Part shown: positions 1-64,000 of the stretch, piece by piece
Numbering within the stretch: the stretch's first letter is position 1
How the letters are laid out: the number at the start of each line of letters is the position of its first letter
Source: Hydrocarboniphaga sp.
GTDB taxonomy: Bacteria > Pseudomonadota > Gammaproteobacteria > Nevskiales > Nevskiaceae
Direction: 5' to 3'
Length of the DNA stretch: 64,000 nucleotides
NCBI RefSeq assembly: GCF_028291725.1
Contig: NZ_JAQGNT010000022.1
Coordinates: 1 to 64,000 of the forward strand
Notes under the pieces: generated by a model
Told to the model about the DNA's origin: nothing
The model's database searches: none
The model's input: only the letters and a program-made list of their open reading frames with translations
Made by a program: the position numbers and the translations under genes

Positions 1-129
1 CAGAGCGAATTCCACATCCGGCCGAACAAGCTCGTCGAATACAAGTACGTCGCCGCGGTGCTGGCGTCGGCGCAACGCCATGGCGTGACCAAGATCGGGC
101 TCGTCGGTAATGAACAATTCATGCAGTGA
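1..129 (+). CDS. exbD: ExbD/TolR-type biopolymer transport protein, C-terminal end only
   Basis: The window opens inside this gene and 42 sense codons remain before TGA. The tail (VEYKYVAAVLASAQRHGV, then TKIGLVGN) fits the C-terminal periplasmic part of ExbD/TolR proteins, where a Tyr-containing strand and a helix precede a 'Gv.kigLv' strand. ExbD works with ExbB and TonB to pass proton-motive force to outer-membrane receptors, which suits a window holding four such receptors. The next gene starts about a dozen bases later, suggesting one operon. The exbD versus tolR assignment rests on this short tail only. Confidence 0.6.
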   Translation, partial: QSEFHIRPNKLVEYKYVAAVLASAQRHGVTKIGLVGNEQFMQ

Positions 130-140
130 GGATGCGCAAC

Positions 141-1361
141 ATGAAGTACGGAATTCCTCTGATGGTCGTGGCTATTCTGCTGGCCGCGCAGTCGCCTCTT
201 CTTGCCGCCGACAAGCCGCCGGCTCTGCGTTCAGAGGTCGGTAAACCCCTGCAGGCGGCGCAGACCGCCCTGCAGGCCAAGAACTACGACGATGCCAAGG
301 CCAACCTGGCCAAGGCCGAGGCGGTAGGCAAATTCACGTCCTACGAAAGCTACATCTTTGCCCGTCTGAGTGCTCAGGCGGCCATCGGTACAGGCGACTA
401 CAAGGGAGCGGCCGCGGCCTACGAGCAGATCATCGCTTCGCCCGAGTTGCCGGCCGAAGAGAAGGTCCAGACCCTGGATGCTTACGTCAGGATCAACTAC
501 GGCATCAAGGATTACGCCAAGACAGCAAGCGCGGTCCAGCAGTACAAGCAAGCGGGCGGCAACAGCGCCGAGACCCTTGGCCTGCTGGCGCAGTCGCAGT
601 ATCTGTCCGGGCAGTATGGCGAAGCCGGCCAGACGCTTGCCGCCGAAATCGAAGCGGCCGAGAAGGCTGGCCAGAGACCTTCGGATATCCAGCTGCAGCT
701 TCTGGCCTCGTGCGCGCTCAAGCAGGACGACATGGCGGCCTACACGCGGGCGCTCGAGAAGATCGTCGCCTATATGCCGAAGAGGGAATACTGGCTGGAC
801 CTGATCGTCCGCACCAGCAACAAGCCCGGGTTTTCGCCGAACCTCGCTCTGGACGTGTACCGGCTGCGCAAGGCAACCGCCACGCTGGAGGACAGCGCCG
901 ATTACATGGATGCCAGCCAGCTCGCACTCCAGGCAGGATTTCCAGCCGAGGCCAAACAGTTCATCGACGAGGGCTACGACAGGAAGAAGCTCGGTGAAGG
1001 CGCGGACGCGGCACGCCACAAGCAGCTGAAAGACCTGGTGACCAGAAAAATCGCTGAAGATCGCGCGACGCTCGCCGAAGGCGAGAAGGTCGCTGCGGCT
1101 CGGGCTGCCGGCGATGCGCTTGTCGCCACCGGTTACAACCTGACCACTTATGGCGAAGCCGACCGGGGTCTGAAATTGATGGAGCAGGGCCTGGCAAAGG
1201 GCGGCCTCAAGAAGCCCGACCAGGCGAAGCTGCTACTGGGATATGCCTATCAAGTCGCCGGAAGCGAAGATCGGGCGCAGAAGACATTTGAAGACGTCAG
1301 CGGCGATGATGGCTCCAAGGATGTGGCGCGTCTGTGGCTGATCAAATCCCGTTCGATGTGA
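141..1361 (+). CDS. Exported TPR-repeat protein next to ExbD
   Basis: About 406 residues. An N-terminal signal peptide (hydrophobic run MVVAILLAAQSPLLA, cleavage near AA-DK) is followed by an all-helical, Ala-rich protein with repeated TPR-like pairs such as KNYDDAKANLAKAEAVGK and GDYKGAAAAYEQIIASPELP. The frame is open from a GTG at 126 that overlaps the exbD stop. ATG 141 is preferred because GAGG lies 9 bases upstream and it gives a clean signal peptide. TPR proteins often sit behind exbB/exbD/tonB genes and probably scaffold the energy-transducing complex or an associated cell-envelope machine. The exact role is unknown. Confidence 0.75.
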   Translation: MKYGIPLMVVAILLAAQSPLLAADKPPALRSEVGKPLQAAQTALQAKNYDDAKANLAKAEAVGKFTSYESYIFARLSAQAAIGTGDYKGAAAAYEQIIASPELPAEEKVQTLDAYVRINYGIKDYAKTASAVQQYKQAGGNSAETLGLLAQSQYLSGQYGEAGQTLAAEIEAAEKAGQRPSDIQLQLLASCALKQDDMAAYTRALEKIVAYMPKREYWLDLIVRTSNKPGFSPNLALDVYRLRKATATLEDSADYMDASQLALQAGFPAEAKQFIDEGYDRKKLGEGADAARHKQLKDLVTRKIAEDRATLAEGEKVAAARAAGDALVATGYNLTTYGEADRGLKLMEQGLAKGGLKKPDQAKLLLGYAYQVAGSEDRAQKTFEDVSGDDGSKDVARLWLIKSRSM

Positions 1362-1382
1362 TGCAGGCAGTCAGAGCCTGCA
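1362..1382 (+). terminator. Weak hairpin after the TPR gene
   Basis: Seven-base arms TGCAGGC/GCCTGCA around a 7-nt loop begin right after the stop codon. There is no T run behind the stem, so factor-independent termination is doubtful. The rest of the gap to 1623 shows no gene. Confidence 0.25.
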
Positions 1383-1623
1383 GCGTCTGAAGCCGCATTC
1401 GAAATTCCTGGCTTTTGCCGTTTTTATCGGCGCTACTTCAAGCCGGTTGTGGTCTTCCGCCCGTACTGCAGCGGACATGGCGATGCCTAGGACTGCCCTG
1501 ATGCGCCGCAGCCATCTCGGCCTGGCCGGCTGATACTATTGCCAGCCGTCGGCCTCTGGTCCGAGATCGAATACTTTCCTGGTTTGATCGTCCAGCGAGC
1601 CGCGGCTGGCAGATAAATTCGGA

Positions 1624-2280
1624 ATGCCCAAATCACCGCGTGTTGTCCGCAGAGTCCGTCCACCTGCCGGGCGCCCCACACCCGAACGGGCGCGGCTGCG
1701 CCACGAAGAGCTGCTGGACGAAGCGCTTGAGCAATTCCTAGAGAAAGGCTTCGTGATGACGACCATAGAGGCCATTGCCGTGGCGGTCGGCATGACTAAG
1801 CGCACCGTTTACAGCCAGTACGCGGACAAGAAGGCGCTCTTCGCGGCCACGGTGCAACGCGCCATCGAGCGCTGGATCGTTCCGGTGGAAGCGCTGCACG
1901 CCCTCGATTGCGATGATCTGGAAGGTACGCTCAAGGCCGTCGCGCGCATCCGCATGCAGAATGCGAATAGCCCGGATGGCCTGCGGCTGCAGCGCATCCT
2001 CAACGCCGAGTCCTACCGATTCCCGGAAATTTTTGCTCTGGCCTATGACCAGGGCACCGTTCCCACCGTCAATTTCCTGGCCGATCTGCTACGCCGTCAT
2101 GCGAAGGCGGGCACGATTCGCGTCAGACAGCCGGAAATCGCCGCCCTGGCATTTCTTTCGATGGTGATCGGGACGCCCAGTCGCGCCATGGTGTGGGGCG
2201 ATTCGGTCGACGAAAAGCTGCTCAAGGAGCGTGTGCGGATTTGTGTGGGGCTGTTCCTGAACGGCGTGCGCATGCGCTAA
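1624..2280 (+). CDS. TetR/AcrR-family transcriptional regulator
   Basis: 218 residues with an N-terminal TetR DNA-binding domain at about residues 25-75: ELLDEALEQFLEKGF, then TTIEAIAVAVGMTKRTVYSQY and the KKALFAA helix. The C-terminal ligand/dimer domain is all-helical. The N-terminal extension is basic (RRVRPPAGRPTPERARLR). The ligand cannot be read from sequence. It is convergent with the receptor gene at 2328-4946 and separated from it by a terminator hairpin. It may regulate that receptor or the Rieske oxygenase region, but nothing ties it to a target. ATG 1624 is used although no strong ribosome-binding site precedes it. Confidence 0.85.
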   Translation: MPKSPRVVRRVRPPAGRPTPERARLRHEELLDEALEQFLEKGFVMTTIEAIAVAVGMTKRTVYSQYADKKALFAATVQRAIERWIVPVEALHALDCDDLEGTLKAVARIRMQNANSPDGLRLQRILNAESYRFPEIFALAYDQGTVPTVNFLADLLRRHAKAGTIRVRQPEIAALAFLSMVIGTPSRAMVWGDSVDEKLLKERVRICVGLFLNGVRMR

Positions 2281-2286
2281 ACAAGC

Positions 2287-2312
2287 CGAGCCCCGGAATG
2301 ATCCGGGGCTCG
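2287..2312. terminator. Hairpin terminator shared by convergent tetR and receptor gene
   Basis: Perfect 11-bp arms CGAGCCCCGGA/TCCGGGGCTCG around a 4-nt loop lie between the two convergent stop codons. There is no clear U tract on either side. Position and stem strength support a bidirectional terminator. Confidence 0.65.
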
Positions 2313-2327
2313 TCGATCAGGTGCCGC

Positions 2328-4946
2328 TCAGAACCGGTAGCGCAACTGCAGGCCGTAAGTCAGCGGCGGGCCGTAGGCCGCAGTGAGCAGACCTTGCCGA
2401 CTGACGCTCGCGTAGGCGGACTCATAAAGCTGGATACCGCCCACTTTGTATTCCTCGTCGGTGACATTCTTCGCGTAGGCATTGACGTCGAAGCTAGTGC
2501 CCATCACGCCCGACCAGCCGGCGCTGAGGTCCAGCAGCCAATAGGCCTTCTGCTGCAGAAAGGGGCGGATATTCTCCGGCGTCCGATTGATGGCCTGGAT
2601 GGTCTGCAAGGAATTAATCCAGACGCCACTGCGATAGGAAGCGGTGCTCGTGAAGTTCAACTGCCCCACTTCGGTTCCCAGCGGCACGGTGTACGCCAGC
2701 GTCGCACTACCCGAATGCTTGGGCGTGAAATGGAACGGCGTCTTGCTCAGGTCGACAACCGGATACACCTTTGTGGTCGCGGTCGGATCGACCGGATCGG
2801 AGCCGATCTCGGTCCACTGGTCGTACTTCGGATAGGTGTAGGCGTAGTTCAGCTGGAGCGACAAATTGCGGGTTGGAGCGATGGTCTGTTCGAGTTCAAT
2901 GCCAAAGACTTTCGCCTTGGCCGCGTTCTGGACGGCCGATCCTGGAACGCCCGTCGTGCTGGTGACGCCGACCGTGCGCTGAATGTCGTCATACAATTGG
3001 TAGAACGTGTCGGCATTGCTGCGCATGCGCCACGAACCGACCGACCAGTCGGTCTTGGTTCCAAGCTCCAGATCGTTGACGGTTTCCTGTTTGTATGGCT
3101 CATATGTCAACGGGTTGGTCGCACGCAGGTTGAAACCTCCGGAGCGATAGCCAAGCCGGCTGGCCAGATACACCAGCGAGTCGGGGCGCAATTTGTAGTC
3201 GAGTGACACGGTCCCGGTAGGCTGGGAGAACGAGTCCGAAAGCGTGACCGAGCAGTTGTCCAGCGTCAGCGGCTGACCGTTCTGGTCTTTCAAGATGCAA
3301 ACCGTTGGCGTATGCGTCTCGAGCGTCATTTCCCGCTCGTCCTTGTTCATGCGCACACCAGCGGTTAGCGACAAATCTGAAGTCAGATTGTAGGAACCCT
3401 GAGCAAAGGCCGAGTAGCTCGTGTCCTTCACCGCCCCGTATTGACTGAACGGATTGCTGCCGGAAGCGCCTTCCGATACGCGGCCCGGCGAGTTCTGGAA
3501 GCCGGTTTCGTAATACCAGTAGAGGCCGGTAACCCAGTTCAGGCGTTGGTCGAACGCAGTGCCGAGTAGTTGCAATTCGTAGCTGGCATGATGCAAAGCC
3601 TCGTCCCCTTCGGCCGTGAGTTCGCCTGGAATGCCTGAGGCGTCGAGGTCGATGCTCTGAGCGGTCTTGAAGTCGTGGTAGGCGCCAATGCCTTTCAGCG
3701 TCAGCTCGTCGCCGAGTTTGATCGACGTGGTGTTGACCACACCTGAAGACTCGAGATTTTCAAATTGGCGCATGTCACTTTCGACATCATTGATGTCGCG
3801 ATGATTGGCCCGTTCAACCGCATCGTAGATCGACGGCAAATCAGTGGTCTCAAACCGGTTGCAGGGCTGTCCGCCGGTAACCGGATTGCCCGGGCCGTCA
3901 TAGCACCTTGCGCTGTTGAGCGGACTCGGGTCCGGGTTTGCTGCCTTCAGCACCATTCCGCGGCCGTTCGTGTGCCTTTGGTCATACATCACGACCATGT
4001 AGTTCTCGATGGAATCCGTCGGATTCCAAACCGCCGAGAGGCGTACCGATCGGGTATCCTCGCCGCCGAGCTTGCTGCCATACAACGGACCCGGCGCCAC
4101 ATTGGTCTGATAGCCCTCGCTGTTGATGGTGCGGCCGGACAGGCGCAACGCGAACGTATCAGAAGCGGGTATGTCGACGCCCACCTGGGTTTCATTCAAG
4201 CCGTAGCTGCCGTAGCCGACCATGATGTCGGCGCCAAAGCTGTTGCCTGGACGACGCGGCGTCAGCAGGATGGCGCCGCCGGTCGTATTGCGTCCGAACA
4301 GCGTGCCTTGCGGACCCTTCAGCACCTGTACCGACGCCAGGTCGTACATCCCGAGATTGGTGCCTTCGGCAGGTGACAGTACGGCGTCAGCAAAATAAAT
4401 GGCGACCGTCGGATCCTGGCCATACAGCGACTCGGTGGGGCGGATACCGCGCAGCGAATACACCGGTGAGTTTTCGCGCCCCGAGGACTGGCTGATCGAC
4501 AGCGTCGGCACAACCGTCGCCAGCCCCTCAATGTTGTTGATATGGTGAGTTTCGAGTGCGTCGCCGCTCAGCGCGGTGATGGCAATCGGCACGCTCTGAG
4601 CGCTTTCCTCGCGACGCCGGGCGGTGACCACTACTTCTTCGATTCCCGACGTCGACTGATCTGCAGCGACTTCGGGCGCGGCGCGGGTCTCAGCCTGTGC
4701 AGGCACGGCGGCCTGGTTCCCTTGAGTCTCTGATGTCGGCGGCGGCGCATCCGTCGCGGGCAACGCGATCGGTTGCACTTCCGCCGCCGCGGGTGGCGCC
4801 GCCGCCGGGTCCCGCGCCAGCGCAACGCCGGCGTAAGCTGCACTGGTCAGCAACAGCATCGCGGCCGCCCTCATTCCGCTGCGTCGGCCTCGTATCGTCG
4901 CAACCACGGGGCGCACGCCAAACTCGAGATTGAATCCCTGTTTCAT
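2328..4946 (-). CDS. TonB-dependent outer-membrane receptor 1
   Basis: 872 residues. A long N-region precedes the signal peptide (AAAMLLLTSAAYAGVALA), followed by a Pro/Ala-rich linker and a TonB-box/plug start (IEEVVVTARRREESAQSVPI). The plug carries the family signature VQVLKGPQGTLFGRNTTGGA at about 205-225, and the 22-strand barrel ends in LQLRYRF with the C-terminal Phe used for outer-membrane assembly. There is no STN signalling domain, so it is a transporter and not a transducer. An AGAGGAGAG ribosome-binding site precedes the ATG. It differs from receptors 2-4 in the plug: it lacks their TASVGVYFADVVAPRG-like segment and has DPTVAIYFADAVLSP. The substrate is unknown; in this setting a hydrophobic catabolic substrate is likely. 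Confidence 0.93.
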   Translation of the reverse strand: MKQGFNLEFGVRPVVATIRGRRSGMRAAAMLLLTSAAYAGVALARDPAAAPPAAAEVQPIALPATDAPPPTSETQGNQAAVPAQAETRAAPEVAADQSTSGIEEVVVTARRREESAQSVPIAITALSGDALETHHINNIEGLATVVPTLSISQSSGRENSPVYSLRGIRPTESLYGQDPTVAIYFADAVLSPAEGTNLGMYDLASVQVLKGPQGTLFGRNTTGGAILLTPRRPGNSFGADIMVGYGSYGLNETQVGVDIPASDTFALRLSGRTINSEGYQTNVAPGPLYGSKLGGEDTRSVRLSAVWNPTDSIENYMVVMYDQRHTNGRGMVLKAANPDPSPLNSARCYDGPGNPVTGGQPCNRFETTDLPSIYDAVERANHRDINDVESDMRQFENLESSGVVNTTSIKLGDELTLKGIGAYHDFKTAQSIDLDASGIPGELTAEGDEALHHASYELQLLGTAFDQRLNWVTGLYWYYETGFQNSPGRVSEGASGSNPFSQYGAVKDTSYSAFAQGSYNLTSDLSLTAGVRMNKDEREMTLETHTPTVCILKDQNGQPLTLDNCSVTLSDSFSQPTGTVSLDYKLRPDSLVYLASRLGYRSGGFNLRATNPLTYEPYKQETVNDLELGTKTDWSVGSWRMRSNADTFYQLYDDIQRTVGVTSTTGVPGSAVQNAAKAKVFGIELEQTIAPTRNLSLQLNYAYTYPKYDQWTEIGSDPVDPTATTKVYPVVDLSKTPFHFTPKHSGSATLAYTVPLGTEVGQLNFTSTASYRSGVWINSLQTIQAINRTPENIRPFLQQKAYWLLDLSAGWSGVMGTSFDVNAYAKNVTDEEYKVGGIQLYESAYASVSRQGLLTAAYGPPLTYGLQLRYRF

Positions 4947-5299
4947 CTAGCTCTCCTCTCTATATTTTATTGATGGCATCAGCTACAGCCTGCGCGCCGA
5001 GGCGGCAGTGATAACCACGTGCCCATATTCCCAAGGGCTCGCCGCTACTTTGCGACGAACGGATAACAATGGCAACTGTCGGGTATCGTTTAAAGATCTA
5101 TATATGAACAACAGTGATGGACAGCTGTACAGACACACCTGAGCGTTCGCCGCGGGGCGGTACTCTGCTGGGGTAGGCAATGCCCGCCATGAGCCTCTGC
5201 CGGCTTCGGACGGATATCGAGGGTCCTGCTGCAAACCCTGCTTGAGCTTGGGCCCGCCATCAGCAGGCTTATGCCGGTCCCCTCGAATCGCGGATGACG
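4947..5299. other. Upstream region of receptor 1, no gene
   Basis: This AT-richer stretch upstream of receptor 1 contains only short open frames without recognisable protein features. It probably holds the receptor promoter. A weak match to the recurrent CAAC-N3-GTYG dyad occurs at 5109-5119. Confidence 0.5.
5109..5119. promoter_or_regulatory. Weak match to the recurrent dyad operator
   Basis: CAAC-AGT-GATG, one mismatch from CAAC-N3-GTTG, inside AACAACAGTG, which matches the left half of the better copies exactly. It lies about 160 bases upstream of receptor 1. Confidence 0.3.
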
Positions 5300-5560
5300 C
5301 TATCTATCCGCATGGTCATGCAAGCGCGTGCGGAGATCGGACGGCAACGGGGCGACGCCCGGTTTCGGCTGCACGCCGAAACTCTTGAACGGCATGGCCA
5401 ACAGGTCGTAGCAACCGACCGGGGGGAATACGACGTCGATGAGTTGCGCGGTGTCGAAATGGGCCGAGAGCCGCTGCCAGGCCGGATCGCTAGCGCGTCG
5501 TAGGCCGTCTCGTCCCAATCCGGTGGCAACAAAGCAAAGGCCTGATGCGTGGATTGTTTG
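5300..5560 (-). pseudogene. Frameshifted C-terminal remnant of a carboxymuconolactone-decarboxylase-family gene
   Basis: On the minus strand one frame gives DWDETAYDALA and the next gives SDPAWQRLSAHFDTAQLIDV, followed by YDLLAMPFKSFGVQ. Joined, these match the C-terminal third of the intact CMD-family protein at 14069-14656 (DDATWAELSSHLDQRQIMDL, then the LALTYNAIRMQ segment). The frames switch near 5487-5492, so a single-base shift has broken the gene. No N-terminal part is visible because the space up to the Rieske stop is too short. It is a leftover of an enzyme once encoded behind the oxygenase. Confidence 0.6.
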
Positions 5561-5606
5561 CATCCTGCATACGGATCTCGGCTTTTTTTTAAACGGCGCG
5601 AGATGG

Positions 5607-5632
5607 CCGGTGCCGCCTGAAGGCGACACCGG
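5607..5632 (-). terminator. Hairpin behind the Rieske oxygenase gene
   Basis: Twelve-base arms (CCGGTGCCGCCT against AGGCGACACCGG, one mismatch) lie 14 bases past the oxygenase stop. There is no U tract on the minus strand. The position supports termination or mRNA 3'-end protection. Confidence 0.45.
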
Positions 5633-5645
5633 AAAGAACCACGGA

Positions 5646-7067
5646 TCAGGCTTCGGCGTGCAGGTAGCGATCCAACTCGCGGTGCATGTTCAGGATGATT
5701 TTTTCCTGCTCGACAGCGAGCCAGGTCTGGCGAATGCCCCTCGAATGGAGCCCCTTCTGCATGCGTGGGATGTTGCTCAGATCTTGGCGTGGAATCAGCA
5801 GCACCTGCTCGGGATCCTGAAGATCGGTGACCTGCTCGACGACTGCGCGTTCCACCTTGTGGCCGGCTGGATACGTCGTGGTCGACATGATCTCGAAGAC
5901 GCACTTGTCGGGGTCGAGTCCATCGGGGCGCACGCGATAGATCATCGCGTTGCCGGCCTGCGGCAGGATCATGACGTTCGGGAACAGGAAGACCTCGCCG
6001 CCCCACATGCCGAGATTCTCGGGCGTCGGCGCGGGCATCGGTCGCTGCTGCTCGCCCGCCTGCTTGTAGAGCGCCTTGATGTATTCGCCGCCGAGGCTGG
6101 AGTCCTCAGGGATCGGCTTGCCGCGCAGCGACAGCAGAACATCAACGTCTTTCTGCAGCACCTGTGCATCCATGCCGACGACGAGCAGCGACAAACGTGC
6201 CGCCATCGATTCCAGTAGAGTATCAGCACGCATATCGCTGACGTGTCCTTGCATCGGCGTCTTCTTGCCGCCGATGAAGCGCCCGTGGCCCTTGTCGAAG
6301 ACTTCGTAGACGACATTGCGATGCGTGAAATCGACGAAATCGGTTTCCGGCGCAAGACCGCTCACGACCTTGGCTCCTCGGACTTCGAGCTGCGGGTGCG
6401 TTGCCGGAACGTGGAAGGCCTCGAAGAAAGCCTCTTGTGCGACTTTCCAGTTGGCCGGGACCGGAATCGCCTTCCACCAGTAGTGGCGCATCTCGCCGAC
6501 CGCAAGATTCTCCATCATCGTACGGATCGGCGCGATGAACTCGTCGAAGGGCTGCGGATTACGGTCCAGATTGATGAACACGAAGCCCGCGAAAACCACC
6601 GAATGGACTTCCTTCAGGGCCACGTCGCTGTCGCGCAGCTCGCCACCACGAAATTCCTGGCGCTCCAGGATGAACTGAGTCTGGCCCTCGAGGCTCCAGC
6701 GCCAGCCGTGGAACGGGCACATGATGCGGGAATTCTCGAATGTGCCGCTGCCTTCTCCCAGCGCGGTCCCGCGATGCGGGCAGACGTTGTGATAAACCTT
6801 GACCGTATCGGCGTTCGTACGCACCAGGAGCACCGACTGGTCGCCGATGTTGTACACCGTGTAGTCGCCGGCCTGGGGAATTTCGTCGAGCCGAGCCGCG
6901 GCCTGCCAGACCTTGCTCCAGAGCTTTTCGTACTCCAGCGCGGCGAAGGCCGGATCGATATAGCGGCCTACGCTGATACCGTGCGGCATGGTGTTCCAGC
7001 TCGGCGGCCAAGAGCTGCCGCCGCCTGAAGCATTCTTGAGGGCTGTTCGCTGAGCCAGCTCGTTCAT
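5646..7067 (-). CDS. Rieske-type aromatic ring-hydroxylating oxygenase, alpha subunit
   Basis: 473 residues. The N-terminal Rieske [2Fe-2S] domain has Cys96-x-His98 (NVCPHRG) and Cys117-x2-His120 (CPFHGW). The C-terminal catalytic domain shows the mononuclear iron site around FFEAFHVPATHP (His219 and His224). Such enzymes use electrons from a reductase to add O2 to aromatic or alicyclic rings, or act as monooxygenases or demethylases. No beta subunit or reductase is adjacent, so it probably works as an alpha-only oxygenase fed from elsewhere. It is a single-gene unit with a hairpin behind it. GAGGAACTTAG-like spacing before the ATG supports this start. The substrate is not deducible. Confidence 0.93.
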   Translation of the reverse strand: MNELAQRTALKNASGGGSSWPPSWNTMPHGISVGRYIDPAFAALEYEKLWSKVWQAAARLDEIPQAGDYTVYNIGDQSVLLVRTNADTVKVYHNVCPHRGTALGEGSGTFENSRIMCPFHGWRWSLEGQTQFILERQEFRGGELRDSDVALKEVHSVVFAGFVFINLDRNPQPFDEFIAPIRTMMENLAVGEMRHYWWKAIPVPANWKVAQEAFFEAFHVPATHPQLEVRGAKVVSGLAPETDFVDFTHRNVVYEVFDKGHGRFIGGKKTPMQGHVSDMRADTLLESMAARLSLLVVGMDAQVLQKDVDVLLSLRGKPIPEDSSLGGEYIKALYKQAGEQQRPMPAPTPENLGMWGGEVFLFPNVMILPQAGNAMIYRVRPDGLDPDKCVFEIMSTTTYPAGHKVERAVVEQVTDLQDPEQVLLIPRQDLSNIPRMQKGLHSRGIRQTWLAVEQEKIILNMHRELDRYLHAEA

Positions 7068-7458
7068 TTTCTAAGTTCCTCCATTCATTAACAGGCCCAT
7101 GCCGAGCGACCCTACCCTGCGTCGCCGAGCCCGGCGGACCCGACGCAAGTCGAGTCGATCCGGTGTGACTGCGGCGATGATCTCCAGCAAAGCCGCGGAG
7201 TCAGAATCTACGCCCACGGAGATGCGCATTTCAAGCGCGACGTATCGGGGCAACGAGTCCCATGAGCTATCTGCACATCACTGGTGACCAGAACCGCCAT
7301 CGCGACCACTGCGACCGGGTGGATTCAGGTAAGCGACGGAAGTCAAGGCCAATCGGGTGATCGGAGCGCGCTCGTTCCGTTGTTGAGGACCAAACAATCC
7401 ATGACATGAAATGCGCGCTGCTGGATAACCTGATCGGATATTAGATCGGAGGGGTTGT
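7068..7458. other. Upstream region of the Rieske gene, no supportable gene
   Basis: Short open frames here lack family motifs and plausible starts. The stretch separates the oxygenase from a transposase remnant and probably includes the oxygenase promoter. No copy of the recurrent dyad was found in it. Confidence 0.5.
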
Positions 7459-7950
7459 ATGGCCAAGCTGGACGAAGCCGCGCGCAAGCGGATACGGGCG
7501 GGGTGATTGATGCTGGCGGGAACGACGCCCGCAGAGGCTGCCCGATAGGTAGGCGTGGCACGGCAGATCACCTATACCTGCAAGGCTCGGCTCGATGGGA
7601 TTCAGCTCGCAAAAACCCGAGCGGCGCGCCATCGCGCGCAACGAGTCTGGGGTGCGGGTATGGAGGCGCAAGACCTGGCCCGCGCTCAAATATCTGCTCG
7701 GTCGCGCGGCGACTGATCGCTTTTATCGACGAGTCGGGCCTGAGTGAGCGGCCCACGCCGATGCGCACCTGGGGCCCCAGGGACCAAACGCCGATCATCC
7801 AGTTTCATTTCAACTGGAAGCATGTCTCGGCCACCGCCAGTCTTTCGACCTGGTTTGAGCCTTGCCGGCCGCTTGGCGGTGATGTCGGTCAGGAAAGCGA
7901 CGAGTTTGCCAGAGGTGTGGTGCTCCGCTGCGCGCCATGGCCCTGACCGC
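7459..7950 (+). mobile_element. Decayed IS630-type transposase
   Basis: From ATG 7459 (GGAGGGG upstream) the frame gives MAKLDEAARKRIRAG, a stop at 7504, a helix-turn-helix piece (LAGTTPAEAAR, stop, VGVARQITY), and further stops. A second frame resumes with the catalytic-domain motif AFIDESGLSERPTPMRTWGP, then DQTPIIQFHFNWKHVSA, which is characteristic of IS630-family DDE transposases. The C-terminal part is lost. In-frame stops, a frame change and truncation show that it is inactive. Terminal inverted repeats were not identified, so the element limits are approximate. Confidence 0.75.
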
Positions 7951-8128
7951 GGCTTGCGGCCCTGCCGAGTTGCTCGTCGTCCGCCTAGCCACCACGATGC
8001 CGCCTGTCCGCGTCTTGCCTAGCCTGGCCTTAGCGTAGGCGGCAATGCAGCGATCGTATGTGTCAGGTTGATGTCGATTCTGAGAATATCCGCTAGCATC
8101 GCGCAGTTATTCTTAATCTAAGTAGGGG

Positions 8129-8860
8129 ATGGCATTGAAGAAGAACGAGGCGGCAGCCACCAAGCCACGGCGGCGGCGGGATCCGGACGGGACGCGCATG
8201 GCCATTCTGGAGGCCGCCGGGACGCTGCTTGCGAAGGACGGCCCGGAAGGACTCAGCGTGTCGCAGGTTGCCCAGCTCGCCGGGGTTAACCGCGGCACGG
8301 CCTATCAGCACTTCCAAACGCGCGAGCAACTCGTGGACGCAACCACGGTTTGGGTTAGCGAACAACTGTGCGAAGCCGTATTTGGTGGACTCGCCCCGCG
8401 CAGCCCAGTAGAGCACATTGATCCGCAGCACGTCAGCGAGCACATGGTGCAATTCGCGATGCAGAATCCGGAACTCGGGCGTGCCTGGCTGTTCCATGTG
8501 CTCAGTTCGCCGCATCCGGCTAACGACCCATTCTGGAAACAGTACCGGCAGCGGTTCCAGAAGTTTGCAAAATCCGAGTCCGCACAGCCTGGTATCGACA
8601 TCGACGTGCACACGGTGCTGATGATCATCGGCACCTTTCTTTGGCCCGTATGGGCGCGCGCCCATACGCGCACGGCCAAGGACCGCCAGCTCATGGCCAC
8701 GCGGTTTTCGGATGAGATCCTGCGCTTGAGCCTGTACGGCAACATGCGACCGGAGAAGTATCCCGCGCTCGCCGCCAAGCTGTCGAAAAAAGCACCGAAA
8801 AAGACGCCCCCAAAAGCGCCGAAAAAGGTCGCTGCGGGCACGAGTCGACGGTCCAAGTAA
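8129..8860 (+). CDS. TetR/AcrR-family regulator with a Lys/Pro-rich C-terminal tail
   Basis: 243 residues. A basic N-terminus (KPRRRRD) leads into a TetR DNA-binding domain (MAILEAAGTLLAKDG, then LSVSQVAQLAGVNRGTAYQHF, at about 25-70). A helical ligand domain follows. The last 25 residues are unusual: KLSKKAPKKTPPKAPKK and a basic end, resembling histone-H1-like AlgP tails that add non-specific DNA binding. GGGG sits almost against ATG 8129, closer than ideal. A later start at 8198 would cut into the first helix and is less likely. It stands alone between a dead transposase and a gene-free stretch, and the target is unknown. Confidence 0.85.
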   Translation: MALKKNEAAATKPRRRRDPDGTRMAILEAAGTLLAKDGPEGLSVSQVAQLAGVNRGTAYQHFQTREQLVDATTVWVSEQLCEAVFGGLAPRSPVEHIDPQHVSEHMVQFAMQNPELGRAWLFHVLSSPHPANDPFWKQYRQRFQKFAKSESAQPGIDIDVHTVLMIIGTFLWPVWARAHTRTAKDRQLMATRFSDEILRLSLYGNMRPEKYPALAAKLSKKAPKKTPPKAPKKVAAGTSRRSK

Positions 8861-9292
8861 AGCGAGGGGCCGGGGCAGGTTCCCGGCCGCGCGCATCGCC
8901 TCGTTTCGTCATTCCGCTATCAGCGACCAGCGTTGATGCGCAGAGACCGCTGTTTCAGTTTTGCCCCGTCGACCGGAATACGCCCGGCCATCCCGCCCGG
9001 GGTGATGCCGCGGTCAAGCAAGTCCAGGCCAAGTCTGGCCCGGTGAATAAGCTGATCGGCGACGAGGGCATCGGGCTGTTCCGGAACTTCATCGTGATGG
9101 GCAAGAAGACCTGGGGCATGGTCATGGTCGTCAAGCACCAGAGCCTGCTGGTATCCATGCAGGCGGTGCCGGCCGGACATGCTGCAGGCCCCCTGGATGA
9201 TCCACAAGAGCGGACATCGAAGCGCCCGGCGCACAGCGCCCCGCCTGCCGCGGTGCATGGTCAAGGGTTTCGCTGCCCGGCCCGTGCCGATT

Positions 9293-9326
9293 CCATCTGT
9301 ATCTATCTGTATCCATCCGTATCTGT
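9293..9326. repeat. 10-bp tandem repeat
   Basis: Three and a half direct copies of CYATCYGTAT (CCATCTGTAT, CTATCTGTAT, CCATCCGTAT, then CTGT). The period is one helical turn, so any protein bound to each unit would sit on one face of the DNA. Confidence 0.7.
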
Positions 9327-9524
9327 CGGGATTGGCGGCGGCATTATTTCGGCGCTATTGCATTTACAAGCAAGAAAGCGCCGCCGGTGCTCTGTCGAAT
9401 CAACGAATGACGCTCAGTTCATAGCGTTCTGAGGCTCGTAGAAGACGAACCGCTTTGGAGCCCTTCAACGACACTGAAGGAGACCGGTATTAATTATCCC
9501 ACCCGTAGACGTGCCAGAATGAAA

Positions 9525-9537
9525 TCAACACTGTTGA
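9525..9537. promoter_or_regulatory. Dyad operator candidate upstream of receptor 2
   Basis: Perfect inverted repeat TCAAC-ACT-GTTGA, an exact match to the CAAC-N3-GT(T/C)G dyad found upstream of most operons in this window. It lies about 415 bases before the receptor 2 start. Confidence 0.55.
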
Positions 9538-9950
9538 CGGGCATCGTTTGCTGGGAGTAGCTTCCTTGCCACCGTCGTGCTGCGGCGGTCTGCAGCAAAG
9601 CGTCCGAAGAGTCGCACTGCACGTCTATGGTCGTCCAGTAAGCAGCTACATAAAAAAAGGACGATGTTGGAGGAGAGCGTGAGCTGTTGTTTTCGGAAAG
9701 CGACATTGTGTCGGTCGAAGCTGCGTCGTCTTGCAGCCGGTCGGACCGGTCGCCGCATGGCCAGCACAGTCCCGGTACACCCAAGCTCGCTTGGTCTGCC
9801 GAGAGGGTGTTCGCCCCAAAACTCTCCTTGTCCTGTAGCAGCCCTAGTGTCTCGTGATCTCGGTCTACGTGGCGCAAAAGTTTCTGTGCAGACGGGTCGC
9901 CAGAAGCGTGCTTTAGCGAGTGCTTCAATCCAACGGTGTGAGGAGAGCTA

Positions 9951-12602
9951 ATGAACGACAGTAGTTGCAAAGCCCAGTTATGCATGACGCTGGCATTCGG
10001 CCTGGGCTTGGCCTTGCCGGCAGGCGCCCAAGAAAATGGCGCGGAGACGGCTCCGATCGCGGCGCAGCCGGCGGAGGCAGCGCCCGCTGCAAAAGCCGAC
10101 GCTGCCTCCGACGATATTTCCGAAGTGATCGTCACCGCGCGGCGTATCGAAGAGCGTCTGCAGGACGTTCCGATCTCGATCACCGTGTTCAGCGAGGAGC
10201 AGATCGCCAGGAACAACCTGGTAAATTCCACCGATCTTGCGAACATCACACCGTCACTCTCGGCCAATAACAACTTTGGCAACGAAAACGCTTCGTTCGC
10301 GATCCGCGGGTTCGTGCAGGATGCCGGGACGCCGCCATCTGTCGGCGTCTATTTTGCCGACGTGGTCGCGCCGCGCGGTGTCTCCAACGGCATTCAAGTG
10401 GGCGATGGCGCCGGCCCGGGCAACTTCTTCGACCTGCAGAACGTTCAGGTCCTGAAGGGGCCGCAGGGCACGCTGCAGGGTCGCAACACGACGGGTGGCT
10501 CCATCCTTTTCGTGCCGAGGAAGCCGACCTCCGAGTTTGGAGGCTATGTTGAAGGCTCGGTCGGCAACTACGGCATGTATCGCACCCAGGGCGCCATCAA
10601 CCTGCCGATCAACGACACGCTGCGCGCGCGCTTCGCGGTCGACCATGAAACGCGGGATGGCTACCTCGACAATAATTCCGGCATTGGCCCCAGTGATTTC
10701 AACGACGTGAATTACGTCGCTGCGCGGGCCAGTGTGGTGTGGGACGCCACGCCGAACCTCGAGAACTATTTTATCGGGTCCTACAGCAATTCGGACACCA
10801 ACGGCAGCGTCCAGAAACTGATTGCCTGCAATGCCGATCCCAGTTCAGAGACCAACCCGCTGGGCGCGCTATTGAACGGATTCGGAAATCCGGGCCCGTG
10901 TGCTCAAGCCGCCCGGAACAAGGCGAGAGGCGACGGGTTTTATACGCTGCAGAGCGACATCACCTCGCCGGAGTCCAGGCTTAAGACCTGGCAGGCGATT
11001 AACACCACCACTTGGCACGCCACTGACACGCTCACGGCCAAGAATATCGTCAGCTACGCCGAGCTTACCGACGATCTGCGCAGCGCCCTGTTCGGCACGG
11101 ATTGGAGAATCACGAATTCATTAAATCCGGCTGATACACCCCATGTCCTTCCTTTCTCCTTTGTCCAGGCGCCCTCGGGACAACACTCGGCTGCCCAAAA
11201 CACGTTCACCGAAGAAATGCAGTTGCAGGGCTCGGCACTCAACGAGCGCCTGACCTATCAAAGCGGTGTCTATTACGAATCGAGCCGTCCGTTGAGCCAT
11301 TCCGGTGCCCAGTCTCCGTTCCTGGCTTCGTGCACGAGTGCTGAAGATCTGCAGTGCGCGGACTATCTCGGTCTGGATGCCACAAACTTTTCCACCTATC
11401 CGAGCCCGCCCCCACCGCCCGGAACGTATCCGAACGGGCAAGGTGGTACGGTCACTTTTCCGCTTGCGATCGGCGCGGTCAACTACACTTCGGGTGAGAC
11501 GACATTCCGCGACATCGGCATTTATTCGCAGTTGTCATACGCCATAACGGACCAGTGGAAGTTCACTGGCGGTTACCGTTACACCTGGGACCGGCAGCAA
11601 AATACCAGCACGCGTATCGGCTATACATTCCCCAGTGTGTACAACGGGCCATATTATTCCGTCGGCACCACGCCGACGGCGGCCTGTACCGATCAAAACT
11701 TCGCTCCGTCGTGCACCGAGAGCCTGGAGGCCAAATCGCAAGCGCCGACCTGGCTGGTCGACCTTGACTACAAGCCGCTCGACAACGTGTTGACCTACGT
11801 CAGTTACAAGCGGGGTTATCGTGCAGGTGGTGTTTTTGTCAACGCGCCCGCTGCCTTTAGTACGTTCAAGCCGGAACAGGTCGATACCTACGAACTGGGC
11901 CTGAAGACGAGCTTCAACAGCGTCGTTAAAGGAACCTTCGATATAGCCGGCTTCTACAACGACTTTAGCAATCAGCAGTTGCAGATTGGATTTAACGGCA
12001 CACCGGGTTCGGGCAATTCCTCCACAACGGCTATCGCCAATGCGGGTGCGTCGAAGATCTATGGTGTGGAGCTTGACGCGGTCATCGTCCCGGTTAAAGG
12101 CTTGGTACTCGAAGTCAACTACGCCTACCTGAAAACCGAGATCACAAAGTTCACCTTGCCCACGACGGACCCGACTGAGTTCACAACATCATCGTCGATC
12201 CAGAAGGGCGATCCGCTCGCACTTTCGCCGAAGAACAAGTTGGCAGCCTCCGCCGTCTACACGCTGCCGCTCAGCGCCGACATTGGAAAGATTTCGGGAG
12301 GTCCGACGTTTATTCATACCGATAAGCAGCTGTCGAACTACGACTATCTGCACTCTCCGTCGACCGTGGAGAATCTGGGGGGCAACTGGGGCGATCTAGA
12401 TGCGCGAAATCTTCTCAACCTGAACTTGAGCTGGAGTTCGATCATGAGATCGGAGTTCGACCTCTCGTTGTTCGCAACCAACGTGACGCACGAGAAGTAC
12501 TATAACTTCGTAGCGGGATTGGACGGCGCCGGTTTCGAGAGCGCGACGCTGGGCGAGCCCGCCATGTACGGTGCAAGTCTGCGTTACACGTTTGGTCAAT
12601 AA
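9951..12602 (+). CDS. TonB-dependent outer-membrane receptor 2
   Basis: 883 residues with a signal peptide (CMTLAFGLGLALPAGA, cleavage near QEN), a linker and a plug beginning ISEVIVTARRIEERLQDVPI. The plug signature is VQVLKGPQGTLQGRNTTGGS, with Gln where the family and the other three receptors have Phe. The barrel ends in ASLRYTFGQ. AGGAGAG four bases ahead of ATG 9951 fixes the start. It is closely related in plug and barrel to receptors 3 and 4 (shared QDVPISITV and GVYFADVVAPRG). The substrate is unknown. A Pro-rich loop (PSPPPPPG) lies in a predicted extracellular region. It forms a single-gene unit ended by a strong hairpin. Confidence 0.94.
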   Translation: MNDSSCKAQLCMTLAFGLGLALPAGAQENGAETAPIAAQPAEAAPAAKADAASDDISEVIVTARRIEERLQDVPISITVFSEEQIARNNLVNSTDLANITPSLSANNNFGNENASFAIRGFVQDAGTPPSVGVYFADVVAPRGVSNGIQVGDGAGPGNFFDLQNVQVLKGPQGTLQGRNTTGGSILFVPRKPTSEFGGYVEGSVGNYGMYRTQGAINLPINDTLRARFAVDHETRDGYLDNNSGIGPSDFNDVNYVAARASVVWDATPNLENYFIGSYSNSDTNGSVQKLIACNADPSSETNPLGALLNGFGNPGPCAQAARNKARGDGFYTLQSDITSPESRLKTWQAINTTTWHATDTLTAKNIVSYAELTDDLRSALFGTDWRITNSLNPADTPHVLPFSFVQAPSGQHSAAQNTFTEEMQLQGSALNERLTYQSGVYYESSRPLSHSGAQSPFLASCTSAEDLQCADYLGLDATNFSTYPSPPPPPGTYPNGQGGTVTFPLAIGAVNYTSGETTFRDIGIYSQLSYAITDQWKFTGGYRYTWDRQQNTSTRIGYTFPSVYNGPYYSVGTTPTAACTDQNFAPSCTESLEAKSQAPTWLVDLDYKPLDNVLTYVSYKRGYRAGGVFVNAPAAFSTFKPEQVDTYELGLKTSFNSVVKGTFDIAGFYNDFSNQQLQIGFNGTPGSGNSSTTAIANAGASKIYGVELDAVIVPVKGLVLEVNYAYLKTEITKFTLPTTDPTEFTTSSSIQKGDPLALSPKNKLAASAVYTLPLSADIGKISGGPTFIHTDKQLSNYDYLHSPSTVENLGGNWGDLDARNLLNLNLSWSSIMRSEFDLSLFATNVTHEKYYNFVAGLDGAGFESATLGEPAMYGASLRYTFGQ

Positions 12603-12626
12603 GAGCAAGACCTGAGGTCTGAAAAC

Positions 12627-12657
12627 TTCGGGCTCGAGCAATTTGCTCGAGCCCGAA
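12627..12657 (+). terminator. Hairpin terminator of receptor 2
   Basis: Perfect 15-base arms starting TTCGGGCTCGAGCAA, with essentially no spare loop, 24 bases past the stop codon. A T-rich tail is lacking, but stem strength and position fit a terminator. Confidence 0.7.
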
Positions 12658-13136
12658 TATCATCTGATCGTGAGCGTCTGCTCGCGCCATCATCCTGCCG
12701 GTGGCTTGCCCGGAGGTTTACTTGCTGGACTATTGACGATGATGGCTGTCATCGTCATCAAGCGGCGCCACAAGGGCGCCGGTTTCCGTGCCGCTGCAGG
12801 TTCGTTCGATCGAGCCGTCTGCTGAAGCGCTGCTGCAGGAATGCACCCGCGCCGCCGCCTGCTGCAAGCCAAACCCCGACCCGATGAATTTCCACGGCTG
12901 GCTGATCACGCGGCGACTCCCGCTGATGCACAGCGCTGTTGTTGTGTCGAACGCTGCGGTCTGTCGAAAGAATTGACCTCCCGACGTTCGTAATTCGTTA
13001 AAGTAGAGACTGGGAGAAACGTCGGTGGGGATGCGCCAATCATAACCCCGACCTGTTCCATGGGGCGCATCGCAGCGATCGCCGAACACAATCCTGGTCC
13101 GCCGCGCACCCGCGCTTGATCAAAAAGGAGACACGC
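12658..13136. other. Intergenic region before the enoyl-CoA hydratase, no gene
   Basis: Only short frames without recognisable features are present. A degenerate copy of the recurrent dyad (CAGC-GCT-GTTG, 12931-12941) lies about 200 bases before the hydratase start. The hydratase ribosome-binding site (AAGGAG) is at the right edge. Confidence 0.45.
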
Positions 13137-13943
13137 ATGTCCAACGAAGCACCGCACCTGCTGACCGAGGAGGACGGCGGCATCCTGATCGCCACGCTCA
13201 ACCGGCCGGAAAAGCTCAACGCCATCACCCCGCAGATGATGGAGCTGTTCGAGATCACCTTGCACCGGTTCCGCGACACGCCCGAGTTGAAGGTCATGCT
13301 GATAAGGGCGGCCGGCCGCTACTTCTGTTCGGGCGCCGACCTGCGTAGCGGCTCGGCTGCTTCGACACGCAGCGGCTCGGCCATCCGCGAGAACCATCGC
13401 CTCAGGCTCAATGGCATGCATCGCATCTACGACGAGATGGAGCACATCGAAAAGCCCATCGTCGTCGCGCATCACGCCATGTGCGTTGGTGGCGGCCTGG
13501 AGATGTCGCTGTCCTGCGACTTCCGCCTGGCGGCCAAGAGTGCGAGCTACGCATTCCCGGAAGGCAAGTTCGGCGTGCTGCCGGCGTCCAACGGCGTCAG
13601 CCGCCTGGCGCGTATCATCGGCACGCACTGGACACGCTACCTGATCATGGCCAACCTGCCGGCCAATGCCAGCAAGGCCGAGATCATGGGCCTGGTCCAC
13701 GAGGTCTACCCGGACGAAACCTTCGCCGACGACGTGATGAACTTCTGCCGCCATCTGGCGCAGCAGAATGGCGAGCAGATGGGCACCGCCAAGATCGCGA
13801 TCGAACTGGCTCACGACGTGGGCCTGGCACAGGCGCGCAACGTGGAACGCCTGGCCAACAGCGCGCTGATGCTCAACCCGGACTTTCTCGCGGGTATGGA
13901 GCGCTACCTCAAAGGTGTCGGCAGCAAGGGCAAGGCCGACTGA
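13137..13943 (+). CDS. Enoyl-CoA hydratase/isomerase (crotonase family)
   Basis: 268 residues. Crotonase features in order: LNRPEKLNAITPQM near the N-terminus, the first oxyanion-hole strand YFCSGADL, then HHAMCVGGGLEMSLSCDFRL with the second oxyanion Gly and one candidate catalytic Glu, and AFPEGKFGVLPASNG with the second. It would hydrate or isomerise an enoyl-CoA during beta-oxidation of a side chain or opened ring. AAGGAG seven bases before ATG 13137 decides the start over upstream in-frame codons. It heads a plus-strand run with a CMD-like protein and an SDR. Confidence 0.93.
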   Translation: MSNEAPHLLTEEDGGILIATLNRPEKLNAITPQMMELFEITLHRFRDTPELKVMLIRAAGRYFCSGADLRSGSAASTRSGSAIRENHRLRLNGMHRIYDEMEHIEKPIVVAHHAMCVGGGLEMSLSCDFRLAAKSASYAFPEGKFGVLPASNGVSRLARIIGTHWTRYLIMANLPANASKAEIMGLVHEVYPDETFADDVMNFCRHLAQQNGEQMGTAKIAIELAHDVGLAQARNVERLANSALMLNPDFLAGMERYLKGVGSKGKAD

Positions 13944-14068
13944 GCATGGCGAACGGGCGCACCGCCTTTGAAGCTGCGAGCTGGTGATCGTCACTATCGC
14001 GACACGCAGGTCGCGCCGCGCGTTCAGTATCCCAACATCATTCGCTAGCCAGAATCCGAGAGCCCAGC

Positions 14069-14656
14069 ATGACTGAGACCGCACTGCGTATTCCGCTGAT
14101 CACCGAGGCGCAGCGCAACACCGGCGAGGTGCGCGCAATGTTCGCTGCAATGGATGGTGTGAGCAAACTCAACAACGAGAACAATCACGCGCTCAACACA
14201 CTCGCGCAGCATCCAGCACTCGCGACTCCCTATCTGGCGTTCAACAAGCATCTGCTGACGACCACGACCTTGCCGCTGCGGCTGCGTCAGATCGCGATCC
14301 TCCGCGTGGGCTGGTTGCAACACTCGCGCTACATCTGGACCAGTCACGTGGGAGTATCGCTGCGCCGGGGCCTGGAGCCCGAGATGTTCGAGCCCATCAA
14401 GCTTGGAGCGGGCTCCGAGTATTGGTCGCATCCAGAACGCGCGGTGCTTCGAGCGGTCGAGCAGCTTCGTGACCGCTCCGATCTGGATGATGCGACCTGG
14501 GCTGAGCTTTCGTCGCATCTGGATCAGCGGCAGATCATGGATTTGTTGTTCACGGTCGGCACCTACATGCTGCTGGCGCTGACATACAACGCGATACGCA
14601 TGCAGCTCGAGCCCGAGCTGCTGGAATTCGCGCAACAATATGGCTCCCCGGACTGA
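14069..14656 (+). CDS. Carboxymuconolactone-decarboxylase-family protein
   Basis: 195 residues, all-helical AhpD/CMD fold. The core is LPLRLRQIAILRVGWLQHSRY, then IWTSHVGVSLRRGL. The CxxC peroxidase pair of AhpD is absent (HSRYIWTSH instead), so a redox role is unlikely. Relatives with this arrangement are common in catabolic clusters but are functionally ill defined, with decarboxylation, dehydratase or hydrolase roles proposed. It is co-directional with the enoyl-CoA hydratase and the SDR that follows 58 bases later. A broken relative of the same family lies at 5300-5560. Confidence 0.85.
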   Translation: MTETALRIPLITEAQRNTGEVRAMFAAMDGVSKLNNENNHALNTLAQHPALATPYLAFNKHLLTTTTLPLRLRQIAILRVGWLQHSRYIWTSHVGVSLRRGLEPEMFEPIKLGAGSEYWSHPERAVLRAVEQLRDRSDLDDATWAELSSHLDQRQIMDLLFTVGTYMLLALTYNAIRMQLEPELLEFAQQYGSPD

Positions 14657-14714
14657 GGCTGGCGCGAAGCGCATTCCGGCTGACGATACACAAGCCAACA
14701 CGAGAGGAAGAAAA

Positions 14715-15467
14715 ATGGGCAAAACGGCTTTGGTAACCGGTGCGGCGGCCGGCATCGGCAGGGCGTGTGCGCTGCGGCTCGCGCGTGATGGAATGGCGAT
14801 CGGTGTGCTTGATCTCAACCTGGAAGGTTGCGAGCGGGTAGTGGCCGAGATCAAGGCGGCGGGTGGCAAGGCCATCGCGCTGAAGGCCAGCATCGCCGAT
14901 CGCGCGCAGGTTACCGCCGCGGTCACCCGGCTGCGCGAAGCTTTCGGTCCGGTCACCGTCCTCGTCAATAACGCGGGCATTACCGGTTTTGCTGCGTTCG
15001 AGGATCTCACGGACGAGGTCTGGGATCGCATGATGACGGTCAACCTGAAGGGGCCCTTCATCGTCACGCAGGTGGTGCTGGCCGACATGAAGGCCGCCAA
15101 GTGGGGCCGCATCGTCAACCTGTCGTCGTCGAGCGCGCAGACCGGCGCGCTGAACATGGCGCACTACGCATCGTCCAAGGGCGCGATTATCGCGCTGACG
15201 CGTTCGCTGGCGCGCGAACTGGGGCCGCTGGGCATCACTTGCAACAACATTCCGCCGGGTTCGGTGATGGGTACGGAAATGTCGCAGGCCTCGGTTGCGG
15301 CCGGTCTGACGGCGATACCGGAAGACAAGCTGATCGGGGCCATTCCGGTGCGCCGTGTCGGTGAACCCGACGACATTGCCGGCGCTTGCTCGTGGCTGGC
15401 TTCGGAAGGCGCCGGTTACGTGACCGGCCAGACCATCGGCGTCAACGGCGGGCGCGTCGTGTCGTGA
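14715..15467 (+). CDS. Short-chain dehydrogenase/reductase (SDR) 1
   Basis: 250 residues. It has the classical SDR layout: TGAAAGIG (8-15) for the nucleotide, NNAG (85-88), a Ser near 138, catalytic Tyr151-x3-Lys155 (YASSK), and a PGSV loop. Asp in VLDLNLEG after beta-2 suggests NAD(H) over NADP(H). FabG-like sequence suggests a hydroxyacyl-CoA or alicyclic alcohol substrate. AGAGGAAG before ATG 14715 defines the start; an open frame further upstream overlaps the CMD gene and is ignored. It is the last gene of the enoyl-CoA hydratase run and convergent with cofD. Confidence 0.92.
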   Translation: MGKTALVTGAAAGIGRACALRLARDGMAIGVLDLNLEGCERVVAEIKAAGGKAIALKASIADRAQVTAAVTRLREAFGPVTVLVNNAGITGFAAFEDLTDEVWDRMMTVNLKGPFIVTQVVLADMKAAKWGRIVNLSSSSAQTGALNMAHYASSKGAIIALTRSLARELGPLGITCNNIPPGSVMGTEMSQASVAAGLTAIPEDKLIGAIPVRRVGEPDDIAGACSWLASEGAGYVTGQTIGVNGGRVVS

Positions 15468-15545
15468 TGTCGTGAGCCCGGCGCCTCGTCGGCAACCGCC
15501 GGCGCGGCGTGGAGATCTGGACGAGGACCGTGACGAGGGCCGTCT

Positions 15546-16526
15546 TCAGCTGCGCAGCTTTTCCGCCAGTGCGATGCAGTGTCGGGCCAGCGTGGTCTTC
15601 TGATCCAAGGTCTGCATCACCGTAGGTGCCACCACGAAGCGGGAATCCGTGCCTGCCAGCTCCGCGTCGGCTTCGTCGATGATCACGGCATCGACGAAGT
15701 CCGCGTACAACTCGGCGATGACGCCGGCATGCGGCTGCACGCCGAGTTCGCGCATGATCTTCGCCGTGGGACCCTTGATCGCATCGCCGGCGACGATCGG
15801 CGATACCGCCAGCACCGGCGCGCGCAGCGCGCGCAGAGACTCGCGCAGCTCGGTGATCGCCAGCATCGGCGCCAGGCTGAGATAAGGATTGGACGGGCAG
15901 ATAATTACGCCGGCGAGTTCGGGACTGGCAAGCAGTTCGCGCAAGGCCGGTGCGAGCCGTGCCTGCGCGGCACCTTTGAATTCGAGCCCCCGCAGAACGG
16001 GCTCGCAGCGCAGCCGCACGAAGTAATCCTGAAAGGCGAGGGAGCCCTGATCGGTATGCACGGTGGTGCGTACTGGCTGATCGCTGACCGGCAGTACGGT
16101 CACGGTCACGCCGAGCCGGTGCGCAAGTTCAGCGCTGACCTGACTCAGGCTAAGGCCCTGCGCCAGCAGCTGGCGGCGCAGCAGATGCAGTGCGATGTCG
16201 CGATCGCCGAGCGAGAACCAGCTGTCGCCGTCGAGCCGCCGCAGTTCCTCGAGCACGCCGAAGCTTTCGTCGGCGCGTCCCCAGCCTTGCTGCGGATGCA
16301 CCACACCAGCGAGCGTATACAGCACCGTATCGAGATCGGGGCAGATGGTCAGGCCCAGGTGCTCGAAGTCATCACCAATGTTGACAGCCACGACCAGCGA
16401 CTCCGCGGGCAGCGCCTGTGCCAGGCCGGCGGCCAGCTTGGCGCCGCCGACACCGCCCGAAAGCGCAAGGTAGCGCTTCGAATCAACAGCGGTGGGCAGG
16501 GCTTGGGCACGCATCGCGATCCTCAA
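15546..16526 (-). CDS. cofD: 2-phospho-L-lactate (or phosphoenolpyruvate) transferase, coenzyme F420 biosynthesis
   Basis: 326 residues, CofD/FbiA family. The N-terminal LSGGVGGAKLAAGLAQAL is the family hallmark, followed by VNIGDDFEHLGLTICPDLDT and later the IICPSNPYLSLAPML and SPIVAGDAIKGPTAKIM segments. CofD transfers the phospholactyl-type moiety from the GPP/GDP-activated donor made by CofC onto the deazaflavin Fo, giving F420-0 or its dehydro form. It stands alone between convergent SDR and divergent MFS genes, 9-18 kb from cofE, cofGH and cofC. Two in-frame ATGs (16526 and 16514) are possible starts. Confidence 0.95.
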   Translation of the reverse strand: MRIAMRAQALPTAVDSKRYLALSGGVGGAKLAAGLAQALPAESLVVAVNIGDDFEHLGLTICPDLDTVLYTLAGVVHPQQGWGRADESFGVLEELRRLDGDSWFSLGDRDIALHLLRRQLLAQGLSLSQVSAELAHRLGVTVTVLPVSDQPVRTTVHTDQGSLAFQDYFVRLRCEPVLRGLEFKGAAQARLAPALRELLASPELAGVIICPSNPYLSLAPMLAITELRESLRALRAPVLAVSPIVAGDAIKGPTAKIMRELGVQPHAGVIAELYADFVDAVIIDEADAELAGTDSRFVVAPTVMQTLDQKTTLARHCIALAEKLRS

Positions 16527-16663
16527 TGCTATCTTTCATGTCGGCTACCCGCCAAGGCGGTTCTCATCACAACAGACGGGCGTCGGCGGTCTCGTGCGAC
16601 GGTGCCGCGGATCGACCGTGTGGGACTTCCACCAGCACGGCCATCGTAAAAGAAGGAATCTGA

Positions 16664-18046
16664 ATGACCGCAGTCGAAACTTCCACGCCGGTGGCGGCGA
16701 CGCTGTATCCGTCGCCTGCGGCAGGCTGGTATGCCACGATCGTGCTGGCCTTGCTGTATTGGTTCTCGGTGCTGGATCGTTTCATCATCGGCTTGATGGT
16801 CGACCCCATCAAGCGCGACCTGGGCCTCACCGATCTGCAGTTCGGCATCCTGACCGGCTCCGCTTTCGCGATCACGTTTTCTGTCGTAGGGCTGTTGGCC
16901 GGCGCCTTGGCGGACCGGTTCAACCGGCGCTGGGTGATCTACGTCGGCGTGACGATCTGGTCGCTCGCCACTGCCGCCTGTGGTTTCGCGCAGAGTTACT
17001 GGCACATGCTGCTGGCCCGCGTGGGCGTCGGCGCCGGCGAGGCCGCGCTCAACCCTTGTGCAACATCGATGATCACGGACCTGTTTCCGCGCCACCGCCT
17101 GACCACCGCCTTGGCTGTATACGCGATGGGGTCTACGGTGGGTTCCGGTTGCGCCTATCTGTTCGGCGGCCTGATCGTGACTCTGGTATCGAAGTCCGCG
17201 ACTTTCGAACTGCCGCTGGTGGGAGCAGTCCGCTCCTGGCAGGCCGCGTTCTTCATCGTCGGCGTGCCGGGTGCACTGGTTTCGTTGCTGATCTTTGCGG
17301 TGCCCGAGCCGCTGCGCCGCGGCACCCGCGCCGCACAGCGGCGAGCCGGTTTGTTCTGGCGCGATGCGGTCGGATACTACCTCGCGCTGATCCGGTTCAT
17401 GCGTGGCCGCGGGCGCTTCTTCCTGTATCACTACACCGGCTTTGGCCTCGCCTCGCTGATCGTCAGCGGCTGCCAGGCCTGGTATCCGGCTTATATCGGA
17501 CGCAGCTTCGGTTGGAAGGCCGACAAGATCGGCCTGTACATGGGCGTGACGCTGGTGATATCCGGCGTTGTCGGCAAGCTGATCGGCGGCCTGGCAGTAG
17601 ATGCCATGTATCGCCGCGGAATGCGTGACGCGCAGTTCCGCTGGTATGGCGCTGCGCTGCTGGCCGCCACTCCGCTTGGACTGATCGCTTTCACCGCCGG
17701 CAGTCCCTGGATGTTTCTGGGCTTCATCAGCTTGTTTCTGGTGGTGCTGTCTCCCTTCATCGCCTGCGCCAACGCCGCGCTCAATCTGGTCACGCCCAAC
17801 GAGCTGCGCGGCACCGGCGTTGCGTTCTTCAATGGCACGGCCGGACTCGTCGGCCTCGCCGGCGGGCCGATTCTGGTCGCGGCGCTCTCCGATCATGTGT
17901 TCAACAGCAGCGCCAACAGCGGCAGCAGCCTTGGCCTGGGTCTGGCCGCGGCCACTGCGATCTGCTGCCCTGTCGCCGCCTTGCTGCTGTTCTGCGGCAT
18001 GAAGGCGATGCGGCGGGCGGTGGACGAAGCGGAGACTTCGGCATGA
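16664..18046 (+). CDS. MFS transporter, spinster/GlpT-like
   Basis: 460 residues with about 12 hydrophobic helices. The first segment (WYATIVLALLYWFSVLDRFI) is followed by the MFS loop 2-3 pattern (ALADRFNRRWVIYVG) and RVGVGAGEAALNP in helix 4. It probably moves an organic acid, a conjugate or a pathway intermediate across the inner membrane. GAAGGAAT precedes the ATG. The last codons overlap the ATG of an AraC regulator by 4 bases, so the two are translationally coupled. Confidence 0.92.
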   Translation: MTAVETSTPVAATLYPSPAAGWYATIVLALLYWFSVLDRFIIGLMVDPIKRDLGLTDLQFGILTGSAFAITFSVVGLLAGALADRFNRRWVIYVGVTIWSLATAACGFAQSYWHMLLARVGVGAGEAALNPCATSMITDLFPRHRLTTALAVYAMGSTVGSGCAYLFGGLIVTLVSKSATFELPLVGAVRSWQAAFFIVGVPGALVSLLIFAVPEPLRRGTRAAQRRAGLFWRDAVGYYLALIRFMRGRGRFFLYHYTGFGLASLIVSGCQAWYPAYIGRSFGWKADKIGLYMGVTLVISGVVGKLIGGLAVDAMYRRGMRDAQFRWYGAALLAATPLGLIAFTAGSPWMFLGFISLFLVVLSPFIACANAALNLVTPNELRGTGVAFFNGTAGLVGLAGGPILVAALSDHVFNSSANSGSSLGLGLAAATAICCPVAALLLFCGMKAMRRAVDEAETSA

Positions 18047-18924
18047 ACGCACAGCCTGGCCGAACCACCCATGTGGACGCCGATCTGGCCTTGCGTCTGG
18101 GCCGCGTGCAGCTGGTCCGCAACTTCTGGGACGCACCGATCGACAGCCAGAACGCAGCAAATCAGCATCATCTGGAGTTGTCGCTGCTGCCGCGTTCCGG
18201 CGAGCCGAAGGGTTGCTTTCCGGATCACTGGGGTCCAAATCGCTTCGAGCCCATGGGCGATATCTTTCTGCTGCCTGCCGCACAGCTGTTTCACGCCAGA
18301 AGCGAATGCCGGCAGCAGAATTCCGTGATCTGTCGCCTCGATCCCCAGGCCGTCGACGAGTGGTTCGAAGGCGAGCTTCGCTGGACCGATCGCCGCCTGC
18401 GCGGCGGGCTCGATATCACCAGCGGTCGCGTCCGCAGCCTGCTCTCCGGCATTGCCGAGGAGCTGCGCAGCCCGGGCTTCGCGAGCGCGGCCATGATCGA
18501 GCTGATGACCGCGCAGGCGGCGATCGAGCTGTCGCGCCATCTGCTCGGCATCGAGGCGGGCGAGTCCGCGGGCGGCCTCGCGTCATGGCGGCTACGGCGC
18601 ATCGACGAGCGCATTGCCAGCGACCTGTCTCCGCCGTCGCTGGCCGAACTGGCGCAGCTCTGCGGCGTCTCGGTGCGGCATCTGACCCGCGCTTTCCGTG
18701 CGAGTCGCGGCCGTTCCATCGGGCACTATCTGGAGGAGCATCGCATCGAGCAGTCCAAACAGCTGCTCGCGTCGGGTCGCAGCGTCAAGGCGGTCGCCTA
18801 CACGATGGGCTTCACGGCGCCTTCGAATTTCGCGGCGGCGTTCCGTCGTGCCACCGGCGATTCACCGCGGCAATACCAACAGCGGACGTTACGCGCGAGC
18901 CCGCGGGCCGACTTGCCGCATTGA
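18043..18924 (+). CDS. AraC-family transcriptional regulator 1
   Basis: 293 residues. The C-terminal AraC/XylS DNA-binding domain has two helix-turn-helix units (LAELAQLCGVSVRHLTRAF and VKAVAYTMGFTAPSNFAAAF) and ends PRQYQQ. The N-terminal sensing domain (VQLVRNFWDAPID, FLLPAAQLF) is not a canonical cupin motif. It overlaps the MFS stop by ATGA. Its N-terminal half is homologous to the truncated AraC gene at 63605 (both have a WTDRRL segment followed by an AxLD/GGLD stretch), so the island carries paralogous activators near both ends. Confidence 0.93.
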   Translation: MNAQPGRTTHVDADLALRLGRVQLVRNFWDAPIDSQNAANQHHLELSLLPRSGEPKGCFPDHWGPNRFEPMGDIFLLPAAQLFHARSECRQQNSVICRLDPQAVDEWFEGELRWTDRRLRGGLDITSGRVRSLLSGIAEELRSPGFASAAMIELMTAQAAIELSRHLLGIEAGESAGGLASWRLRRIDERIASDLSPPSLAELAQLCGVSVRHLTRAFRASRGRSIGHYLEEHRIEQSKQLLASGRSVKAVAYTMGFTAPSNFAAAFRRATGDSPRQYQQRTLRASPRADLPH

Positions 18925-18947
18925 TTGCGCGCGCGTCGCGGCTCAGC

Positions 18948-19373
18948 TCAGGATTGCGGCTTCGGAGCCAGAACTTTCCAGATGCCGTCAGCGCTGGCCA
19001 CCGTCCTGTCGCCGACGGTGATGAGGCCGCGCACGAACACCATCTGCGAGGTGCAGCGCACCAACTCCGCCTGGCAGCGGACGAAGTCGCCCACTCGCGG
19101 GCTGGATACCAACTGGATCGCGAGCTGCGCGGTGACACAGCGCTTGTGGCCCAGCGCATCCGTCGCGACCCAGCCCAGCGCAATGTCGGCGAACGTCATC
19201 AGCGCCCCGCCGTGGACCGTCTCCTGGTAATTGACGTGCCGCTCGTCGGCGATGAAGCCCGCCGCGCGGCCCGCGCCTGGAATGCCGCGTACCCACAGCG
19301 GCGCAATGTAAGCCGTGAAGCCTTGCGCCTCGTGCGCGCTCCAGCCCGCCGCCTGCAATGCTGCTGCATCCAT
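18948..19373 (-). CDS. PaaI-type hot-dog thioesterase
   Basis: 141 residues, single hot-dog domain with the PaaI signature HGGALMTFAD (His54 to Asp63) and the strand VTAQLAIQLVSSPRVGDFVRC. These enzymes hydrolyse acyl-CoA thioesters, often releasing stalled or aromatic intermediates. It is the last gene of a four-gene minus-strand unit (sulfotransferase, DUF protein, SDR, thioesterase), 7 bases after the SDR stop, which argues for co-translation. Confidence 0.88.
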   Translation of the reverse strand: MDAAALQAAGWSAHEAQGFTAYIAPLWVRGIPGAGRAAGFIADERHVNYQETVHGGALMTFADIALGWVATDALGHKRCVTAQLAIQLVSSPRVGDFVRCQAELVRCTSQMVFVRGLITVGDRTVASADGIWKVLAPKPQS

Positions 19374-19380
19374 GGGCTGC

Positions 19381-20160
19381 TTACTTCGGCTGCATGCGGA
19401 TGGCGCCGTCGAGGCGCACGGTTTCGCCGTTGAAGTAGCCGTTGCGGATCATCTCCAGCGCCAGGCTTGCATACTCGGCAGGGGAGCCCAGGCGCGGCGG
19501 GAACGGTACCATCGCGCCCAGCGCGTCGAGCATCTGCGGTGTTGCTCCGGCCATTGCCGGCGTTGCGAAGATGCCCGGCTGGATGGTGTTGACGCGGATG
19601 CCTTCGCGCGACAGATCGCGCGCAATCGTCAGCGTCATGCCGACGATGGCGGCCTTGGCGGCCGAGTAGGCGGCCTGGCCCATCTGGCCGTCGGTGGCCG
19701 CGGCGGAAGCGGTGTTGACCATCACGCCGCGTTCACCGTCGACCGGTTCGAGGGTCATCATGCCCGCCGCCGCGCGCGTGATGCAGCGGAAGGTGCCGAC
19801 CGTGTTGAGCTTGAGCACCCACTCGAACTTGTCCGAGGGGAAGAATTTGATTTCGCCCGTCGCCTTGTCGCGGGACGCGGTGCGGATCGCGTTGCCGCCG
19901 CCGGCGCAGCACACCAGCGCGCGCTCCTGGCCGTTGGCCGCGCGCGCCTTAGCGAAGGCCGCATCGACGCTCTCGTCGCTGAGCACGTCGCATTCGCAGA
20001 ACACCGCGCCGGTTTCTGCCGCCATCTTGGCGCCGGTCTCCGGGTTGCGGTCGAAAATCGCGACTCTGGCACCGGCGGCGCGCAGCGCCTTGACCGTGGA
20101 CAGACCCAGGCCCGAGGCGCCGCCGGTGACGACTGCGGCCAGCGATGTGTCGATTTTCAT
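19381..20160 (-). CDS. SDR 2, HSD17B10-like hydroxyacyl-CoA dehydrogenase
   Basis: 259 residues. TGGASGLG (12-19), Asp in IFDRNPE favouring NAD, CCAG in place of NNAG (84-87), Ser152 and Tyr165-x3-Lys169 (YSAAK). The overall pattern (GERGVMVNTASAAATDGQMG, then a PFPPRLGSPAEYASLA tail) is that of the type-10 17-beta-HSD / 2-methyl-3-hydroxybutyryl-CoA dehydrogenase group, which oxidises short branched hydroxyacyl-CoAs and steroids. It lies between a DUF protein and a thioesterase in one minus-strand unit. Confidence 0.92.
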   Translation of the reverse strand: MKIDTSLAAVVTGGASGLGLSTVKALRAAGARVAIFDRNPETGAKMAAETGAVFCECDVLSDESVDAAFAKARAANGQERALVCCAGGGNAIRTASRDKATGEIKFFPSDKFEWVLKLNTVGTFRCITRAAAGMMTLEPVDGERGVMVNTASAAATDGQMGQAAYSAAKAAIVGMTLTIARDLSREGIRVNTIQPGIFATPAMAGATPQMLDALGAMVPFPPRLGSPAEYASLALEMIRNGYFNGETVRLDGAIRMQPK

Positions 20161-20178
20161 GAAGTCTCCGTCTGAGTT

Positions 20179-21225
20179 TTAGCCGATGGTGGTCAGGCTT
20201 TCGTGGCTGGAACGCTCCACCATTCCGTAGGCGGTCTGGCCGTCCCAGGTGTAGCGTGCGCCGCCCTGTTGCAGGTTGAGGCCGCCAATATCCGGATTGC
20301 CGATGCGGAACGTGGAAAGCGCGGTCACGCCCTCGATACGGGTGTGCCCGAGTTCCGATTGTAGCTCGACCGACACGTCATCGCCTTCGAAGACGATACG
20401 GCGCAGGAACGGCGCCTTGACGATACGCGCCGGGTAAAGCTTGCCATCCTGGTAGACAACGGCGTCGTTGTACGAGTAATCGGTCAGACCGTCGCGCGGC
20501 GGGTAGGCCAGGCAACCGAAGGCGCGGCCGTCCGGAAACAGCGCCGACAGCCAGCAATGGCCGAAGAAGCCTTCGAGCCGGCGGATGCTCTGGCGATGGA
20601 TGCGTGTGCCGGTACCTTTGAACGCGCGTTTCCTGTCGTCGATTTCCAGTATTCCCTGCGCACGGAAGTGATGCTCGAAGCGGTAACCCAGGCCCATGGC
20701 CTGCGCATTGGCCGCCTGCGCCGCGCTCATCTTCGAGGTATCGGCCGAGACTTCCTGTACCCAGGCCGGCGTCGCCATCGTCATCTCGACGTCGAGCTTC
20801 ACCGGTGCCGTTGTGGTCTTGGTCTTGAAGCTGCCGTCGAGCTGCTCGGACGTGTGGCCGTCGCGCGCCGGGCCGTCGAAGCGCATGGTCCAGCGCTTGA
20901 ACGGCTCGATGCAGCGGAACGTGAGCGGGCCCGCGCCGATGATGCTCGGGCATCCGTCGGCATCGATCGCTGGCGGTGCGGGTCCGCGCCCGGCGCCGCT
21001 CATCACGCGGCCGTTCGCGAATGAGAAGTTGGCCTGCAGCAGCCGGTTATCCCAGGACTGGGACTCGGCCTCGATGCCGCCGCGCGGAAACGCGAACTCG
21101 CCGTTCTCCTCGAACAGCCAGATCGACACGCTCTCGCGCATCTCCGGATGCTCGGGCTGTCCCGGCAGTACCCGGTCTTTTTCCAGGGCCAGGCCGCCGC
21201 TCAACTGCTGCGAGCTCAGGGTCAT
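20179..21225 (-). CDS. Lipocalin-like DUF7064/7065-type protein
   Basis: 348 residues without a signal peptide or membrane segment. It is rich in beta strands with many aromatic positions (SVSIWLFEENGEF, RFEHHFRAQGILEID, DYSYNDAVVYQDGK). This pattern resembles uncharacterised two-lobed lipocalin/CrtC-like proteins found in terpenoid and steroid catabolic clusters. It could bind or modify a hydrophobic substrate in the cytoplasm. The family call is from memory of the pattern and moderately sure; function is unknown. It sits between the sulfotransferase (36 bases upstream) and an SDR (18 bases downstream). Confidence 0.7.
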   Translation of the reverse strand: MTLSSQQLSGGLALEKDRVLPGQPEHPEMRESVSIWLFEENGEFAFPRGGIEAESQSWDNRLLQANFSFANGRVMSGAGRGPAPPAIDADGCPSIIGAGPLTFRCIEPFKRWTMRFDGPARDGHTSEQLDGSFKTKTTTAPVKLDVEMTMATPAWVQEVSADTSKMSAAQAANAQAMGLGYRFEHHFRAQGILEIDDRKRAFKGTGTRIHRQSIRRLEGFFGHCWLSALFPDGRAFGCLAYPPRDGLTDYSYNDAVVYQDGKLYPARIVKAPFLRRIVFEGDDVSVELQSELGHTRIEGVTALSTFRIGNPDIGGLNLQQGGARYTWDGQTAYGMVERSSHESLTTIG

Positions 21226-21261
21226 CGTCTCTCCTTTCGCATTAAATGATGTGCGAATGCT

Positions 21262-22413
21262 TCAGGCCGACACGGCCACGTCGAAGCGTTGGGTATAGAA
21301 GCGGAAGCGCTCGCGCAGCTGCGTAAGCTCGATGCCGAAGTCGGCAGCGTCGTAGCGGTGTTCGCCATGCCGGTCGCGTGGCGTGCTGCGGCGCCAGGCC
21401 TCCATGCGCGCGCGCGCCAGCGGCGTGAATTCCTCGCCGAGAAACTCGTAGAGCTTTGCGATGCTCGGAAACGGGTCCTTCTGGAACGGCGCGAAATGGA
21501 TGTCGAAGAAACGATGATCGTTCCCGGCGTCGCGAAACGCGATCAATTTGCGCATGCCCAGTTCGCACCACTCGGTGTTCAGCGCGCCGAGGTAGGCCTT
21601 GTCGACTTCGTCGGACGAGGCCTTGATCAGCTCGTAGTAGAGATCCGCCACCGACGGAATCACCTTGCCGATGTCGCGATGCGTCATCCAGTAGTGTGCA
21701 TCGGGAAACACCGTGTCCAGGGCCTCGATGAACACGATGTGGCTCGGATTCTTGAGCCGCCAGCGGGTCGGCGGACAGCGCCATTGCAGCAGTTTGAGCA
21801 CGCGCTTCACGTAGCGATAGGTCGGAACGAGGTCAGCTCTGTGGTTCAGCCAGGCTGCGTAGCTGGGAACCTGCCACAGCGCCTGAAACAGATGGGACTT
21901 GAAGTCATAGCTCATATAGGTCTGGCATTCGGTGGGCATCGTTGCCGAGGACGGCAGCATGGCCTTTTTGCGCGGGAACATCTCCTGCCGCTTCAGCACC
22001 ATGCGCTGCGCGACTTCGATGCGTGGGTCAGTCAGTTCGGTGGCTTTTTCTGGCGGCGGGCACGGCGTCATCGCTTCCCAGTTGCGGATGGAGCGCACGT
22101 TCGGATCCTCCGCCAGCAGGCAGGACAGCGCGGTCGAGCCGGTGCGCGGCAAGCCCAAGCCAATCAAGGGCGCGACGATCTCCTGCGCGTCGATCTCCGG
22201 GTGCAGTTTGTACCAGTGTTCGATCTGCAGGCGATTGGCGAGCATATCGACCAGCTGCATGTCGAAGCCCATGCGCCCGCGTTCGCTCAGGCGGGCCTCG
22301 CGGTCCGCCGATTCGACGAGCAGTTCCATGCCCTCGCGGAATGAGCCCTCGCCAAAGTCGTCTAGCGATGTCGCCGACTGCGCCCGCCGCATCAACTCGG
22401 AAACTCGGTTCAC
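21262..22413 (-). CDS. PAPS-dependent sulfotransferase-family protein 1
   Basis: About 383 residues from a GTG start. The 5'-phosphosulfate loop GLPRTGST is at 88-95, and a 3'-phosphate-binding stretch begins WMTHRDIGKVIPSVADLYYE. It belongs to the large bacterial Sulfotransfer_3 group and would transfer sulfate from PAPS to an alcohol. GTG 22413 is chosen because CGGAG lies 9 bases upstream and because it gives the same N-terminus length as the paralog at 57958 (SATSLDDF against KATSLERF). The frame is open 24 codons further. It heads a unit with a DUF protein, an SDR and a thioesterase. Confidence 0.88.
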   Translation of the reverse strand: MNRVSELMRRAQSATSLDDFGEGSFREGMELLVESADREARLSERGRMGFDMQLVDMLANRLQIEHWYKLHPEIDAQEIVAPLIGLGLPRTGSTALSCLLAEDPNVRSIRNWEAMTPCPPPEKATELTDPRIEVAQRMVLKRQEMFPRKKAMLPSSATMPTECQTYMSYDFKSHLFQALWQVPSYAAWLNHRADLVPTYRYVKRVLKLLQWRCPPTRWRLKNPSHIVFIEALDTVFPDAHYWMTHRDIGKVIPSVADLYYELIKASSDEVDKAYLGALNTEWCELGMRKLIAFRDAGNDHRFFDIHFAPFQKDPFPSIAKLYEFLGEEFTPLARARMEAWRRSTPRDRHGEHRYDAADFGIELTQLRERFRFYTQRFDVAVSA

Positions 22414-22710
22414 AGCATCATTCTCCGGTCGCGGCACGCCCTCAACTTGTGAATCAAGGCTAACGAGCTGCAGGGCCACCAGCAATCACTCGGTTGGCTG
22501 AGCCAAGGCCATAGCGATGATCTCGGGCCTTTGTTTCATTTGCCGTTCCCAGTTCGTGTCACGACCGCAGAACAGCTTCAAGATCCGAACATGATGACCT
22601 GATAGCGAAAGCCTGTCCCAGGCCCGACATCCCGGTCGCCTGGAGATCGAATTTGCGTGCAAAACGCGCCATCAATTTTCAGTGCGCGCCACTTTTCGAC
22701 ATACCGAAAT

Positions 22711-22727
22711 GGTCAAAAAACTTGACC
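22711..22727. promoter_or_regulatory. Spaced inverted repeat in the divergent region
   Basis: Six-base arms GGTCAA/TTGACC separated by five bases, about 300 bases from sulfotransferase 1 and 254 bases from receptor 3. It could be a regulator site; no promoter elements were matched to it. Confidence 0.25.
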
Positions 22728-22818
22728 TGAAGGTAGCGTTCCGCCTGTGGAGGCCTGCCGTTCAACAGGCAGAAATCGCCATCAAGTTCATCAGTGGACA
22801 ACTGAGTTCGTAAATGGA

Positions 22819-22829
22819 CAACCATGTTG
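22819..22829. promoter_or_regulatory. Dyad operator candidate upstream of receptor 3
   Basis: CAAC-CAT-GTTG, an exact match to the recurrent dyad, within GGACAACCATGTTGACT. It lies about 152 bases before the receptor 3 start and about 406 bases from sulfotransferase 1. Confidence 0.5.
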
Positions 22830-22980
22830 ACTGGTATGGACTCGACAGGTAACTTTGCGAACCGTTTTTCTGGCTTCGTTCGAACAGACGAGCGAGCTAA
22901 CTCGAGCCTGACACGCAAGACGGTGCGCTTGAGCAGCGGATTCGGGTTCACAAAATATATGCAGAATGAGGAGGAAATGG

Positions 22981-25569
22981 ATGAGCAGTAGCATCAAAAC
23001 AGGCAGGCTGTGCGCGACGACTTTGGGCCTGTTGGCCTGTGCCGCAGCGGGGGCGCAGGAAGCGCCGGCAACCGAAGGGCCACAGGCGCAGACCACCGAA
23101 CAAGCGGTTCTGACTCCCGAAGCGCCGGCTTCCGCAGCAGGCGATGACATCGGCGAGGTCATCGTTACTGCACGTCGGGTCCAGGAGCGCCTGCAGGACG
23201 TTCCGATTTCGATCACGGTCTTTAACCAGGATCAGCTGACCGACCGCAATATCACCTCGGGCAGCGATCTGGCCAATTACACGCCTTCGCTGACCGCCAA
23301 TACGCGGTTCGGAACGGAAAACACCTCGTTCGCGATTCGTGGCTTCTCGCAGGAGCAGCGCACCACGGCGTCCGTGGGCGTGTATTTCGCCGATGTCGTT
23401 GCGCCTCGTGGCGGTGGTCCAGTGACCGGCGGTGACGGTGCCGGCCCGGGTTCGTTCTTCGACTTGGCCAACGTGCAGGTGCTCAAGGGGCCGCAGGGCA
23501 CGCTGTTCGGGCGCAACACCACGGGTGGCGCGGTGCTGCTGGTGCCGCAGAAGCCGACCGGCACGTACGAAGGCTTCGTCGAGAACACGCTGGGCAATTA
23601 CGATCTTCTGCATACCACGGCTGTCGTCAACGTCCCGCTCAGCGATAGCGTGCGTGCGCGTCTGGGTGTCGAGCGCAATCACCGCGACGGTTACCTTACG
23701 AACACCTCTGGCATCGGCCCCAAGGATTTTGCCGACATCGGCTACACCGCCTATAGGCTCAGTGTCGTAGCCGATCTGGCGCCGAACCTGGAGAACTACA
23801 CGATCGGCTCTTACAGCCTGTCGGAAACCAACGGCGTTATTCCGAAGATCATCGCGGTCAACCCCGCGACATTGGCTAATTCCAGAAGCCCGGTTTCCTC
23901 GCTTGCCCAGATGGCGCTCGGTCAGCTCAACGCAGAAGCGGGTAAAGGTGACTTCGCGGTTGGAAACGGCGATCCCAATGCCTATACGCGCAACGAACGC
24001 TGGCAGATCATCAACACCACGACGTGGACGGCGAGCGATGCACTGACGGTCAAGAACATCGCCAGCTATGCGCAGCTCGTGAACGACCTGCAGGAAGACC
24101 TGTATGGTTCCGCGTTCGTGACGCCGGACAGTTTCGGTACGGATAAAGCCAACCGGCCGCAGGATGCGGGCGTCAGCGTTTACGCGATCGGGTCCGCTCC
24201 GGCTGCCGGCCTCCATTCGGTCGACCAGTACACGCTGTCCGAGGAACTGCAGTTCCAGGGATCGGTCGATGACGGTCGTCTGGTCTGGCAAGCGGGCGGA
24301 TACTTCGAGTCCAGCGACGCTAACAACCCGAATGGTTCCGAGTCTCAGAGCTTTGTTCACTGCGACAACACGGCGACGCTGGACTGCAACGACATCGTTG
24401 GATACCACTATGCGGTCAACAACGGTCTGCCGGCAGGTGCGGTCAACGTAGGCAACCTCGGATATCAGGTCGGTGAGATCTCGTATCAGAACCTGGGCAT
24501 CTACGCCCAGTCGACCTACGCCCTGACCGACCAGCTGAAACTGACCGGTGGGGTGCGCTACACCGCTGATGAGATGAAGGGCGAAGCCATCGTCGGCCGG
24601 TATGTGTTTACCGGTTCCGGTGCGGATCAGCCGGCGTTCTATTGCTCGAATCCCGACTCGGGGCAGGCGACCGGGCCGAGGGTCGGCCCAGCGGCGACCT
24701 CGCTGGATGAGTGCAGCGTCAGCTACAAGAAGAAGTCGAATGCCCCGACGTGGGTGATCGATCTCGACTACAAGCCCATCGACGACTTGCTGCTCTACGG
24801 TAAATACGCTCGTGGCTACCGTCAGGGTGGCGTGACGCCGTATTCCGCCAGTGGCGCTACCGTCTACGATCCCGAAAAAGTCAATTCCTACGAGATCGGG
24901 AGCAAGTTCAGCTTTCGCGGTGCGGTGCGCGGCACGTTCAACGTCGCGGCGTTCTACAACGACTTCCAGAACCAGCAGCTGTCCATCGGTTTCGCCGATC
25001 TCGTGAATCAGTCGGTTCCGGGTAACGTCGGTATCGTCAATGCCGGCAAGTCGGCCATCTCGGGTGTCGAAGTCGAGACGGTGCTGCTGCCGGTGCGCGG
25101 TGTGAAACTGGATCTCAGCTACGCCTACCTCGAGACGAAGATCAAGTCGATCGAATTCGTGGAAGCAGCTCCGCCGTATACGGCCGCGATCCCGAGCGCT
25201 GCCGAGGGGGACCCGCTGCCGTACACGCCGAAGAACAAGCTGGCGGCAGGTCTGACGTATACGCTGCCGGTGGCTGCCAGCCTCGGCGAAATTTCGATCG
25301 GTGGCACGTATACCTATCAGAGCAACTTCCTGGTCACCAAGTCGTCGCCTTACGGAGTCGTGGACGGTTACGGGCTCGCGAACCTCAACCTCAACTGGGC
25401 GCACATCGGCAATGCTCCGGTTGACGCCGGCTTGTTCGTGACCAATGTCTTCGATAAGTACTACTACAACACCGTTACGGGTGGCTATAACAATTTCGGA
25501 TGGGAATCGGCCTACCTCGGCGAGCCCCGCATGTACGGTGCGCGCGTCCGCGTGAGCTTCGGCGGCTGA
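22981..25569 (+). CDS. TonB-dependent outer-membrane receptor 3
   Basis: About 862 residues. AGGAGG six bases ahead makes ATG 22981 the start, not the in-frame ATG at 22966 that overlaps the ribosome-binding site. Signal peptide around LGLLACAAAGAQEAP, then a TonB-box/plug start IGEVIVTARRVQERLQDVPI, and the plug signature VQVLKGPQGTLFGRNTTGGA. The 22-strand barrel ends in RVRVSFGG. It is the closest relative of receptor 2, with matching VGVYFADVVAPRG and YKPIDDLLLYGKYARGYRQG-type segments. Single-gene unit ended by a very strong terminator. Substrate unknown. Confidence 0.94.
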   Translation: MSSSIKTGRLCATTLGLLACAAAGAQEAPATEGPQAQTTEQAVLTPEAPASAAGDDIGEVIVTARRVQERLQDVPISITVFNQDQLTDRNITSGSDLANYTPSLTANTRFGTENTSFAIRGFSQEQRTTASVGVYFADVVAPRGGGPVTGGDGAGPGSFFDLANVQVLKGPQGTLFGRNTTGGAVLLVPQKPTGTYEGFVENTLGNYDLLHTTAVVNVPLSDSVRARLGVERNHRDGYLTNTSGIGPKDFADIGYTAYRLSVVADLAPNLENYTIGSYSLSETNGVIPKIIAVNPATLANSRSPVSSLAQMALGQLNAEAGKGDFAVGNGDPNAYTRNERWQIINTTTWTASDALTVKNIASYAQLVNDLQEDLYGSAFVTPDSFGTDKANRPQDAGVSVYAIGSAPAAGLHSVDQYTLSEELQFQGSVDDGRLVWQAGGYFESSDANNPNGSESQSFVHCDNTATLDCNDIVGYHYAVNNGLPAGAVNVGNLGYQVGEISYQNLGIYAQSTYALTDQLKLTGGVRYTADEMKGEAIVGRYVFTGSGADQPAFYCSNPDSGQATGPRVGPAATSLDECSVSYKKKSNAPTWVIDLDYKPIDDLLLYGKYARGYRQGGVTPYSASGATVYDPEKVNSYEIGSKFSFRGAVRGTFNVAAFYNDFQNQQLSIGFADLVNQSVPGNVGIVNAGKSAISGVEVETVLLPVRGVKLDLSYAYLETKIKSIEFVEAAPPYTAAIPSAAEGDPLPYTPKNKLAAGLTYTLPVAASLGEISIGGTYTYQSNFLVTKSSPYGVVDGYGLANLNLNWAHIGNAPVDAGLFVTNVFDKYYYNTVTGGYNNFGWESAYLGEPRMYGARVRVSFGG

Positions 25570-25584
25570 AGCAAGGGCATTGAT

Positions 25585-25627
25585 GTAAACAAAAAGGGCG
25601 CGACGATGTCGCGCCCTTTTTGTTTAC
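25585..25627. terminator. Strong bidirectional intrinsic terminator
   Basis: Perfect 20-base arms (GTAAACAAAAAGGGCGCGAC and its complement) around a 3-nt loop. The A tract and T tract on the two flanks give a U run in either direction, so it can end both receptor 3 and cofE transcripts. Confidence 0.92.
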
Positions 25628-25664
25628 GGAACCTGCGCTGCTCAGATGCGATGCGGCGAAAGCC

Positions 25665-26456
25665 TCAGCGGAACAGATCCTGCTCCAGCGGTCTCACCAG
25701 CGTCGCTGCGCCGCGATCATCGGCGAAGTATTCTCCAGGCACACCGCGCACGATCACCATCGGTCTGCCTTCAGCCGCTTCACCGCCGACCAGCGTGGCC
25801 GTCGCGCACAGCTGGTCGGCGACGGCGAGTTGTGTGACCTGCAGGGACCGCCCGCTGCGATCCGGCTGCCCTCGAAAATCCACCAGCGGATCGAGCCCGG
25901 CGCAGCCCACGCAGGTACCGCAGACGCCCAGGCGCCAGGCGCGGCCGAAGCTGTCGGAAACCAGCACCGCGAGCCTGACGCCGTAGCGCTGCTGCAGCTT
26001 CAATCGCAGGCCTTGCGCCGAAGCGTCCGGGTTCATCGGCAGCAGCAGCGCTCGCTCGCCGGCATGCCCGGGCAGATTCGATTGATCGATGGCCGCGTTC
26101 GCCACCACGAAGCCGAGGCGATGGCGCACGATCAGCACGCCCGGTGCGACACGCAGCACCTCGCTGGATTCGCGCAGCACCAGTTCCACCAGGCGCGGGT
26201 CCTTGCCGCAGCCTGCGGCCAGTGCGCGCGCTTCGCTGCCGGGTTCGATCTCAGTGAGTTCGACGTAGCGGTTCTCGGCTTTCGAAACGATTTTCTGCGC
26301 GACGACCAGCACATCGCCGTCCTGCAGCGACGGATTCGGCATCGCCGCGACCGCCCGCTCGAACAGCTGTGCGAGATCGTCGCCCGGCCGCACTTCCGGG
26401 ATGCCGGAGATTGGAACAAAGCTCAGCGCACCCGGCAGCGATGCGGCGTCGCTCAC
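25665..26456 (-). CDS. cofE: Coenzyme F420:L-glutamate ligase
   Basis: 263 residues, single CofE domain: [20 protein letters not shown], then [27 protein letters not shown] and [11 protein letters not shown]. It adds glutamates to F420-0 with GTP. The FMN-binding nitroreductase domain fused to CofE in mycobacterial FbiB is missing, so reduction of dehydro-F420 (if PEP is the donor) needs another protein. The loop after SDSFGR holds Cys179, Cys182 and Cys185 (CGTCVGC), a cysteine-rich variant of the family. The start overlaps the cofGH stop by 4 bases, so the two are coupled. Confidence 0.95.
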
Positions 26457-28894
26457 GCGGTCACCGGCGCTGAGGTGCGCCGCGCGATGGGCGCGTTATA
26501 GGTATCGGAGAGCGGCGCAGCATTGCCGGCGCGTTCGATGCTGGCGGCGTCGACGTCGCCATAGAGCGTGTTGCGCTGCCGCCAGGGACGGCCGATGGCG
26601 GCAACCAGCTGCTGCATCTCGGCAGGTGCCAGCTCCTGCCCATGCGACGCACCGGCCGCGCGGCTGATCGATTCGTTCATCAGCGTGCCGCCGAGATCAT
26701 TGGCGCCGGCCTGCAGGCAGCGCTGGCCCCATTCGGGCCCGAGCTTGACCCAGGACGCCTGCACGTTGCGGATCAGTGGGTGCAGCACCAGCCGCGCGAC
26801 GGCATGCATCAACAAGGCCTCGCGCAGTGTCGGCCCGCGGCGCGCACGGCCGCGCAGATACATCGGCGCCTCCATGTGCACGAAAGGCAGCGGCACGAAC
26901 TCGGTGAGTCCGCCAGTCTGCTGCTGCAGATGCCGCAGGTGCAGCAGATGCCGCGCCCAGTGCTCGTAGCCTTCGAGGTGGCCGAACATGATCGTCGAGG
27001 TCGTCGGCAGCCCGGCGCGATGCGCCTGCGCGACCACGTCCAGCCATTGCTGCGTGGAGAGCTTGTCGGGCGCCAGCTCCAGGCGGATTTGATCGTCGAG
27101 AATCTCGGCTGCCGTGCCCGGCAGCGAACCCAGACCGGCGAGCTTGAGTTCGGTCAGGAACTCGCCGACCGAAATCCCCAGGGTCTGCGCGCCATGGCTG
27201 ACTTCCAGCGGCGAGAAGGCGTGCACATGCATCTGTGGCACGGCCTGCTTCGCGGCGCGGCAGATGTCGAGATAGGTCTGGCCGGTAAAGGACGGATGGA
27301 TGCCGCCTTGCATGCAGACCTCGGTGCCGCCGCGGTCCCAGGCCTCGCGTACGCGGCGGCGGATCTCATCGAGATCGACCAGATACGGCGCACCGCGCAG
27401 GTTCTCGTGGGCGCGGCCCTTTGAAAACGCACAGAAGCCGCACTTGTACAGGCAGATGTTGGTGTAGTTGATGTTGCGGACCACGGCATAGCTGACCGTG
27501 TCGCCCACTGTTTCCCGCCGCAGCTGGTCAGCGCTTTCGCAGACCTGTACGAAGTCTGCGCCGCGCGCGGTGAATAGTTCCGCAGCTTCGGCCTCGGCGA
27601 GTTCGACGCCGGCAACAGCGCGTTCGATCAGGCGGCCGATCGCCGAGCATCGCGGTGTCGCCAGCAGCGGCACGTCGCGCAGATCATCGGCGCTGGCCGC
27701 TTCCGCCGAACCCGGCGACCAGGTCCCGACGCGGGCGAAGCCGGCGCCGTCGGACAGGCGCAGCACCGGCGCCTGCAGTTCCGGCGCCAGCCAGTCGCGG
27801 CGCGCGAGCACGTAGCTCGGGTAGATCGTGAGGCGCTCCGCCAGATCGCAGCCCGCGCGCGCGGTGTCGGCCGCGAGCCGGTCCAGATGCGGCCAGGGGG
27901 CTTCGGGGTTGACGTGGTCGGGCGTCAGCGGTGACACACCGCCCCAGTCGTTGATGCCGGCGGCGATCAACTCCGGCAGGTCGCCGCCATAGAGATTGGG
28001 CGGCGCCTGGATGCTCATGCCCGATCCGAAAATCAGGCGCGCCGCGGCGATGGTCCAGCACAGCTCGTCGCTCGAAGGCTCCGGCGCATCGTGCATCTTG
28101 GTGCCGGGCTTGGCGCGGAAGTTCTGGACGATGATTTCCTGGATGTGCCCGTAGCGATCCGACAGATCGCGCAAAGCCAGCAGCGCGTCGAGCCGTTCGC
28201 GCCGGGTTTCGCCGATGCCGATCAGGATGCCGCTGGTCATCGCCACGCGCGCTTCGCCGGCCAGGCGCAGGGTTTCCAGCCGCCGCACCGGATGCTTGTC
28301 GGGCGAGCCGAAATGCGGGCCGCCGCGTTCGCAAAGCCGTTCCGACGCAGACTCCAGCATGATGCCCATCGACGGCGCCACCCGCCGCAACCGAGTGAAC
28401 TGTTCGGCATTCATCAGGCCGGGATTCAGATGCGGCAGCAGGCCGGTTTCGCGCAGCACGAGACCGGCGACGTGTTCCAGGTAGTCGAGGGTGCTCGCGA
28501 AGCCCAGGCGGGCCAGAGCTTCGCGAGCACGCGCATAGCGCAGCTCCGGCTGGTCGCCGAGCGTGAACAGCACTTCCTTGCAGCCCAGCGCCGCGCCTTC
28601 GCGCGCGATGTGCAGCACGTCTTCAGGTTCCAGGTAGGGTTTTTCCAGCTTTCGCGGTGTCTGCGCGAAGGTGCAATAGTGGCAGACGTCGCGACACAAC
28701 TGCGTGAGCGGTACGAACACCTTGCGCGAGTAGCTGATGCGACAACCCCAGCCGCGCTCGCGCAGCTGCGCGGCAGCCGGTGCGAGCGCACGCCAGTCGG
28801 TATGCTCCAGCAGCGCGTAAGCCTGCTCGCCGTCGGGACGATCGGTCAGCCAGGTCCGCAAGTCGGCGGCGCGTGCCGCGGTGCTGCTGTTCAT
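26453..28894 (-). CDS. cofGH: Fused CofG-CofH (FbiC), deazaflavin Fo synthase
   Basis: 813 residues with two radical-SAM domains in one chain. The N-terminal CofG half has Cys67-x3-Cys71-x2-Cys74 (CRDVCHYC) and the C-terminal CofH half has Cys481-x3-Cys485-x2-Cys488 (CLYKCGFC). Together they join tyrosine and 5-amino-6-ribitylaminouracil to make 7,8-didemethyl-8-hydroxy-5-deazariboflavin (Fo), the chromophore of F420. The fused form is typical of actinobacteria and some other bacteria, whereas archaea use separate proteins. Upstream lie an acyl-CoA ligase and a shortened MaoC-like gene on the same strand, so Fo synthesis may be co-transcribed with catabolic genes. Confidence 0.97.
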   Translation of the reverse strand: MNSSTAARAADLRTWLTDRPDGEQAYALLEHTDWRALAPAAAQLRERGWGCRISYSRKVFVPLTQLCRDVCHYCTFAQTPRKLEKPYLEPEDVLHIAREGAALGCKEVLFTLGDQPELRYARAREALARLGFASTLDYLEHVAGLVLRETGLLPHLNPGLMNAEQFTRLRRVAPSMGIMLESASERLCERGGPHFGSPDKHPVRRLETLRLAGEARVAMTSGILIGIGETRRERLDALLALRDLSDRYGHIQEIIVQNFRAKPGTKMHDAPEPSSDELCWTIAAARLIFGSGMSIQAPPNLYGGDLPELIAAGINDWGGVSPLTPDHVNPEAPWPHLDRLAADTARAGCDLAERLTIYPSYVLARRDWLAPELQAPVLRLSDGAGFARVGTWSPGSAEAASADDLRDVPLLATPRCSAIGRLIERAVAGVELAEAEAAELFTARGADFVQVCESADQLRRETVGDTVSYAVVRNINYTNICLYKCGFCAFSKGRAHENLRGAPYLVDLDEIRRRVREAWDRGGTEVCMQGGIHPSFTGQTYLDICRAAKQAVPQMHVHAFSPLEVSHGAQTLGISVGEFLTELKLAGLGSLPGTAAEILDDQIRLELAPDKLSTQQWLDVVAQAHRAGLPTTSTIMFGHLEGYEHWARHLLHLRHLQQQTGGLTEFVPLPFVHMEAPMYLRGRARRGPTLREALLMHAVARLVLHPLIRNVQASWVKLGPEWGQRCLQAGANDLGGTLMNESISRAAGASHGQELAPAEMQQLVAAIGRPWRQRNTLYGDVDAASIERAGNAAPLSDTYNAPIARRTSAPVTA

Positions 28895-28958
28895 GCTCTG
28901 CCCATGTTCAACTCATGCCCAGTTACGGGTCTGCGGGCGCCACGCCGACCGGCAGCCC

Positions 28959-30683
28959 TCAGTTGCTTGAGCACGCCAGCCGCTGCGCCGCCAGCTTTCG
29001 AAGTTCGCTGGACTTGATCTTGGAGCTGCCGGTGGTGGCCAGCTCTTCTTCGCGGAAGAACAGTACGCGCCGCGGCACCTTGTAGCTGGCCAGCTTCTCC
29101 TTGGCGAACTCGCGGATCGTGTGTTCGTCCAGCGACGTGTTTTCGAACGGCACGACGCAGGCGACCACGATCTCGCCCAGCGTGTCATGCGGCACACCGA
29201 CGGTCAGCGTGACCTTGACGCCGGGGTGTGCGCGGATGACGTCGTCGATTTCCAGCGGCGATACGTTGGCGCCGCCGGTCTTGATGATGTCGTTGAGGCG
29301 TCCCTCCCAGTAGAGCCGGTTTTCCGCATCGACGTAACCGCCGTCGCCGGTGCGGAAAAATCCTTCCTCGTCCACGGTTTCGTCCAGCGGCACGCCGAGA
29401 TAGCCCAGCATCAGGGTCGGCCCCTTGACCGCGATCTCGCCGCGCTCGCCCGTCGGCAGCACTTCGGCGGTCAGCGGGTCAATGATCTTGAAGACATTGC
29501 CGGGCTGCGGCTCACCGTGGCTCCTGTTGATCCGCTCGGGCGAGGTGCCGGACGGGAATATGGAGGAGATGGTGAAGGTCTCGGTATTGCCGTAGGCCGC
29601 CATCGGATCTTGCCAGTCCGTGTGCACGCTGGGGTGCCTGCCCAGGGGCGTCGTCGAGCCGACGTATTTCAGCGACGACAGGTTCACGCTGGCGAAGTTG
29701 GAGGCTTCTTCGAGCTGCTTCCACTGGTGTGGCCAGGCGACTGGAAGCGTCACCTTCTCCTGCTCCATGAGGCGCAGTGCTTCCTCGGCAATGAAGGTCG
29801 ACTGCAGCACCAGGCTGCCGCCGCTCGACAGCGCGCCGCCCAGTGCCTGGGCAAAATTGCCCGACCAGAAAAACCCGTTCGCCGACCAGCAGCGCACGTT
29901 GGCCGCGACCTTGGTCACATCGTCGCCAGGCTGCAGAATTCCGTAGAAGCGCAGCCAGCGCCACAGCTGCAGGCACACGCCGCGATGGGCGTTCATGATG
30001 CCCTTGGGCTTGTTGGTCGAACCCGACGAGAAGAACAGCAGGCCAGGATCAGCCGGGCTGACCGTCGCTGCCGTGGCCCCGATGATCGCGCGCGGCACGC
30101 TCTCGCCGCGCTTGAGGAAGCTGTGCCAGCCTTCGATCGAGCCTTCGCCCTGGTCCACGCAGGCGAGATGCTTCAGGAACGGATATCGGGCGCTGCGCAC
30201 CGCGCCCGGTTCGCTGGTGCCGATCAGAGGCTCGAGGTCGAACAGGATCTGCGCGAAGTCTTTTTTGAGCACGCGGCGTTCGAGCAGCAGCGCCGACACG
30301 CCCGATGATTGCAGCAGATAATCGAGTTCGGCCGGAGTGGAAAATGTGCTGATGCCGGTGGCGATGCCGCCGGCCATCGCGGCGCCAAAACAGCCCGACA
30401 GCCATTCCGGGCGATTGGTCATCATCACGCCGACGCGCTCGCCCTTGCCGATGCCGCAGGCGTTGAGTGCCCGGGCGACGGCCATAGCCTGTTCCCACAG
30501 CTCGGTGTAACTCCAGCGCGTGGTGCCCGAGGCCTCGTGCATTACCAGCGCCTCGCGCTCCGCGTAGCGCGCCGTCACCTCGCGCAGATAGCCCGGAAGC
30601 GTGAGCGATCCCAGGCCCTGCTCGTCGGCTAGCGGAGTGCCATGAATGATGGAAAGCGAAGGATTCGATGTGGCGCTTTTCAT
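28959..30683 (-). CDS. Acyl-CoA synthetase / AMP-dependent ligase
   Basis: 574 residues, ANL superfamily. The A3 phosphate loop FFSSGSTNKPKG is at 217-228. The A7-type FFRTGDGGYV and the hinge region GRLNDIIKTGGANVSPLEID follow. The candidate A10 lysine is Lys555 in TGSSKIKSSEL. It activates a carboxylic acid with ATP to the CoA thioester, the usual entry to side-chain or ring-product beta-oxidation. It starts 9 bases after the MaoC-like gene and ends 64 bases before cofGH. Acid specificity cannot be read. Confidence 0.93.
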   Translation of the reverse strand: MKSATSNPSLSIIHGTPLADEQGLGSLTLPGYLREVTARYAEREALVMHEASGTTRWSYTELWEQAMAVARALNACGIGKGERVGVMMTNRPEWLSGCFGAAMAGGIATGISTFSTPAELDYLLQSSGVSALLLERRVLKKDFAQILFDLEPLIGTSEPGAVRSARYPFLKHLACVDQGEGSIEGWHSFLKRGESVPRAIIGATAATVSPADPGLLFFSSGSTNKPKGIMNAHRGVCLQLWRWLRFYGILQPGDDVTKVAANVRCWSANGFFWSGNFAQALGGALSSGGSLVLQSTFIAEEALRLMEQEKVTLPVAWPHQWKQLEEASNFASVNLSSLKYVGSTTPLGRHPSVHTDWQDPMAAYGNTETFTISSIFPSGTSPERINRSHGEPQPGNVFKIIDPLTAEVLPTGERGEIAVKGPTLMLGYLGVPLDETVDEEGFFRTGDGGYVDAENRLYWEGRLNDIIKTGGANVSPLEIDDVIRAHPGVKVTLTVGVPHDTLGEIVVACVVPFENTSLDEHTIREFAKEKLASYKVPRRVLFFREEELATTGSSKIKSSELRKLAAQRLACSSN

Positions 30684-30692
30684 TAACCGATC

Positions 30693-31118
30693 TCAGCCTA
30701 AGGTTAGTTCGACCAGCGCGGTTGCATCGACGAGCGTACTACCATCCCGGTTCTTGAGTTTTACTTTCAGCTTGACCAGCGGCAGGCCCCAACTGCTCTC
30801 GCCAGCTTTTTCGTCGTCCACCCGGCGCGAGCCGGGAATCCTGCCGACACCGGCCGGCTGGCAACCGTGACCGAGGTCGAGCGCATCCGCCGCCGCCATC
30901 GACTGAGGCGCCACCAAGCCGCCGAATTCGCAGTTGCGGGCAAACTCGTGATCCCAATGGATCGGATAGGCATAGTCCATCGCCATCACCCAGCGGCGGA
31001 TGTCGCTGGAGGAACACCGGTCCGACAGCTGCCTGCCACCGACGAGCTGGCCCACACGATGATCGGCGCCGCCAAGATCGAGCTGGACTTCGCCTCGTGC
31101 TGCTGCGGAACTGGACAC
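30693..31118 (-). CDS. Shortened MaoC/FAS1-type hot-dog dehydratase-like protein
   Basis: About 141 residues from GTG 31118 (GGGG seven bases upstream). The N-terminal half matches FAS1-like MaoC dehydratases: SSSDIRRWVMAMDYAYPIHW, then EFARNCEFGGLVAPQSM and GRIPGSR. After GRIPGS the sequence jumps to ESSWGLPLVKLKVKLKNRDG, which looks like the extreme C-terminal strands. Family members are usually near 300 residues or paired, so most of the middle appears to be missing. It may be an internal-deletion remnant or a minimal hot-dog subunit. It opens the ligase-cofGH-cofE unit, 9 bases from the ligase. Confidence 0.6.
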   Translation of the reverse strand: MSSSAAARGEVQLDLGGADHRVGQLVGGRQLSDRCSSSDIRRWVMAMDYAYPIHWDHEFARNCEFGGLVAPQSMAAADALDLGHGCQPAGVGRIPGSRRVDDEKAGESSWGLPLVKLKVKLKNRDGSTLVDATALVELTLG

Positions 31119-31155
31119 TGCATTCCCCCTGAAATGACCTATTGGTTTAATTTTA

Positions 31156-31170
31156 AACAACAGCGTTGTT
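31156..31170. promoter_or_regulatory. Dyad operator candidate before the MaoC-ligase-cofGH-cofE unit
   Basis: Perfect 6-base arms AACAAC-AGC-GTTGTT, the most symmetric copy of the recurrent CAAC-N3-GTTG dyad. It lies about 40 bases upstream of the first start codon of the unit, a position suited to repression. Confidence 0.6.
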
Positions 31171-31249
31171 CGGTGTCGCCGCTAAGGCGCATAACATACT
31201 ACGCTGCTACCGTGACCCGCTCGGCGAATACGCGGCGGCGGTGCCGCCG

Positions 31250-31933
31250 TCATCCTGCTACGGCGAGCCGGCGCTGCTCGTCATGTCGGAAGGTTTCAGC
31301 CTCGATGTCCCGCATTAGCGCGAACAGGGTGTCGGCGGCGGCGCCGCAGCGACGGCGCAATTCAACAAGATCTTCGGGGTAGTCGAGATCCAGCGACAGT
31401 GCTTCGATCGGCAGCACCTGGGTCTGCAGGCCGGCAGCCCGGGCAGCGGCCAAGTGCCGGCGGAAGCTGTCGCTGCCGAAGCAGGGTGTCAAAGACTGCG
31501 GCGGGGAGCAGAGCAGGGCATTGGTGCCGACGAAATGGCGATCCGGCACCACGACCACGCCCGGGCCTGCGCTACCCGCCGTGACGAGACGCTCGAGTGC
31601 TGGCGTCGATACCAGCGGCAGGTCGCCGGCGATCATCAGCAGCTGCGGCAGCCGCTGCGGCCGTAAGGCCTGCACGGCGGCGGCGAACGCGGCCGCTGTC
31701 CCGGTCTCGGCCGGCTGCATGATCGTCCTTGCGCCGAGACCCGCGGCGAAAGTGGCGACTTCGGTGCTGGCGGTGACAATGGCCACTTCATCGACGCCGC
31801 GTGTCGCCTGCAGCGCGCGGATCACCCGCTCGGCGAGCACGAACAGCAACTGCCGGCGCTGCGCCGGGCTCAGCATACCGGCCAGACGCGTTTTGGCGCG
31901 CTCGGGCGATTTCAAGGGCACCACCGCCCACAT
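31250..31933 (-). CDS. cofC: 2-phospho-L-lactate guanylyltransferase (CofC), F420 biosynthesis
   Basis: About 227 residues from ATG 31933 (GGGGAG nine bases upstream). An earlier in-frame ATG at 31960 would overlap the esterase. N-terminal nucleotidyltransferase signature MWAVVPLKSPERAKTRLAG, then MIAGDLPLVSTPALERL and VVPDRHFVGTNALLCSP, and LDLDYPEDL near the end. CofC activates the three-carbon donor (2-phospholactate, PEP or 3-phosphoglycerate, depending on lineage) with GTP for CofD. Which donor is used is not readable by eye. It is the last gene of the SDR-LLM-npdG-esterase-cofC unit, 4 bases after the esterase. Confidence 0.93.
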   Translation of the reverse strand: MWAVVPLKSPERAKTRLAGMLSPAQRRQLLFVLAERVIRALQATRGVDEVAIVTASTEVATFAAGLGARTIMQPAETGTAAAFAAAVQALRPQRLPQLLMIAGDLPLVSTPALERLVTAGSAGPGVVVVPDRHFVGTNALLCSPPQSLTPCFGSDSFRRHLAAARAAGLQTQVLPIEALSLDLDYPEDLVELRRRCGAAADTLFALMRDIEAETFRHDEQRRLAVAG

Positions 31934-31937
31934 TCGC

Positions 31938-32939
31938 TCAAACTCCCCGGAGCCGGTCATCGACGACACGGTCTTGCTTTCGCTGCGGTGCAAAGTAGTT
32001 GTGCACCGCGAACTCGAACCAGTGGACGAAGAAGGCCGTTGCGTTGCGGCTGATTTTGGCCTTGGGTGCCACCACGTCGAAGCCATGATACGCGCCCTTG
32101 TAGATCTCGAAGGCAACGGGCACGCCGGCTGCCTTCAGATTGTGCACGTACTGCACCGTCTCGTCTCTGAAAGGCTCCAGGTCGCCGACAAAGGTACAGG
32201 TGGGTGGAAGCCCACGATAGTCCAGGGCCCTGGCCGCTGCGGCATAGGGCGGCACGTCCTTGCCGTAGAGTTCACCCAGATAAACCTGCCAGGCAACTTT
32301 GTTGGATACGGAGTCCCAGACCGGCGCGTCGTTGTCCGTCGACGATTCGCTGCGCATGCGGTCATCGATCATCGGGTAGAGCGGCATCTGGAAGGCGATT
32401 TGCACCTCGCCCCGGTCGCGCGCGTAGAGCGTCAGAGCGGCTGTGAGGCCGCCGCCGGCGCTCATGCCGCCGACCGCGATCTGATCATCCCGCACTCCCA
32501 TCTCACCCGCCTGCTGCTTGAGCCATAGCAGCGCGTCGTAGCAGTCCTCAAGCGCGGCGGGATAGGGGGCTTCGCCTCCGAGACGATAATCCGGCGCGAC
32601 CACGACGCATTCGCCTGCAGCGATCAAGCGTCGGTAAGTCGCCGTGTCCTGCTCCGGCACGCCCATCAGGTAGCCGCCGCCATGCGCCCAGAGAACGCCG
32701 GGTACGCCTGCGCGGGAGTTCAGGGGTTTGTAGATCACCAGACGCTGCTGGCCGCCGTCACGGCGCGGGATCCAGGTCTCGCTTACCTGCAGGTCTTTGG
32801 GCTTCCTGCCTTTGAGCAGCAGCGTGCTGAGCCGATTCAGCCTGCGAAACGCGGCCGGCGTCGACGGCCGCAGCAGCCGGCGCATGATCCTGCCGGTCCA
32901 GCGCAATTCGCGGTCGACCATCTCGCTGGTGACGTGCAA
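31938..32939 (-). CDS. Alpha/beta hydrolase, hormone-sensitive-lipase-type esterase
   Basis: 333 residues. Oxyanion-hole motif HGGGY (86-90), nucleophile Ser160 in GGMSAGG, a likely acid Asp in FVGDLEPFRDE, and catalytic His in AYHGFD. HSL-family (bacterial family IV) enzymes hydrolyse esters or lactones of hydrophobic acids, which would suit opening a lactone formed by a Baeyer-Villiger step or releasing a conjugated substrate. It lies between npdG (30 bases) and cofC (4 bases), so it is physically locked into the F420 unit. Confidence 0.92.
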   Translation of the reverse strand: MHVTSEMVDRELRWTGRIMRRLLRPSTPAAFRRLNRLSTLLLKGRKPKDLQVSETWIPRRDGGQQRLVIYKPLNSRAGVPGVLWAHGGGYLMGVPEQDTATYRRLIAAGECVVVAPDYRLGGEAPYPAALEDCYDALLWLKQQAGEMGVRDDQIAVGGMSAGGGLTAALTLYARDRGEVQIAFQMPLYPMIDDRMRSESSTDNDAPVWDSVSNKVAWQVYLGELYGKDVPPYAAAARALDYRGLPPTCTFVGDLEPFRDETVQYVHNLKAAGVPVAFEIYKGAYHGFDVVAPKAKISRNATAFFVHWFEFAVHNYFAPQRKQDRVVDDRLRGV

Positions 32940-32969
32940 GGACGGCTCCTAAGTGCGGGCGTGCACGGC

Positions 32970-33614
32970 TCAGGCGCCCGTGATGCGAATTCCGACGCTG
33001 CGCCCCTTCTGCTGGCGATTGAGATGAAGCAACAAGGGAGTCAGGGATTCGATGGCGATGGCATTGCGCAGCGGCCCGACGTCGAAGCTGCGAACGCCCA
33101 GGTCGCGAATCAGCGCCATGGCCTGTTCGAGCGCGGCCTTGTCGTCTGAGCATGCCAGCACATCACAATCGATGTCATGGCTGAGATCGCGCAGGTGCAC
33201 AGCGCTTACGTGATGCATCGCCGCCACGACCGGTGTTTCCGCGCCGAGAATCGCCTGCGCCTCGAGCGCCGCGGACTGGCCGGCCGGCAGGTTCACGCTG
33301 GTAATCTTCGGCGGCTGCAGCGGAACCGTGATGTCGATCAGCACGCGCCCGGCGAGTGCCGTTTTCAGCTCTTGCAGCGTGCTGGTGTGCGCCGAGTAGG
33401 GCACGCTCAGCACGACGATCTCGCTGGCCTCGATGGCCTGTGCGTTGCTGCCGCCCCGGATCGTGCGGCCGGCTTCCCTGCTGAACTCGATGGCGACTGT
33501 TTTCGCCCGTTCTGCGTCCCGTGAGCCGACGAATACATCGTGGCCGGCGTGGGCCCAGCGGATTGCCATGCCGCCGCCTTCCTTGCCTGTTCCACCTACG
33601 ACTGCGATACGCAT
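32970..33614 (-). CDS. npdG: F420:NADP oxidoreductase
   Basis: 214 residues. The N-terminal Rossmann motif [20 protein letters not shown] with SRDAERAK after beta-2 suits NADP(H). The domain continues [16 protein letters not shown] and AAMHHVSA, typical of the NpdG/Fno family and of F420-binding residues around the VPL loop. It moves hydride between NADPH and F420, and here most likely supplies F420H2 in an aerobe lacking a visible F420-dependent glucose-6-phosphate dehydrogenase. It is flanked by an LLM oxidoreductase and an esterase on the same strand. Confidence 0.93.
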
Positions 33615-33696
33615 GTTTTCTCCTGGATTAATTTAGCGGCCGGGTGTTATTCCGGCGCGTCGCAACACCGCAGACCGGCGGCTGCAAGCTACATGA

Positions 33697-34614
33697 TCAG
33701 TCCTTCGAAACCTTCGACAACACGTTCTCGGCGAAGCTCTGGGCGTTGTCGCACCACTCCGCGCGCGTGCGTCCGTTGATGCCGATTGCACAGCCGCTGA
33801 CACCCATCGCTTCGAACTGGCCGATCTTGTCGATCAGTTCCGCTGGAGCCGGCTTTTCGCCAGGAGCCACGATGCTGCCGAGCACGATCTTCGGCGCATC
33901 GGTGCGCCCGGTTTTCTCGCAGTGTTCGCGTAGATAGGCCAGCCCGCCGGCCAGATCCTCCTCGTCGTTCATGGCCGCGGTGCGTGCGGTGTTGGACAGC
34001 TGGGCGCCGGTGAAGAACGGATACCAGCCGTCGGCCAGTTCCACTGCGCGGCGGATGGCACGCTTGGAGTTGCCGCCGACCAGCATCGGCGGATGCGGCT
34101 TCTGAATCCCGGCGGGCCTGGTGCGATTGCCCAGGGCCTCGTAGCCGCTGCCCTTGAAGGTGAATTCTTCGCTGCTCAGCGCGGTTCTCAGCGCGACGAG
34201 GTACTCGTCCATGATTTCGTTGCGGCGATCGAAATCAACGCCCAGCGCACGGTACTCGCCCTTGAGATAGCCCGCACCCAGGCCCAGCGTGACGCGACCG
34301 CGCGAGTACAGATCGAGCGTGGCCACCGCACGCGCGGTGATGAAGGGATTGCGGTAGGGCAGCACCAGAATGCCGGTCTGCAGCCGCAGCCGGGTGGTGG
34401 CCGCCGCAACGAACGACAGCATCACGAAGGGGTCCTGCGCATAGTGGCCGCCGCTATCGAGCCAACGGCCGGTGGGGCAGGGATGGTCGGTGACGTTGCC
34501 GCCATCGAAGCCCAGGCGCTCGACCAGTCGGGAGACTTCGACCACGGCTTCCGGCACGAGGAACTCTTCCGGATTTCCGGTGTGGTCGAACGGCAGGGTG
34601 ACGTTGATCTTCAT
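33697..34614 (-). CDS. LLM-class F420-dependent oxidoreductase
   Basis: 305 residues, luciferase-like TIM barrel: MKINVTLPFDHTG, LVERLGFDGGNVTDHP, RLQTGILVLPYRNPF and VTLGLGAGYLKGEYRALG, then HPPMLVGGNSKRAIRRA for the phosphate end of the cofactor. This pattern is that of the F420-using branch (Rv2161c/TIGR03619-like) more than the FMN-dependent monooxygenases. With npdG 82 bases downstream and an SDR 43 bases upstream, it is the most likely consumer of F420H2 in the pathway, reducing a C=C, C=N or carbonyl group of an intermediate. Cofactor choice remains an inference. Confidence 0.9.
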   Translation of the reverse strand: MKINVTLPFDHTGNPEEFLVPEAVVEVSRLVERLGFDGGNVTDHPCPTGRWLDSGGHYAQDPFVMLSFVAAATTRLRLQTGILVLPYRNPFITARAVATLDLYSRGRVTLGLGAGYLKGEYRALGVDFDRRNEIMDEYLVALRTALSSEEFTFKGSGYEALGNRTRPAGIQKPHPPMLVGGNSKRAIRRAVELADGWYPFFTGAQLSNTARTAAMNDEEDLAGGLAYLREHCEKTGRTDAPKIVLGSIVAPGEKPAPAELIDKIGQFEAMGVSGCAIGINGRTRAEWCDNAQSFAENVLSKVSKD

Positions 34615-34657
34615 GCTGATGTCCCGATTTGAAAGTAAATGAAGTAAAGGGCTGCGC

Positions 34658-35515
34658 TCAGGACGGTATGTCGCCGGTCAGCGTCCACTTGCCCGCGCTG
34701 TTGCGCAGCCAGCCGGAAGAAGCCCAGGCCCCGCCATCGACCGGGATGACGGTGCCGGTGATATAGCTGCTCATTGTCGAAGCCAGGAACACCGCAGCCT
34801 GACCGCATTCGCTGTCAATGCCTTCGCGGCACAAGGGAATGCGCCGCGCGATGGCGGCAGTCTGTGCCGGCGTGGGCTGAATCCACTTCGTCGGATCGAC
34901 CGGGCCAGCGTGATTGCCGCGGATGCCCGGCGTCACCGTGACGTCGGGCGCGATGGCGTTCATGCGAATGCCGTGATCGGCCAATTCCAATGCCAGCGTG
35001 CGGGTGAGATTGTTGATGCCGGCCTTGCAGGCCGCGTACACCGCGAAGTTTGGCGCCGCGCGCGAGGCTTCGATGCTGGTGACGTTGATCACCGAGCCGC
35101 CGCGACCGCCGTGGATCATCACCGGCACGGCGGCCGACGTTGCCGCCAGCACGCTGATCAGGTTCAAGTCGATGTGCTTGCGCCAGGAATGCTCGGATTG
35201 CTCCAGAAACGGCCGCTTGGTCACACCGCCAGCATTGTTGACCAGGATGTCGATCCGACCGAAGTGCTCCGCGGTCCTGTCGACCAGCGCGCGGATCTGG
35301 TCGGTGTTCATCACGTCGGTGGGGATCGCTAGCGCGCGGCGTCCGAGTTCGCGCACGCGCGCGGCGGTCTCCTCGCAACGCTCGGGAACAATGTCGCCGA
35401 TCGCGACGTCGGCGCCGGACGCCGCCAGCGCGAGCGCAATGGCCCTGCCGATACCGCCGCCGCCGCCGGTGACAATGGCGACCTGATCGCTCAACAGTGA
35501 AGCGGCTTGCTGCAT
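34658..35515 (-). CDS. SDR 3, first gene of the LLM-npdG-esterase-cofC unit
   Basis: About 285 residues from ATG 35515 (GAGGAG ten bases upstream). An earlier in-frame ATG at 35554 adds an unconserved leader. TGGGGGIG (16-23), NNAG (93-96), Ser147 and Tyr160-x3-Lys164 (YAACK). It carries extra sequence before the C-terminal strand (DPTKWIQPTPAQ) and a longer tail (WASSGWLRNSAGKW), so the substrate pocket differs from FabG-type enzymes. It probably oxidises or reduces an alicyclic alcohol or ketone. Confidence 0.9.
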   Translation of the reverse strand: MQQAASLLSDQVAIVTGGGGGIGRAIALALAASGADVAIGDIVPERCEETAARVRELGRRALAIPTDVMNTDQIRALVDRTAEHFGRIDILVNNAGGVTKRPFLEQSEHSWRKHIDLNLISVLAATSAAVPVMIHGGRGGSVINVTSIEASRAAPNFAVYAACKAGINNLTRTLALELADHGIRMNAIAPDVTVTPGIRGNHAGPVDPTKWIQPTPAQTAAIARRIPLCREGIDSECGQAAVFLASTMSSYITGTVIPVDGGAWASSGWLRNSAGKWTLTGDIPS

Positions 35516-35572
35516 TGCGTCCACGCTCCTCGGTGTTGTCAGACGTCCGTGCATGGCGGCGCCCTTGTCTGG

Positions 35573-35587
35573 CCAGTCACTGACTGG
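35573..35587. promoter_or_regulatory. Perfect palindrome upstream of the SDR 3 unit
   Basis: Arms CCAGTCA/TGACTGG around a single base, 58 bases upstream of the SDR 3 start. The size and symmetry fit a TetR-type operator. About 34 bases further, at 35621, lies a poor match (CAACAGCAGTG) to the recurrent dyad. Confidence 0.45.
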
Positions 35588-35770
35588 TTTTTGACCTTAT
35601 CCGCTGGCAGCTGGAATGGTCAACAGCAGTGTGCACCAGCATGTCCCGAGGGAATTCATGTGTCCCGAAAGCAATGTTGCAGCGGCCGACATCGCGGACC
35701 CGGGCCAGAGAAATGCCGCCGCGATCACCGCTCAGGACCTCATTTCATAAATACGCCCACGTACCAATCC

Positions 35771-35807
35771 CTTCTCCCGCTTGCGGGAGAAGGTGCCCCG
35801 AAGGGGC
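35771..35807. repeat. REP-like double hairpin
   Basis: First stem CTTCTCCCGC/GCGGGAGAAG with a 2-nt loop, directly followed by GCCCC-GAA-GGGGC. The surrounding stretch from SDR 3 to the ALDH stop (35588-35908) holds no gene. From memory this looks like dispersed repeats of Xanthomonadales-related genomes; copy number here cannot be judged. Confidence 0.7.
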
Positions 35808-35840
35808 GGATGAGGGGCTTTGCTCTCGCCAAAGTCAAAA

Positions 35841-35895
35841 GAGGCCGCGGTTGCGCATCGGGCTTCACACGTCGGCAACGGATTGCCGACCTACG
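35841..35895. repeat. REP family B, copy 1
   Basis: A 55-bp unit starting GAGGCCGCGG and ending in GTCGGCAA-N4-TTGCCGACCTACG. It closely matches the stretch around 59142-59195, including the leader before the hairpin. It ends about 14 bases from the ALDH stop and could act as its mRNA 3' stem. Confidence 0.75.
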
Positions 35896-35908
35896 CGGCG
35901 GCCGCTGC

Positions 35909-37372
35909 TTAGAGCAGCCGCGTGCCGATCGCCTTGACCTCGAGGAATTCCTCGATGCCTTCCAGGCCCCATTCGCGGCCCATGCCGCTCTGCTTGTAGC
36001 CGCCGAAGGGCAGGTCGCCGGTGATGCTCATGCCGCCGTTGACGCTGATGGTGCCGGCGCGGATGCGCTTGGCGATTTTTGTCGCACGTTCCTCGCTGCC
36101 GAAGACCGCGCCGCCGAGGCCGTAGATGCTGTCGTTGGCGATGCGCACGGCGTCCTCGTCGTCATCGAAAGGAATCACGACCAGCACCGGTCCGAAGATT
36201 TCTTCCTGGGCGATGCGCATGTCGTTGCGCACGTCGACGAAACAGGTGGGTTCGATGAAAAAGCCCGTGCCCTTGTCGGTGCGCACGTTGCCGCCGGCGA
36301 GCAGCCGCGCGCCTTCGGCCTTGCCGATCTCGACGTAACCCTTCACACGTTCGAGCTGACGCTTGGAAATCAGCGGGCCCATGATGCAGGTCGGCTCGTC
36401 GAAGTTGCCCCACTTGCTGGCATAACCGGCGTAGGCCATTTCCAGCGCTTTCACCGCTTCCTCGTAGCGCTCTTTCGGCACCAGCAGGCGCGTCGGATAA
36501 GCGCAGCCCTGGCCGGCGTGGAAGATCACCATCGAGCCCATCACCGTCTGCGCGAAGTTCGGCGCGTCGTCGAGCACGATGAAGGCGGATTTGCCGCCCA
36601 GTTCAAGGAACACGCGCTTCAGCGTTGCGGCACCGTTTTCCATGATCTTCTTACCGACGCCGGTGGAACCGGTGAAGGAGATCACGTCGACGCGCGGGTC
36701 CCGGGTCAGCATCTCGCCGGCCATCGCAGGATCGGAGCCGGTGACAATGTTCAACACGCCCGGCGGCAGGCCGGCTTCGACTGCGAGCTCGCCCATGATC
36801 GCGGCCATCGCGGGGGTATCGGGCGCGGGCTTGAGGACCACGGTGCAGCCGGCGAGCAGCGCGGGAATGACCTTGCCGATGTTGACGTACAGCGGCACGT
36901 TCCAGGGCGTGATCGCGCCGACGACGCCGACGGCTTCATGAGTGACGAGGCGCTTGGTCTCGAAGCCCATCTCCTTGCGCACACCGCGGTCTTCTTCCCA
37001 TTTCACGTTGGCGAAGCATTCCAGCACGCCGTCGGCGCCGTTGAGCGCGCCGTCGATGTGCGCACGGAACGCGGCACCGGGAGCGGCACCGGCTTCGAGG
37101 CGCGCGATCTGTACCAGGCGATCACGATTGGCAACGAGCACGTCACGGTACTTCTTCATCAGCTCGTAGCGATACCGGTGTTGGTTCGACCAGTCGGTGT
37201 CATCGAAGGCCCGACGCGCGGCGGCGATGGCCTCCTCCACGTCTTCGGCCGAGGCATCGGCCGCCAGGCCGATGACTTCGCCGGTCCAGGGACCAATGTT
37301 GTCGTAAGTCTTGCCACCCTTGGCCGGGCGCAGTACACCATCGATGTACAGCTGGGATTCTGGAAGTAACAT
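35909..37372 (-). CDS. NAD(P)-dependent aldehyde dehydrogenase
   Basis: 487 residues. ALDH features: Asn158 in ITPWNVPL, the Rossmann motif FTGSTGVG (about 233-240), general-base Glu257 in LELGGKSAF, and nucleophile Cys290 in AGQGCAYP. C-terminal FGGYKQSGMGREWG closes the subunit contact. The usual Gly-Gln-x-Cys environment is present, so it should be active. It oxidises an aldehyde from the P450, TauD or retro-aldol steps to an acid for CoA activation. It is the last gene of a seven-gene minus-strand unit, 63 bases after the flavoprotein. Confidence 0.95.
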   Translation of the reverse strand: MLLPESQLYIDGVLRPAKGGKTYDNIGPWTGEVIGLAADASAEDVEEAIAAARRAFDDTDWSNQHRYRYELMKKYRDVLVANRDRLVQIARLEAGAAPGAAFRAHIDGALNGADGVLECFANVKWEEDRGVRKEMGFETKRLVTHEAVGVVGAITPWNVPLYVNIGKVIPALLAGCTVVLKPAPDTPAMAAIMGELAVEAGLPPGVLNIVTGSDPAMAGEMLTRDPRVDVISFTGSTGVGKKIMENGAATLKRVFLELGGKSAFIVLDDAPNFAQTVMGSMVIFHAGQGCAYPTRLLVPKERYEEAVKALEMAYAGYASKWGNFDEPTCIMGPLISKRQLERVKGYVEIGKAEGARLLAGGNVRTDKGTGFFIEPTCFVDVRNDMRIAQEEIFGPVLVVIPFDDDEDAVRIANDSIYGLGGAVFGSEERATKIAKRIRAGTISVNGGMSITGDLPFGGYKQSGMGREWGLEGIEEFLEVKAIGTRLL

Positions 37373-37435
37373 CTTGTCGTCCTCGTGGAGTCGCGTGTGT
37401 GATGCGCGAGTGAAGTTCTGATCTCTGGCTGATTT

Positions 37436-39091
37436 CTAAGCGATGGCCGCGATGGCGTGATGTGCGGCCAGATAGGCCCAGGTCAAGGTCGGCCCGATAC
37501 TGCCGCCGCCGCCTGCTTCCACCGGCCCCATGACCGACGCGGTGGAAGTGCCGGCGGCATACAGCCCGGGGATCGCGGAGCCGTCCGCGCGCAGCACGCG
37601 TGCCTGCACGTCGGTGACCAGGCCACCGAAAGTGCTGACGTCGCCCGGATAGATCTGCATCGCGAAGTAAGGGCCTTGTTCGAGCGTGCCCAGACATGGC
37701 GAGGGCCGGTGCAGCGGGTCGCCTGCCGAGACTTCGTAGGCGGTTTCGCCGCGCTGAAAATCCTCGTCGCGCCCCTTGCGGACAAAGCCGTTGAAGCGTT
37801 CCACGGAAGCCTGGAGCTTGGCGGCATCCATGCCGCATTCGCTGGCCAGCGCTTCCAGCGTGTCCGCCTGGCGCAGGAACCTGGAGTCGAACCAGGCCTG
37901 CGGCTTCTTCGAGCCGGACATCGTACCGGCCAGCATGTACGTGTTCAGGTACTGACTGTCGATCACCAGCCAGCTTGGCACGGCCGGTACCGTCTTGTTG
38001 CGCTCCAGCATTCCTTTGCAGAAATCGACCGTGGGGCCCGATTCACGGATGTAGCGCACGCCGCTCTGATCCACGACGATGGCATGCGGCTTGGACATGT
38101 CGCCCTGCATGGTCGCCGGTTTCGGCCGATCGGCCGGCGGCAGTGCGATCTGGTAGGCGACGCGCTCGCTCATTTGCGCGACGGCAGCGCCGATACGCAG
38201 GCCCTCTTCGATCATCTCGCCGGTATCGGTGTCGGGAACCAGCGACCAGGCTGTAGAGGTCCCCGGGACGAACTGATCGCGCATGCGCTGGTTCTGCGCG
38301 AAGCCGCCGGCGTTGATCAGCACGCCCAGGCGTGAGCCGATTTGCCAGTCGGTGCCATCCTTCTGCGTCAGCACGCCGGTCACGCGGCCGTCTTCTACCA
38401 GGATCTGCTTCACCGGCGAGTTCAGGCGGATTTCGGTGCCGGCTTTGAGCGCAGCGTGCAGCATCTGGGCCTGCAGCGCGCGGCCGGCGGTCACCCGCTG
38501 CCTGCCGGTGATCTTGTCGGCGAGCGCGCGTCCGATCACCCGGAACAGCACCCTCTTGGCCGCCCAGCTGCGCTTGAAATTGGGCAGCTCCATGGCCTCG
38601 TCGAGATTCGCCGGCAACGGCAGGAAACCGGGACGCAGCTTGGTTTTCCAATCGCCGAGCCGGTTGATATCGAACAGCTCGGACACCACACCGCGACCGG
38701 GCACTGATTCGCCGGGCAACCGGTAGTGATCCGGCCACGAAGGCAGGCGCCGCAGACGGATTCCCTGGCTGACCAGGAAGTCGATCATCTTCGGTGCCGC
38801 ATCAATGAACGCGAGACGCCGTTGACGGCTCGCACCGGGCATGTTGGCGCGATCGCCGACGACTGCATCAAGATAGGCAATTGCCTGCTCGCGACTGTCG
38901 GGGATGCCTGCTTCCTTCATATAGCGATTGTTGGGAATCCACATCACGCCACCCGACGTCGCCGTGGTGCCACCGACCAGAGCCGCTTTCTCAAGGATTA
39001 GCACGCTCTTGCCGGCCGCGCGCAGGGCCAGCGCGGCGCAGAGTGAGCCACCGCCGCTGCCTACGACAACGAAGTCGAAAGTCTCTTTCAT
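37436..39091 (-). CDS. FAD-dependent dehydrogenase, 3-ketosteroid delta1-dehydrogenase-like
   Basis: 551 residues, FAD_binding_2 (KstD/fumarate reductase flavoprotein) family. N-terminal dinucleotide fold VVVGSGGGSLCAALALRAAG with ILEKAALVGGTTATSGG, and the C-terminal FAD loop AGGGGSIGPTLTWAYLA. KstD-type enzymes introduce a C=C next to a ring ketone, a key step in opening steroid rings. Homologs also act on other cyclic ketones, so KstD activity is only suggested. There is no signal peptide, so it is cytoplasmic. The SDR stop lies 11 bases upstream of its start. Confidence 0.9.
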   Translation of the reverse strand: MKETFDFVVVGSGGGSLCAALALRAAGKSVLILEKAALVGGTTATSGGVMWIPNNRYMKEAGIPDSREQAIAYLDAVVGDRANMPGASRQRRLAFIDAAPKMIDFLVSQGIRLRRLPSWPDHYRLPGESVPGRGVVSELFDINRLGDWKTKLRPGFLPLPANLDEAMELPNFKRSWAAKRVLFRVIGRALADKITGRQRVTAGRALQAQMLHAALKAGTEIRLNSPVKQILVEDGRVTGVLTQKDGTDWQIGSRLGVLINAGGFAQNQRMRDQFVPGTSTAWSLVPDTDTGEMIEEGLRIGAAVAQMSERVAYQIALPPADRPKPATMQGDMSKPHAIVVDQSGVRYIRESGPTVDFCKGMLERNKTVPAVPSWLVIDSQYLNTYMLAGTMSGSKKPQAWFDSRFLRQADTLEALASECGMDAAKLQASVERFNGFVRKGRDEDFQRGETAYEVSAGDPLHRPSPCLGTLEQGPYFAMQIYPGDVSTFGGLVTDVQARVLRADGSAIPGLYAAGTSTASVMGPVEAGGGGSIGPTLTWAYLAAHHAIAAIA

Positions 39092-39102
39092 GGGGGAGCC
39101 CC

Positions 39103-39840
39103 TCAGCCAGATTTCCGCGCGTGCAGCGTGATATGTGCGGCGTGCAGGTCTTCCGGCAGATCGATCAGTGCACGGAACACGTTGGTGACCGAGGTGAACT
39201 GTGAGATCGGTCGGTCGCGCAGGTTGATACCCGCTTCCATCGCGGCCTTGCCGAAGCGCATGCGGTCTTCCGGCGGCACGTCCCAGGTCTTGCCTTCCTC
39301 CATCATCTGACCGGCGCGTACCGAGGTGACGCGGATGCCGCTGGATTCGAGTTCCTTTTGTAGACCGAGCGAAAAGCGCTCCAGGCCGGCCTTTGTGCTT
39401 TGGTAGAGGATCAGGTGCGGGAACGGCAGATCGACCGACTCGCTGCTGACGTTGATGATGTGGCCGCCGCGGCCCATCAGGGCAATGGCGGAACGGGCGC
39501 AGAGAATGGGGCCGCCTAGGTTGGTGGCAATGGTGTGCAAAATCTGCCCGTCCGTGGCCTCCGCCACCGTGAACGGTGCGAAAAGCGCGGCGTTGTTGAC
39601 GAGCACGTCGATGCGCGGATGGCGCTCTGAGATTTCGGCGAAAGCGGCCTTCACCGAATCTGGCGACGAGACATCGCAGGCAAGCGCGAGGGCGCTTCCG
39701 CCGATCTCGGCTGCTGCCGCGTTCACCTTCGAAAATGTGCGGCCAAGCAACACGACCTGATCTCCCTCGCTGGCAAAGCGTCGCGCAAGTGCGCGCCCGA
39801 GACCTACTCCGGCTCCGGTGATGACGATGATCTTCGACAC
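39103..39840 (-). CDS. SDR 4
   Basis: About 245 residues from GTG 39840 (CAGGAG six bases upstream). The frame remains open far upstream, but that part is shadow. TGAGVGLG (8-15), NNAA in place of NNAG (82-85), Ser132-133 and Tyr146-x3-Lys150 (YQSTK). It belongs to a divergent SDR group with a short C-terminus and no Gly-rich end loop. Its position between a flavoprotein and an EthD-like protein indicates a ring alcohol/ketone step. Confidence 0.88.
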   Translation of the reverse strand: MSKIIVITGAGVGLGRALARRFASEGDQVVLLGRTFSKVNAAAAEIGGSALALACDVSSPDSVKAAFAEISERHPRIDVLVNNAALFAPFTVAEATDGQILHTIATNLGGPILCARSAIALMGRGGHIINVSSESVDLPFPHLILYQSTKAGLERFSLGLQKELESSGIRVTSVRAGQMMEEGKTWDVPPEDRMRFGKAAMEAGINLRDRPISQFTSVTNVFRALIDLPEDLHAAHITLHARKSG

Positions 39841-39868
39841 GTTTTTCTCCTGATTTTCCAAGTTGTTC

Positions 39869-40633
39869 TTAGGCTTTCGGATACACCGACAGATCACCGC
39901 CATAGGCGACACCGCCGGGCCAGAAACGCTTGCCGCTGATCTTGCTGAAATAGTGCACGGTGCGTGCGGTGGAGCCTGCGGACGAACGCGCCTGCATCGC
40001 GATGCCGCTGGGGCTGCGTCCACCCGCGCGCGCGCTGAAATCCTTGATCGTGAACAGCAGATCGTCGGTCTGCTGCGCGCACAGCACCAGCTGGTCACCC
40101 GGGCAGTAGCGGCGCGGCTCGATCTGCAGCTCGGAGAGTTGGCCGCGCTTCATGCCGACATGGCCGGGCACGTTGATCACCTCGATACTGTGCACTTCGT
40201 CGTACCACTTCTGGTACTCGGCGAAACGGCCGATCGTATAGTTGGCGAGGATGATGCTGATGCCCGACAAGGGCTGATCGCGCTGCCAGTTGGGGCTGAT
40301 CTTCCAGTCGGAATACATCCTGTAGCTGTAGATGCGCTCGCTCTCGTCCTCGTCCGCGACCAAGCCGGCGTCGCGCGCTTCGGCCAGCAGCGGGCCCAGC
40401 GCCGGCAGGTCGATCGCCGGATTCGGCAGGTCGAAGTCGTAGACGCTGAGGTAGCGCCAGGGCTGCGGGATGTCCACCATGATCTGGATCGGCGACACCT
40501 CGAAGCGCTCCGCGCTGACGAAGCCGCGCAGCGCGGCCAGCGCCTTGCCGTGCGGGCCGTCGAACCAGGCCGCATATTCGGGCTCGCGGCCCGCAGGCAC
40601 GTTGTGCAGGTGAAGGGTGGTGTAGAGAGCCAT
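39869..40633 (-). CDS. Duplicated dimeric alpha/beta-barrel (EthD-like) protein
   Basis: About 254 residues from ATG 40633 (GGGAG ten bases upstream). Two related halves are visible: REPEYAAWFDGPHGKALAAL with FVSAERF, and FAEYQKWYDEVHSIEVINVP with HVGMKRG. Such ferredoxin-like repeats form one self-contained dimeric alpha/beta barrel, as in EthD/DUF4286-like proteins. These proteins often act beside cytochrome P450 or ring-cleavage systems with poorly known roles. No cofactor motif is visible. It lies 26 bases from the SnoaL-like gene, and I would not assign a reaction. Confidence 0.75.
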   Translation of the reverse strand: MALYTTLHLHNVPAGREPEYAAWFDGPHGKALAALRGFVSAERFEVSPIQIMVDIPQPWRYLSVYDFDLPNPAIDLPALGPLLAEARDAGLVADEDESERIYSYRMYSDWKISPNWQRDQPLSGISIILANYTIGRFAEYQKWYDEVHSIEVINVPGHVGMKRGQLSELQIEPRRYCPGDQLVLCAQQTDDLLFTIKDFSARAGGRSPSGIAMQARSSAGSTARTVHYFSKISGKRFWPGGVAYGGDLSVYPKA

Positions 40634-40659
40634 CGCGGTCGTTCTCCCGAGTTTTCGAC

Positions 40660-41118
40660 TTATGAGCTTGGCGCAGCGGGGTGCATGTCGATGTGCAGTC
40701 GCGTCAGGCGTGAAGCGGCGATCTTCCACTCGCCGTTCTGCCGTACATAGCGTTCGTGATAGTGGCCGTAGCCGGTGAGCCCGGCAACGCCCAGTCGCAC
40801 AGCACGCTCGGCACCCCACAGCACGCGGTCCTGCATCGCCCAGATCACGAGCGCCTCGTCGTCACTCATGAAGTCGATCTCCGGCGAATGCACCTGATGC
40901 GCGGTACGCGCGGTGCCGACCGACGACTGGACCAGTTCCATCGCGGCCTCGCGGCCACGAATTACCGGCAAGGACGAGCCATCGCTGACATCGAGTTCGA
41001 AGTCCTCGGTGAACAGGCTGGCGTAGCCGTCCCAGTTCTTGGTATCCAGAAAGCGGCAATAGCGCGCCTTGACCTGGCCGATGGCCATGGTGGCGGCCAG
41101 CTTTTCGATTTCGGTCAT
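40660..41118 (-). CDS. SnoaL/NTF2-like protein
   Basis: 152 residues, cone-shaped NTF2 fold: AIGQVKARYCRFLDTKNWDG, LFTEDFELDVSDG, GHYHERYVRQNGEWKIAASR. Members include ketosteroid isomerase-like enzymes, dehydratases and hydroxylating-dioxygenase beta subunits. The Tyr/Asp-rich core allows an isomerase or dehydratase role, but the catalytic set is not diagnostic. The SDR stop is 8 bases upstream, so it is firmly in the operon. In a steroid-like pathway a delta5-3-ketosteroid-isomerase-type job is one possibility (inference). Confidence 0.85.
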   Translation of the reverse strand: MTEIEKLAATMAIGQVKARYCRFLDTKNWDGYASLFTEDFELDVSDGSSLPVIRGREAAMELVQSSVGTARTAHQVHSPEIDFMSDDEALVIWAMQDRVLWGAERAVRLGVAGLTGYGHYHERYVRQNGEWKIAASRLTRLHIDMHPAAPSS

Positions 41119-41126
41119 GGCGGGCC

Positions 41127-41897
41127 TCAGGTTAGCGACGCGCCTGCGTCGACGGTGAGCATCTGGTTGGTGACATGGCGCGCCGCGGGCGACGCGAAGA
41201 ACAGCACCGCCGCGCCGATGTCCTGGGGTTCGCACATGCCCAGCGGCGGCTTGCGCCGGCCCGGGCCCGCGGTGGCGGGTCCGCGCGCTCCGATGGCGCC
41301 GGGTGTGACCACTCCGCCCGGCAGCACGGTGTTCACCGTGATGCCGTGCTCGACCAGTTCGAAGGCGCTGGTCAGGCTCAGCGCGACCAGCGCGCCCTTG
41401 GACGAAGCGTAGGACGCAAGCCCGACCACCGAGGGTGTCCGCGCGCTATTGGACGCGATGTTGACGATACGGCCGCCGGCGCCGCTGGCGACCATCGCGC
41501 GAGCGATCTCGCGGGTCATCAGCAAGGGGCCGCGCGCGTTGACCGCCATGATGCGGTCCCATTCGCCGACGGTGGTTTCGAGCAGCAGCTCGCGGTCGTG
41601 CAGGCCGGCGTTGTTGACCAGCAGCCACGGCGTGCCATGAGCGGCGATGACCTCGGCACAGGCCTTCACTACCGAGGCCTCGACAGCCAGATCGACGGCA
41701 ACCGCATAGGCACGGTGGCCTTGCTGCTGCAGCGCTTCCACGGTGCGGCCAGCAGCACTAGCGTCGCGATCGGCGATCACCACGCTCGCACCGGCCTGCG
41801 CGAGAACGCCCGCGATACCGGCACCGATCCCGTTGCCGCCACCGGTAACGAGGGCCAACTTGCCGCGCAGGTCGAAAGCAGCTGATGCACCGGTCAT
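41127..41897 (-). CDS. SDR 5
   Basis: 256 residues. TGGGNGIG (18-25), NNAG (95-98), Ser149 and Tyr163-x3-Lys167 (YASSK). Asp after beta-2 (IADRDASAAG) suggests NAD. Before the C-terminus there is a Gly/Ala/Pro-rich segment (GAIGARGPATAGPGRRKPP), a longer than usual substrate loop. It lies second in the TauD-led minus-strand unit. Confidence 0.91.
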   Translation of the reverse strand: MTGASAAFDLRGKLALVTGGGNGIGAGIAGVLAQAGASVVIADRDASAAGRTVEALQQQGHRAYAVAVDLAVEASVVKACAEVIAAHGTPWLLVNNAGLHDRELLLETTVGEWDRIMAVNARGPLLMTREIARAMVASGAGGRIVNIASNSARTPSVVGLASYASSKGALVALSLTSAFELVEHGITVNTVLPGGVVTPGAIGARGPATAGPGRRKPPLGMCEPQDIGAAVLFFASPAARHVTNQMLTVDAGASLT

Positions 41898-42011
41898 CTT
41901 TCTCCTCCCTTGTCGTTCTCGTGATGCGGGGCGAAACCCCGCTGCTTCGGCACCGCCTTTCGCAATCCGCCGGTGCCTGCTCCCGCTACAGCTACTCCTC
42001 CTGCTTTGCGT

Positions 42012-42824
42012 TCAGGCGAGGGCCTCTTCACCGACCAGCGTGGTGCGGTGCATCATGCGACCGCTCTCCAGCGAATACGGAGTCACGCGGTGCATCACGC
42101 CGGTGTTGTCCCAGATCAGCAGGTCGCCGACGGTCCACTGGTGCTGGTAGACAAACTGGCGCTGCGTGGACCATTCCAGCACCCGGCACAGCAGCGCGCG
42201 GCCTTCTTCGAAGCTCATGCCTTCGATGTGTGAAGCCGTGGCGCCCAGGACCAGCGACTTGCGGCCCGACTGATGCGTCCAGACCAGCGGATGGACCTTC
42301 GGCGTGTTGCGCTGCCACATCTGCAACTCGGCGTAGGACGGCTCCGGATTGATCATGCGCTGCGCCGTTTCGAAGCTGTGCACCACGCGCAGATTTTCGA
42401 AAGCCTGCTTATCTGAATCCGGCAGGCTCTCGTAGGCCGCGTAGGTATTGGTAAATTCGGTCTGGCCGCCGGTATCCGAGAGTTTCTTGGCGGTCAGCAG
42501 CGAGGCGCGCGTCGGCACAAGGTCGGTCGCGCCGTCGATATGCCAATAGAACGAGCCTTTCAGATATTCGGCGCCCGGGCTTTCCTTCGGGTCGATCGAT
42601 ATCTTCATGATGTAGTTGTCGCCCTGGGGCAACACGTCGCCTAGCGTCTTGGCGAACGCCACCTGCTGTGGGCCGTCCAGAAACAGCTTGCGGAAGATGA
42701 CCACGCCGCGCTGTTCGAGGAGGTGGCGGATTTCGGCCGCGCGCGAGCCGCTCAGCAGGGTGTCGACATCGGTCTGGATCTCGGTGCCGACGAGAGCTGT
42801 AAGGTCGATGCTGCTGAAAGTCAT
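42012..42824 (-). CDS. TauD/TfdA-family Fe(II)/2-oxoglutarate dioxygenase
   Basis: 270 residues. The facial triad is visible: His95-x-Asp97 in FYWHIDG and the distal His245 in GVMHRVTPY, with Arg260 in MMHRTT for the 2-oxoglutarate carboxylate. It hydroxylates an unactivated carbon using O2 and 2-oxoglutarate; some family members cleave ethers or sulfonates or desulfate alkyl sulfates by hydroxylating next to the heteroatom. That last point is interesting next to sulfotransferases, but unproven. It heads the seven-gene minus-strand unit. ATG 42824 fits the conserved N-terminus; frames further upstream are unconserved. Confidence 0.93.
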   Translation of the reverse strand: MTFSSIDLTALVGTEIQTDVDTLLSGSRAAEIRHLLEQRGVVIFRKLFLDGPQQVAFAKTLGDVLPQGDNYIMKISIDPKESPGAEYLKGSFYWHIDGATDLVPTRASLLTAKKLSDTGGQTEFTNTYAAYESLPDSDKQAFENLRVVHSFETAQRMINPEPSYAELQMWQRNTPKVHPLVWTHQSGRKSLVLGATASHIEGMSFEEGRALLCRVLEWSTQRQFVYQHQWTVGDLLIWDNTGVMHRVTPYSLESGRMMHRTTLVGEEALA

Positions 42825-43001
42825 TGTTATGGTCTCTTCATTCGCAGCTGGGGATACCGGTCCGCGACCGCGGGTATCTGAGCATCGGCTGGCTGCCTTG
42901 CCAGACTTGATCAACAGGGTCGATTATGACAGCCACCGGAGCCTCACGGCGCAAGGCAAGGCGGCCCGCGATCAGTTGCAGGTAATTTTATGACAACTGG
43001 T

Positions 43002-43012
43002 CGACACTGTTG
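43002..43012. promoter_or_regulatory. Dyad operator candidate in the divergent TauD/ferredoxin promoter region
   Basis: CGAC-ACT-GTTG; the complement reads CAAC-AGT-GTCG, identical to the copies at 53893 and 56997. It is about 178 bases from the TauD start and about 64 bases upstream of the predicted ferredoxin-unit transcription start, where activators commonly bind. Confidence 0.55.
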
Positions 43013-43036
43013 TTGGTACGGCGATTGTAGGATACA

Positions 43037-43064
43037 TTTACTTAGCAGGCTCAGCAAATATAAA
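43037..43064 (+). promoter_or_regulatory. Possible sigma70 promoter of the ferredoxin-P450 unit
   Basis: TTTACT, a 16-base spacer and TATAAA. The -35 box is poor, as expected for an activator-dependent promoter. The start would fall near 43071, leaving a leader of about 95 bases. Confidence 0.35.
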
Positions 43065-43165
43065 ATGCCCTGAGTAGAAACCGGCTTGGCAATGCGGGCG
43101 ATCCTGTTCCGGCCCCGTTTGGCCGTGCCCACAGTCGATTGCGGCTCGTGCATCAGGAGGAGACC

Positions 43166-43363
43166 ATGAAGATTCGTATCGAGAAAGCATCCTGCGTCGG
43201 CAACGCGCGTTGCGCGGCCGTCTCCGAGGAGCTGTTTCCGCTGAACGACGACGGCTACATCGCAGTCGACGCTGTGGACGTACCTCCGGGGATGGAGCAA
43301 ATCGCCAGGCGAGGCGCGCGCGCCTGCCCCGAACGCATCATCTTTGTTGTCGAAGAAGAATAG
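43166..43363 (+). CDS. Small [3Fe-4S]-type ferredoxin for the P450
   Basis: 65 residues. Cys10-x5-Cys16 (CVGNARC) and Cys54-Pro (ACPERII) are the three cluster ligands. The residue at the position of the usual middle cysteine is Asn, which fits the [3Fe-4S] ferredoxins that partner bacterial class I P450s. AGGAGGAG before ATG 43166 makes this the start over an upstream in-frame codon. It opens the unit containing the P450, with one SDR in between. No ferredoxin reductase is encoded in the window, so electrons must come from elsewhere. Confidence 0.9.
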   Translation: MKIRIEKASCVGNARCAAVSEELFPLNDDGYIAVDAVDVPPGMEQIARRGARACPERIIFVVEEE

Positions 43364-43432
43364 TTCCAATGACGATGGCTGGTTGCTGCCATCCATTTAT
43401 TTCTTGATCAGCAAGCACTGCAGGAGCGCCGG

Positions 43433-44245
43433 ATGACCGACTTTCTCGGATACAGGAACAAGCGGGTGGTGGTGAGCGGCTGTTTTTCGGGTATGGGCGA
43501 AGCGACGGCGAAGTTGCTGCTCTCGCTCGGTGCGGAGGTGCACGGTCTGGACTACAAAGAATCCAAGCTGGGCTTGGCTTCCTTCAACAATCTGGACCTG
43601 CGCGATCCGGCCTCCATCGATGCCGCCGTCTCGAGGATCGGCGGCAAGGTGGACGCGCTGTTCAACTGCGCCGGCCTGCCGCAGACCTTCCCGGCGCTCG
43701 ACGTCATGAAGGTCAACTTCGCCGGCACCCGTCATCTGACCGAGAAAGTGCTGCCGCTGATGTCCTCTGGCGGCGCCATCGCCAGCATTTCATCCAATGG
43801 TGGGCTGGGCTGGAGCCGCCGCATACCAGTGCTGATGCAGGCGATCGCGCTTCAGGGCTTCGACGCCTTCATGAAGTGGTGCGACGAAAACCCCGACACG
43901 GTGCGCGAGGGCTACTCCTTCTCCAAGGAGCTGGTCATCGCCTGGACCATGCTGCAGTCGCAGAGCCTGATCAAGCAGGGCATCCGCATCAACTGCACCA
44001 TGCCCGGCCCGACGCAGACGCCGATGATGTCGCACTTCGAATCTGCCACCAAGGCTTCGGTGTTGGAGGCGGCCGCGCAGCCGATCAACCGCCGCTCGAC
44101 TCCGGACGAGCAGGCAGGTCCCCTGGTATTCCTCAACAGCGACGCGGCAGGCTACGTCAACGGCTTGTGCTTCTATGTGGACGGCGGTTTCATGGCCGGG
44201 ATTGCCACCGGGCAGATCGACATTCGCTCCCTCATGGGCGGCTGA
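43433..44245 (+). CDS. SDR 6, 3-alpha-HSD/coniferyl-alcohol-dehydrogenase-like
   Basis: 270 residues. The nucleotide loop is atypical (SGCFSGMG, 15-22), and NCAG replaces NNAG (78-81). Ser119-121 and Tyr161-x3-Lys165 (YSFSK) are present, with a long insertion before Tyr (ALQGFDAFMKWCDENPDTVR). This architecture is that of the 3-alpha-hydroxysteroid/coniferyl alcohol dehydrogenase branch of SDRs, so a ring hydroxyl/ketone substrate is plausible. It lies between the ferredoxin and the P450 on the same strand, consistent with oxidising the alcohol made by the P450. Confidence 0.9.
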   Translation: MTDFLGYRNKRVVVSGCFSGMGEATAKLLLSLGAEVHGLDYKESKLGLASFNNLDLRDPASIDAAVSRIGGKVDALFNCAGLPQTFPALDVMKVNFAGTRHLTEKVLPLMSSGGAIASISSNGGLGWSRRIPVLMQAIALQGFDAFMKWCDENPDTVREGYSFSKELVIAWTMLQSQSLIKQGIRINCTMPGPTQTPMMSHFESATKASVLEAAAQPINRRSTPDEQAGPLVFLNSDAAGYVNGLCFYVDGGFMAGIATGQIDIRSLMGG

Positions 44246-44308
44246 TCCGCCGCCATCGTTTTTTAGCCGGAACCGGGTCCGCCCGGTGCCGACGTTGGAG
44301 AGTTTCAG

Positions 44309-45562
44309 ATGACCACCGCCGCTTTGAGCCCCGCCGTCCCCAAGCCTGCACACGTTGCGGACGCGGTGGTGTACGACTTCGACATGTTCCAGGACCCGGC
44401 CTACGTGGCCGATCCGCACAGGCGCGTGCTCGACATGGTGAAGCATGCGCCGCCGGTATTCTGGACGCCGCGCAATGGTGGCCATTGGATGTTGGTGAGC
44501 CACGAGGCCAACTTCGTCGCGTCGCGTGACGTGGAGGCTTTCTCCAACGGCTTTGCCACGCCGGCCGAGTTGAGCGCGATACAGTTGCGGATGCCGCCGG
44601 GCACGCCGCATATCCCGTTTCCGCTGCCGATCAACATCGATCCGCCGGACCACGGCAAGTACCGCCTGCCGCTGCAGCGCGTGTTCTCGCCGAAGACGAT
44701 CAACGAGCTGAAAGACAGCATTCGCGTGCTGGCGGGCGAACTGATCGACAAAGTTGCTGCGCAAGGGCATTGCGAGTTCATGGCCGCGGTCGCCGAGCCG
44801 CTGCCGGTGGTGGTGTTTCTGAAGATGCTCGGTCTGCCGGTCTCGCGCATGGAGGAATACCGTGCGCTGGTCGCGGAGCACATGTCCGATCCCACGCCTG
44901 ATCCGATGGACAGCATCAAGAAGCTGTGGAAAATCACCGCGCTGCTGCGTGATGACGTGCTGCTTCGCAAGGATAATCCGCAGGACGACATCATCAGCAT
45001 GTTGTGGAAGGCGGAGATCGACGGCAAGCCGACCACTCTGGACGACATGGAGAACTACATGGTTCTGCTGTTCCTTGCCGGCCTCGACACGGTGATGAAC
45101 GGCATCGGCCACGGCATTCGTCATTTCGCGACGGATCTGGCGCTTCAGGACGAACTGCGCAAGAGCCCCGAACAGGTCGGAGACGCTTCCGAGGAGATGC
45201 TGCGGCGCTACACGTTCACGGTGCCGCCGCGCTTCGTCAAGAAAGACATGGAGTTCATGGGGCTGCAAATGAAGCGCGGCGAGCGCGCCATGCTGTTCCT
45301 GCCGGCCGCGGATCTCGACCCGAAGGTGTTCCCGAACCCCGACACTTACGACCTCAAGCGCGAGAACAAGACGCACATCGCGTTCAACGCCGGCCCGCAC
45401 CGCTGCCTGGGCTCGCATCTGGCGCGCGTCGAACTGCAGATCGTCTACGAGGAAATGCTCGCGCGCCTGCCGCGGTTCCGGCTCGATCCGGCGAAGCCGC
45501 CGACTTTCCATTGCGGTCACGTCGTCGGCGTCAGCACGCTGAATCTGGTCTGGCAGGCTTGA
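44309..45562 (+). CDS. Cytochrome P450 (class I bacterial type)
   Basis: 417 residues. I-helix oxygen-activation motif LAGLDTV, K-helix EEMLRR, and the heme loop FNAGPHRCLG with ligand Cys366. Soluble, with no membrane anchor. It hydroxylates a hydrophobic substrate using electrons from a ferredoxin, almost certainly the one encoded at 43166. It is followed by a DUF35 protein after a single base. CYP family cannot be given without an alignment, but steroid- and terpenoid-oxidising CYPs have this organisation. Confidence 0.96.
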   Translation: MTTAALSPAVPKPAHVADAVVYDFDMFQDPAYVADPHRRVLDMVKHAPPVFWTPRNGGHWMLVSHEANFVASRDVEAFSNGFATPAELSAIQLRMPPGTPHIPFPLPINIDPPDHGKYRLPLQRVFSPKTINELKDSIRVLAGELIDKVAAQGHCEFMAAVAEPLPVVVFLKMLGLPVSRMEEYRALVAEHMSDPTPDPMDSIKKLWKITALLRDDVLLRKDNPQDDIISMLWKAEIDGKPTTLDDMENYMVLLFLAGLDTVMNGIGHGIRHFATDLALQDELRKSPEQVGDASEEMLRRYTFTVPPRFVKKDMEFMGLQMKRGERAMLFLPAADLDPKVFPNPDTYDLKRENKTHIAFNAGPHRCLGSHLARVELQIVYEEMLARLPRFRLDPAKPPTFHCGHVVGVSTLNLVWQA

Positions 45563-45563
45563 T

Positions 45564-45983
45564 ATGGCTGGCTACGCAGCGACATCGACTCGCCCGATTC
45601 CCCGGCTCGACTCGGACAACCGGGCTTTCTGGACCGGTGGCGCTGTCGGCGAACTGAGAATCCTGCATTGCGCGGATTGCCAGGGCTACACGCATCCGCC
45701 ACGGCCGGTATGCCGCCATTGCCTGTCTGAGCGCGTGGCGCCGAAGGCGGTGGCCGGCTCTGGCGTCGTCGATACGTTCACGGTCAACTACCAGAAGTGG
45801 TTCCCGGCCATGGAAGTTCCTTTCGTCATCGCGCGAATCGCGCTCGATGGCGTTCCCGGCGTGTTCCTGACGACCAACATCATCGGTTGCCCGGTCGATG
45901 CCGTCGATATCGGCGATCGCGTGCGCGTCGTCTTCGAGCAGCACGGCGATGTTTATCTGCCCTTGTTCGAGAAGGCTGACTGA
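45564..45983 (+). CDS. DUF35 (Zn-ribbon/OB-fold) acyl-CoA-binding partner of the thiolase-like protein
   Basis: 139 residues. The N-terminal Zn ribbon has Cys36-x2-Cys39 and Cys50-x2-Cys53 (CADC, CRHC), followed by an OB fold (GVVDTFTVNYQKW, VPGVFLTTNIIG). DUF35 proteins bind CoA thioesters and form complexes with SCP2-thiolase-like enzymes. In actinobacterial steroid degradation the Ltp2/DUF35 pair is a retro-aldolase that removes the C17 side chain. Its TGA overlaps the ATG of the next gene by one base, giving tight coupling. Confidence 0.93.
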   Translation: MAGYAATSTRPIPRLDSDNRAFWTGGAVGELRILHCADCQGYTHPPRPVCRHCLSERVAPKAVAGSGVVDTFTVNYQKWFPAMEVPFVIARIALDGVPGVFLTTNIIGCPVDAVDIGDRVRVVFEQHGDVYLPLFEKAD

Positions 45984-47143
45984 TGAAGAACGTCGAGGCG
46001 TACATCACCGGCGTAGGGCAATCCGAAGTCGGGATGAAGCTCACGCGCCATCCGCTGCTGCTGACGCTCGATGCGGTTCGCGAAGCCATGAACGAGGCCG
46101 GTCTGACGATCGGCCAGATCGATGGTGTCTCCACCTATCCGGGGCGCGTCGCCGCGATGCCCGGCTTCTCGCCGGTGGGCGCCGACGAACTGGTCGACGC
46201 GCTCGGCATCCGCGCCACCTGGTACGCGGGCGGCGGCGAAATCACCTCGCAGCTCGGTGCGGTGGTCGCGGCGGTCGGTGCTATCCGCAGCGGTCAGGCG
46301 CGGCATGTGGTCTGTTTCCGCACGGTCTACGAAGCCGCGGCGATGGCGCGGCCGGACGAGTATCCGATGTGGCGCCGCGACAGGGTCGAGGGCAACTCGC
46401 AGTGGTTCTCTCCGTTCAATGCGCTGTCCGCCGTGACCTGGACCGCGCAATACGCGATGCGCCACGTCAAACGTTACGGCCTGACGCGCGAGCAGCTGGC
46501 GCAGATCGCGCTGACCGATCGCGCGCATGCGCTGCTCAATCCGCGTGCGCTGGTACGCGAGCCGCTGACCATGGATCAGTACATGTCGGCGCGCATGATC
46601 AGCTCGCCGATGTGCCTGTACGACTGCGATCGTTTTACGGACGCCTCGACCGCGCTGATCGTATCGGCGGGCGACGCGCTCGACGAAGTCAGCTGCACGC
46701 CGATCCGCATCGCGGCCATGGCCGGCACCGTCGAGCGGCTGAGCTGGGATCAGGCCGAGTGGATGGCCTGCTATGCCACCGGTGTCGACCTGTGGAAGCG
46801 CACGGACTACAGGCCTGCGGACGTCGACACCGCGCAGCTCTACGACGGCTTCAGTTTCCAGACGCTGGCCTGGATCGAATCGCTGGGCTTCTGCGAGGTC
46901 GGTGAAGGCGGCAAGTTCATCGAGGGCGGCAAGCGCATCGCACTCGATGGCGAGCTGCCACTGAACACTTTCGGCGGCCAGATCGGCGCCGGTCGCCTGC
47001 ATGGCTTCGGCTTCGCCCACGAGGCGGTGACGCAGCTGCGCGGCAAGGGCGGCGCGCGCCAGATTCCGGGCGATCCGCGCGTTGCGGTTGCCGCCTCCGG
47101 CGGCGGCCCGCTGGCTACCGCGCTGCTACTGACCAAGGATTGA
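45983..47143 (+). CDS. Thiolase-fold protein, Ltp2-like retro-aldolase/lipid-transfer type
   Basis: 386 residues with thiolase-like halves. The C-terminal NTFGGQIGAGRLHGFGFAHE segment keeps the active-site His (GRLHG) but differs from true thiolases. The usual C-terminal Cys motif is replaced by AVAASGGGP, and no canonical nucleophilic Cys is evident in the first half. This fits SCP2-thiolase-like aldolases (Ltp2) more than beta-ketothiolases. With the coupled DUF35 partner it would cleave a beta-hydroxy-acyl-CoA by retro-aldol chemistry. Four bases separate it from the DUF2889 gene. Confidence 0.9.
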   Translation: MKNVEAYITGVGQSEVGMKLTRHPLLLTLDAVREAMNEAGLTIGQIDGVSTYPGRVAAMPGFSPVGADELVDALGIRATWYAGGGEITSQLGAVVAAVGAIRSGQARHVVCFRTVYEAAAMARPDEYPMWRRDRVEGNSQWFSPFNALSAVTWTAQYAMRHVKRYGLTREQLAQIALTDRAHALLNPRALVREPLTMDQYMSARMISSPMCLYDCDRFTDASTALIVSAGDALDEVSCTPIRIAAMAGTVERLSWDQAEWMACYATGVDLWKRTDYRPADVDTAQLYDGFSFQTLAWIESLGFCEVGEGGKFIEGGKRIALDGELPLNTFGGQIGAGRLHGFGFAHEAVTQLRGKGGARQIPGDPRVAVAASGGGPLATALLLTKD

Positions 47144-47147
47144 GGCG

Positions 47148-47870
47148 ATGCAAGCGCTTGCGCTCGAATCTCTGCCTGGTTTCCGACGTCGCTTCCGCGT
47201 GACGCCGGGGCCAGGCTGGGTGCGCAGCGAAGTCGAGGACGACTATCACTGCATGGGCGTGACTTTGCATCACGACGGCAAGTTCGTCACCGCCATCGAT
47301 CCCGAACTGCTACGCGCGCCGTGGACGACCTGCCCCGGCGCGCCGGCACAGCTCAAGCAGACGTTCACCGGCGTGGCGCTGGATGCGTTTGCGGCGCGCG
47401 GCGACAAGACCGCCAATTGCACGCACCTGTACGACATCGCGCTGCTCGCTGCCGCACATGCTTTGGATGCGCAGCCGCTGGTCTACGACGTGCTGGTCGC
47501 CGATGCGATCGATGGGCAGCGTCGTGCCGAAGTGCGTCGTGACGGTGTGCCGGTGCTCGCCTGGACCGAGTCGGCGTTCCGCATCAGCGAGCCCGTCGAG
47601 CTGGCCGGCATGACCTTGGACAAGCTGCGTCCGTGGATCGACAGCTTGACACCTGACGAACAGGAGGCCGCACGCCTGCTGCGCTGGGCCAACATGATTG
47701 CCAACGGCCGCCAGATTCCGATCGAGCAACAGTCGGATGCGAAGCGCATGCCGTCCAATTGCTACACCTTCCAGCCCGAGCGAAAAGTCATCGCCCGGCG
47801 TGTCGGCGTCATTCGCGATTTCAGCAAGGGAAGCGCGCAACCGCTCGATGGAATGGCAGTTGATCTCTAG
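47148..47870 (+). CDS. DUF2889 protein
   Basis: 240 residues. Family marks: VRSEVEDDYHCMGVTLHHDG, then LLRAPWTTCPGAPAQLKQ and a His/Asp-rich middle (ANCTHLYDIALLAAAHAL). Conserved Cys and His positions suggest metal or ester chemistry, but the function of DUF2889 is not established. It recurs beside SCP2-thiolase/DUF35 genes. Here it starts 4 bases after the thiolase-like gene and is certainly co-translated. Confidence 0.88.
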   Translation: MQALALESLPGFRRRFRVTPGPGWVRSEVEDDYHCMGVTLHHDGKFVTAIDPELLRAPWTTCPGAPAQLKQTFTGVALDAFAARGDKTANCTHLYDIALLAAAHALDAQPLVYDVLVADAIDGQRRAEVRRDGVPVLAWTESAFRISEPVELAGMTLDKLRPWIDSLTPDEQEAARLLRWANMIANGRQIPIEQQSDAKRMPSNCYTFQPERKVIARRVGVIRDFSKGSAQPLDGMAVDL

Positions 47871-47920
47871 TGCCCGGAAGACCAATCTACTTGTCGCGGT
47901 ATTGTTGTAAGGAGGCCAGG

Positions 47921-49234
47921 ATGAAGATGAACGATATGGTGATCGTCAGTGTTGACGATCACATCAGCGAACCGGCGGGCATGTTCGACAAGCACCTGTC
48001 GGGTGACGATCTGGCGAGCGCTCCCAAACTGCAGACCAGCGACAACGGCACCAACTATTGGGAATACCAGGGCATGAAAATGCCCTCGGTGGGTCTCAAC
48101 GCCGTGGTCGGCCGTCCCCTGGACGAGTACGGTATGGAACCGACCGCGATGGAGCAGTTGCGCAAAGGCAACTACGACGTGCATGCACGGATCGACGACA
48201 TGAACGTCAACGGCATCGCCGCGTCGCTGAACTTCGGCAGCTGTGTCGGCTTCGACGGCGGCCGCTTCCACAAGGCGCAGGACAAGGCCAAGGCGCTGAT
48301 CCACATGCGCGCCTACAACGACTGGCATATCGACGAATGGTGCGGTGCCTATCCGGGCCGCTTCATCCCTTGCGGGCTGGTACCGACCTGGGACATCAAG
48401 GCCACGGTCGAAGAAATCAAGCGCATCGCCAAGAAGGGCTGCATGGCGATCTCGATCAACGAGAACCCGACCGTGCAGGGCCTGCCCAGCATCCATAATG
48501 CCTACTGGGAGCCGCTGTGGAGGGCAGTCACCGATCACGAAATCGCCATCTGCCTGCACATCGGCGCCGGCAACCCGGCGCCGCATGCTTCGATGGAGTC
48601 GCCGATCGAAGCCTGGATCACGACCATGCCGATGTCGATCGCAACCGGCGCGGCCGACTGGCTGCATCTGGCGGCGCTGGAACGCTATCCGACGATGAAG
48701 ATTGCGCTGTCGGAAGGCGGCATCGGCTGGATTCCGTACTTCCTGGAACGCGCCGACTTCAGCCACGCGCGCCACAAGGCCTGGACCCATTCCGGCTTCA
48801 AGAACACCAGGCCCAGTGAAGTGTTCCTGCGGCACTTCATGACCTGCTTCATCGACGATGCTTTCGGCCTGCAGAATCTGCAGTTTCTCAATGAGGACAT
48901 GGTGGCCTACGAATGCGATTACCCGCACTCCGACAGCCTGTGGCCGAACGTGCCGGAGACGCTGTACGAGAGCCTCAAGCATCTGAGCGACCTGCAGATC
49001 GACAAGGTCACGCATGCCAACGGCATGCGCTTCTTCAACTTTGACCCGTTCAAACACCACAAGCGCGAACAGCTGACGGTCGGCGCCTTGCGCGCCAAGG
49101 CCATTGCGGCGGGCGTCGATGTCACGCCGAAGTCGTCCGGCGGTGCCGCACCGCTGGCCGAAGGCGAGGCGCCACGCGTGATTACATCAGGTGATCTGAT
49201 GCGGATGTTCTCGCAACATGCCAAGGCGGCTTGA
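47921..49234 (+). CDS. Amidohydrolase_2 (ACMSD-like) family protein 1
   Basis: About 437 residues from ATG 47921 (AAGGAGG upstream). TIM-barrel metal hydrolase: first strand VSVDDHISEP, HIGAGNP, then LSEGGIGWIPYFLERAD and ECDYPHSDSLWP near the end. The first-strand HxH of classical amidohydrolases is reduced to His-Ile-Ser, so one metal ligand is changed. Relatives decarboxylate or hydrolyse ring-derived acids. It is adjacent to a paralog at 49315, so the two may form a heteromer or act on successive intermediates. Confidence 0.9.
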   Translation: MKMNDMVIVSVDDHISEPAGMFDKHLSGDDLASAPKLQTSDNGTNYWEYQGMKMPSVGLNAVVGRPLDEYGMEPTAMEQLRKGNYDVHARIDDMNVNGIAASLNFGSCVGFDGGRFHKAQDKAKALIHMRAYNDWHIDEWCGAYPGRFIPCGLVPTWDIKATVEEIKRIAKKGCMAISINENPTVQGLPSIHNAYWEPLWRAVTDHEIAICLHIGAGNPAPHASMESPIEAWITTMPMSIATGAADWLHLAALERYPTMKIALSEGGIGWIPYFLERADFSHARHKAWTHSGFKNTRPSEVFLRHFMTCFIDDAFGLQNLQFLNEDMVAYECDYPHSDSLWPNVPETLYESLKHLSDLQIDKVTHANGMRFFNFDPFKHHKREQLTVGALRAKAIAAGVDVTPKSSGGAAPLAEGEAPRVITSGDLMRMFSQHAKAA

Positions 49235-49251
49235 GTACCTAGCAGAGAGCG

Positions 49252-49276
49252 GCCTGGCGCTCGCGGAGCGCCAGGC
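49252..49276 (+). terminator. Hairpin between the two amidohydrolase genes
   Basis: Perfect 11-base arms GCCTGGCGCTC/GAGCGCCAGGC with a 3-nt loop, then CTTTC. It could attenuate transcription or stabilise the upstream mRNA in this eight-gene unit. Confidence 0.6.
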
Positions 49277-49314
49277 TTTCAATACCCGGATTTGCCAGAT
49301 TTGAAGGTGATGTC

Positions 49315-50583
49315 ATGAGCGACGACAACGATACAACCGAGCTTGCAAGCCAAGCGCGCAAATACTGGTCGGCCGAGGGTTACACGGCCGGCGGTACCAT
49401 TCGAGAAGTGGACTACGCATCGCAGTCCAACGGTCTGCATCCCAGCCTGCAGGGGATCAAGATCGTCGACTGCGATACCCATGTCACCGAAGCGCCGGAT
49501 CTGTTCACGTCGCAGGCGCCGGCCGGCCTGAAGGACAAGATGCCGAAGGTGCGCCGCGTCAACGGCGTCGATCGCTGGTTCGTCGGCGACCGCGACTTCG
49601 GTACGCTCGGCGGCAACGTCATCCGCAAGGACAACAACAAGCTGCTCGGCCGCCTGGCCTTCCAGACGATCGATGAAGGCCACGCCGGCGCACACGACAC
49701 CAAGGCGCGCCTGCAGGCGATGGACGACATGGGCGTCCACGCGCAGATCTGTTACCAGAACTCCGGTGTAACACAGCCTGGCTCCTTGATGTCGCTGGGC
49801 GACAACGAGCTGGCGGTGGGCATCATCAAGGCCTACAACGACGCCGCCGCCGCGCGTCAGCAGGAGTCGGGCCAGCGCCTGTTCACGCTCGGCCACCTGC
49901 CGATCTGGGACAAGAACGCGATGGAGGCCGAGGCACGCCGCTGCCAGGATATCGGCCTCAAGGGCTTCGTGATTCCGGATACGCCCGAACGCATGGGCCT
50001 GCCGTCGCTGCTAGACGACTACTGGACGCCGTTCCTCGAAATGTGCGACGCCGAGGGCCTGCCGCTCAACTTCCACCTCAACCTGTCGGTTGATCCCAAC
50101 TCGATGGCCTGGAAAGGCTTTGCATTCGAGCAGACTCTGTCGGTCGTCGCGACGATGTTTTCGATCTGCAATGCCGCCACGCTGGGCAACTGGATTGTCA
50201 GCGGCCGTCTCGACCGGCATCCCAAGCTCAAGATCGGCCTGATCGAAAGCGGCATGGGCTGGGTCCCGTTTGCACTCGAAGCGCTTGAGCACCAGTTCGA
50301 TGAAATGCTGGCGAGCAAGAAGTCGATTGCCAAGCGCCGGCCCTGGGAGTATTTCCAGGACCACTTCTGGGTCACGTACTGGTTCGAGAAAGTGGGGCCG
50401 AAGCTGCTGCTCGAGACCATCGGCGTCAACAAGGTGCTGTTCGAGACTGACTTCCCGCACCCGACGTCGCTGTATCCGGGCGTGCAGGAGCACATCGTCG
50501 ACACCCTGGGTGGCTACAGCTACGACGTGAAGAAGCGCGTGTTGGAACGCAATGCTGCAGAGCTTTACAAGCTGCCGTTCTGA
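49315..50583 (+). CDS. Amidohydrolase_2 (ACMSD-like) family protein 2
   Basis: 422 residues. First strand KIVDCDTHVTEAPDLF again lacks the second His of HxH (His-Val-Thr). Later marks are LPLNFHLNLSVDPNS, LIESGMGWVPFALEALEHQF and LFETDFPHPTSLYPG with the conserved Asp. It resembles neighbour 1 in layout but clearly differs in sequence. The reaction is unknown; decarboxylase or C-C hydrolase activity on a ring-opened intermediate is reasonable. It is the last gene of the ferredoxin-P450 unit, followed by a strong terminator. Confidence 0.9.
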   Translation: MSDDNDTTELASQARKYWSAEGYTAGGTIREVDYASQSNGLHPSLQGIKIVDCDTHVTEAPDLFTSQAPAGLKDKMPKVRRVNGVDRWFVGDRDFGTLGGNVIRKDNNKLLGRLAFQTIDEGHAGAHDTKARLQAMDDMGVHAQICYQNSGVTQPGSLMSLGDNELAVGIIKAYNDAAAARQQESGQRLFTLGHLPIWDKNAMEAEARRCQDIGLKGFVIPDTPERMGLPSLLDDYWTPFLEMCDAEGLPLNFHLNLSVDPNSMAWKGFAFEQTLSVVATMFSICNAATLGNWIVSGRLDRHPKLKIGLIESGMGWVPFALEALEHQFDEMLASKKSIAKRRPWEYFQDHFWVTYWFEKVGPKLLLETIGVNKVLFETDFPHPTSLYPGVQEHIVDTLGGYSYDVKKRVLERNAAELYKLPF

Positions 50584-50603
50584 TTCATTCAGTGGGTCAA
50601 TGG

Positions 50604-50635
50604 AAAAGGCGCCGCAGAGACTGTGGCGCCTTTTT
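50604..50635 (+). terminator. Intrinsic terminator of the ferredoxin-P450 unit
   Basis: AAAAGGCGCC pairs with GGCGCCTTTT, with an inner GCAG/CTGT extension and a 3-nt loop, followed by TTTTT. The A and T flanks allow use in both directions, so it may also stop minus-strand transcripts leaving the MBL gene. Confidence 0.9.
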
Positions 50636-50659
50636 GAATGGCGAGTCCTCGTAGTCCTC

Positions 50660-50728
50660 GTAGGGCGGGAGCATCCCGCCTTCCGCGGCGTGGGGGCGGA
50701 CGCGAAAGGCGGGCTGCTCCCGCCCTAC
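50660..50728. repeat. REPIN-like inverted pair overlapping the MBL stop codon
   Basis: Perfect 14-base outer arms GTAGGGCGGGAGCA/TGCTCCCGCCCTAC, 41 bases apart, with an inner GGCGGGA-GCA-TCCCGCC stem. The right arm covers the stop codon (50725-50727) of the minus-strand MBL gene, so insertion of the element probably supplied its end. Confidence 0.7.
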
Positions 50729-51993
50729 TCCGATGCGGGTGGGTTCAGTGCGGCGTCCACCGCGGCGATCTCTGACTTTAGCCACATCGTTTCGCTGAGA
50801 TTGGTGCCGCCCGATTCCTTCAGCAGTAGGTGCAGAGCGTCGTTCTTCACCGCCAGTGCATCGGTCTGCTTAGGCTCCACCGCGAGCGCGATGTCGAGCA
50901 GGTGCAGTGCTTCGAGCGGCTTGTTGTCGGCGACTTTCTGCTGCGCGCGCGCAGCAAGAACCGCGGCGCCGCCAGCGAGTTCGGCCAGGTCGGCATTCAC
51001 CGCCGAGCGCGGCACGCCGTAGAGGCCGGTGGTCGAGTCCTCGTAGTGGAACCAACCGGCCAACTCGTCCCAGATGCTGCGCACGGCCCAGCGCAGGTTG
51101 CCGTGGTACTCGCCGATCTTCAGTTCCTCGGGCAGGCGCACTTCGCGCATCAGCGCGTGCACGGTCGTGCCGGCGTTCATGCCGTCGACCACGGCCTGCT
51201 TCAGGAACGACACCGCCGCATGCATCTTGTCGAGGCTGGCGCGGATGTGGTCCGTGCCGCGGATGGGTTCGCCGTGGCCGGTGATCAGCAGTTCGGCGCC
51301 GAGCTTGCGCACGATATCGAGCGAATGCAGGTAGCGCGTCACCAGGCGCGGACGGTCGCCGCGCATGGTCACCAGGTTCGGCATCGCCAGGAACACCGGC
51401 CCGAACAGGTTACCGGTGAACACCACGCGTTCCTTGGGCATCCATACGACGAGTGATTCCAGCGCCTCGCCGCCCGGCGTCGAAATGACTTCAAAGCGGC
51501 GACCGCCCTGTTCGAAGGCGTAGCAGCGGTCGACGACGATGTCGGGGATCACGCGCGGCGGCTCCGGCGGCTTGCTGCCGCGATTGAGCGTATTGGCCCA
51601 GAGCTTTGCCGAGCGGCGCTTCAGGAAGGGGCCGAGTTCGTCGAAGTAGTTCCAGTTGTCGACAAAGCGCTTCTCGCCGATGACTTCGGTGCCGGACTCG
51701 GTCAATGCCGGCACGCCGCCGTAGTGATCGGCATGCGCCTGCGTCAGCACGATCTTGCGCAGTGGACCGCTGCGACGCGGCGCCAGCAGCTTCCTGGTGC
51801 GCTCGGCGTTGTCCATGAAGCCGGTGTTGACCATCACGTCGCCGTCGGACGTGTTGATCAGGTAGGCGTTGGAGATGTCCTTCGCCATGAAGATGAAGTC
51901 GGTGATGACCTCGGCTGCGGTCTGCTGGCTGCCGGCCATCACCAGGTTGGCCAGCAGTGGCTTGCCTTGCTCTTTTGCGCCCGGCGTGCTCAT
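50725..51993 (-). CDS. Metallo-beta-lactamase-fold protein with alkylsulfatase-type C-terminus
   Basis: 422 residues. The N-terminal MBL domain has TQAHADHYGG at 84-93. The canonical HxHxDH is altered because its first His is Gln85, while His87, Asp89 and His90 remain. The C-terminal part (KIGEYHGNLRWAVRSIWDEL, GWFHYEDSTTGLYG) matches the dimerisation domain of type III alkylsulfatases such as SdsA1, but the N-terminal lid and C-terminal SCP2 domain are absent. It could hydrolyse a sulfate ester or another ester/lactone, and the altered metal site leaves activity uncertain. Its start overlaps the alcohol dehydrogenase stop by 4 bases. Confidence 0.88.
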   Translation of the reverse strand: MSTPGAKEQGKPLLANLVMAGSQQTAAEVITDFIFMAKDISNAYLINTSDGDVMVNTGFMDNAERTRKLLAPRRSGPLRKIVLTQAHADHYGGVPALTESGTEVIGEKRFVDNWNYFDELGPFLKRRSAKLWANTLNRGSKPPEPPRVIPDIVVDRCYAFEQGGRRFEVISTPGGEALESLVVWMPKERVVFTGNLFGPVFLAMPNLVTMRGDRPRLVTRYLHSLDIVRKLGAELLITGHGEPIRGTDHIRASLDKMHAAVSFLKQAVVDGMNAGTTVHALMREVRLPEELKIGEYHGNLRWAVRSIWDELAGWFHYEDSTTGLYGVPRSAVNADLAELAGGAAVLAARAQQKVADNKPLEALHLLDIALAVEPKQTDALAVKNDALHLLLKESGGTNLSETMWLKSEIAAVDAALNPPASE

Positions 51994-53003
51994 GCCTTGA
52001 ACTCCACCATGACCTTGGCCGACTGCGGGCTTGCCGCGACGCCGAAGGCCTCGACCACTTTATCGAACGGGAAGCGGTGGCTGATCAGGCCCGCGATCTT
52101 GTCGCGCAGACGCGGCAGCGCGGCGATCACGTCCGGCATTTCGGTGGGATAGCCGACGGCGGTGGTGATGTTCATCTCCGTGGTCAGCATCGCGCCCAGG
52201 TCCAGCGGCACCGGCTTGCTGTGCGCGGCAGTGATCACCAGGCGCGACTGGAACTTGGCCATGCGCACTACGTCGGAGACGATGTTCGGCGCGCCGGCGG
52301 CGTCGATCCAGGCATCGGTGCCGACGGTTTCGCGGCTGAACACGCGGCCCTTGCCGTGCAATTCGATCAGGCGGGCACGCAGGTCTTCCTTGGTCGGGTC
52401 GAAGGCCGCGCGTGCGCCGAGCGCACGGGCGCGTTCGAGCCGTTCCGGTGCCAGATCCAGTGCCACCACGTCGGTGATGCCGCGGTCGAGCAGCCACAGG
52501 ATCATGCCCAGGCCGATCGGGCCGCAGCCGAATACCACGACCTTGTCGCCGGCCTTGACCTGCATGCGGTTGACGCCATGCATCGCCACCGCCAGCGGCT
52601 CGGTCATCGCCGCGATGTCGTAGGGCAGGCCCTCCGGGATCGCCAGCAGGCTGTCGCCGAACTTGGCGCCGCGCACCAGCAGTTCTTCGGTGAATGCGCC
52701 TTCCGGCCCGCCGCTGCCGACGTAGCTGGGCGTGTTCATCGGGTTGATGATGACGCGCTGGCCGACTTCGAGGTTCTCGACCTCCTTGCCGACATACATG
52801 ACTTCGCCGGCCGCCTCATGGCCCAGCGGCGTGACGCCGCCGGGCTTGCGATGAATGCCGCCGACCTTGATGTAGGTGAGGTCGCTGCCGCAGACGCCGC
52901 AGGCCCTGACCTTGACTACCACGTCCTCGGGCCCAGGCTCCGGCCGCTGATATTCATCCAGCCGGAAGTCGTTGACTTCGTGAATGTTGAGAACATGTCC
53001 CAT
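51990..53003 (-). CDS. Zinc-type (MDR) alcohol dehydrogenase
   Basis: 337 residues. GroES-like domain with GVCGSDLTYIK (catalytic Cys) and GHEAAGEVMYVGKEV, and a Rossmann domain VVFGCGPIGLGMILWLLDRG with Asp in ALDLAPERL, indicating NAD. The four-Cys structural zinc lobe is not evident. It oxidises a secondary alcohol or polyol-like substrate. It lies between SDR 7 (15 bases upstream) and the MBL gene (4-base overlap) in a three-gene unit. Confidence 0.94.
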   Translation of the reverse strand: MGHVLNIHEVNDFRLDEYQRPEPGPEDVVVKVRACGVCGSDLTYIKVGGIHRKPGGVTPLGHEAAGEVMYVGKEVENLEVGQRVIINPMNTPSYVGSGGPEGAFTEELLVRGAKFGDSLLAIPEGLPYDIAAMTEPLAVAMHGVNRMQVKAGDKVVVFGCGPIGLGMILWLLDRGITDVVALDLAPERLERARALGARAAFDPTKEDLRARLIELHGKGRVFSRETVGTDAWIDAAGAPNIVSDVVRMAKFQSRLVITAAHSKPVPLDLGAMLTTEMNITTAVGYPTEMPDVIAALPRLRDKIAGLISHRFPFDKVVEAFGVAASPQSAKVMVEFKA

Positions 53004-53018
53004 CGTCGTTGCTCCTGC

Positions 53019-53804
53019 TTACATCATGACCATGGCGCCGCCGTCGACCGTGATGGTCTCGCCGGTGATGAACGAAGAAGAGTCGCTGGCCAGAAACGCC
53101 GCGACGCCTTCGAAATCCGCCATGTAGCCCGGGCGCGGAATCGCGTTCTTGGCCAGCATGTACTTGTCCAGCGGGCTGAGTTCGTCGGCAGTGCCGGTCA
53201 TGCCGGTCTTGATGTAACCGGGCGCGACCACGTTGGCGCGGATGCCGTGCTTGCCGAACTCCGCGGCCATGCCGCGGATGATCGCGGCGACGGCGGCCTT
53301 GGAACCCGCGTAATGCGGCTTGCCGGCCAGACCCTTGAAAATGGACAGGCTGCCGCAGGCGATCAGCGAGCCGCCGGGTTCGCCGGCTTCGGCACGCTTG
53401 ACCATACAGCGCGCGCCTTCGCGCAGCGTGTAGAACGCGCCATGCAGCGCGACGTCGAGGAACTTGTGGTAGTCCTCGGTAGCCAGCGTCAGCGAGGACT
53501 GCGAGGCCGGTGGCGGGCCGGCGTTGGCGATTACGGTATCGACGCGGCCGAATTCCTTGATCACTTCTGCATACGCGGCGACGATCTCGGATTCGGATGC
53601 GACGTCCACTTTGCGCGTGCTGACGTGCACGCCGAAGGCTTCCAGCTCGGCCTTGGCGGCGGCGTTCTTCTCTTCGTTGCGCGCCCAGATCACCAGGTTG
53701 CCGCCCTGCTTGGCGATGCCGCGGGCAAAGCCCAGGCCCAGGCCGCTGTTGCCGCCGGTGATCACCGCCACCTTGCCGCTGAGATCAAACAGACCTTTTG
53801 CCAT
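53019..53804 (-). CDS. SDR 7
   Basis: 261 residues. TGGNSGLG (17-24), ANAG in place of NNAG (93-96), Ser152 and Tyr165-x3-Lys169 (YAGSK). WARNEEKN after beta-2 (no acidic residue directly at the strand end) allows NADP use. It is the first gene of the SDR-MDR-MBL unit. The recurrent dyad lies 89 bases upstream of its start. Confidence 0.92.
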   Translation of the reverse strand: MAKGLFDLSGKVAVITGGNSGLGLGFARGIAKQGGNLVIWARNEEKNAAAKAELEAFGVHVSTRKVDVASESEIVAAYAEVIKEFGRVDTVIANAGPPPASQSSLTLATEDYHKFLDVALHGAFYTLREGARCMVKRAEAGEPGGSLIACGSLSIFKGLAGKPHYAGSKAAVAAIIRGMAAEFGKHGIRANVVAPGYIKTGMTGTADELSPLDKYMLAKNAIPRPGYMADFEGVAAFLASDSSSFITGETITVDGGAMVMM

Positions 53805-53892
53805 TGCCGTCTCCCTATCACGTTCGCACCGGAGCGCTCGTCCGGCGATTATGGAGGCTAGTTTCAGTTAGCGGCCGGTCCGGGACAACGCA

Positions 53893-53903
53893 CAACAGTG
53901 TCG
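53893..53903. promoter_or_regulatory. Dyad operator candidate before the SDR-MDR-MBL unit
   Basis: CAAC-AGT-GTCG within CACAACAGTGTCGATGG, identical in core to the copies at 56997 and (complement) 43002. Confidence 0.55.
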
Positions 53904-53993
53904 ATGGTGGGACGCAATGGCGCGGCAGGGACGCCGTGTCGGGCAGCGTCGCGCGAAATGGGTTACCCCATAATTCGGCGACACCAAAACAAA

Positions 53994-54023
53994 GCTCCCT
54001 CACCCGCCTGCGGGGGAAGGAGC
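53994..54023 (-). terminator. GC-rich hairpin behind receptor 4
   Basis: Imperfect stem GCTCC...GGAGC with an inner CCCGC-CT-GCGGG, about 10 bases past the receptor 4 stop, followed on the minus strand by a TTTGTTTT stretch. It resembles the REP-like hairpin at 35771 and may double as a terminator. Confidence 0.6.
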
Positions 54024-54033
54024 AAAGCAGCGG

Positions 54034-56598
54034 TTAGCCGCCGAAGCTATAGCGCAGGCGCGCGCCGAGCATGCGCGGCAGGCCGACTGCGCGCGAATCG
54101 AAGCCGAGCGTGTAGTAGGTGCCCGAGCCATAGGTCATGTACTTCTCGTCGAGCACGTTGGTTGCAAAAAACGACAGGTCGAAGCTGGAGTTGAACATCG
54201 ACGTCCAGTTGATGTTGGCGTTGAGCAGACTGAACGGGTCGAGTACGTCGTCCGGGCTCGATCCGGTTGCCGAGGAGCGCCGCTTGCCGGTGTAGACGTA
54301 GGTTGCGCCGACATCGATCGAGCCGATCTCCTCCGGCAGCGGCAGCGTGTAGGTCAGCGAGGTCACGACGGTGTGGTCCGGTGCGAACGGCAGCGAGTCA
54401 CCCTGGACCGCGATCGGCGTGGCGGTACCGGGAATCGCCACCGCGTTCACCTCGGGCTGGTCGGTATCGAACTTCACCAGCTTGGTATCGAGGAAGGAGT
54501 ACGAGGTCGCCCAGATCAGGCGAGGCAGCGGCTGCAGGAAGGCCTCGACCTCGACACCCTGGATGCGCGCCTTGCCGGCGTTGACGATCGTCGTCGTCGT
54601 CTGCGAACTCGTCGACACATAGCCGTACTGCAACTGCATGTCGGTCAGATCGTTGTAGAACGCCGCGACGTTGAATCGGCCCGGAATCCAGCCGCGAAAG
54701 CTGGTTTTCGCGCCGACCTCGTAGCTGTTGACGTGTTCAGGTTCGAAGGTGTCGATGCCCGCGTCGGCGGCAAGGATCACGTTGCCCTGGCGATAGCCCC
54801 GTACGTACTTGGCGTAGGTCATGACATCCTTGATCGGCTTGTAGGCGAACTGCAGCTGCCCGGTCGGCGCCTGGCTGCTGACCTCGGGGTGGGTTTCCGT
54901 CACGGTCGGGCTGTCGGGTCTCTCGATGCCCAGCAGGTAGGTGTAGCGGGACTTGATGCCATAGCCCTCGGTGCGATCCCAGGTATAACGCGCGCCGACT
55001 GTGGTGCTGAACTTCTCGGTGAAGTTGTAAGTGCCCTCGGCATAGAGCGCACGGTTCAGGTAGGTCGTCTTGAACTGCTGGGCCAGCACGCCGCCGACCG
55101 CGCCGCCCAGCGGATCGAAGCAGTCGTACCCCGACGGGTCGCCCTCGATACTCGCGAGATTGCACGAAACCAGCGCGATCGAGTTGTTGCCCGAGAATCC
55201 GTCCGGCAGACTTTTCTCGAAATAGGCGCCGCTGGTCCACTCGAAAGCGCCGCCGAACGAGCTGCCCTGCAGCTGGAGTTCCTCAACGAAGGTTTCCTGG
55301 CTGGTGACCGGCTCGCCCGGATTCGGCACCGAGATGCCGATCTTGAATTCACGGTTCGGATCGGGGTCGACCCGCACGCCGGCGAGCTCGTAATGGAACT
55401 GAGTGCCGAAGATGTCCGAACCGTTCTCGGTATGCAGATGCGCGTAACTGAAGATGTTCTTGAGCTGCAGCTCATCGTCGATTGCCCAGGTCGTCGTATT
55501 GATCGCGCGCAGCGTCTTTTGCAGGTTCAATGGCGTCTCGATCGTACTGGCCAGATCGTAGAAGCCGCCATTGCCGGCGGCCTTGGCGTCGTCGAGCTGC
55601 TGCTGGCACTGCGGCTGAACGAAGACGAAGAAGGTATTGCCGGCCAGGCTCGGATTGCACTGGTACAGCGTCGACGTGCTGCCGTGGGTCTTCGAATACG
55701 CGTAGCTGAGGATCGTGTAGTTGTCGACGGTATCGGTGATGTTCCAAAGCGCGCTGAGCCGGCCCGAGGTGTAGTTGACGTTGCCCAGGTCGTCGGCGCC
55801 GATGCCGGTGTAGTTTTTCAGATGCCCGTCGCGATGGTTGCTGTCGACGCCGAAACGCAGTTTGAAATTGTCGGTCACCGGCGTATTGATCACCGCCTGG
55901 ATACGCTTCAGGCTGAAGTCGCCGGCCGAGGCCTCGGCGTAGCCCTCGAACGCGTCGGTCGGTTTTTTCGGCACGATCAGCACGGCGCCGCCTGTCGTGT
56001 TGCGGCCGAACAGCGTGCCCTGCGGACCCTTGAGCACCTGCACGTTTTCAAGATCGAACAGCTCGCCGGGGCCGGCGCCGTCTCCGGAGGTCTGCGAGCT
56101 CTGGCCGCGCGGTGCGACCACTTCGGCGAAATAGACGCCGACCGACGCGGTCGTGCGCAGGTCCTGAGTGAAGCCGCGGATCGCAAACGTCGCTGATTCC
56201 GGGCCGAAGCGCTGGTTGGTCGACAACGACGGTGTATACGTCGCCAGATCGGACGAGTTGGTGATGTTCGCGTTGGAAATCTGCTGTGCGTCCAGCACGG
56301 TGATCGAGACCGGCACGTCCTGGGCGCTTTGTTCGCGCCGCTGGGCCGTGACAATGACTTCTTCGATGCCGCGGGACTCCGGAGCTTGATCCTTGTGCTC
56401 TGGCGCGGCGGCTGTTTCGCCCTGCGGCAGCGTGATCACATCCAGCGGCGCCTGCGGCTGGGCCGCTGCGGCAGCCGCTGGCGTCGCCTCGGGGCTAGCG
56501 GTCTCCTGCGTCGGTTCGGAAATCTGCGCCATGGCAGCTCCGGCATACGCCATGTTCGCGGCCGCCGTCATCGTTGCGGCGATCATCATATTTTTCAT
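54034..56598 (-). CDS. TonB-dependent outer-membrane receptor 4
   Basis: 854 residues. Signal peptide MKNMMIAATMTAAANMAYAG with cleavage near AMA-Q. A Gln/Pro-rich linker leads to the plug start IEEVIVTAQRREQSAQDVPV and the signature VQVLKGPQGTLFGRNTTGGA. The barrel ends in ARLRYSFGG. It shares the TASVGVYFAEVVAPRGQSSQ segment with receptors 2 and 3, so the three are paralogs, probably for related substrates. The next feature upstream on the same strand is a PQQ-dehydrogenase remnant, and then a promoter-like TATAAT with a perfect palindrome at 57075-57098. Confidence 0.94.
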   Translation of the reverse strand: MKNMMIAATMTAAANMAYAGAAMAQISEPTQETASPEATPAAAAAAQPQAPLDVITLPQGETAAAPEHKDQAPESRGIEEVIVTAQRREQSAQDVPVSITVLDAQQISNANITNSSDLATYTPSLSTNQRFGPESATFAIRGFTQDLRTTASVGVYFAEVVAPRGQSSQTSGDGAGPGELFDLENVQVLKGPQGTLFGRNTTGGAVLIVPKKPTDAFEGYAEASAGDFSLKRIQAVINTPVTDNFKLRFGVDSNHRDGHLKNYTGIGADDLGNVNYTSGRLSALWNITDTVDNYTILSYAYSKTHGSTSTLYQCNPSLAGNTFFVFVQPQCQQQLDDAKAAGNGGFYDLASTIETPLNLQKTLRAINTTTWAIDDELQLKNIFSYAHLHTENGSDIFGTQFHYELAGVRVDPDPNREFKIGISVPNPGEPVTSQETFVEELQLQGSSFGGAFEWTSGAYFEKSLPDGFSGNNSIALVSCNLASIEGDPSGYDCFDPLGGAVGGVLAQQFKTTYLNRALYAEGTYNFTEKFSTTVGARYTWDRTEGYGIKSRYTYLLGIERPDSPTVTETHPEVSSQAPTGQLQFAYKPIKDVMTYAKYVRGYRQGNVILAADAGIDTFEPEHVNSYEVGAKTSFRGWIPGRFNVAAFYNDLTDMQLQYGYVSTSSQTTTTIVNAGKARIQGVEVEAFLQPLPRLIWATSYSFLDTKLVKFDTDQPEVNAVAIPGTATPIAVQGDSLPFAPDHTVVTSLTYTLPLPEEIGSIDVGATYVYTGKRRSSATGSSPDDVLDPFSLLNANINWTSMFNSSFDLSFFATNVLDEKYMTYGSGTYYTLGFDSRAVGLPRMLGARLRYSFGG

Positions 56599-56615
56599 CG
56601 TCTCCCTCGCGCTCT

Positions 56616-56999
56616 CTATAATTTTTTGATGGGTTTGAACCGCCTTGAATGGCCGTCATCCCTGCGTGCCGCATATCGCTTGAGCTTGTACGCCATCACC
56701 GAATCGCCCTTGCTCGATCCGTACATGCTGTGGCCTCCCGCCGGGATCACCACGTACTGTTCTCCGTTGATCTCGCAGCTCATCGGCGTTGCTATACCGG
56801 CGGCCGTCAGCGCCGAATACTTGGTGCCCATCTGGCCCTGGTCGGTGAACGCTTCGCCGGCATGGGCGGGCCCGGGACTGAAAAGCGCGGCCCACAGCGC
56901 CAGCAGGGCCCAGCGACGGACACGCGCGGATTCGTGACGGCGCCTGAACGTCGGCTTCGGCGGTCCGATAACGGGTCTCGGCAAAGCGCCCCTCCTCAA
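56616..56999 (-). pseudogene. Internally deleted PQQ-dependent dehydrogenase remnant
   Basis: A 127-codon frame joins two ends of a quinoprotein dehydrogenase. First comes an export signal-like stretch (WALLALWAALFSPGPAHAGE), then DQGQMGTKYSALT, which resembles the N-terminal 'DqGGtkYSpLt' of these enzymes. It then goes straight to AAGIATPMSCEINGEQYVVI and PAGGHSMYGSSKGDSVMAY, the classic C-terminal end. The roughly 500 residues carrying the propeller and PQQ site are gone. No good start codon exists in the remaining frame (only TTG at 56999). It lies 17 bases from the receptor 4 start and now effectively forms part of its leader. Confidence 0.65.
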
Positions 57000-57007
57000 C
57001 AGTGTCG
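56997..57007. promoter_or_regulatory. Dyad operator candidate upstream of receptor 4
   Basis: CAAC-AGT-GTCG within CTCAACAGTGTCGACG, an exact core match. It lies about 400 bases from the receptor 4 start and about 85 bases downstream of the TATAAT box at 57093-57098. Confidence 0.5.
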
Positions 57008-57074
57008 ACGCCGTGGGAAGCTGTGTAGACCCGGCATTCTTTATGAACTGAATATTGGATCAGGATGCTAACGC

Positions 57075-57098
57075 TAATGGACACTAGTGTCCATTATA
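57075..57098 (-). promoter_or_regulatory. TATAAT box overlapped by a 22-bp perfect palindrome
   Basis: TAATGGACACT is followed directly by its exact reverse complement (57075-57096). On the minus strand the palindrome begins inside a perfect -10 hexamer TATAAT (57098-57093) and covers the expected transcription start. This is typical of a TetR-type operator that blocks RNA polymerase. No good -35 box is visible at 17 bases. Transcription would run towards the PQQ remnant and receptor 4; the tetR gene lies just upstream (57145-57744). Confidence 0.7.
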
Positions 57099-57144
57099 GC
57101 GTCTTTGCTGTGTCGCGACGATGCGGCTTGTGCTCTCGGAGATC

Positions 57145-57744
57145 TCAGGCTGCCGGATGCTTTACGAAGATGCCCTCGCGCAGGATGCCGGTCCATTCAT
57201 CGGTAAAGCGCTGTGCCACGGTGTCGACATCACTGTTGACTTGATAGCTCAGCATGACGATCGAAGTCACCACCCCGACCAGTATCGAGGACAGGATTTC
57301 AAGATCCATGTCCTGACGCGCACTGCCACTTGCCCGGAACTGTTCCAGTGCGTCAGTCAGCAGCCGGTACAGCGGGTGATCTTTCGTCAGATTCTTGCCG
57401 GCCAGCGCGTCGGCGATCAGTATTCTCGAGGCCTCGCGATTGTTCAGCACCAGCCTGGCCACCTGGTAAACCCGGTCTTCCATCGTGTCGGGATGCAGCT
57501 CTCCCGCCATCGATTCGGCCAGGCGCTCGGAGAGCGAGGCCTGGGCCTCGCGCAGCAGATGATCGCGATCCTCGAAATGCTGGTAGGCGACGCCACGGCT
57601 GACATTGGCCACGCGCGCCGCCTCCTTCAGCGAAAGCGCCCCGGCTCCTTTTTCGGCGACCAGGTCGATCGTCGCCTGCAGCAGCCTGGCGCGGGTCTGC
57701 TCGGGATTGCGGGTCCTGGTTTTCTGAGGGCTTCTTTCGCTCAT
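57145..57744 (-). CDS. TetR/AcrR-family regulator
   Basis: 199 residues from ATG 57744. A much longer frame upstream is shadow of the divergent sulfotransferase. DNA-binding domain at about 15-62: TRARLLQATIDLVAEKG, LSLKEAARVANVSRGVAYQHF. The helical C-terminal domain contains DMDLEILSSILVGVVTSIVM. It is placed between a divergent sulfotransferase gene and the palindromic operator over the TATAAT box that faces receptor 4, so it is the first candidate to bind that palindrome. Ligand unknown; a substrate-derived CoA ester or sterol-like molecule would be logical. Confidence 0.9.
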   Translation of the reverse strand: MSERSPQKTRTRNPEQTRARLLQATIDLVAEKGAGALSLKEAARVANVSRGVAYQHFEDRDHLLREAQASLSERLAESMAGELHPDTMEDRVYQVARLVLNNREASRILIADALAGKNLTKDHPLYRLLTDALEQFRASGSARQDMDLEILSSILVGVVTSIVMLSYQVNSDVDTVAQRFTDEWTGILREGIFVKHPAA

Positions 57745-57858
57745 CGGCGATGGGCTGACCGTGACTATGGCCTGCAGCATCGCCGAGCCGGGGCCCGCAG
57801 TCCACGCCTGCTGTCGCGTGCGAGCGGCCGCGTCCCGACGGCGACATTGCGTCCCTTG

Positions 57859-57939
57859 TTCGCATGCGAATGGCATTGCAGGCCAACCCCTGGCGGCCGA
57901 TGATCGCTTCATCGCCCGGCCATTCCATTCGGCCCGAAT
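57859..57939. promoter_or_regulatory. Two small palindromes in the tetR/sulfotransferase 2 divergent region
   Basis: TTCGCATGCGAA (57859-57870) is a perfect 12-bp palindrome, and ATTCGG-C-CCGAAT (57927-57939) lies about 19 bases before the sulfotransferase start. Either could be an operator for the adjacent TetR protein. They do not resemble the 57075 palindrome. Confidence 0.35.
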
Positions 57940-57957
57940 CATGGAGAGAACATACAG

Positions 57958-59109
57958 ATGGCGCAGAAACTGCTCGCTGACGAACTGATCGAACAGGCAC
58001 GCAAAGCCACTTCGCTGGAACGTTTCGACAGCGAAAGTTTCCGTGAAGGCCTCGAGGTTTTTTTGTCCGACGTCAACGCCTGCACTTATACCGATGCCGG
58101 CCTGGAGCGCGTGCGCGGCAGCGTTATCGGCGCGCTCGCCACGCGGCTGAAGACCACGGCCTACCTCACGCAGCGCCCGGAGTTGCTCAAACGCCCGATC
58201 GAGCGCCCGGTGTTCGTCTTCGGAGTGCCGCGTACCGGCACCACGCTGCTGAGCAACCTGCTCGCCGCCGACCCGCGTCGCCGCTCGCCGCTGACCTGGG
58301 AGATCGACGACCCGGTTCCGCCGCCGACCACCGCGACGCTCTACACCGATCCGCGCGCCGCGGCGCGGCTGGAAGCCGAGCGCAAGATGCTGGCGGCGCG
58401 TCCGGAGATGGGCAAGTACTACCGCAATTCGGCGATCTATCCGAACGAGTGCATGTTCTTCATCCAGTCGGATTTCAAGGCGCTGATGTGGGAATCGCGC
58501 GGCGTGCTGCCGAACTATCGCGACTTTTTGTTCCAGACCGACCTGAGCTCCACCTACGCGTATCACAAGCGCTTCCTGCAGTTGCTGCAGGCTGATGCGC
58601 CGGGCATCTGGAACCTGAAGCAACCCTCGCACGCGCTGTGGCTGGAAACGATTCTGAAGATCTATCCGGACGCACGCTTCGTGTGGACGCATCGCGACCC
58701 GCTCACCGCCACCGGCTCGTTCTGCAGCCTGCTGTCGTTGTCGCACCAGGCTTTCATGGGCCGCGTCGACACGAAGTGGCTCGGCGAGAACTGCTCGTGG
58801 CAGGCCGTGGAGCACGCCGAGCGGATCATGAATTTCCGCGACAAGTTCGGCGAGGACCGCGTCATCGACGTGCACTACGGCGAGCTGATGCGCCAGCCGA
58901 TCGAAACCATGCGCAGGCTCTACAAGGTGCTGGGCGACGACTACACGGCGGAAGCCGAGTCGTCCATGGCCACCTGGATCAACGACAATCCCCAGGACAA
59001 GTTCGGACGCCACGAATACAAACTGGCGCAGTACGGCCTGACGCCGGATCAGCTGCGCAAGATGTTCGAGCGTTATTCGTCGCGCTATCAGGTAGAAGCC
59101 GAGGGCTGA
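57958..59109 (+). CDS. PAPS-dependent sulfotransferase-family protein 2
   Basis: 383 residues, a paralog of the protein at 21262-22413 with the same domain plan. The 5'-phosphosulfate loop GVPRTGTTLLSNLLAADP starts at residue 89, and the 3'-phosphate region is FVWTHRDPLTATGSFCSLLS. N-terminal KATSLERFDSESFREGLEVF aligns with SATSLDDFGEGSFREGMELL in paralog 1. It would sulfate a hydroxyl group of a hydrophobic acceptor. It is divergent from a tetR gene and followed by REP-like repeats and a VOC-family gene. Confidence 0.9.
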   Translation: MAQKLLADELIEQARKATSLERFDSESFREGLEVFLSDVNACTYTDAGLERVRGSVIGALATRLKTTAYLTQRPELLKRPIERPVFVFGVPRTGTTLLSNLLAADPRRRSPLTWEIDDPVPPPTTATLYTDPRAAARLEAERKMLAARPEMGKYYRNSAIYPNECMFFIQSDFKALMWESRGVLPNYRDFLFQTDLSSTYAYHKRFLQLLQADAPGIWNLKQPSHALWLETILKIYPDARFVWTHRDPLTATGSFCSLLSLSHQAFMGRVDTKWLGENCSWQAVEHAERIMNFRDKFGEDRVIDVHYGELMRQPIETMRRLYKVLGDDYTAEAESSMATWINDNPQDKFGRHEYKLAQYGLTPDQLRKMFERYSSRYQVEAEG

Positions 59110-59112
59110 GGC

Positions 59113-59195
59113 GCGTAGGTCGGCAATCCCTTGCCGACGTGAGGCCGCGATTACTCATCGAAGGTACGCGTCGGCAAAGGATTGCCGACCTACGA
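59113..59195. repeat. REP family B, inverted pair (copies 2 and 3)
   Basis: GTCGGCAA-N4-TTGCCGAC occurs twice in opposite orientation (59119-59138 and 59170-59189), bounded by GTAGG and CCTAC-type ends. The stretch 59142-59195 matches 35841-35895 over about 55 bp. Such doublets are typical of mobile REPIN/BIME units. It fills the space between sulfotransferase 2 and the VOC gene. Confidence 0.75.
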
Positions 59196-59219
59196 TTCGA
59201 GTCTCAACAGGAGCAAAGC

Positions 59220-59681
59220 ATGCTGCTCGAAAACCACTACCAGAACGCCTACGTCACGCGCGATATCGAACAGGCGCTGAGCATTTTCCGCGAGCGCTAC
59301 GGTGTGCAGGACACCAGGTACTTCCAGGCCGAGACCGAGGTCACGACCCCGAAGGGCAAGGGCATCGCCGTCAACAAGATCGCCTTCATCTGGATCGGCA
59401 AGCTGCAGTACGAGCTGATCGAGCCGGTGTCCGGGCCGGTCGACCTTTATCGCGAGGCGGTTCCCGAGCAGGGCCTGCGCTTCCACCACATCTGCATGCG
59501 CAGCTTTGATTGGGACGCGACTCTCGCGGAAGTCGGGCGGCAGAAGCTGCCGATCGTCTACCGCGGCGACACCTCCAGCGGGCTCAAATTCATCTACGCC
59601 GACGCGCGCGACACGCTCGGCCACTACCTGGAATTCACCTCGGTGCCGCCCGCGGTGTGGACTGCGATGGGCGGACGCTGA
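59220..59681 (+). CDS. VOC (glyoxalase/extradiol dioxygenase-fold) protein
   Basis: 153 residues from ATG 59220 (CAGGAGCAAAGC upstream). Two beta-alpha-beta-beta-beta modules: NAYVTRDIEQALSIFRERYG in the first and LRFHHICMRSFDWDATLAEV in the second, ending GHYLEF with a likely metal-binding Glu. Small VOC proteins isomerise, epimerise or cleave metal-bound substrates; which of these applies here is unknown. It is co-directional with sulfotransferase 2 but separated by a REP doublet, so co-transcription is uncertain. Confidence 0.87.
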   Translation: MLLENHYQNAYVTRDIEQALSIFRERYGVQDTRYFQAETEVTTPKGKGIAVNKIAFIWIGKLQYELIEPVSGPVDLYREAVPEQGLRFHHICMRSFDWDATLAEVGRQKLPIVYRGDTSSGLKFIYADARDTLGHYLEFTSVPPAVWTAMGGR

Positions 59682-59965
59682 CGGATCGCCGGCGCTATCG
59701 CCCGGCCAGGGTGATGCGCACTGTCTCGACTTGGCTGCGCCGGGCTTCGGGCAGCGGCGTAGCGCCCTGCGATCGTGCCGTCGGGCGCCGGCGGTTCAGG
59801 CCCAGGCGCGCGCCAGTGCGTCGCGCCGCAGGCGGAACCGATGCCGCTGCGAATCGCGACCAGCAGCTCGTCGTTGAGTTCGAAGGAGGGCAGGACCGCC
59901 AGGCCGGCCAGCAGCTCGGGTGCAACCAGCGAGCGCGTGCCGCGGGGTGGATTGTGGTTCTGCAT
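59624..59965 (-). pseudogene. Truncated hydrolase-like N-terminus
   Basis: A frame starting at ATG 59965 with AGGAG nine bases upstream reads RSLVAPELLAGLAVLPSFEL, then NDELLVAIRSGI. This resembles the N-terminal helices of HSL-type alpha/beta hydrolases ('lvdPeLlplLdalPpldLsdetLpaiR'). Then it dissolves into Pro/Arg-rich sequence without the HGGG or GxSxG motifs and runs into the convergent VOC gene. It is most likely the stub of a gene cut off behind SDR 8 (30 bases upstream). A small real protein cannot be excluded. Confidence 0.4.
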
Positions 59966-59995
59966 GCCTGCTTGCTCCTGTTGAGTTTTCGGTTC

Positions 59996-60772
59996 TCAGT
60001 CCGAAGCGGAAACGCGGCCGATACTGTGCCCGCCGTCCACCGTAAGGCAGGCGCCGGTGGTGAACGAGGACAGCTCGCTGACCAGGAACAGCACCGCGCC
60101 GGCGATCTCCGGCGGATTGCCGCCGCGCTGCAGCGGCAAGTTGCGGCGCGCGTGACGCTCGAAGGCTTCGGAGTGCGACCAGGCCGCCGTGGCTCCGGTG
60201 TGGAACGGCCCTGGCATCACCGTGTTGACACGCACCTTGGGCCCGTACTCCTGTGCGAAGGTCTGCGTCAGCACGTTGAGGCCCATCTTGGCTGCGGCAT
60301 ACGGCGCGAAGCTCGGGTCGGGGCGCAGCGAACCGCTGGACGAGATGTTGACGATCGCGCCGCCTAGCGCATCGCGCATTTGCGTGCCGAACAGCGCGCT
60401 GAGCCGGAACACCGAGCGCAGGTTGGTCGCGATGATCTTGTCGAACAGATCCTGGCTGGTTTCGAGCGACGAGGGCGCGACCGGCGACTTGCCGGCGTTG
60501 TTGACCAGAATCTGTGCGCTGCCCCAGCGCGCCGTAACTTCCGCGAAAAGGCGGTCGCAGTCCTCCCAGCGGCCAGCATCGAATGCGTGTGCGGACGCCT
60601 GCCCGCCGGCCGCGATCAATTCTTCGGCCACGACCTGGCAGCTTTCGAGCCTGCGGCTGGCGATTGCGACGCTGGCCCCGGCGCGCGCGAGGCCGCGCGC
60701 GATCTCCAGCCCGAGGCCGCGGCTGCCACCGGTGACTACGGCCACTTTCCCGCTCAGATCGATATTCGTCAT
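59996..60772 (-). CDS. SDR 8
   Basis: 258 residues. TGGSRGLG (14-21), NNAG (91-94), Ser144-146 and Tyr158-x3-Lys162 (YAAAK). Ser-Arg-Arg after beta-2 (IASRRLES) favours NADP(H). The C-terminus is FabG-like (LTVDGGHSIG). It follows the APH-kinase and acyl-CoA dehydrogenase genes on the same strand after a 234-base gap that carries a membrane-protein fragment. Confidence 0.92.
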   Translation of the reverse strand: MTNIDLSGKVAVVTGGSRGLGLEIARGLARAGASVAIASRRLESCQVVAEELIAAGGQASAHAFDAGRWEDCDRLFAEVTARWGSAQILVNNAGKSPVAPSSLETSQDLFDKIIATNLRSVFRLSALFGTQMRDALGGAIVNISSSGSLRPDPSFAPYAAAKMGLNVLTQTFAQEYGPKVRVNTVMPGPFHTGATAAWSHSEAFERHARRNLPLQRGGNPPEIAGAVLFLVSELSSFTTGACLTVDGGHSIGRVSASD

Positions 60773-61006
60773 GTGTAGTGGAACTCCCGAGTGCCGCTAA
60801 AACGAGGCCGGTATAGAGCTCGGTGTTGCCCAGCACGCCGCACAGCAGGCTGTAGCCGCCGATCGGGGGTATCACGCTGAGCGTCATCAACAAGCCCATT
60901 GGCAGCGTCGGCCTCGCAGCGTGGGACGACACTGGCTCGGATTGGCCTGCCACTATGGATGCATCCTTATGTGGGTGATTGGCATGTGAGTGATCGGCGC
61001 GAGGGG
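60773..61006 (-). other. Gap with a possible membrane-protein fragment
   Basis: On the minus strand a frame from GTG at about 60954 reads PMGLLMTLSVIPPIGGYSLL followed by a second hydrophobic stretch (ELYTGLVLAALG), then runs out of frame into SDR 8. It may be the stub of a lost transporter gene. No complete gene is present. Confidence 0.3.
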
Positions 61007-62302
61007 CTACGATTTCTGCGGCTCGTCCAGCAGCTGCTGATAGCGCTTGCGCGCCGCCTCGCGCTTGTGCGGAATGTACTCGCTCGGGAACAGTCCCGAA
61101 GCTGGCTTGGCATGCTTCAGCAGCGCCTTGGCGACCTGCACCTTGTGCACTTCGGTGGGGCCGTCGGCAACCGCGAGTGCCGGCGCGCCCATCCACAGCT
61201 TGGCCAGCGGCGTCTCGCGCGAAGTGCCGAGCGCGCCGTGCAGATGCACTGCGCGCTGCGCGATGTCGTGCAGCACCTTGGCCAGCGACATCTTGCACAT
61301 GCCGATGTGCATGCGCGCCGAGCCTGGCGGCAGCTTGTCGATCATCCACGCGGTCTTCAGCACCAGCAGGCGGAACTGCTCCAGCTCCATCGCCGAGTCC
61401 GCGATCATGCCCTGCACGAACTGGTGATCGGCCAGCAGCTTGCCCTGGGTGCGGCGCGACACTGCGCGCTCCAGCATCATCTCGATGCCGCGGTTGCACA
61501 GACCGACACTGCGCATCGCGTGATGGATGCGGCCGCCGCCGAGCCGCGCCTGCGCTACCTTGAAGGCTTCGCCGCGCTTGCCGAGCATGGCGTCGAGCGG
61601 CACGCGCACTTTCTCATAGCGGATGTAGGCGTGATGGCCTTCTTCGTCTGAGTCGTTCATGCCGCCGACGTTGCGCAGGATGTTGATGCCCGGCGTCTCG
61701 GCCGGCACGATCAGCATTGACATGCGCTCATGCGGCTTGTTCTCGGGATTGGTCACCGCCATCACGATCAGGAAGGCGGCGTAGCGCGCGTTGGACGAGT
61801 ACCACTTCTCGCCCTCGATCACCCAGTCGTCGCCGTCGCGTGTGGCGGTGCAGGTGAATTCCTTGGGGTCGGCACCGGCCTGTGGCTCGGTCATCGAGAA
61901 GCAGGAGCAGATCTCGCCGTTGAGCAGCGGCTGCAGGTAGCGCGTCTTCTGCGCCTCGGTGCCGTACATCGCCAGGATGTCGGCATTGCCGGAATCCGGC
62001 GCGGCGCAGCCGAACACGTTCGGTGCCCAGGAGCAGCGGCCGATGATCTCGTTCATCAGCGTCAGCTTGAGCTGGCCGTAACCGGGGCCGCCTAGCGAGG
62101 GATCGAGATGGCAGGCCCACAGGCCCTGCTCGCGCACCCGCTGCTGTAGCGGCCGCAGAATTTTCAGCGCCCTGGTGTTCTTCTTGTCATAAGGCGCGCC
62201 GGATTGAGGGAACAGCAGGTCGAGCGGCTCGACTTCCTCGCGGACGAACTGGTTCATCCAATCGAGCTTTTGCTGAAACTCCGGGTCGATGCTGAAATCC
62301 AT
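61007..62302 (-). CDS. Acyl-CoA dehydrogenase, ACAD10/11-like
   Basis: 431 residues from ATG 62302 (AGGAG eight bases upstream). FAD-dependent ACAD fold: MDFSIDPEFQQKLDWMNQFV N-terminal helices, CSCFSMTEPQAGADP flavin loop, then EGEKWYSSNARYAAFLIVMA and the C-terminal ADGPTEVHKVQVAKALL. Its start lies 20 bases after the stop of an APH-type kinase gene. Mammalian ACAD10 and ACAD11 fuse exactly these two domains and act on 4-hydroxyacyl-CoAs through a phosphorylated intermediate, so the pair may form a two-protein version of that pathway. Confidence 0.94.
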   Translation of the reverse strand: MDFSIDPEFQQKLDWMNQFVREEVEPLDLLFPQSGAPYDKKNTRALKILRPLQQRVREQGLWACHLDPSLGGPGYGQLKLTLMNEIIGRCSWAPNVFGCAAPDSGNADILAMYGTEAQKTRYLQPLLNGEICSCFSMTEPQAGADPKEFTCTATRDGDDWVIEGEKWYSSNARYAAFLIVMAVTNPENKPHERMSMLIVPAETPGINILRNVGGMNDSDEEGHHAYIRYEKVRVPLDAMLGKRGEAFKVAQARLGGGRIHHAMRSVGLCNRGIEMMLERAVSRRTQGKLLADHQFVQGMIADSAMELEQFRLLVLKTAWMIDKLPPGSARMHIGMCKMSLAKVLHDIAQRAVHLHGALGTSRETPLAKLWMGAPALAVADGPTEVHKVQVAKALLKHAKPASGLFPSEYIPHKREAARKRYQQLLDEPQKS

Positions 62303-62322
62303 GATGCTTACTCCTGTATCGA

Positions 62323-63408
62323 TCAGCCTGCAGTGATTTGTATGGCCTTGTTCATCAGCCACACCGCATAGGCGTGTACCGAGGCGCCGACGTTGGCCGG
62401 CACCTGGCCGGTGAGCGATCGCGCGTAGGTGCCTTCGAGCAGGCAGGCCAGCTTGTAGCAGGCCAGTGCGAAGTACCACGGCATGGCGCTCATGTCGCGA
62501 CCGCTGAGTTCGCCGTACAGGCCTACGAGTTCAGCGCGCGTGAGGAAGCCGTCCCAGGGACGCACCATCGGCTTCTTGCCTTCGGGATCGCCTTCCTCAT
62601 ACCAGCTGCTCAGTATCCAGCCGAGATCCAGCAGCGGATCACCCAGCGACGCCAGTTCCCAGTCCAGGATTCCTGAGACGCGCGGTGCCTTTAGCGAGAA
62701 CATCACGTTCGGAAACTGCAGGTCGCCGTGCACGATGCCGATGCGGCGGTCGCTCGGCAGCTTATCGGTCAGCCAACGGCCGACTTCATCGACATGCGGC
62801 AGCGCGGCGGCTTCATAGCCGGGCGTTGCGCGATAGCCGTCGAGCTGTTTGCGCCAGCGCGATACCTGGCGCGAGTGCCAGTCGTCGGGCTTGCCGAGAT
62901 CGGCCAGGCCCACGTCCTTGGGATCGACCGAGGCCAGCGATACTGCGGCGCGCACCAGGTCTTCGCCCATCGCGCGGCGCCAGGCCCGGTCGGTGGCGTA
63001 CTGGCCCGGCAGGTCGCCGCTCTGCGCGAAGCCTTCGAGCGGCTGCATCAGATAGAAGCAGGTGCCGATCACTGATTGATCGTCGCAGGACGCGATGAAG
63101 TGTGGATGCGGCACGGCAGTGCCGTCGAGTGCCTTGAGGATGCGCGCTTCGCGCAACATGGTCTCGTTGCTGCCCTCGCGCACATGTTTGGACGGCCGTC
63201 GCAGCACGAAGGATGCGTTGCCACGCTCCACCAGGAACACGGCATTCTGCAGGCCGCCCGCGAGCTTGCGCGCGCCGGTCACGGGGCCGGAGCCGGGGAT
63301 AGCCGCTGTCGTGCCCGCAGCTTTTCCCGCGATCCAATCGCTGAAACGTGTCCAGTCGATCAGGCCGCCGAAGTTGTCGAGTGCGGTGCTTTCCGCATCT
63401 GTAGACAT
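62323..63408 (-). CDS. APH-type phosphotransferase, kinase partner of the acyl-CoA dehydrogenase
   Basis: About 361 residues from ATG 63408 (GGAGG upstream). Protein-kinase-like APH fold: FVLRRPSKH for the ATP lysine region, Brenner motif IVHGDLQFPNVMF with catalytic Asp, and the metal loop ILDWELASLGDPLLDLGWIL. These kinases, sometimes called ACAD10/11-like phosphotransferases, phosphorylate hydroxyl groups of small molecules or hydroxyacyl-CoAs. It heads the APH-ACAD(-SDR 8) unit, divergent from an AraC gene, with the recurrent dyad between them. Confidence 0.93.
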   Translation of the reverse strand: MSTDAESTALDNFGGLIDWTRFSDWIAGKAAGTTAAIPGSGPVTGARKLAGGLQNAVFLVERGNASFVLRRPSKHVREGSNETMLREARILKALDGTAVPHPHFIASCDDQSVIGTCFYLMQPLEGFAQSGDLPGQYATDRAWRRAMGEDLVRAAVSLASVDPKDVGLADLGKPDDWHSRQVSRWRKQLDGYRATPGYEAAALPHVDEVGRWLTDKLPSDRRIGIVHGDLQFPNVMFSLKAPRVSGILDWELASLGDPLLDLGWILSSWYEEGDPEGKKPMVRPWDGFLTRAELVGLYGELSGRDMSAMPWYFALACYKLACLLEGTYARSLTGQVPANVGASVHAYAVWLMNKAIQITAG

Positions 63409-63474
63409 TGAGTCCTCCATCAAGGCCGCGCCACGGTACTAGTTTCAGCGAGCGCCAAAGAGGTCCACAATGCA

Positions 63475-63485
63475 CAACAATGTCG
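63475..63485. promoter_or_regulatory. Dyad operator candidate between the APH-ACAD unit and AraC 2
   Basis: CAAC-AAT-GTCG within a slightly longer inverted repeat ACAAT-GTCGA-ATTGT. It lies about 67 bases from the kinase start and 120 bases from the AraC start. Confidence 0.55.
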
Positions 63486-63604
63486 AATTGTAGACGCGGC
63501 AGATGAATCGGGACGCAGCAGCACCTGCAAGCTGACCAGTCCGGAAAGGCGATATTATGCCCAGACAGGTCATAAGGCCGGCTGAGCAGGAGGAGACAAC
63601 GGTG

Positions 63605-64000
63605 ATGGCACAGCAGCAGTCCGCCCGGATGACGATCGACGCCGAAATTCGCGTGCCGCTGGCGACGGCGCAGCTGGTGCGTTTTGATGTCTATGGTCCG
63701 ATTGCCGGCGTTCTGAATTCGATGGACGACTACCGCGTCGACCTCGCTCTCACGCCGCGGCCGAGCAATGCGAGAGCCTGTTACAACAGCCGCTGGAGTC
63801 CGCACCGCTTCGAGCGTCTCGGCAAGGTTTACATCGTGCCGCCGCACGAAACCGTGCAGGCCTGCAGCGACGGCAGCTCCTCGCAGATGTCGATCCTGTG
63901 CCATATCAAGCCGGAGGCGATGCCGGCCGAGATGCAGTGGACGGATCGCCGTCTCGAGGCCAGCCTCGATGTTCGCGATTCCAACGTCCGCGGATTGCTA
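63605..64000 (+). CDS. AraC-family regulator 2, N-terminal part (runs off the window)
   Basis: 132 codons from ATG 63605 (AGGAGGAG upstream; GTG 63602 in the same frame is the alternative start). The sequence (TAQLVRFDVYGPIA, YNSRWSPHRFERLGKVYIVP, MQWTDRRLEASLD) aligns with the N-terminal sensing domain of the AraC regulator at 18043 (VQLVRNFWDAPID, WGPNRFEPMGDIFLLP, LRWTDRRLRGGLD). The DNA-binding domain lies beyond the window. It is divergent from the APH-ACAD unit, its likely target. Confidence 0.85.
   Translation, partial: MAQQQSARMTIDAEIRVPLATAQLVRFDVYGPIAGVLNSMDDYRVDLALTPRPSNARACYNSRWSPHRFERLGKVYIVPPHETVQACSDGSSSQMSILCHIKPEAMPAEMQWTDRRLEASLDVRDSNVRGLL

Follow-up and report, generated by a model that had tools for sequence, protein, structure and literature searches.

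Several TetR-family regulators provide points of comparison for the locus described here. In Caenibius tardaugens, the estradiol edc cluster is repressed by the TetR-like protein EdcR (PMC8700777). CamR of Pseudomonas putida is a TetR-homologous, autoregulated repressor of the P450cam hydroxylase operon that is released by the substrate, camphor (PMC4592980). In actinobacteria, steroid catabolism is regulated by KstR and KstR2 (PMC8700777), and a TetR regulator with palindromes of other sequences has been proposed for bile-salt genes (PMC12882949).

We analyzed a 64,000-nucleotide stretch of the Hydrocarboniphaga sp. genome (referred to as the window) in which a palindrome is located between a tetR gene and the genes of a TonB-dependent receptor operon. 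On the evidence of sequence, we hold with good confidence that the TetR protein encoded next to it uses this palindrome as its operator and would repress the minus-strand promoter of the receptor operon until a small molecule releases it.

Results

A perfect palindrome lies between tetR and a probable receptor operon

A first-pass annotation of the window had placed a perfect 22-bp palindrome at positions 57075 to 57098. The symmetry is indeed perfect (11 + 11, with a spacer of 0) and begins at 57075, but the palindrome stops at 57096 (TAATGGACACTAGTGTCCATTA, that is, TAATGGACACT|AGTGTCCATTA), and the last two bases are those of an overlapping TATAAT hexamer. In 200 first-order Markov simulations, the average number of perfect 22-bp palindromes expected per 64 kb was 0.04. 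Two were observed in the window: the one at 57075 to 57096 and a GC-rich palindrome within open reading frames at 8647 to 8668. No other copy of the 22-mer was found in the 6.47-Mb genome when up to three mismatches were allowed. A loose dyad pattern matched eight other places in the genome at ≤2 mismatches, versus one for the reversed control; these eight include dyads of an AACA-N4-TGTT type, described below, and are not counted as members of the class.

The tetR gene (57145 to 57744, minus strand) is located upstream of the palindrome, as had been annotated, at a distance of 48 bases rather than 49, with its stop codon ending at 57145. Receptor 4 lies downstream, also as annotated, but the gene immediately next to the palindrome is a 127-codon open reading frame (56616 to 56999, minus strand). 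No dyad was found ahead of tetR itself (57745 to 57960), where two half-site-like matches with ≤2 mismatches were not counted. According to a published study, TetR regulators located <200 bp from a divergent neighbor most likely regulate that neighbor (PMC3511530). The divergent neighbor of tetR is a sulfotransferase gene (57958 to 59109, plus strand), which is kept as a neighbor in the Solimonas terrae-like genome G044 (83%; hereafter S. terrae); the two starts are 213 bp apart, and the gap contains no dyad.

The 127-codon open reading frame, which ends 17 bases ahead of receptor 4, encodes a small protein. Its start is a TTG codon at 56999 or at 56984, of which the latter is more likely, and its N-terminus resembles a signal peptide by eye, so that the protein is probably secreted. 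The small protein has no match in Pfam and a weak match to TIGR03074, at the C-terminal end of this PQQ dehydrogenase model (2e-10, 39.2 bits, far under the model cut-off). It is 66% identical over 47 amino acids to the PQQ dehydrogenase of S. terrae. The S. terrae receptor locus yielded no relative of the small protein. In the same genome, the gene for the complete PQQ dehydrogenase bears an operator copy of its own. Receptor 4 follows the small-protein gene on the minus strand (54034 to 56598) and encodes a TonB-dependent receptor of 854 amino acids with matches to Pfam PF00593 and PF07715. Domain matches identify three further minus-strand genes as an SDR oxidoreductase (53019 to 53804), a zinc alcohol dehydrogenase (51990 to 53003), and a hydrolase with a metallo-beta-lactamase fold and an alkylsulfatase dimerization domain (50725 to 51993); all three are probable operon members, the hydrolase gene probably being the last. 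Because of the close spacing, we infer that the five genes form one operon that begins with the small protein, and receptor 4 is probably controlled as a member of it.

The 199-amino-acid product of tetR, the proposed operator binder, has the helix-turn-helix domain of the TetR/AcrR family, as residues 21 to 67 match TetR_N (PF00440) with 34.4 bits against a cut-off of 24. The predicted structure contains nine helices (mean pLDDT 74.7, pTM 0.59) and is consistent with the all-helical TetR/AcrR fold. Comparison of this model with the PDB using Foldseek gave TM scores of 0.49 to 0.70 among the 50 matches listed, which we take, in part by label, to be TetR-family proteins. All 13 NCBIfam TetR subfamily models that matched (ScbR, BetI, AcrR, KstR, and others) scored below their cut-offs, the best with 39.7 bits against 150. 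A search of plasmids returned 14 records, all with <60% identity, and the best by bits was 34.8% identical over 76% of the query. Among the literature matches listed, no title or abstract beginning was on this regulator.

The dyad accompanies the TetR ortholog within the family

We made a search pattern, TAATNNACA-N4-TGTNNATTA, from dyads found near close relatives of tetR, with sites from three genomes (G000, the genome analyzed here; G044; and G049). A TetR ortholog (E ≤ 1e-20) was detected in seven of 58 family genomes, and the helix-turn-helix sequence VSRGVAYQHF is invariant in all seven orthologs. The exact dyad was detected in eight of the 58 genomes, namely the seven with a TetR ortholog and G036. 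Thus, the dyad is present in 7/7 genomes with the ortholog versus 1/51 without it (Fisher p = 2.7e-8, kinship ignored). When the three genomes used to build the pattern were set aside, the association was 4/4 versus 1/51 (p = 1.5e-5, kinship again ignored). The distance between tetR and the nearest site is no more than 2.2 kb in any of the seven genomes.

Four genera include both genomes that carry the ortholog and genomes that lack it, and the co-occurrence of TetR and dyad is partly co-inheritance of one locus. The sole exception to the pairing is G036, in which the dyad (L039:9276-9297) is flanked by genes for a MerR-type protein and an enoyl-CoA hydratase; one of its half-sites is TCAACA. 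Extending the search to the order revealed no additional TetR orthologs (7/85). A stricter core pattern, allowed one mismatch, gave one match in a sample of 369 genomes of the class; since this pattern misses the site at 57075, the result measures background only. The first-pass annotation had proposed that the palindrome is a TetR operator, and the association supports both this assignment and the adjacent TetR protein as its likely binder. We consider 57075 to 57096 very likely to be the operator of that protein, and we propose that the protein would bind the palindrome as a dimer.

Ten sites were compared, with the G036 site left out. Pairwise identity is 84% in the 22 dyad columns, versus 29% in the 60-bp flanks; the search pattern fixes 14 of these columns and leaves eight free. 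The TAAT and ACA letters of the half-sites are invariant by the selection of the sites and provide no evidence in themselves. Pairwise identity in the eight free columns is 56% over the ten sites, 78% among six P450 sites, and 42% among the three sites of the class found here, and it exceeds that of the flanks for the ten-site set and for the six P450 sites. Perfect symmetry is seen in only two of the ten: the 57075 site and the G044 site ahead of the PQQ dehydrogenase. Over the ten sites, 24 of 40 mirror pairs in the free columns are complementary, which means that the symmetry of 57075 to 57096 exceeds that of most sites.

A palindrome of this length could also have arisen by chance and have no function, and the window does hold a second one, in coding sequence. 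However, chance would supply 0.04 per window, and other genomes carry matching dyads next to their orthologous regulator, these dyads being more alike than their flanks even in the free columns. On the simulations and the cross-genome conservation of the dyad, we rejected this explanation, which strikes us as scarcely credible.

The putative operator class precedes different genes in related genomes

The arrangements around the dyad, and the differences between them, can be read directly from the genomes. In five of the seven genomes with the ortholog (G038, G047, G048, G049, and G056), the genes after the dyad are, in order, P450, ferredoxin, and tetR. The P450 was identified by Pfam in G038, G047, and G056, and those of the remaining two genomes are 84-93% identical to that of G047. 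The 2Fe-2S ferredoxin is present in all five (72-100% identity), with a Pfam Fer2 match in three. The S. terrae-like genome G044 contains four exact sites, each before a different gene set: the orthologous receptor gene, with tetR adjoining as it does here; a P450; a PQQ dehydrogenase; and a gene pair encoding CoxG and a flavoprotein. Compared with the genome analyzed here, the G044 receptor is 77% identical and the TetR protein 71%. A fifth, weaker G044 site (L033:17351-17372, TAATGTACACCTGTGTACACTT, 21.5 bits) is found at the start of an open reading frame resembling a fatty-acid hydroxylase.

On another contig, the Hydrocarboniphaga genome encodes a P450 ortholog (76%) and its ferredoxin, without an adjoining tetR. 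No operator was found at this pair in the 14 kb fetched, where the best score was 1.4 bits (28.9-40 for the ten members). The same was true of eight receptor 4 homologs (56-61% identity, seven stretches from six relatives; best 7.9 bits) and of three further P450 homologs (best 5.5 bits). The site model used in these scans was trained on sites that include 57075, which makes its own score there circular. Judged from these arrangements, the regulator and its site travel together, and the target differs.

These gene orders bear on another reading of the palindrome, as a transcription terminator of tetR that forms an RNA hairpin. Its position 48 bases past the tetR stop codon would suit such a role, but no run of T follows it, none of the three terminator-like sites returned by a scan is located here, and the dyad in the five relatives is upstream of the P450 gene and not after tetR. 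The terminator reading, very improbable in our judgment, was rejected on the outcome of the scan and the placement of the dyad ahead of P450.

The leader between dyad and P450 (L035:7492-7581, with matching stretches in L036, L037, and L038) contains, by eye, GGAG followed by ATG in G047, G048, G049, and G056. This ATG possibly begins a short leader peptide; in G047 it is out of frame with P450.

The site overlaps predicted core promoter elements

A consensus scan of positions 56500 to 58000 returned a single promoter, TGGACA-N17-TAGCAT, on the minus strand from 57093 to 57065 (0.3 expected from shuffles). The proposed -35 box, TGGACA (57088 to 57093, from consensus and weighted scans), is within the operator. 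The proposed -10 box, TAGCAT (57065 to 57070), lies 17 bp past it, and transcription would then start near 57058. Because T..ACA belongs to the operator consensus, TGGACA is not independent evidence. TAGCAT is present at the same spacing in three of the ten sites (G000; G044a, the S. terrae receptor ortholog; and G044d, the S. terrae CoxG site). In this trio, which was grouped after the fact and has two of its three sites in one genome, the ten bases past the dyad are 77% identical, versus 43% over 60 bp downstream.

The layout drawn in the first-pass annotation was different: the TATAAT hexamer on the minus strand (57098 to 57093) would be the -10 box, the palindrome would cover the start near 57086, and the same TetR protein would repress. 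TATAAT is a perfect hexamer that has four bases in common with the palindrome, and the weighted scan scored TCGTCG-N17-TATAAT at 10.7 versus 9.6 for TGGACA-N17-TAGCAT, a lead that comes from the hexamer alone. The best reading of the P450 promoters of relatives likewise places a -10 box, TACATT, inside a dyad arm. However, TATAAT lacks a -35 box (the best candidate at 17 bp being TCGTCG), the consensus scan did not recover this promoter, and the orthologous S. terrae site reads cacTAATAG, without TATAAT. Furthermore, TATAAT also occurs in G044a and G056, there on the other arm and in the reverse orientation. The operator halves start with TAAT, so that a preceding TA gives rise to TATAAT, and the hexamer is possibly fortuitous. 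We regard this layout as unlikely and consider one displaced by 28 bp more probable.

One part of the earlier layout does not depend on this choice. The symmetric site overlaps TGGACA of the only promoter predicted by the consensus scan or, under the rival reading, TATAAT; as predicted core promoter elements are overlapped either way, steric block is likely. That the palindrome spans -10 box to start and covers +1, on the other hand, is doubtful, given that TATAAT has no acceptable -35 and is missing from the S. terrae ortholog.

For the six P450 promoters, the best reading in the weighted scan has TACATT inside the right arm and the -35 just upstream (TTTRCA in four, TTTGCG in G049, and TTGTAC in G044). 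The receptor-type and P450-type readings therefore differ, and a single operator class seemingly occupies two promoter registers, either of which would be consistent with steric block. The top score of all sites, 15.2, belongs to TTATCA-N16-TATAAT at G044a (L032:6066-6087). This promoter faces tetR and could give rise to an antisense transcript into that gene.

A second dyad class overlaps the first

Some related genomes contain frequent dyads of a second class, AACA-N4-TGTT (TCAACA-N4-TGTTGA; consensus about TNATCAACA-N4-TGTTGATNA). Matches to the loose pattern often have a TCAACA half. At ≤3 mismatches, the loose pattern matched 14 places in G044, where the reversed control gave 0, and 11 in G056, where it gave 3; four of the G044 matches are exact first-class sites. 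The Hydrocarboniphaga genome shows no excess at the same threshold (4 versus 3 for the control). ATCAACA-N4-TGTTGAT, allowed one mismatch, occurs there three times versus 0.

Scored with a model of the second class, whose training sites were hand-picked (22.7-34.1 bits), 57075 is the highest position in the window at 24.3 bits. The best after it is 22812 (22812 to 22833), 154 bp ahead of receptor 3. The other top scorers are at 31154 to 31175, 42908 to 42929, 57221 to 57242, and 63468 to 63489, and some lie within reading frames. The weak AACA-N4-TGTT dyad at 57221 to 57242 is inside the 3' end of tetR, in conserved codons, and shares an uninterrupted stretch of 17 identical bases with S. terrae.

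The second-class dyads are possibly operators of another, related regulator. Since the two classes overlap in sequence, such a regulator might also bind at 57075, instead of or alongside the adjacent TetR. Receptor 4 may then be under two regulators, as the first-pass annotation had suggested. The excess of loose dyads in G044 and G056, the top rank of 57075 in the window, and the S. terrae identity of the 57221 dyad are consistent with this explanation. However, the exact TAATNNACA-N4-TGTNNATTA dyads track the TetR ortholog (7/7 versus 1/51 without it), the loose pattern is not in excess in the genome itself, although ATCAACA-N4-TGTTGAT is, the 57221 dyad falls in conserved tetR codons, and the model derives from hand-picked sites. 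We find binding by a different regulator rather improbable and retain the adjacent TetR protein as the preferred binder.

Inverted repeats of the form TCGGCAA-N4-TTGCCGA, which look like REP elements, are located at 35872 to 35889, 59120 to 59137, and 59171 to 59188, with two in opposite orientation after the sulfotransferase gene. The first-pass annotation had mentioned a "recurrent dyad" without defining it; this could be either the AACA-N4-TGTT class or these repeats.

Discussion

In the mechanism that we favor, a TetR dimer would sit on two TAATGGACA half-sites and keep RNA polymerase off the minus-strand promoter. The -35 box TGGACA and most of the spacer would be inside the operator, with the -10 box TAGCAT four bases beyond it. 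This promoter would drive the small secreted protein, receptor 4, the SDR oxidoreductase, the alcohol dehydrogenase, and the metallo-hydrolase. A small molecule, probably the substrate of the receptor or a breakdown product, would release the repressor. In the relatives, the same regulator and operator class would act on the P450-ferredoxin-tetR operon, which would make it autoregulated. In the genome analyzed here, tetR is upstream of its putative operator, and the P450-ferredoxin pair is found elsewhere, with neither tetR nor operator.

The operator itself is an ordinary TetR operator, and the changed target is the more interesting part. We offer, tentatively and with some reservation, a scenario in which a TetR repressor switched targets within one family while its operator was kept. 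An autoregulated P450-ferredoxin-tetR operon would have given way to a multi-target state (receptor, P450, PQQ dehydrogenase, and CoxG), as in the S. terrae-like genome, and then to control of the receptor operon only, with loss of autoregulation, as in this genome. The same operator would have served in two promoter registers, over the spacer and -10 box in the P450 type and over the -35 box and spacer in the receptor type. We infer the direction of this rewiring from counts, not from a tree.

A TetR regulator with previously no known role can now be tied, at the level of prediction, to a defined putative operator and a TonB receptor operon. In Solimonas-like bacteria, the receptor, P450, and PQQ dehydrogenase are predicted to handle a single class of substrates. 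The presence of three arrangements within a single family offers a tractable example of regulatory rewiring, and the pair of regulator and operator would be usable as a sensor part once the inducer is identified.

Among described regulators, KstR and KstR2, whose operators differ, share membership of the TetR family with the protein described here, and a KstR2 structure ranked 21st (TM 0.54) among the Foldseek matches listed. The NCBIfam KstR model matched the N-terminal half of the TetR protein weakly, with 25.7 bits against a cut-off of 280, and the hosts are other bacteria. The host of EdcR belongs to another bacterial class. EdcR resembles the present case in that a TetR-like repressor is located next to catabolic genes, here a cluster that has promoters for two operons and for edcT; its putative palindromic operator overlaps a -10 box, and repression is lifted by the substrate and an early intermediate (PMC8700777). 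Compared by operator only, the two differ: the EdcR operator is TnnCnnTACnAnTnGTAnnGnnA (PMC8700777), versus TAATNNACA-N4-TGTNNATTA here, and by eye the palindrome at 57075 to 57096 does not match the EdcR consensus. The CamR system resembles the P450-ferredoxin-tetR operons of the relatives (PMC4592980). When operator and target are compared, CamR differs in that its operator, CAGGCTCTATATCTGCGATATACTGAGCAT, is unlike the one found here, and in that the target here is a receptor operon and not a P450 (PMC4592980). Control of a P450 operon, as exerted by CamR, is suggested by gene order in five relatives but not in this genome, where neither operator nor tetR was found near the P450-ferredoxin pair.
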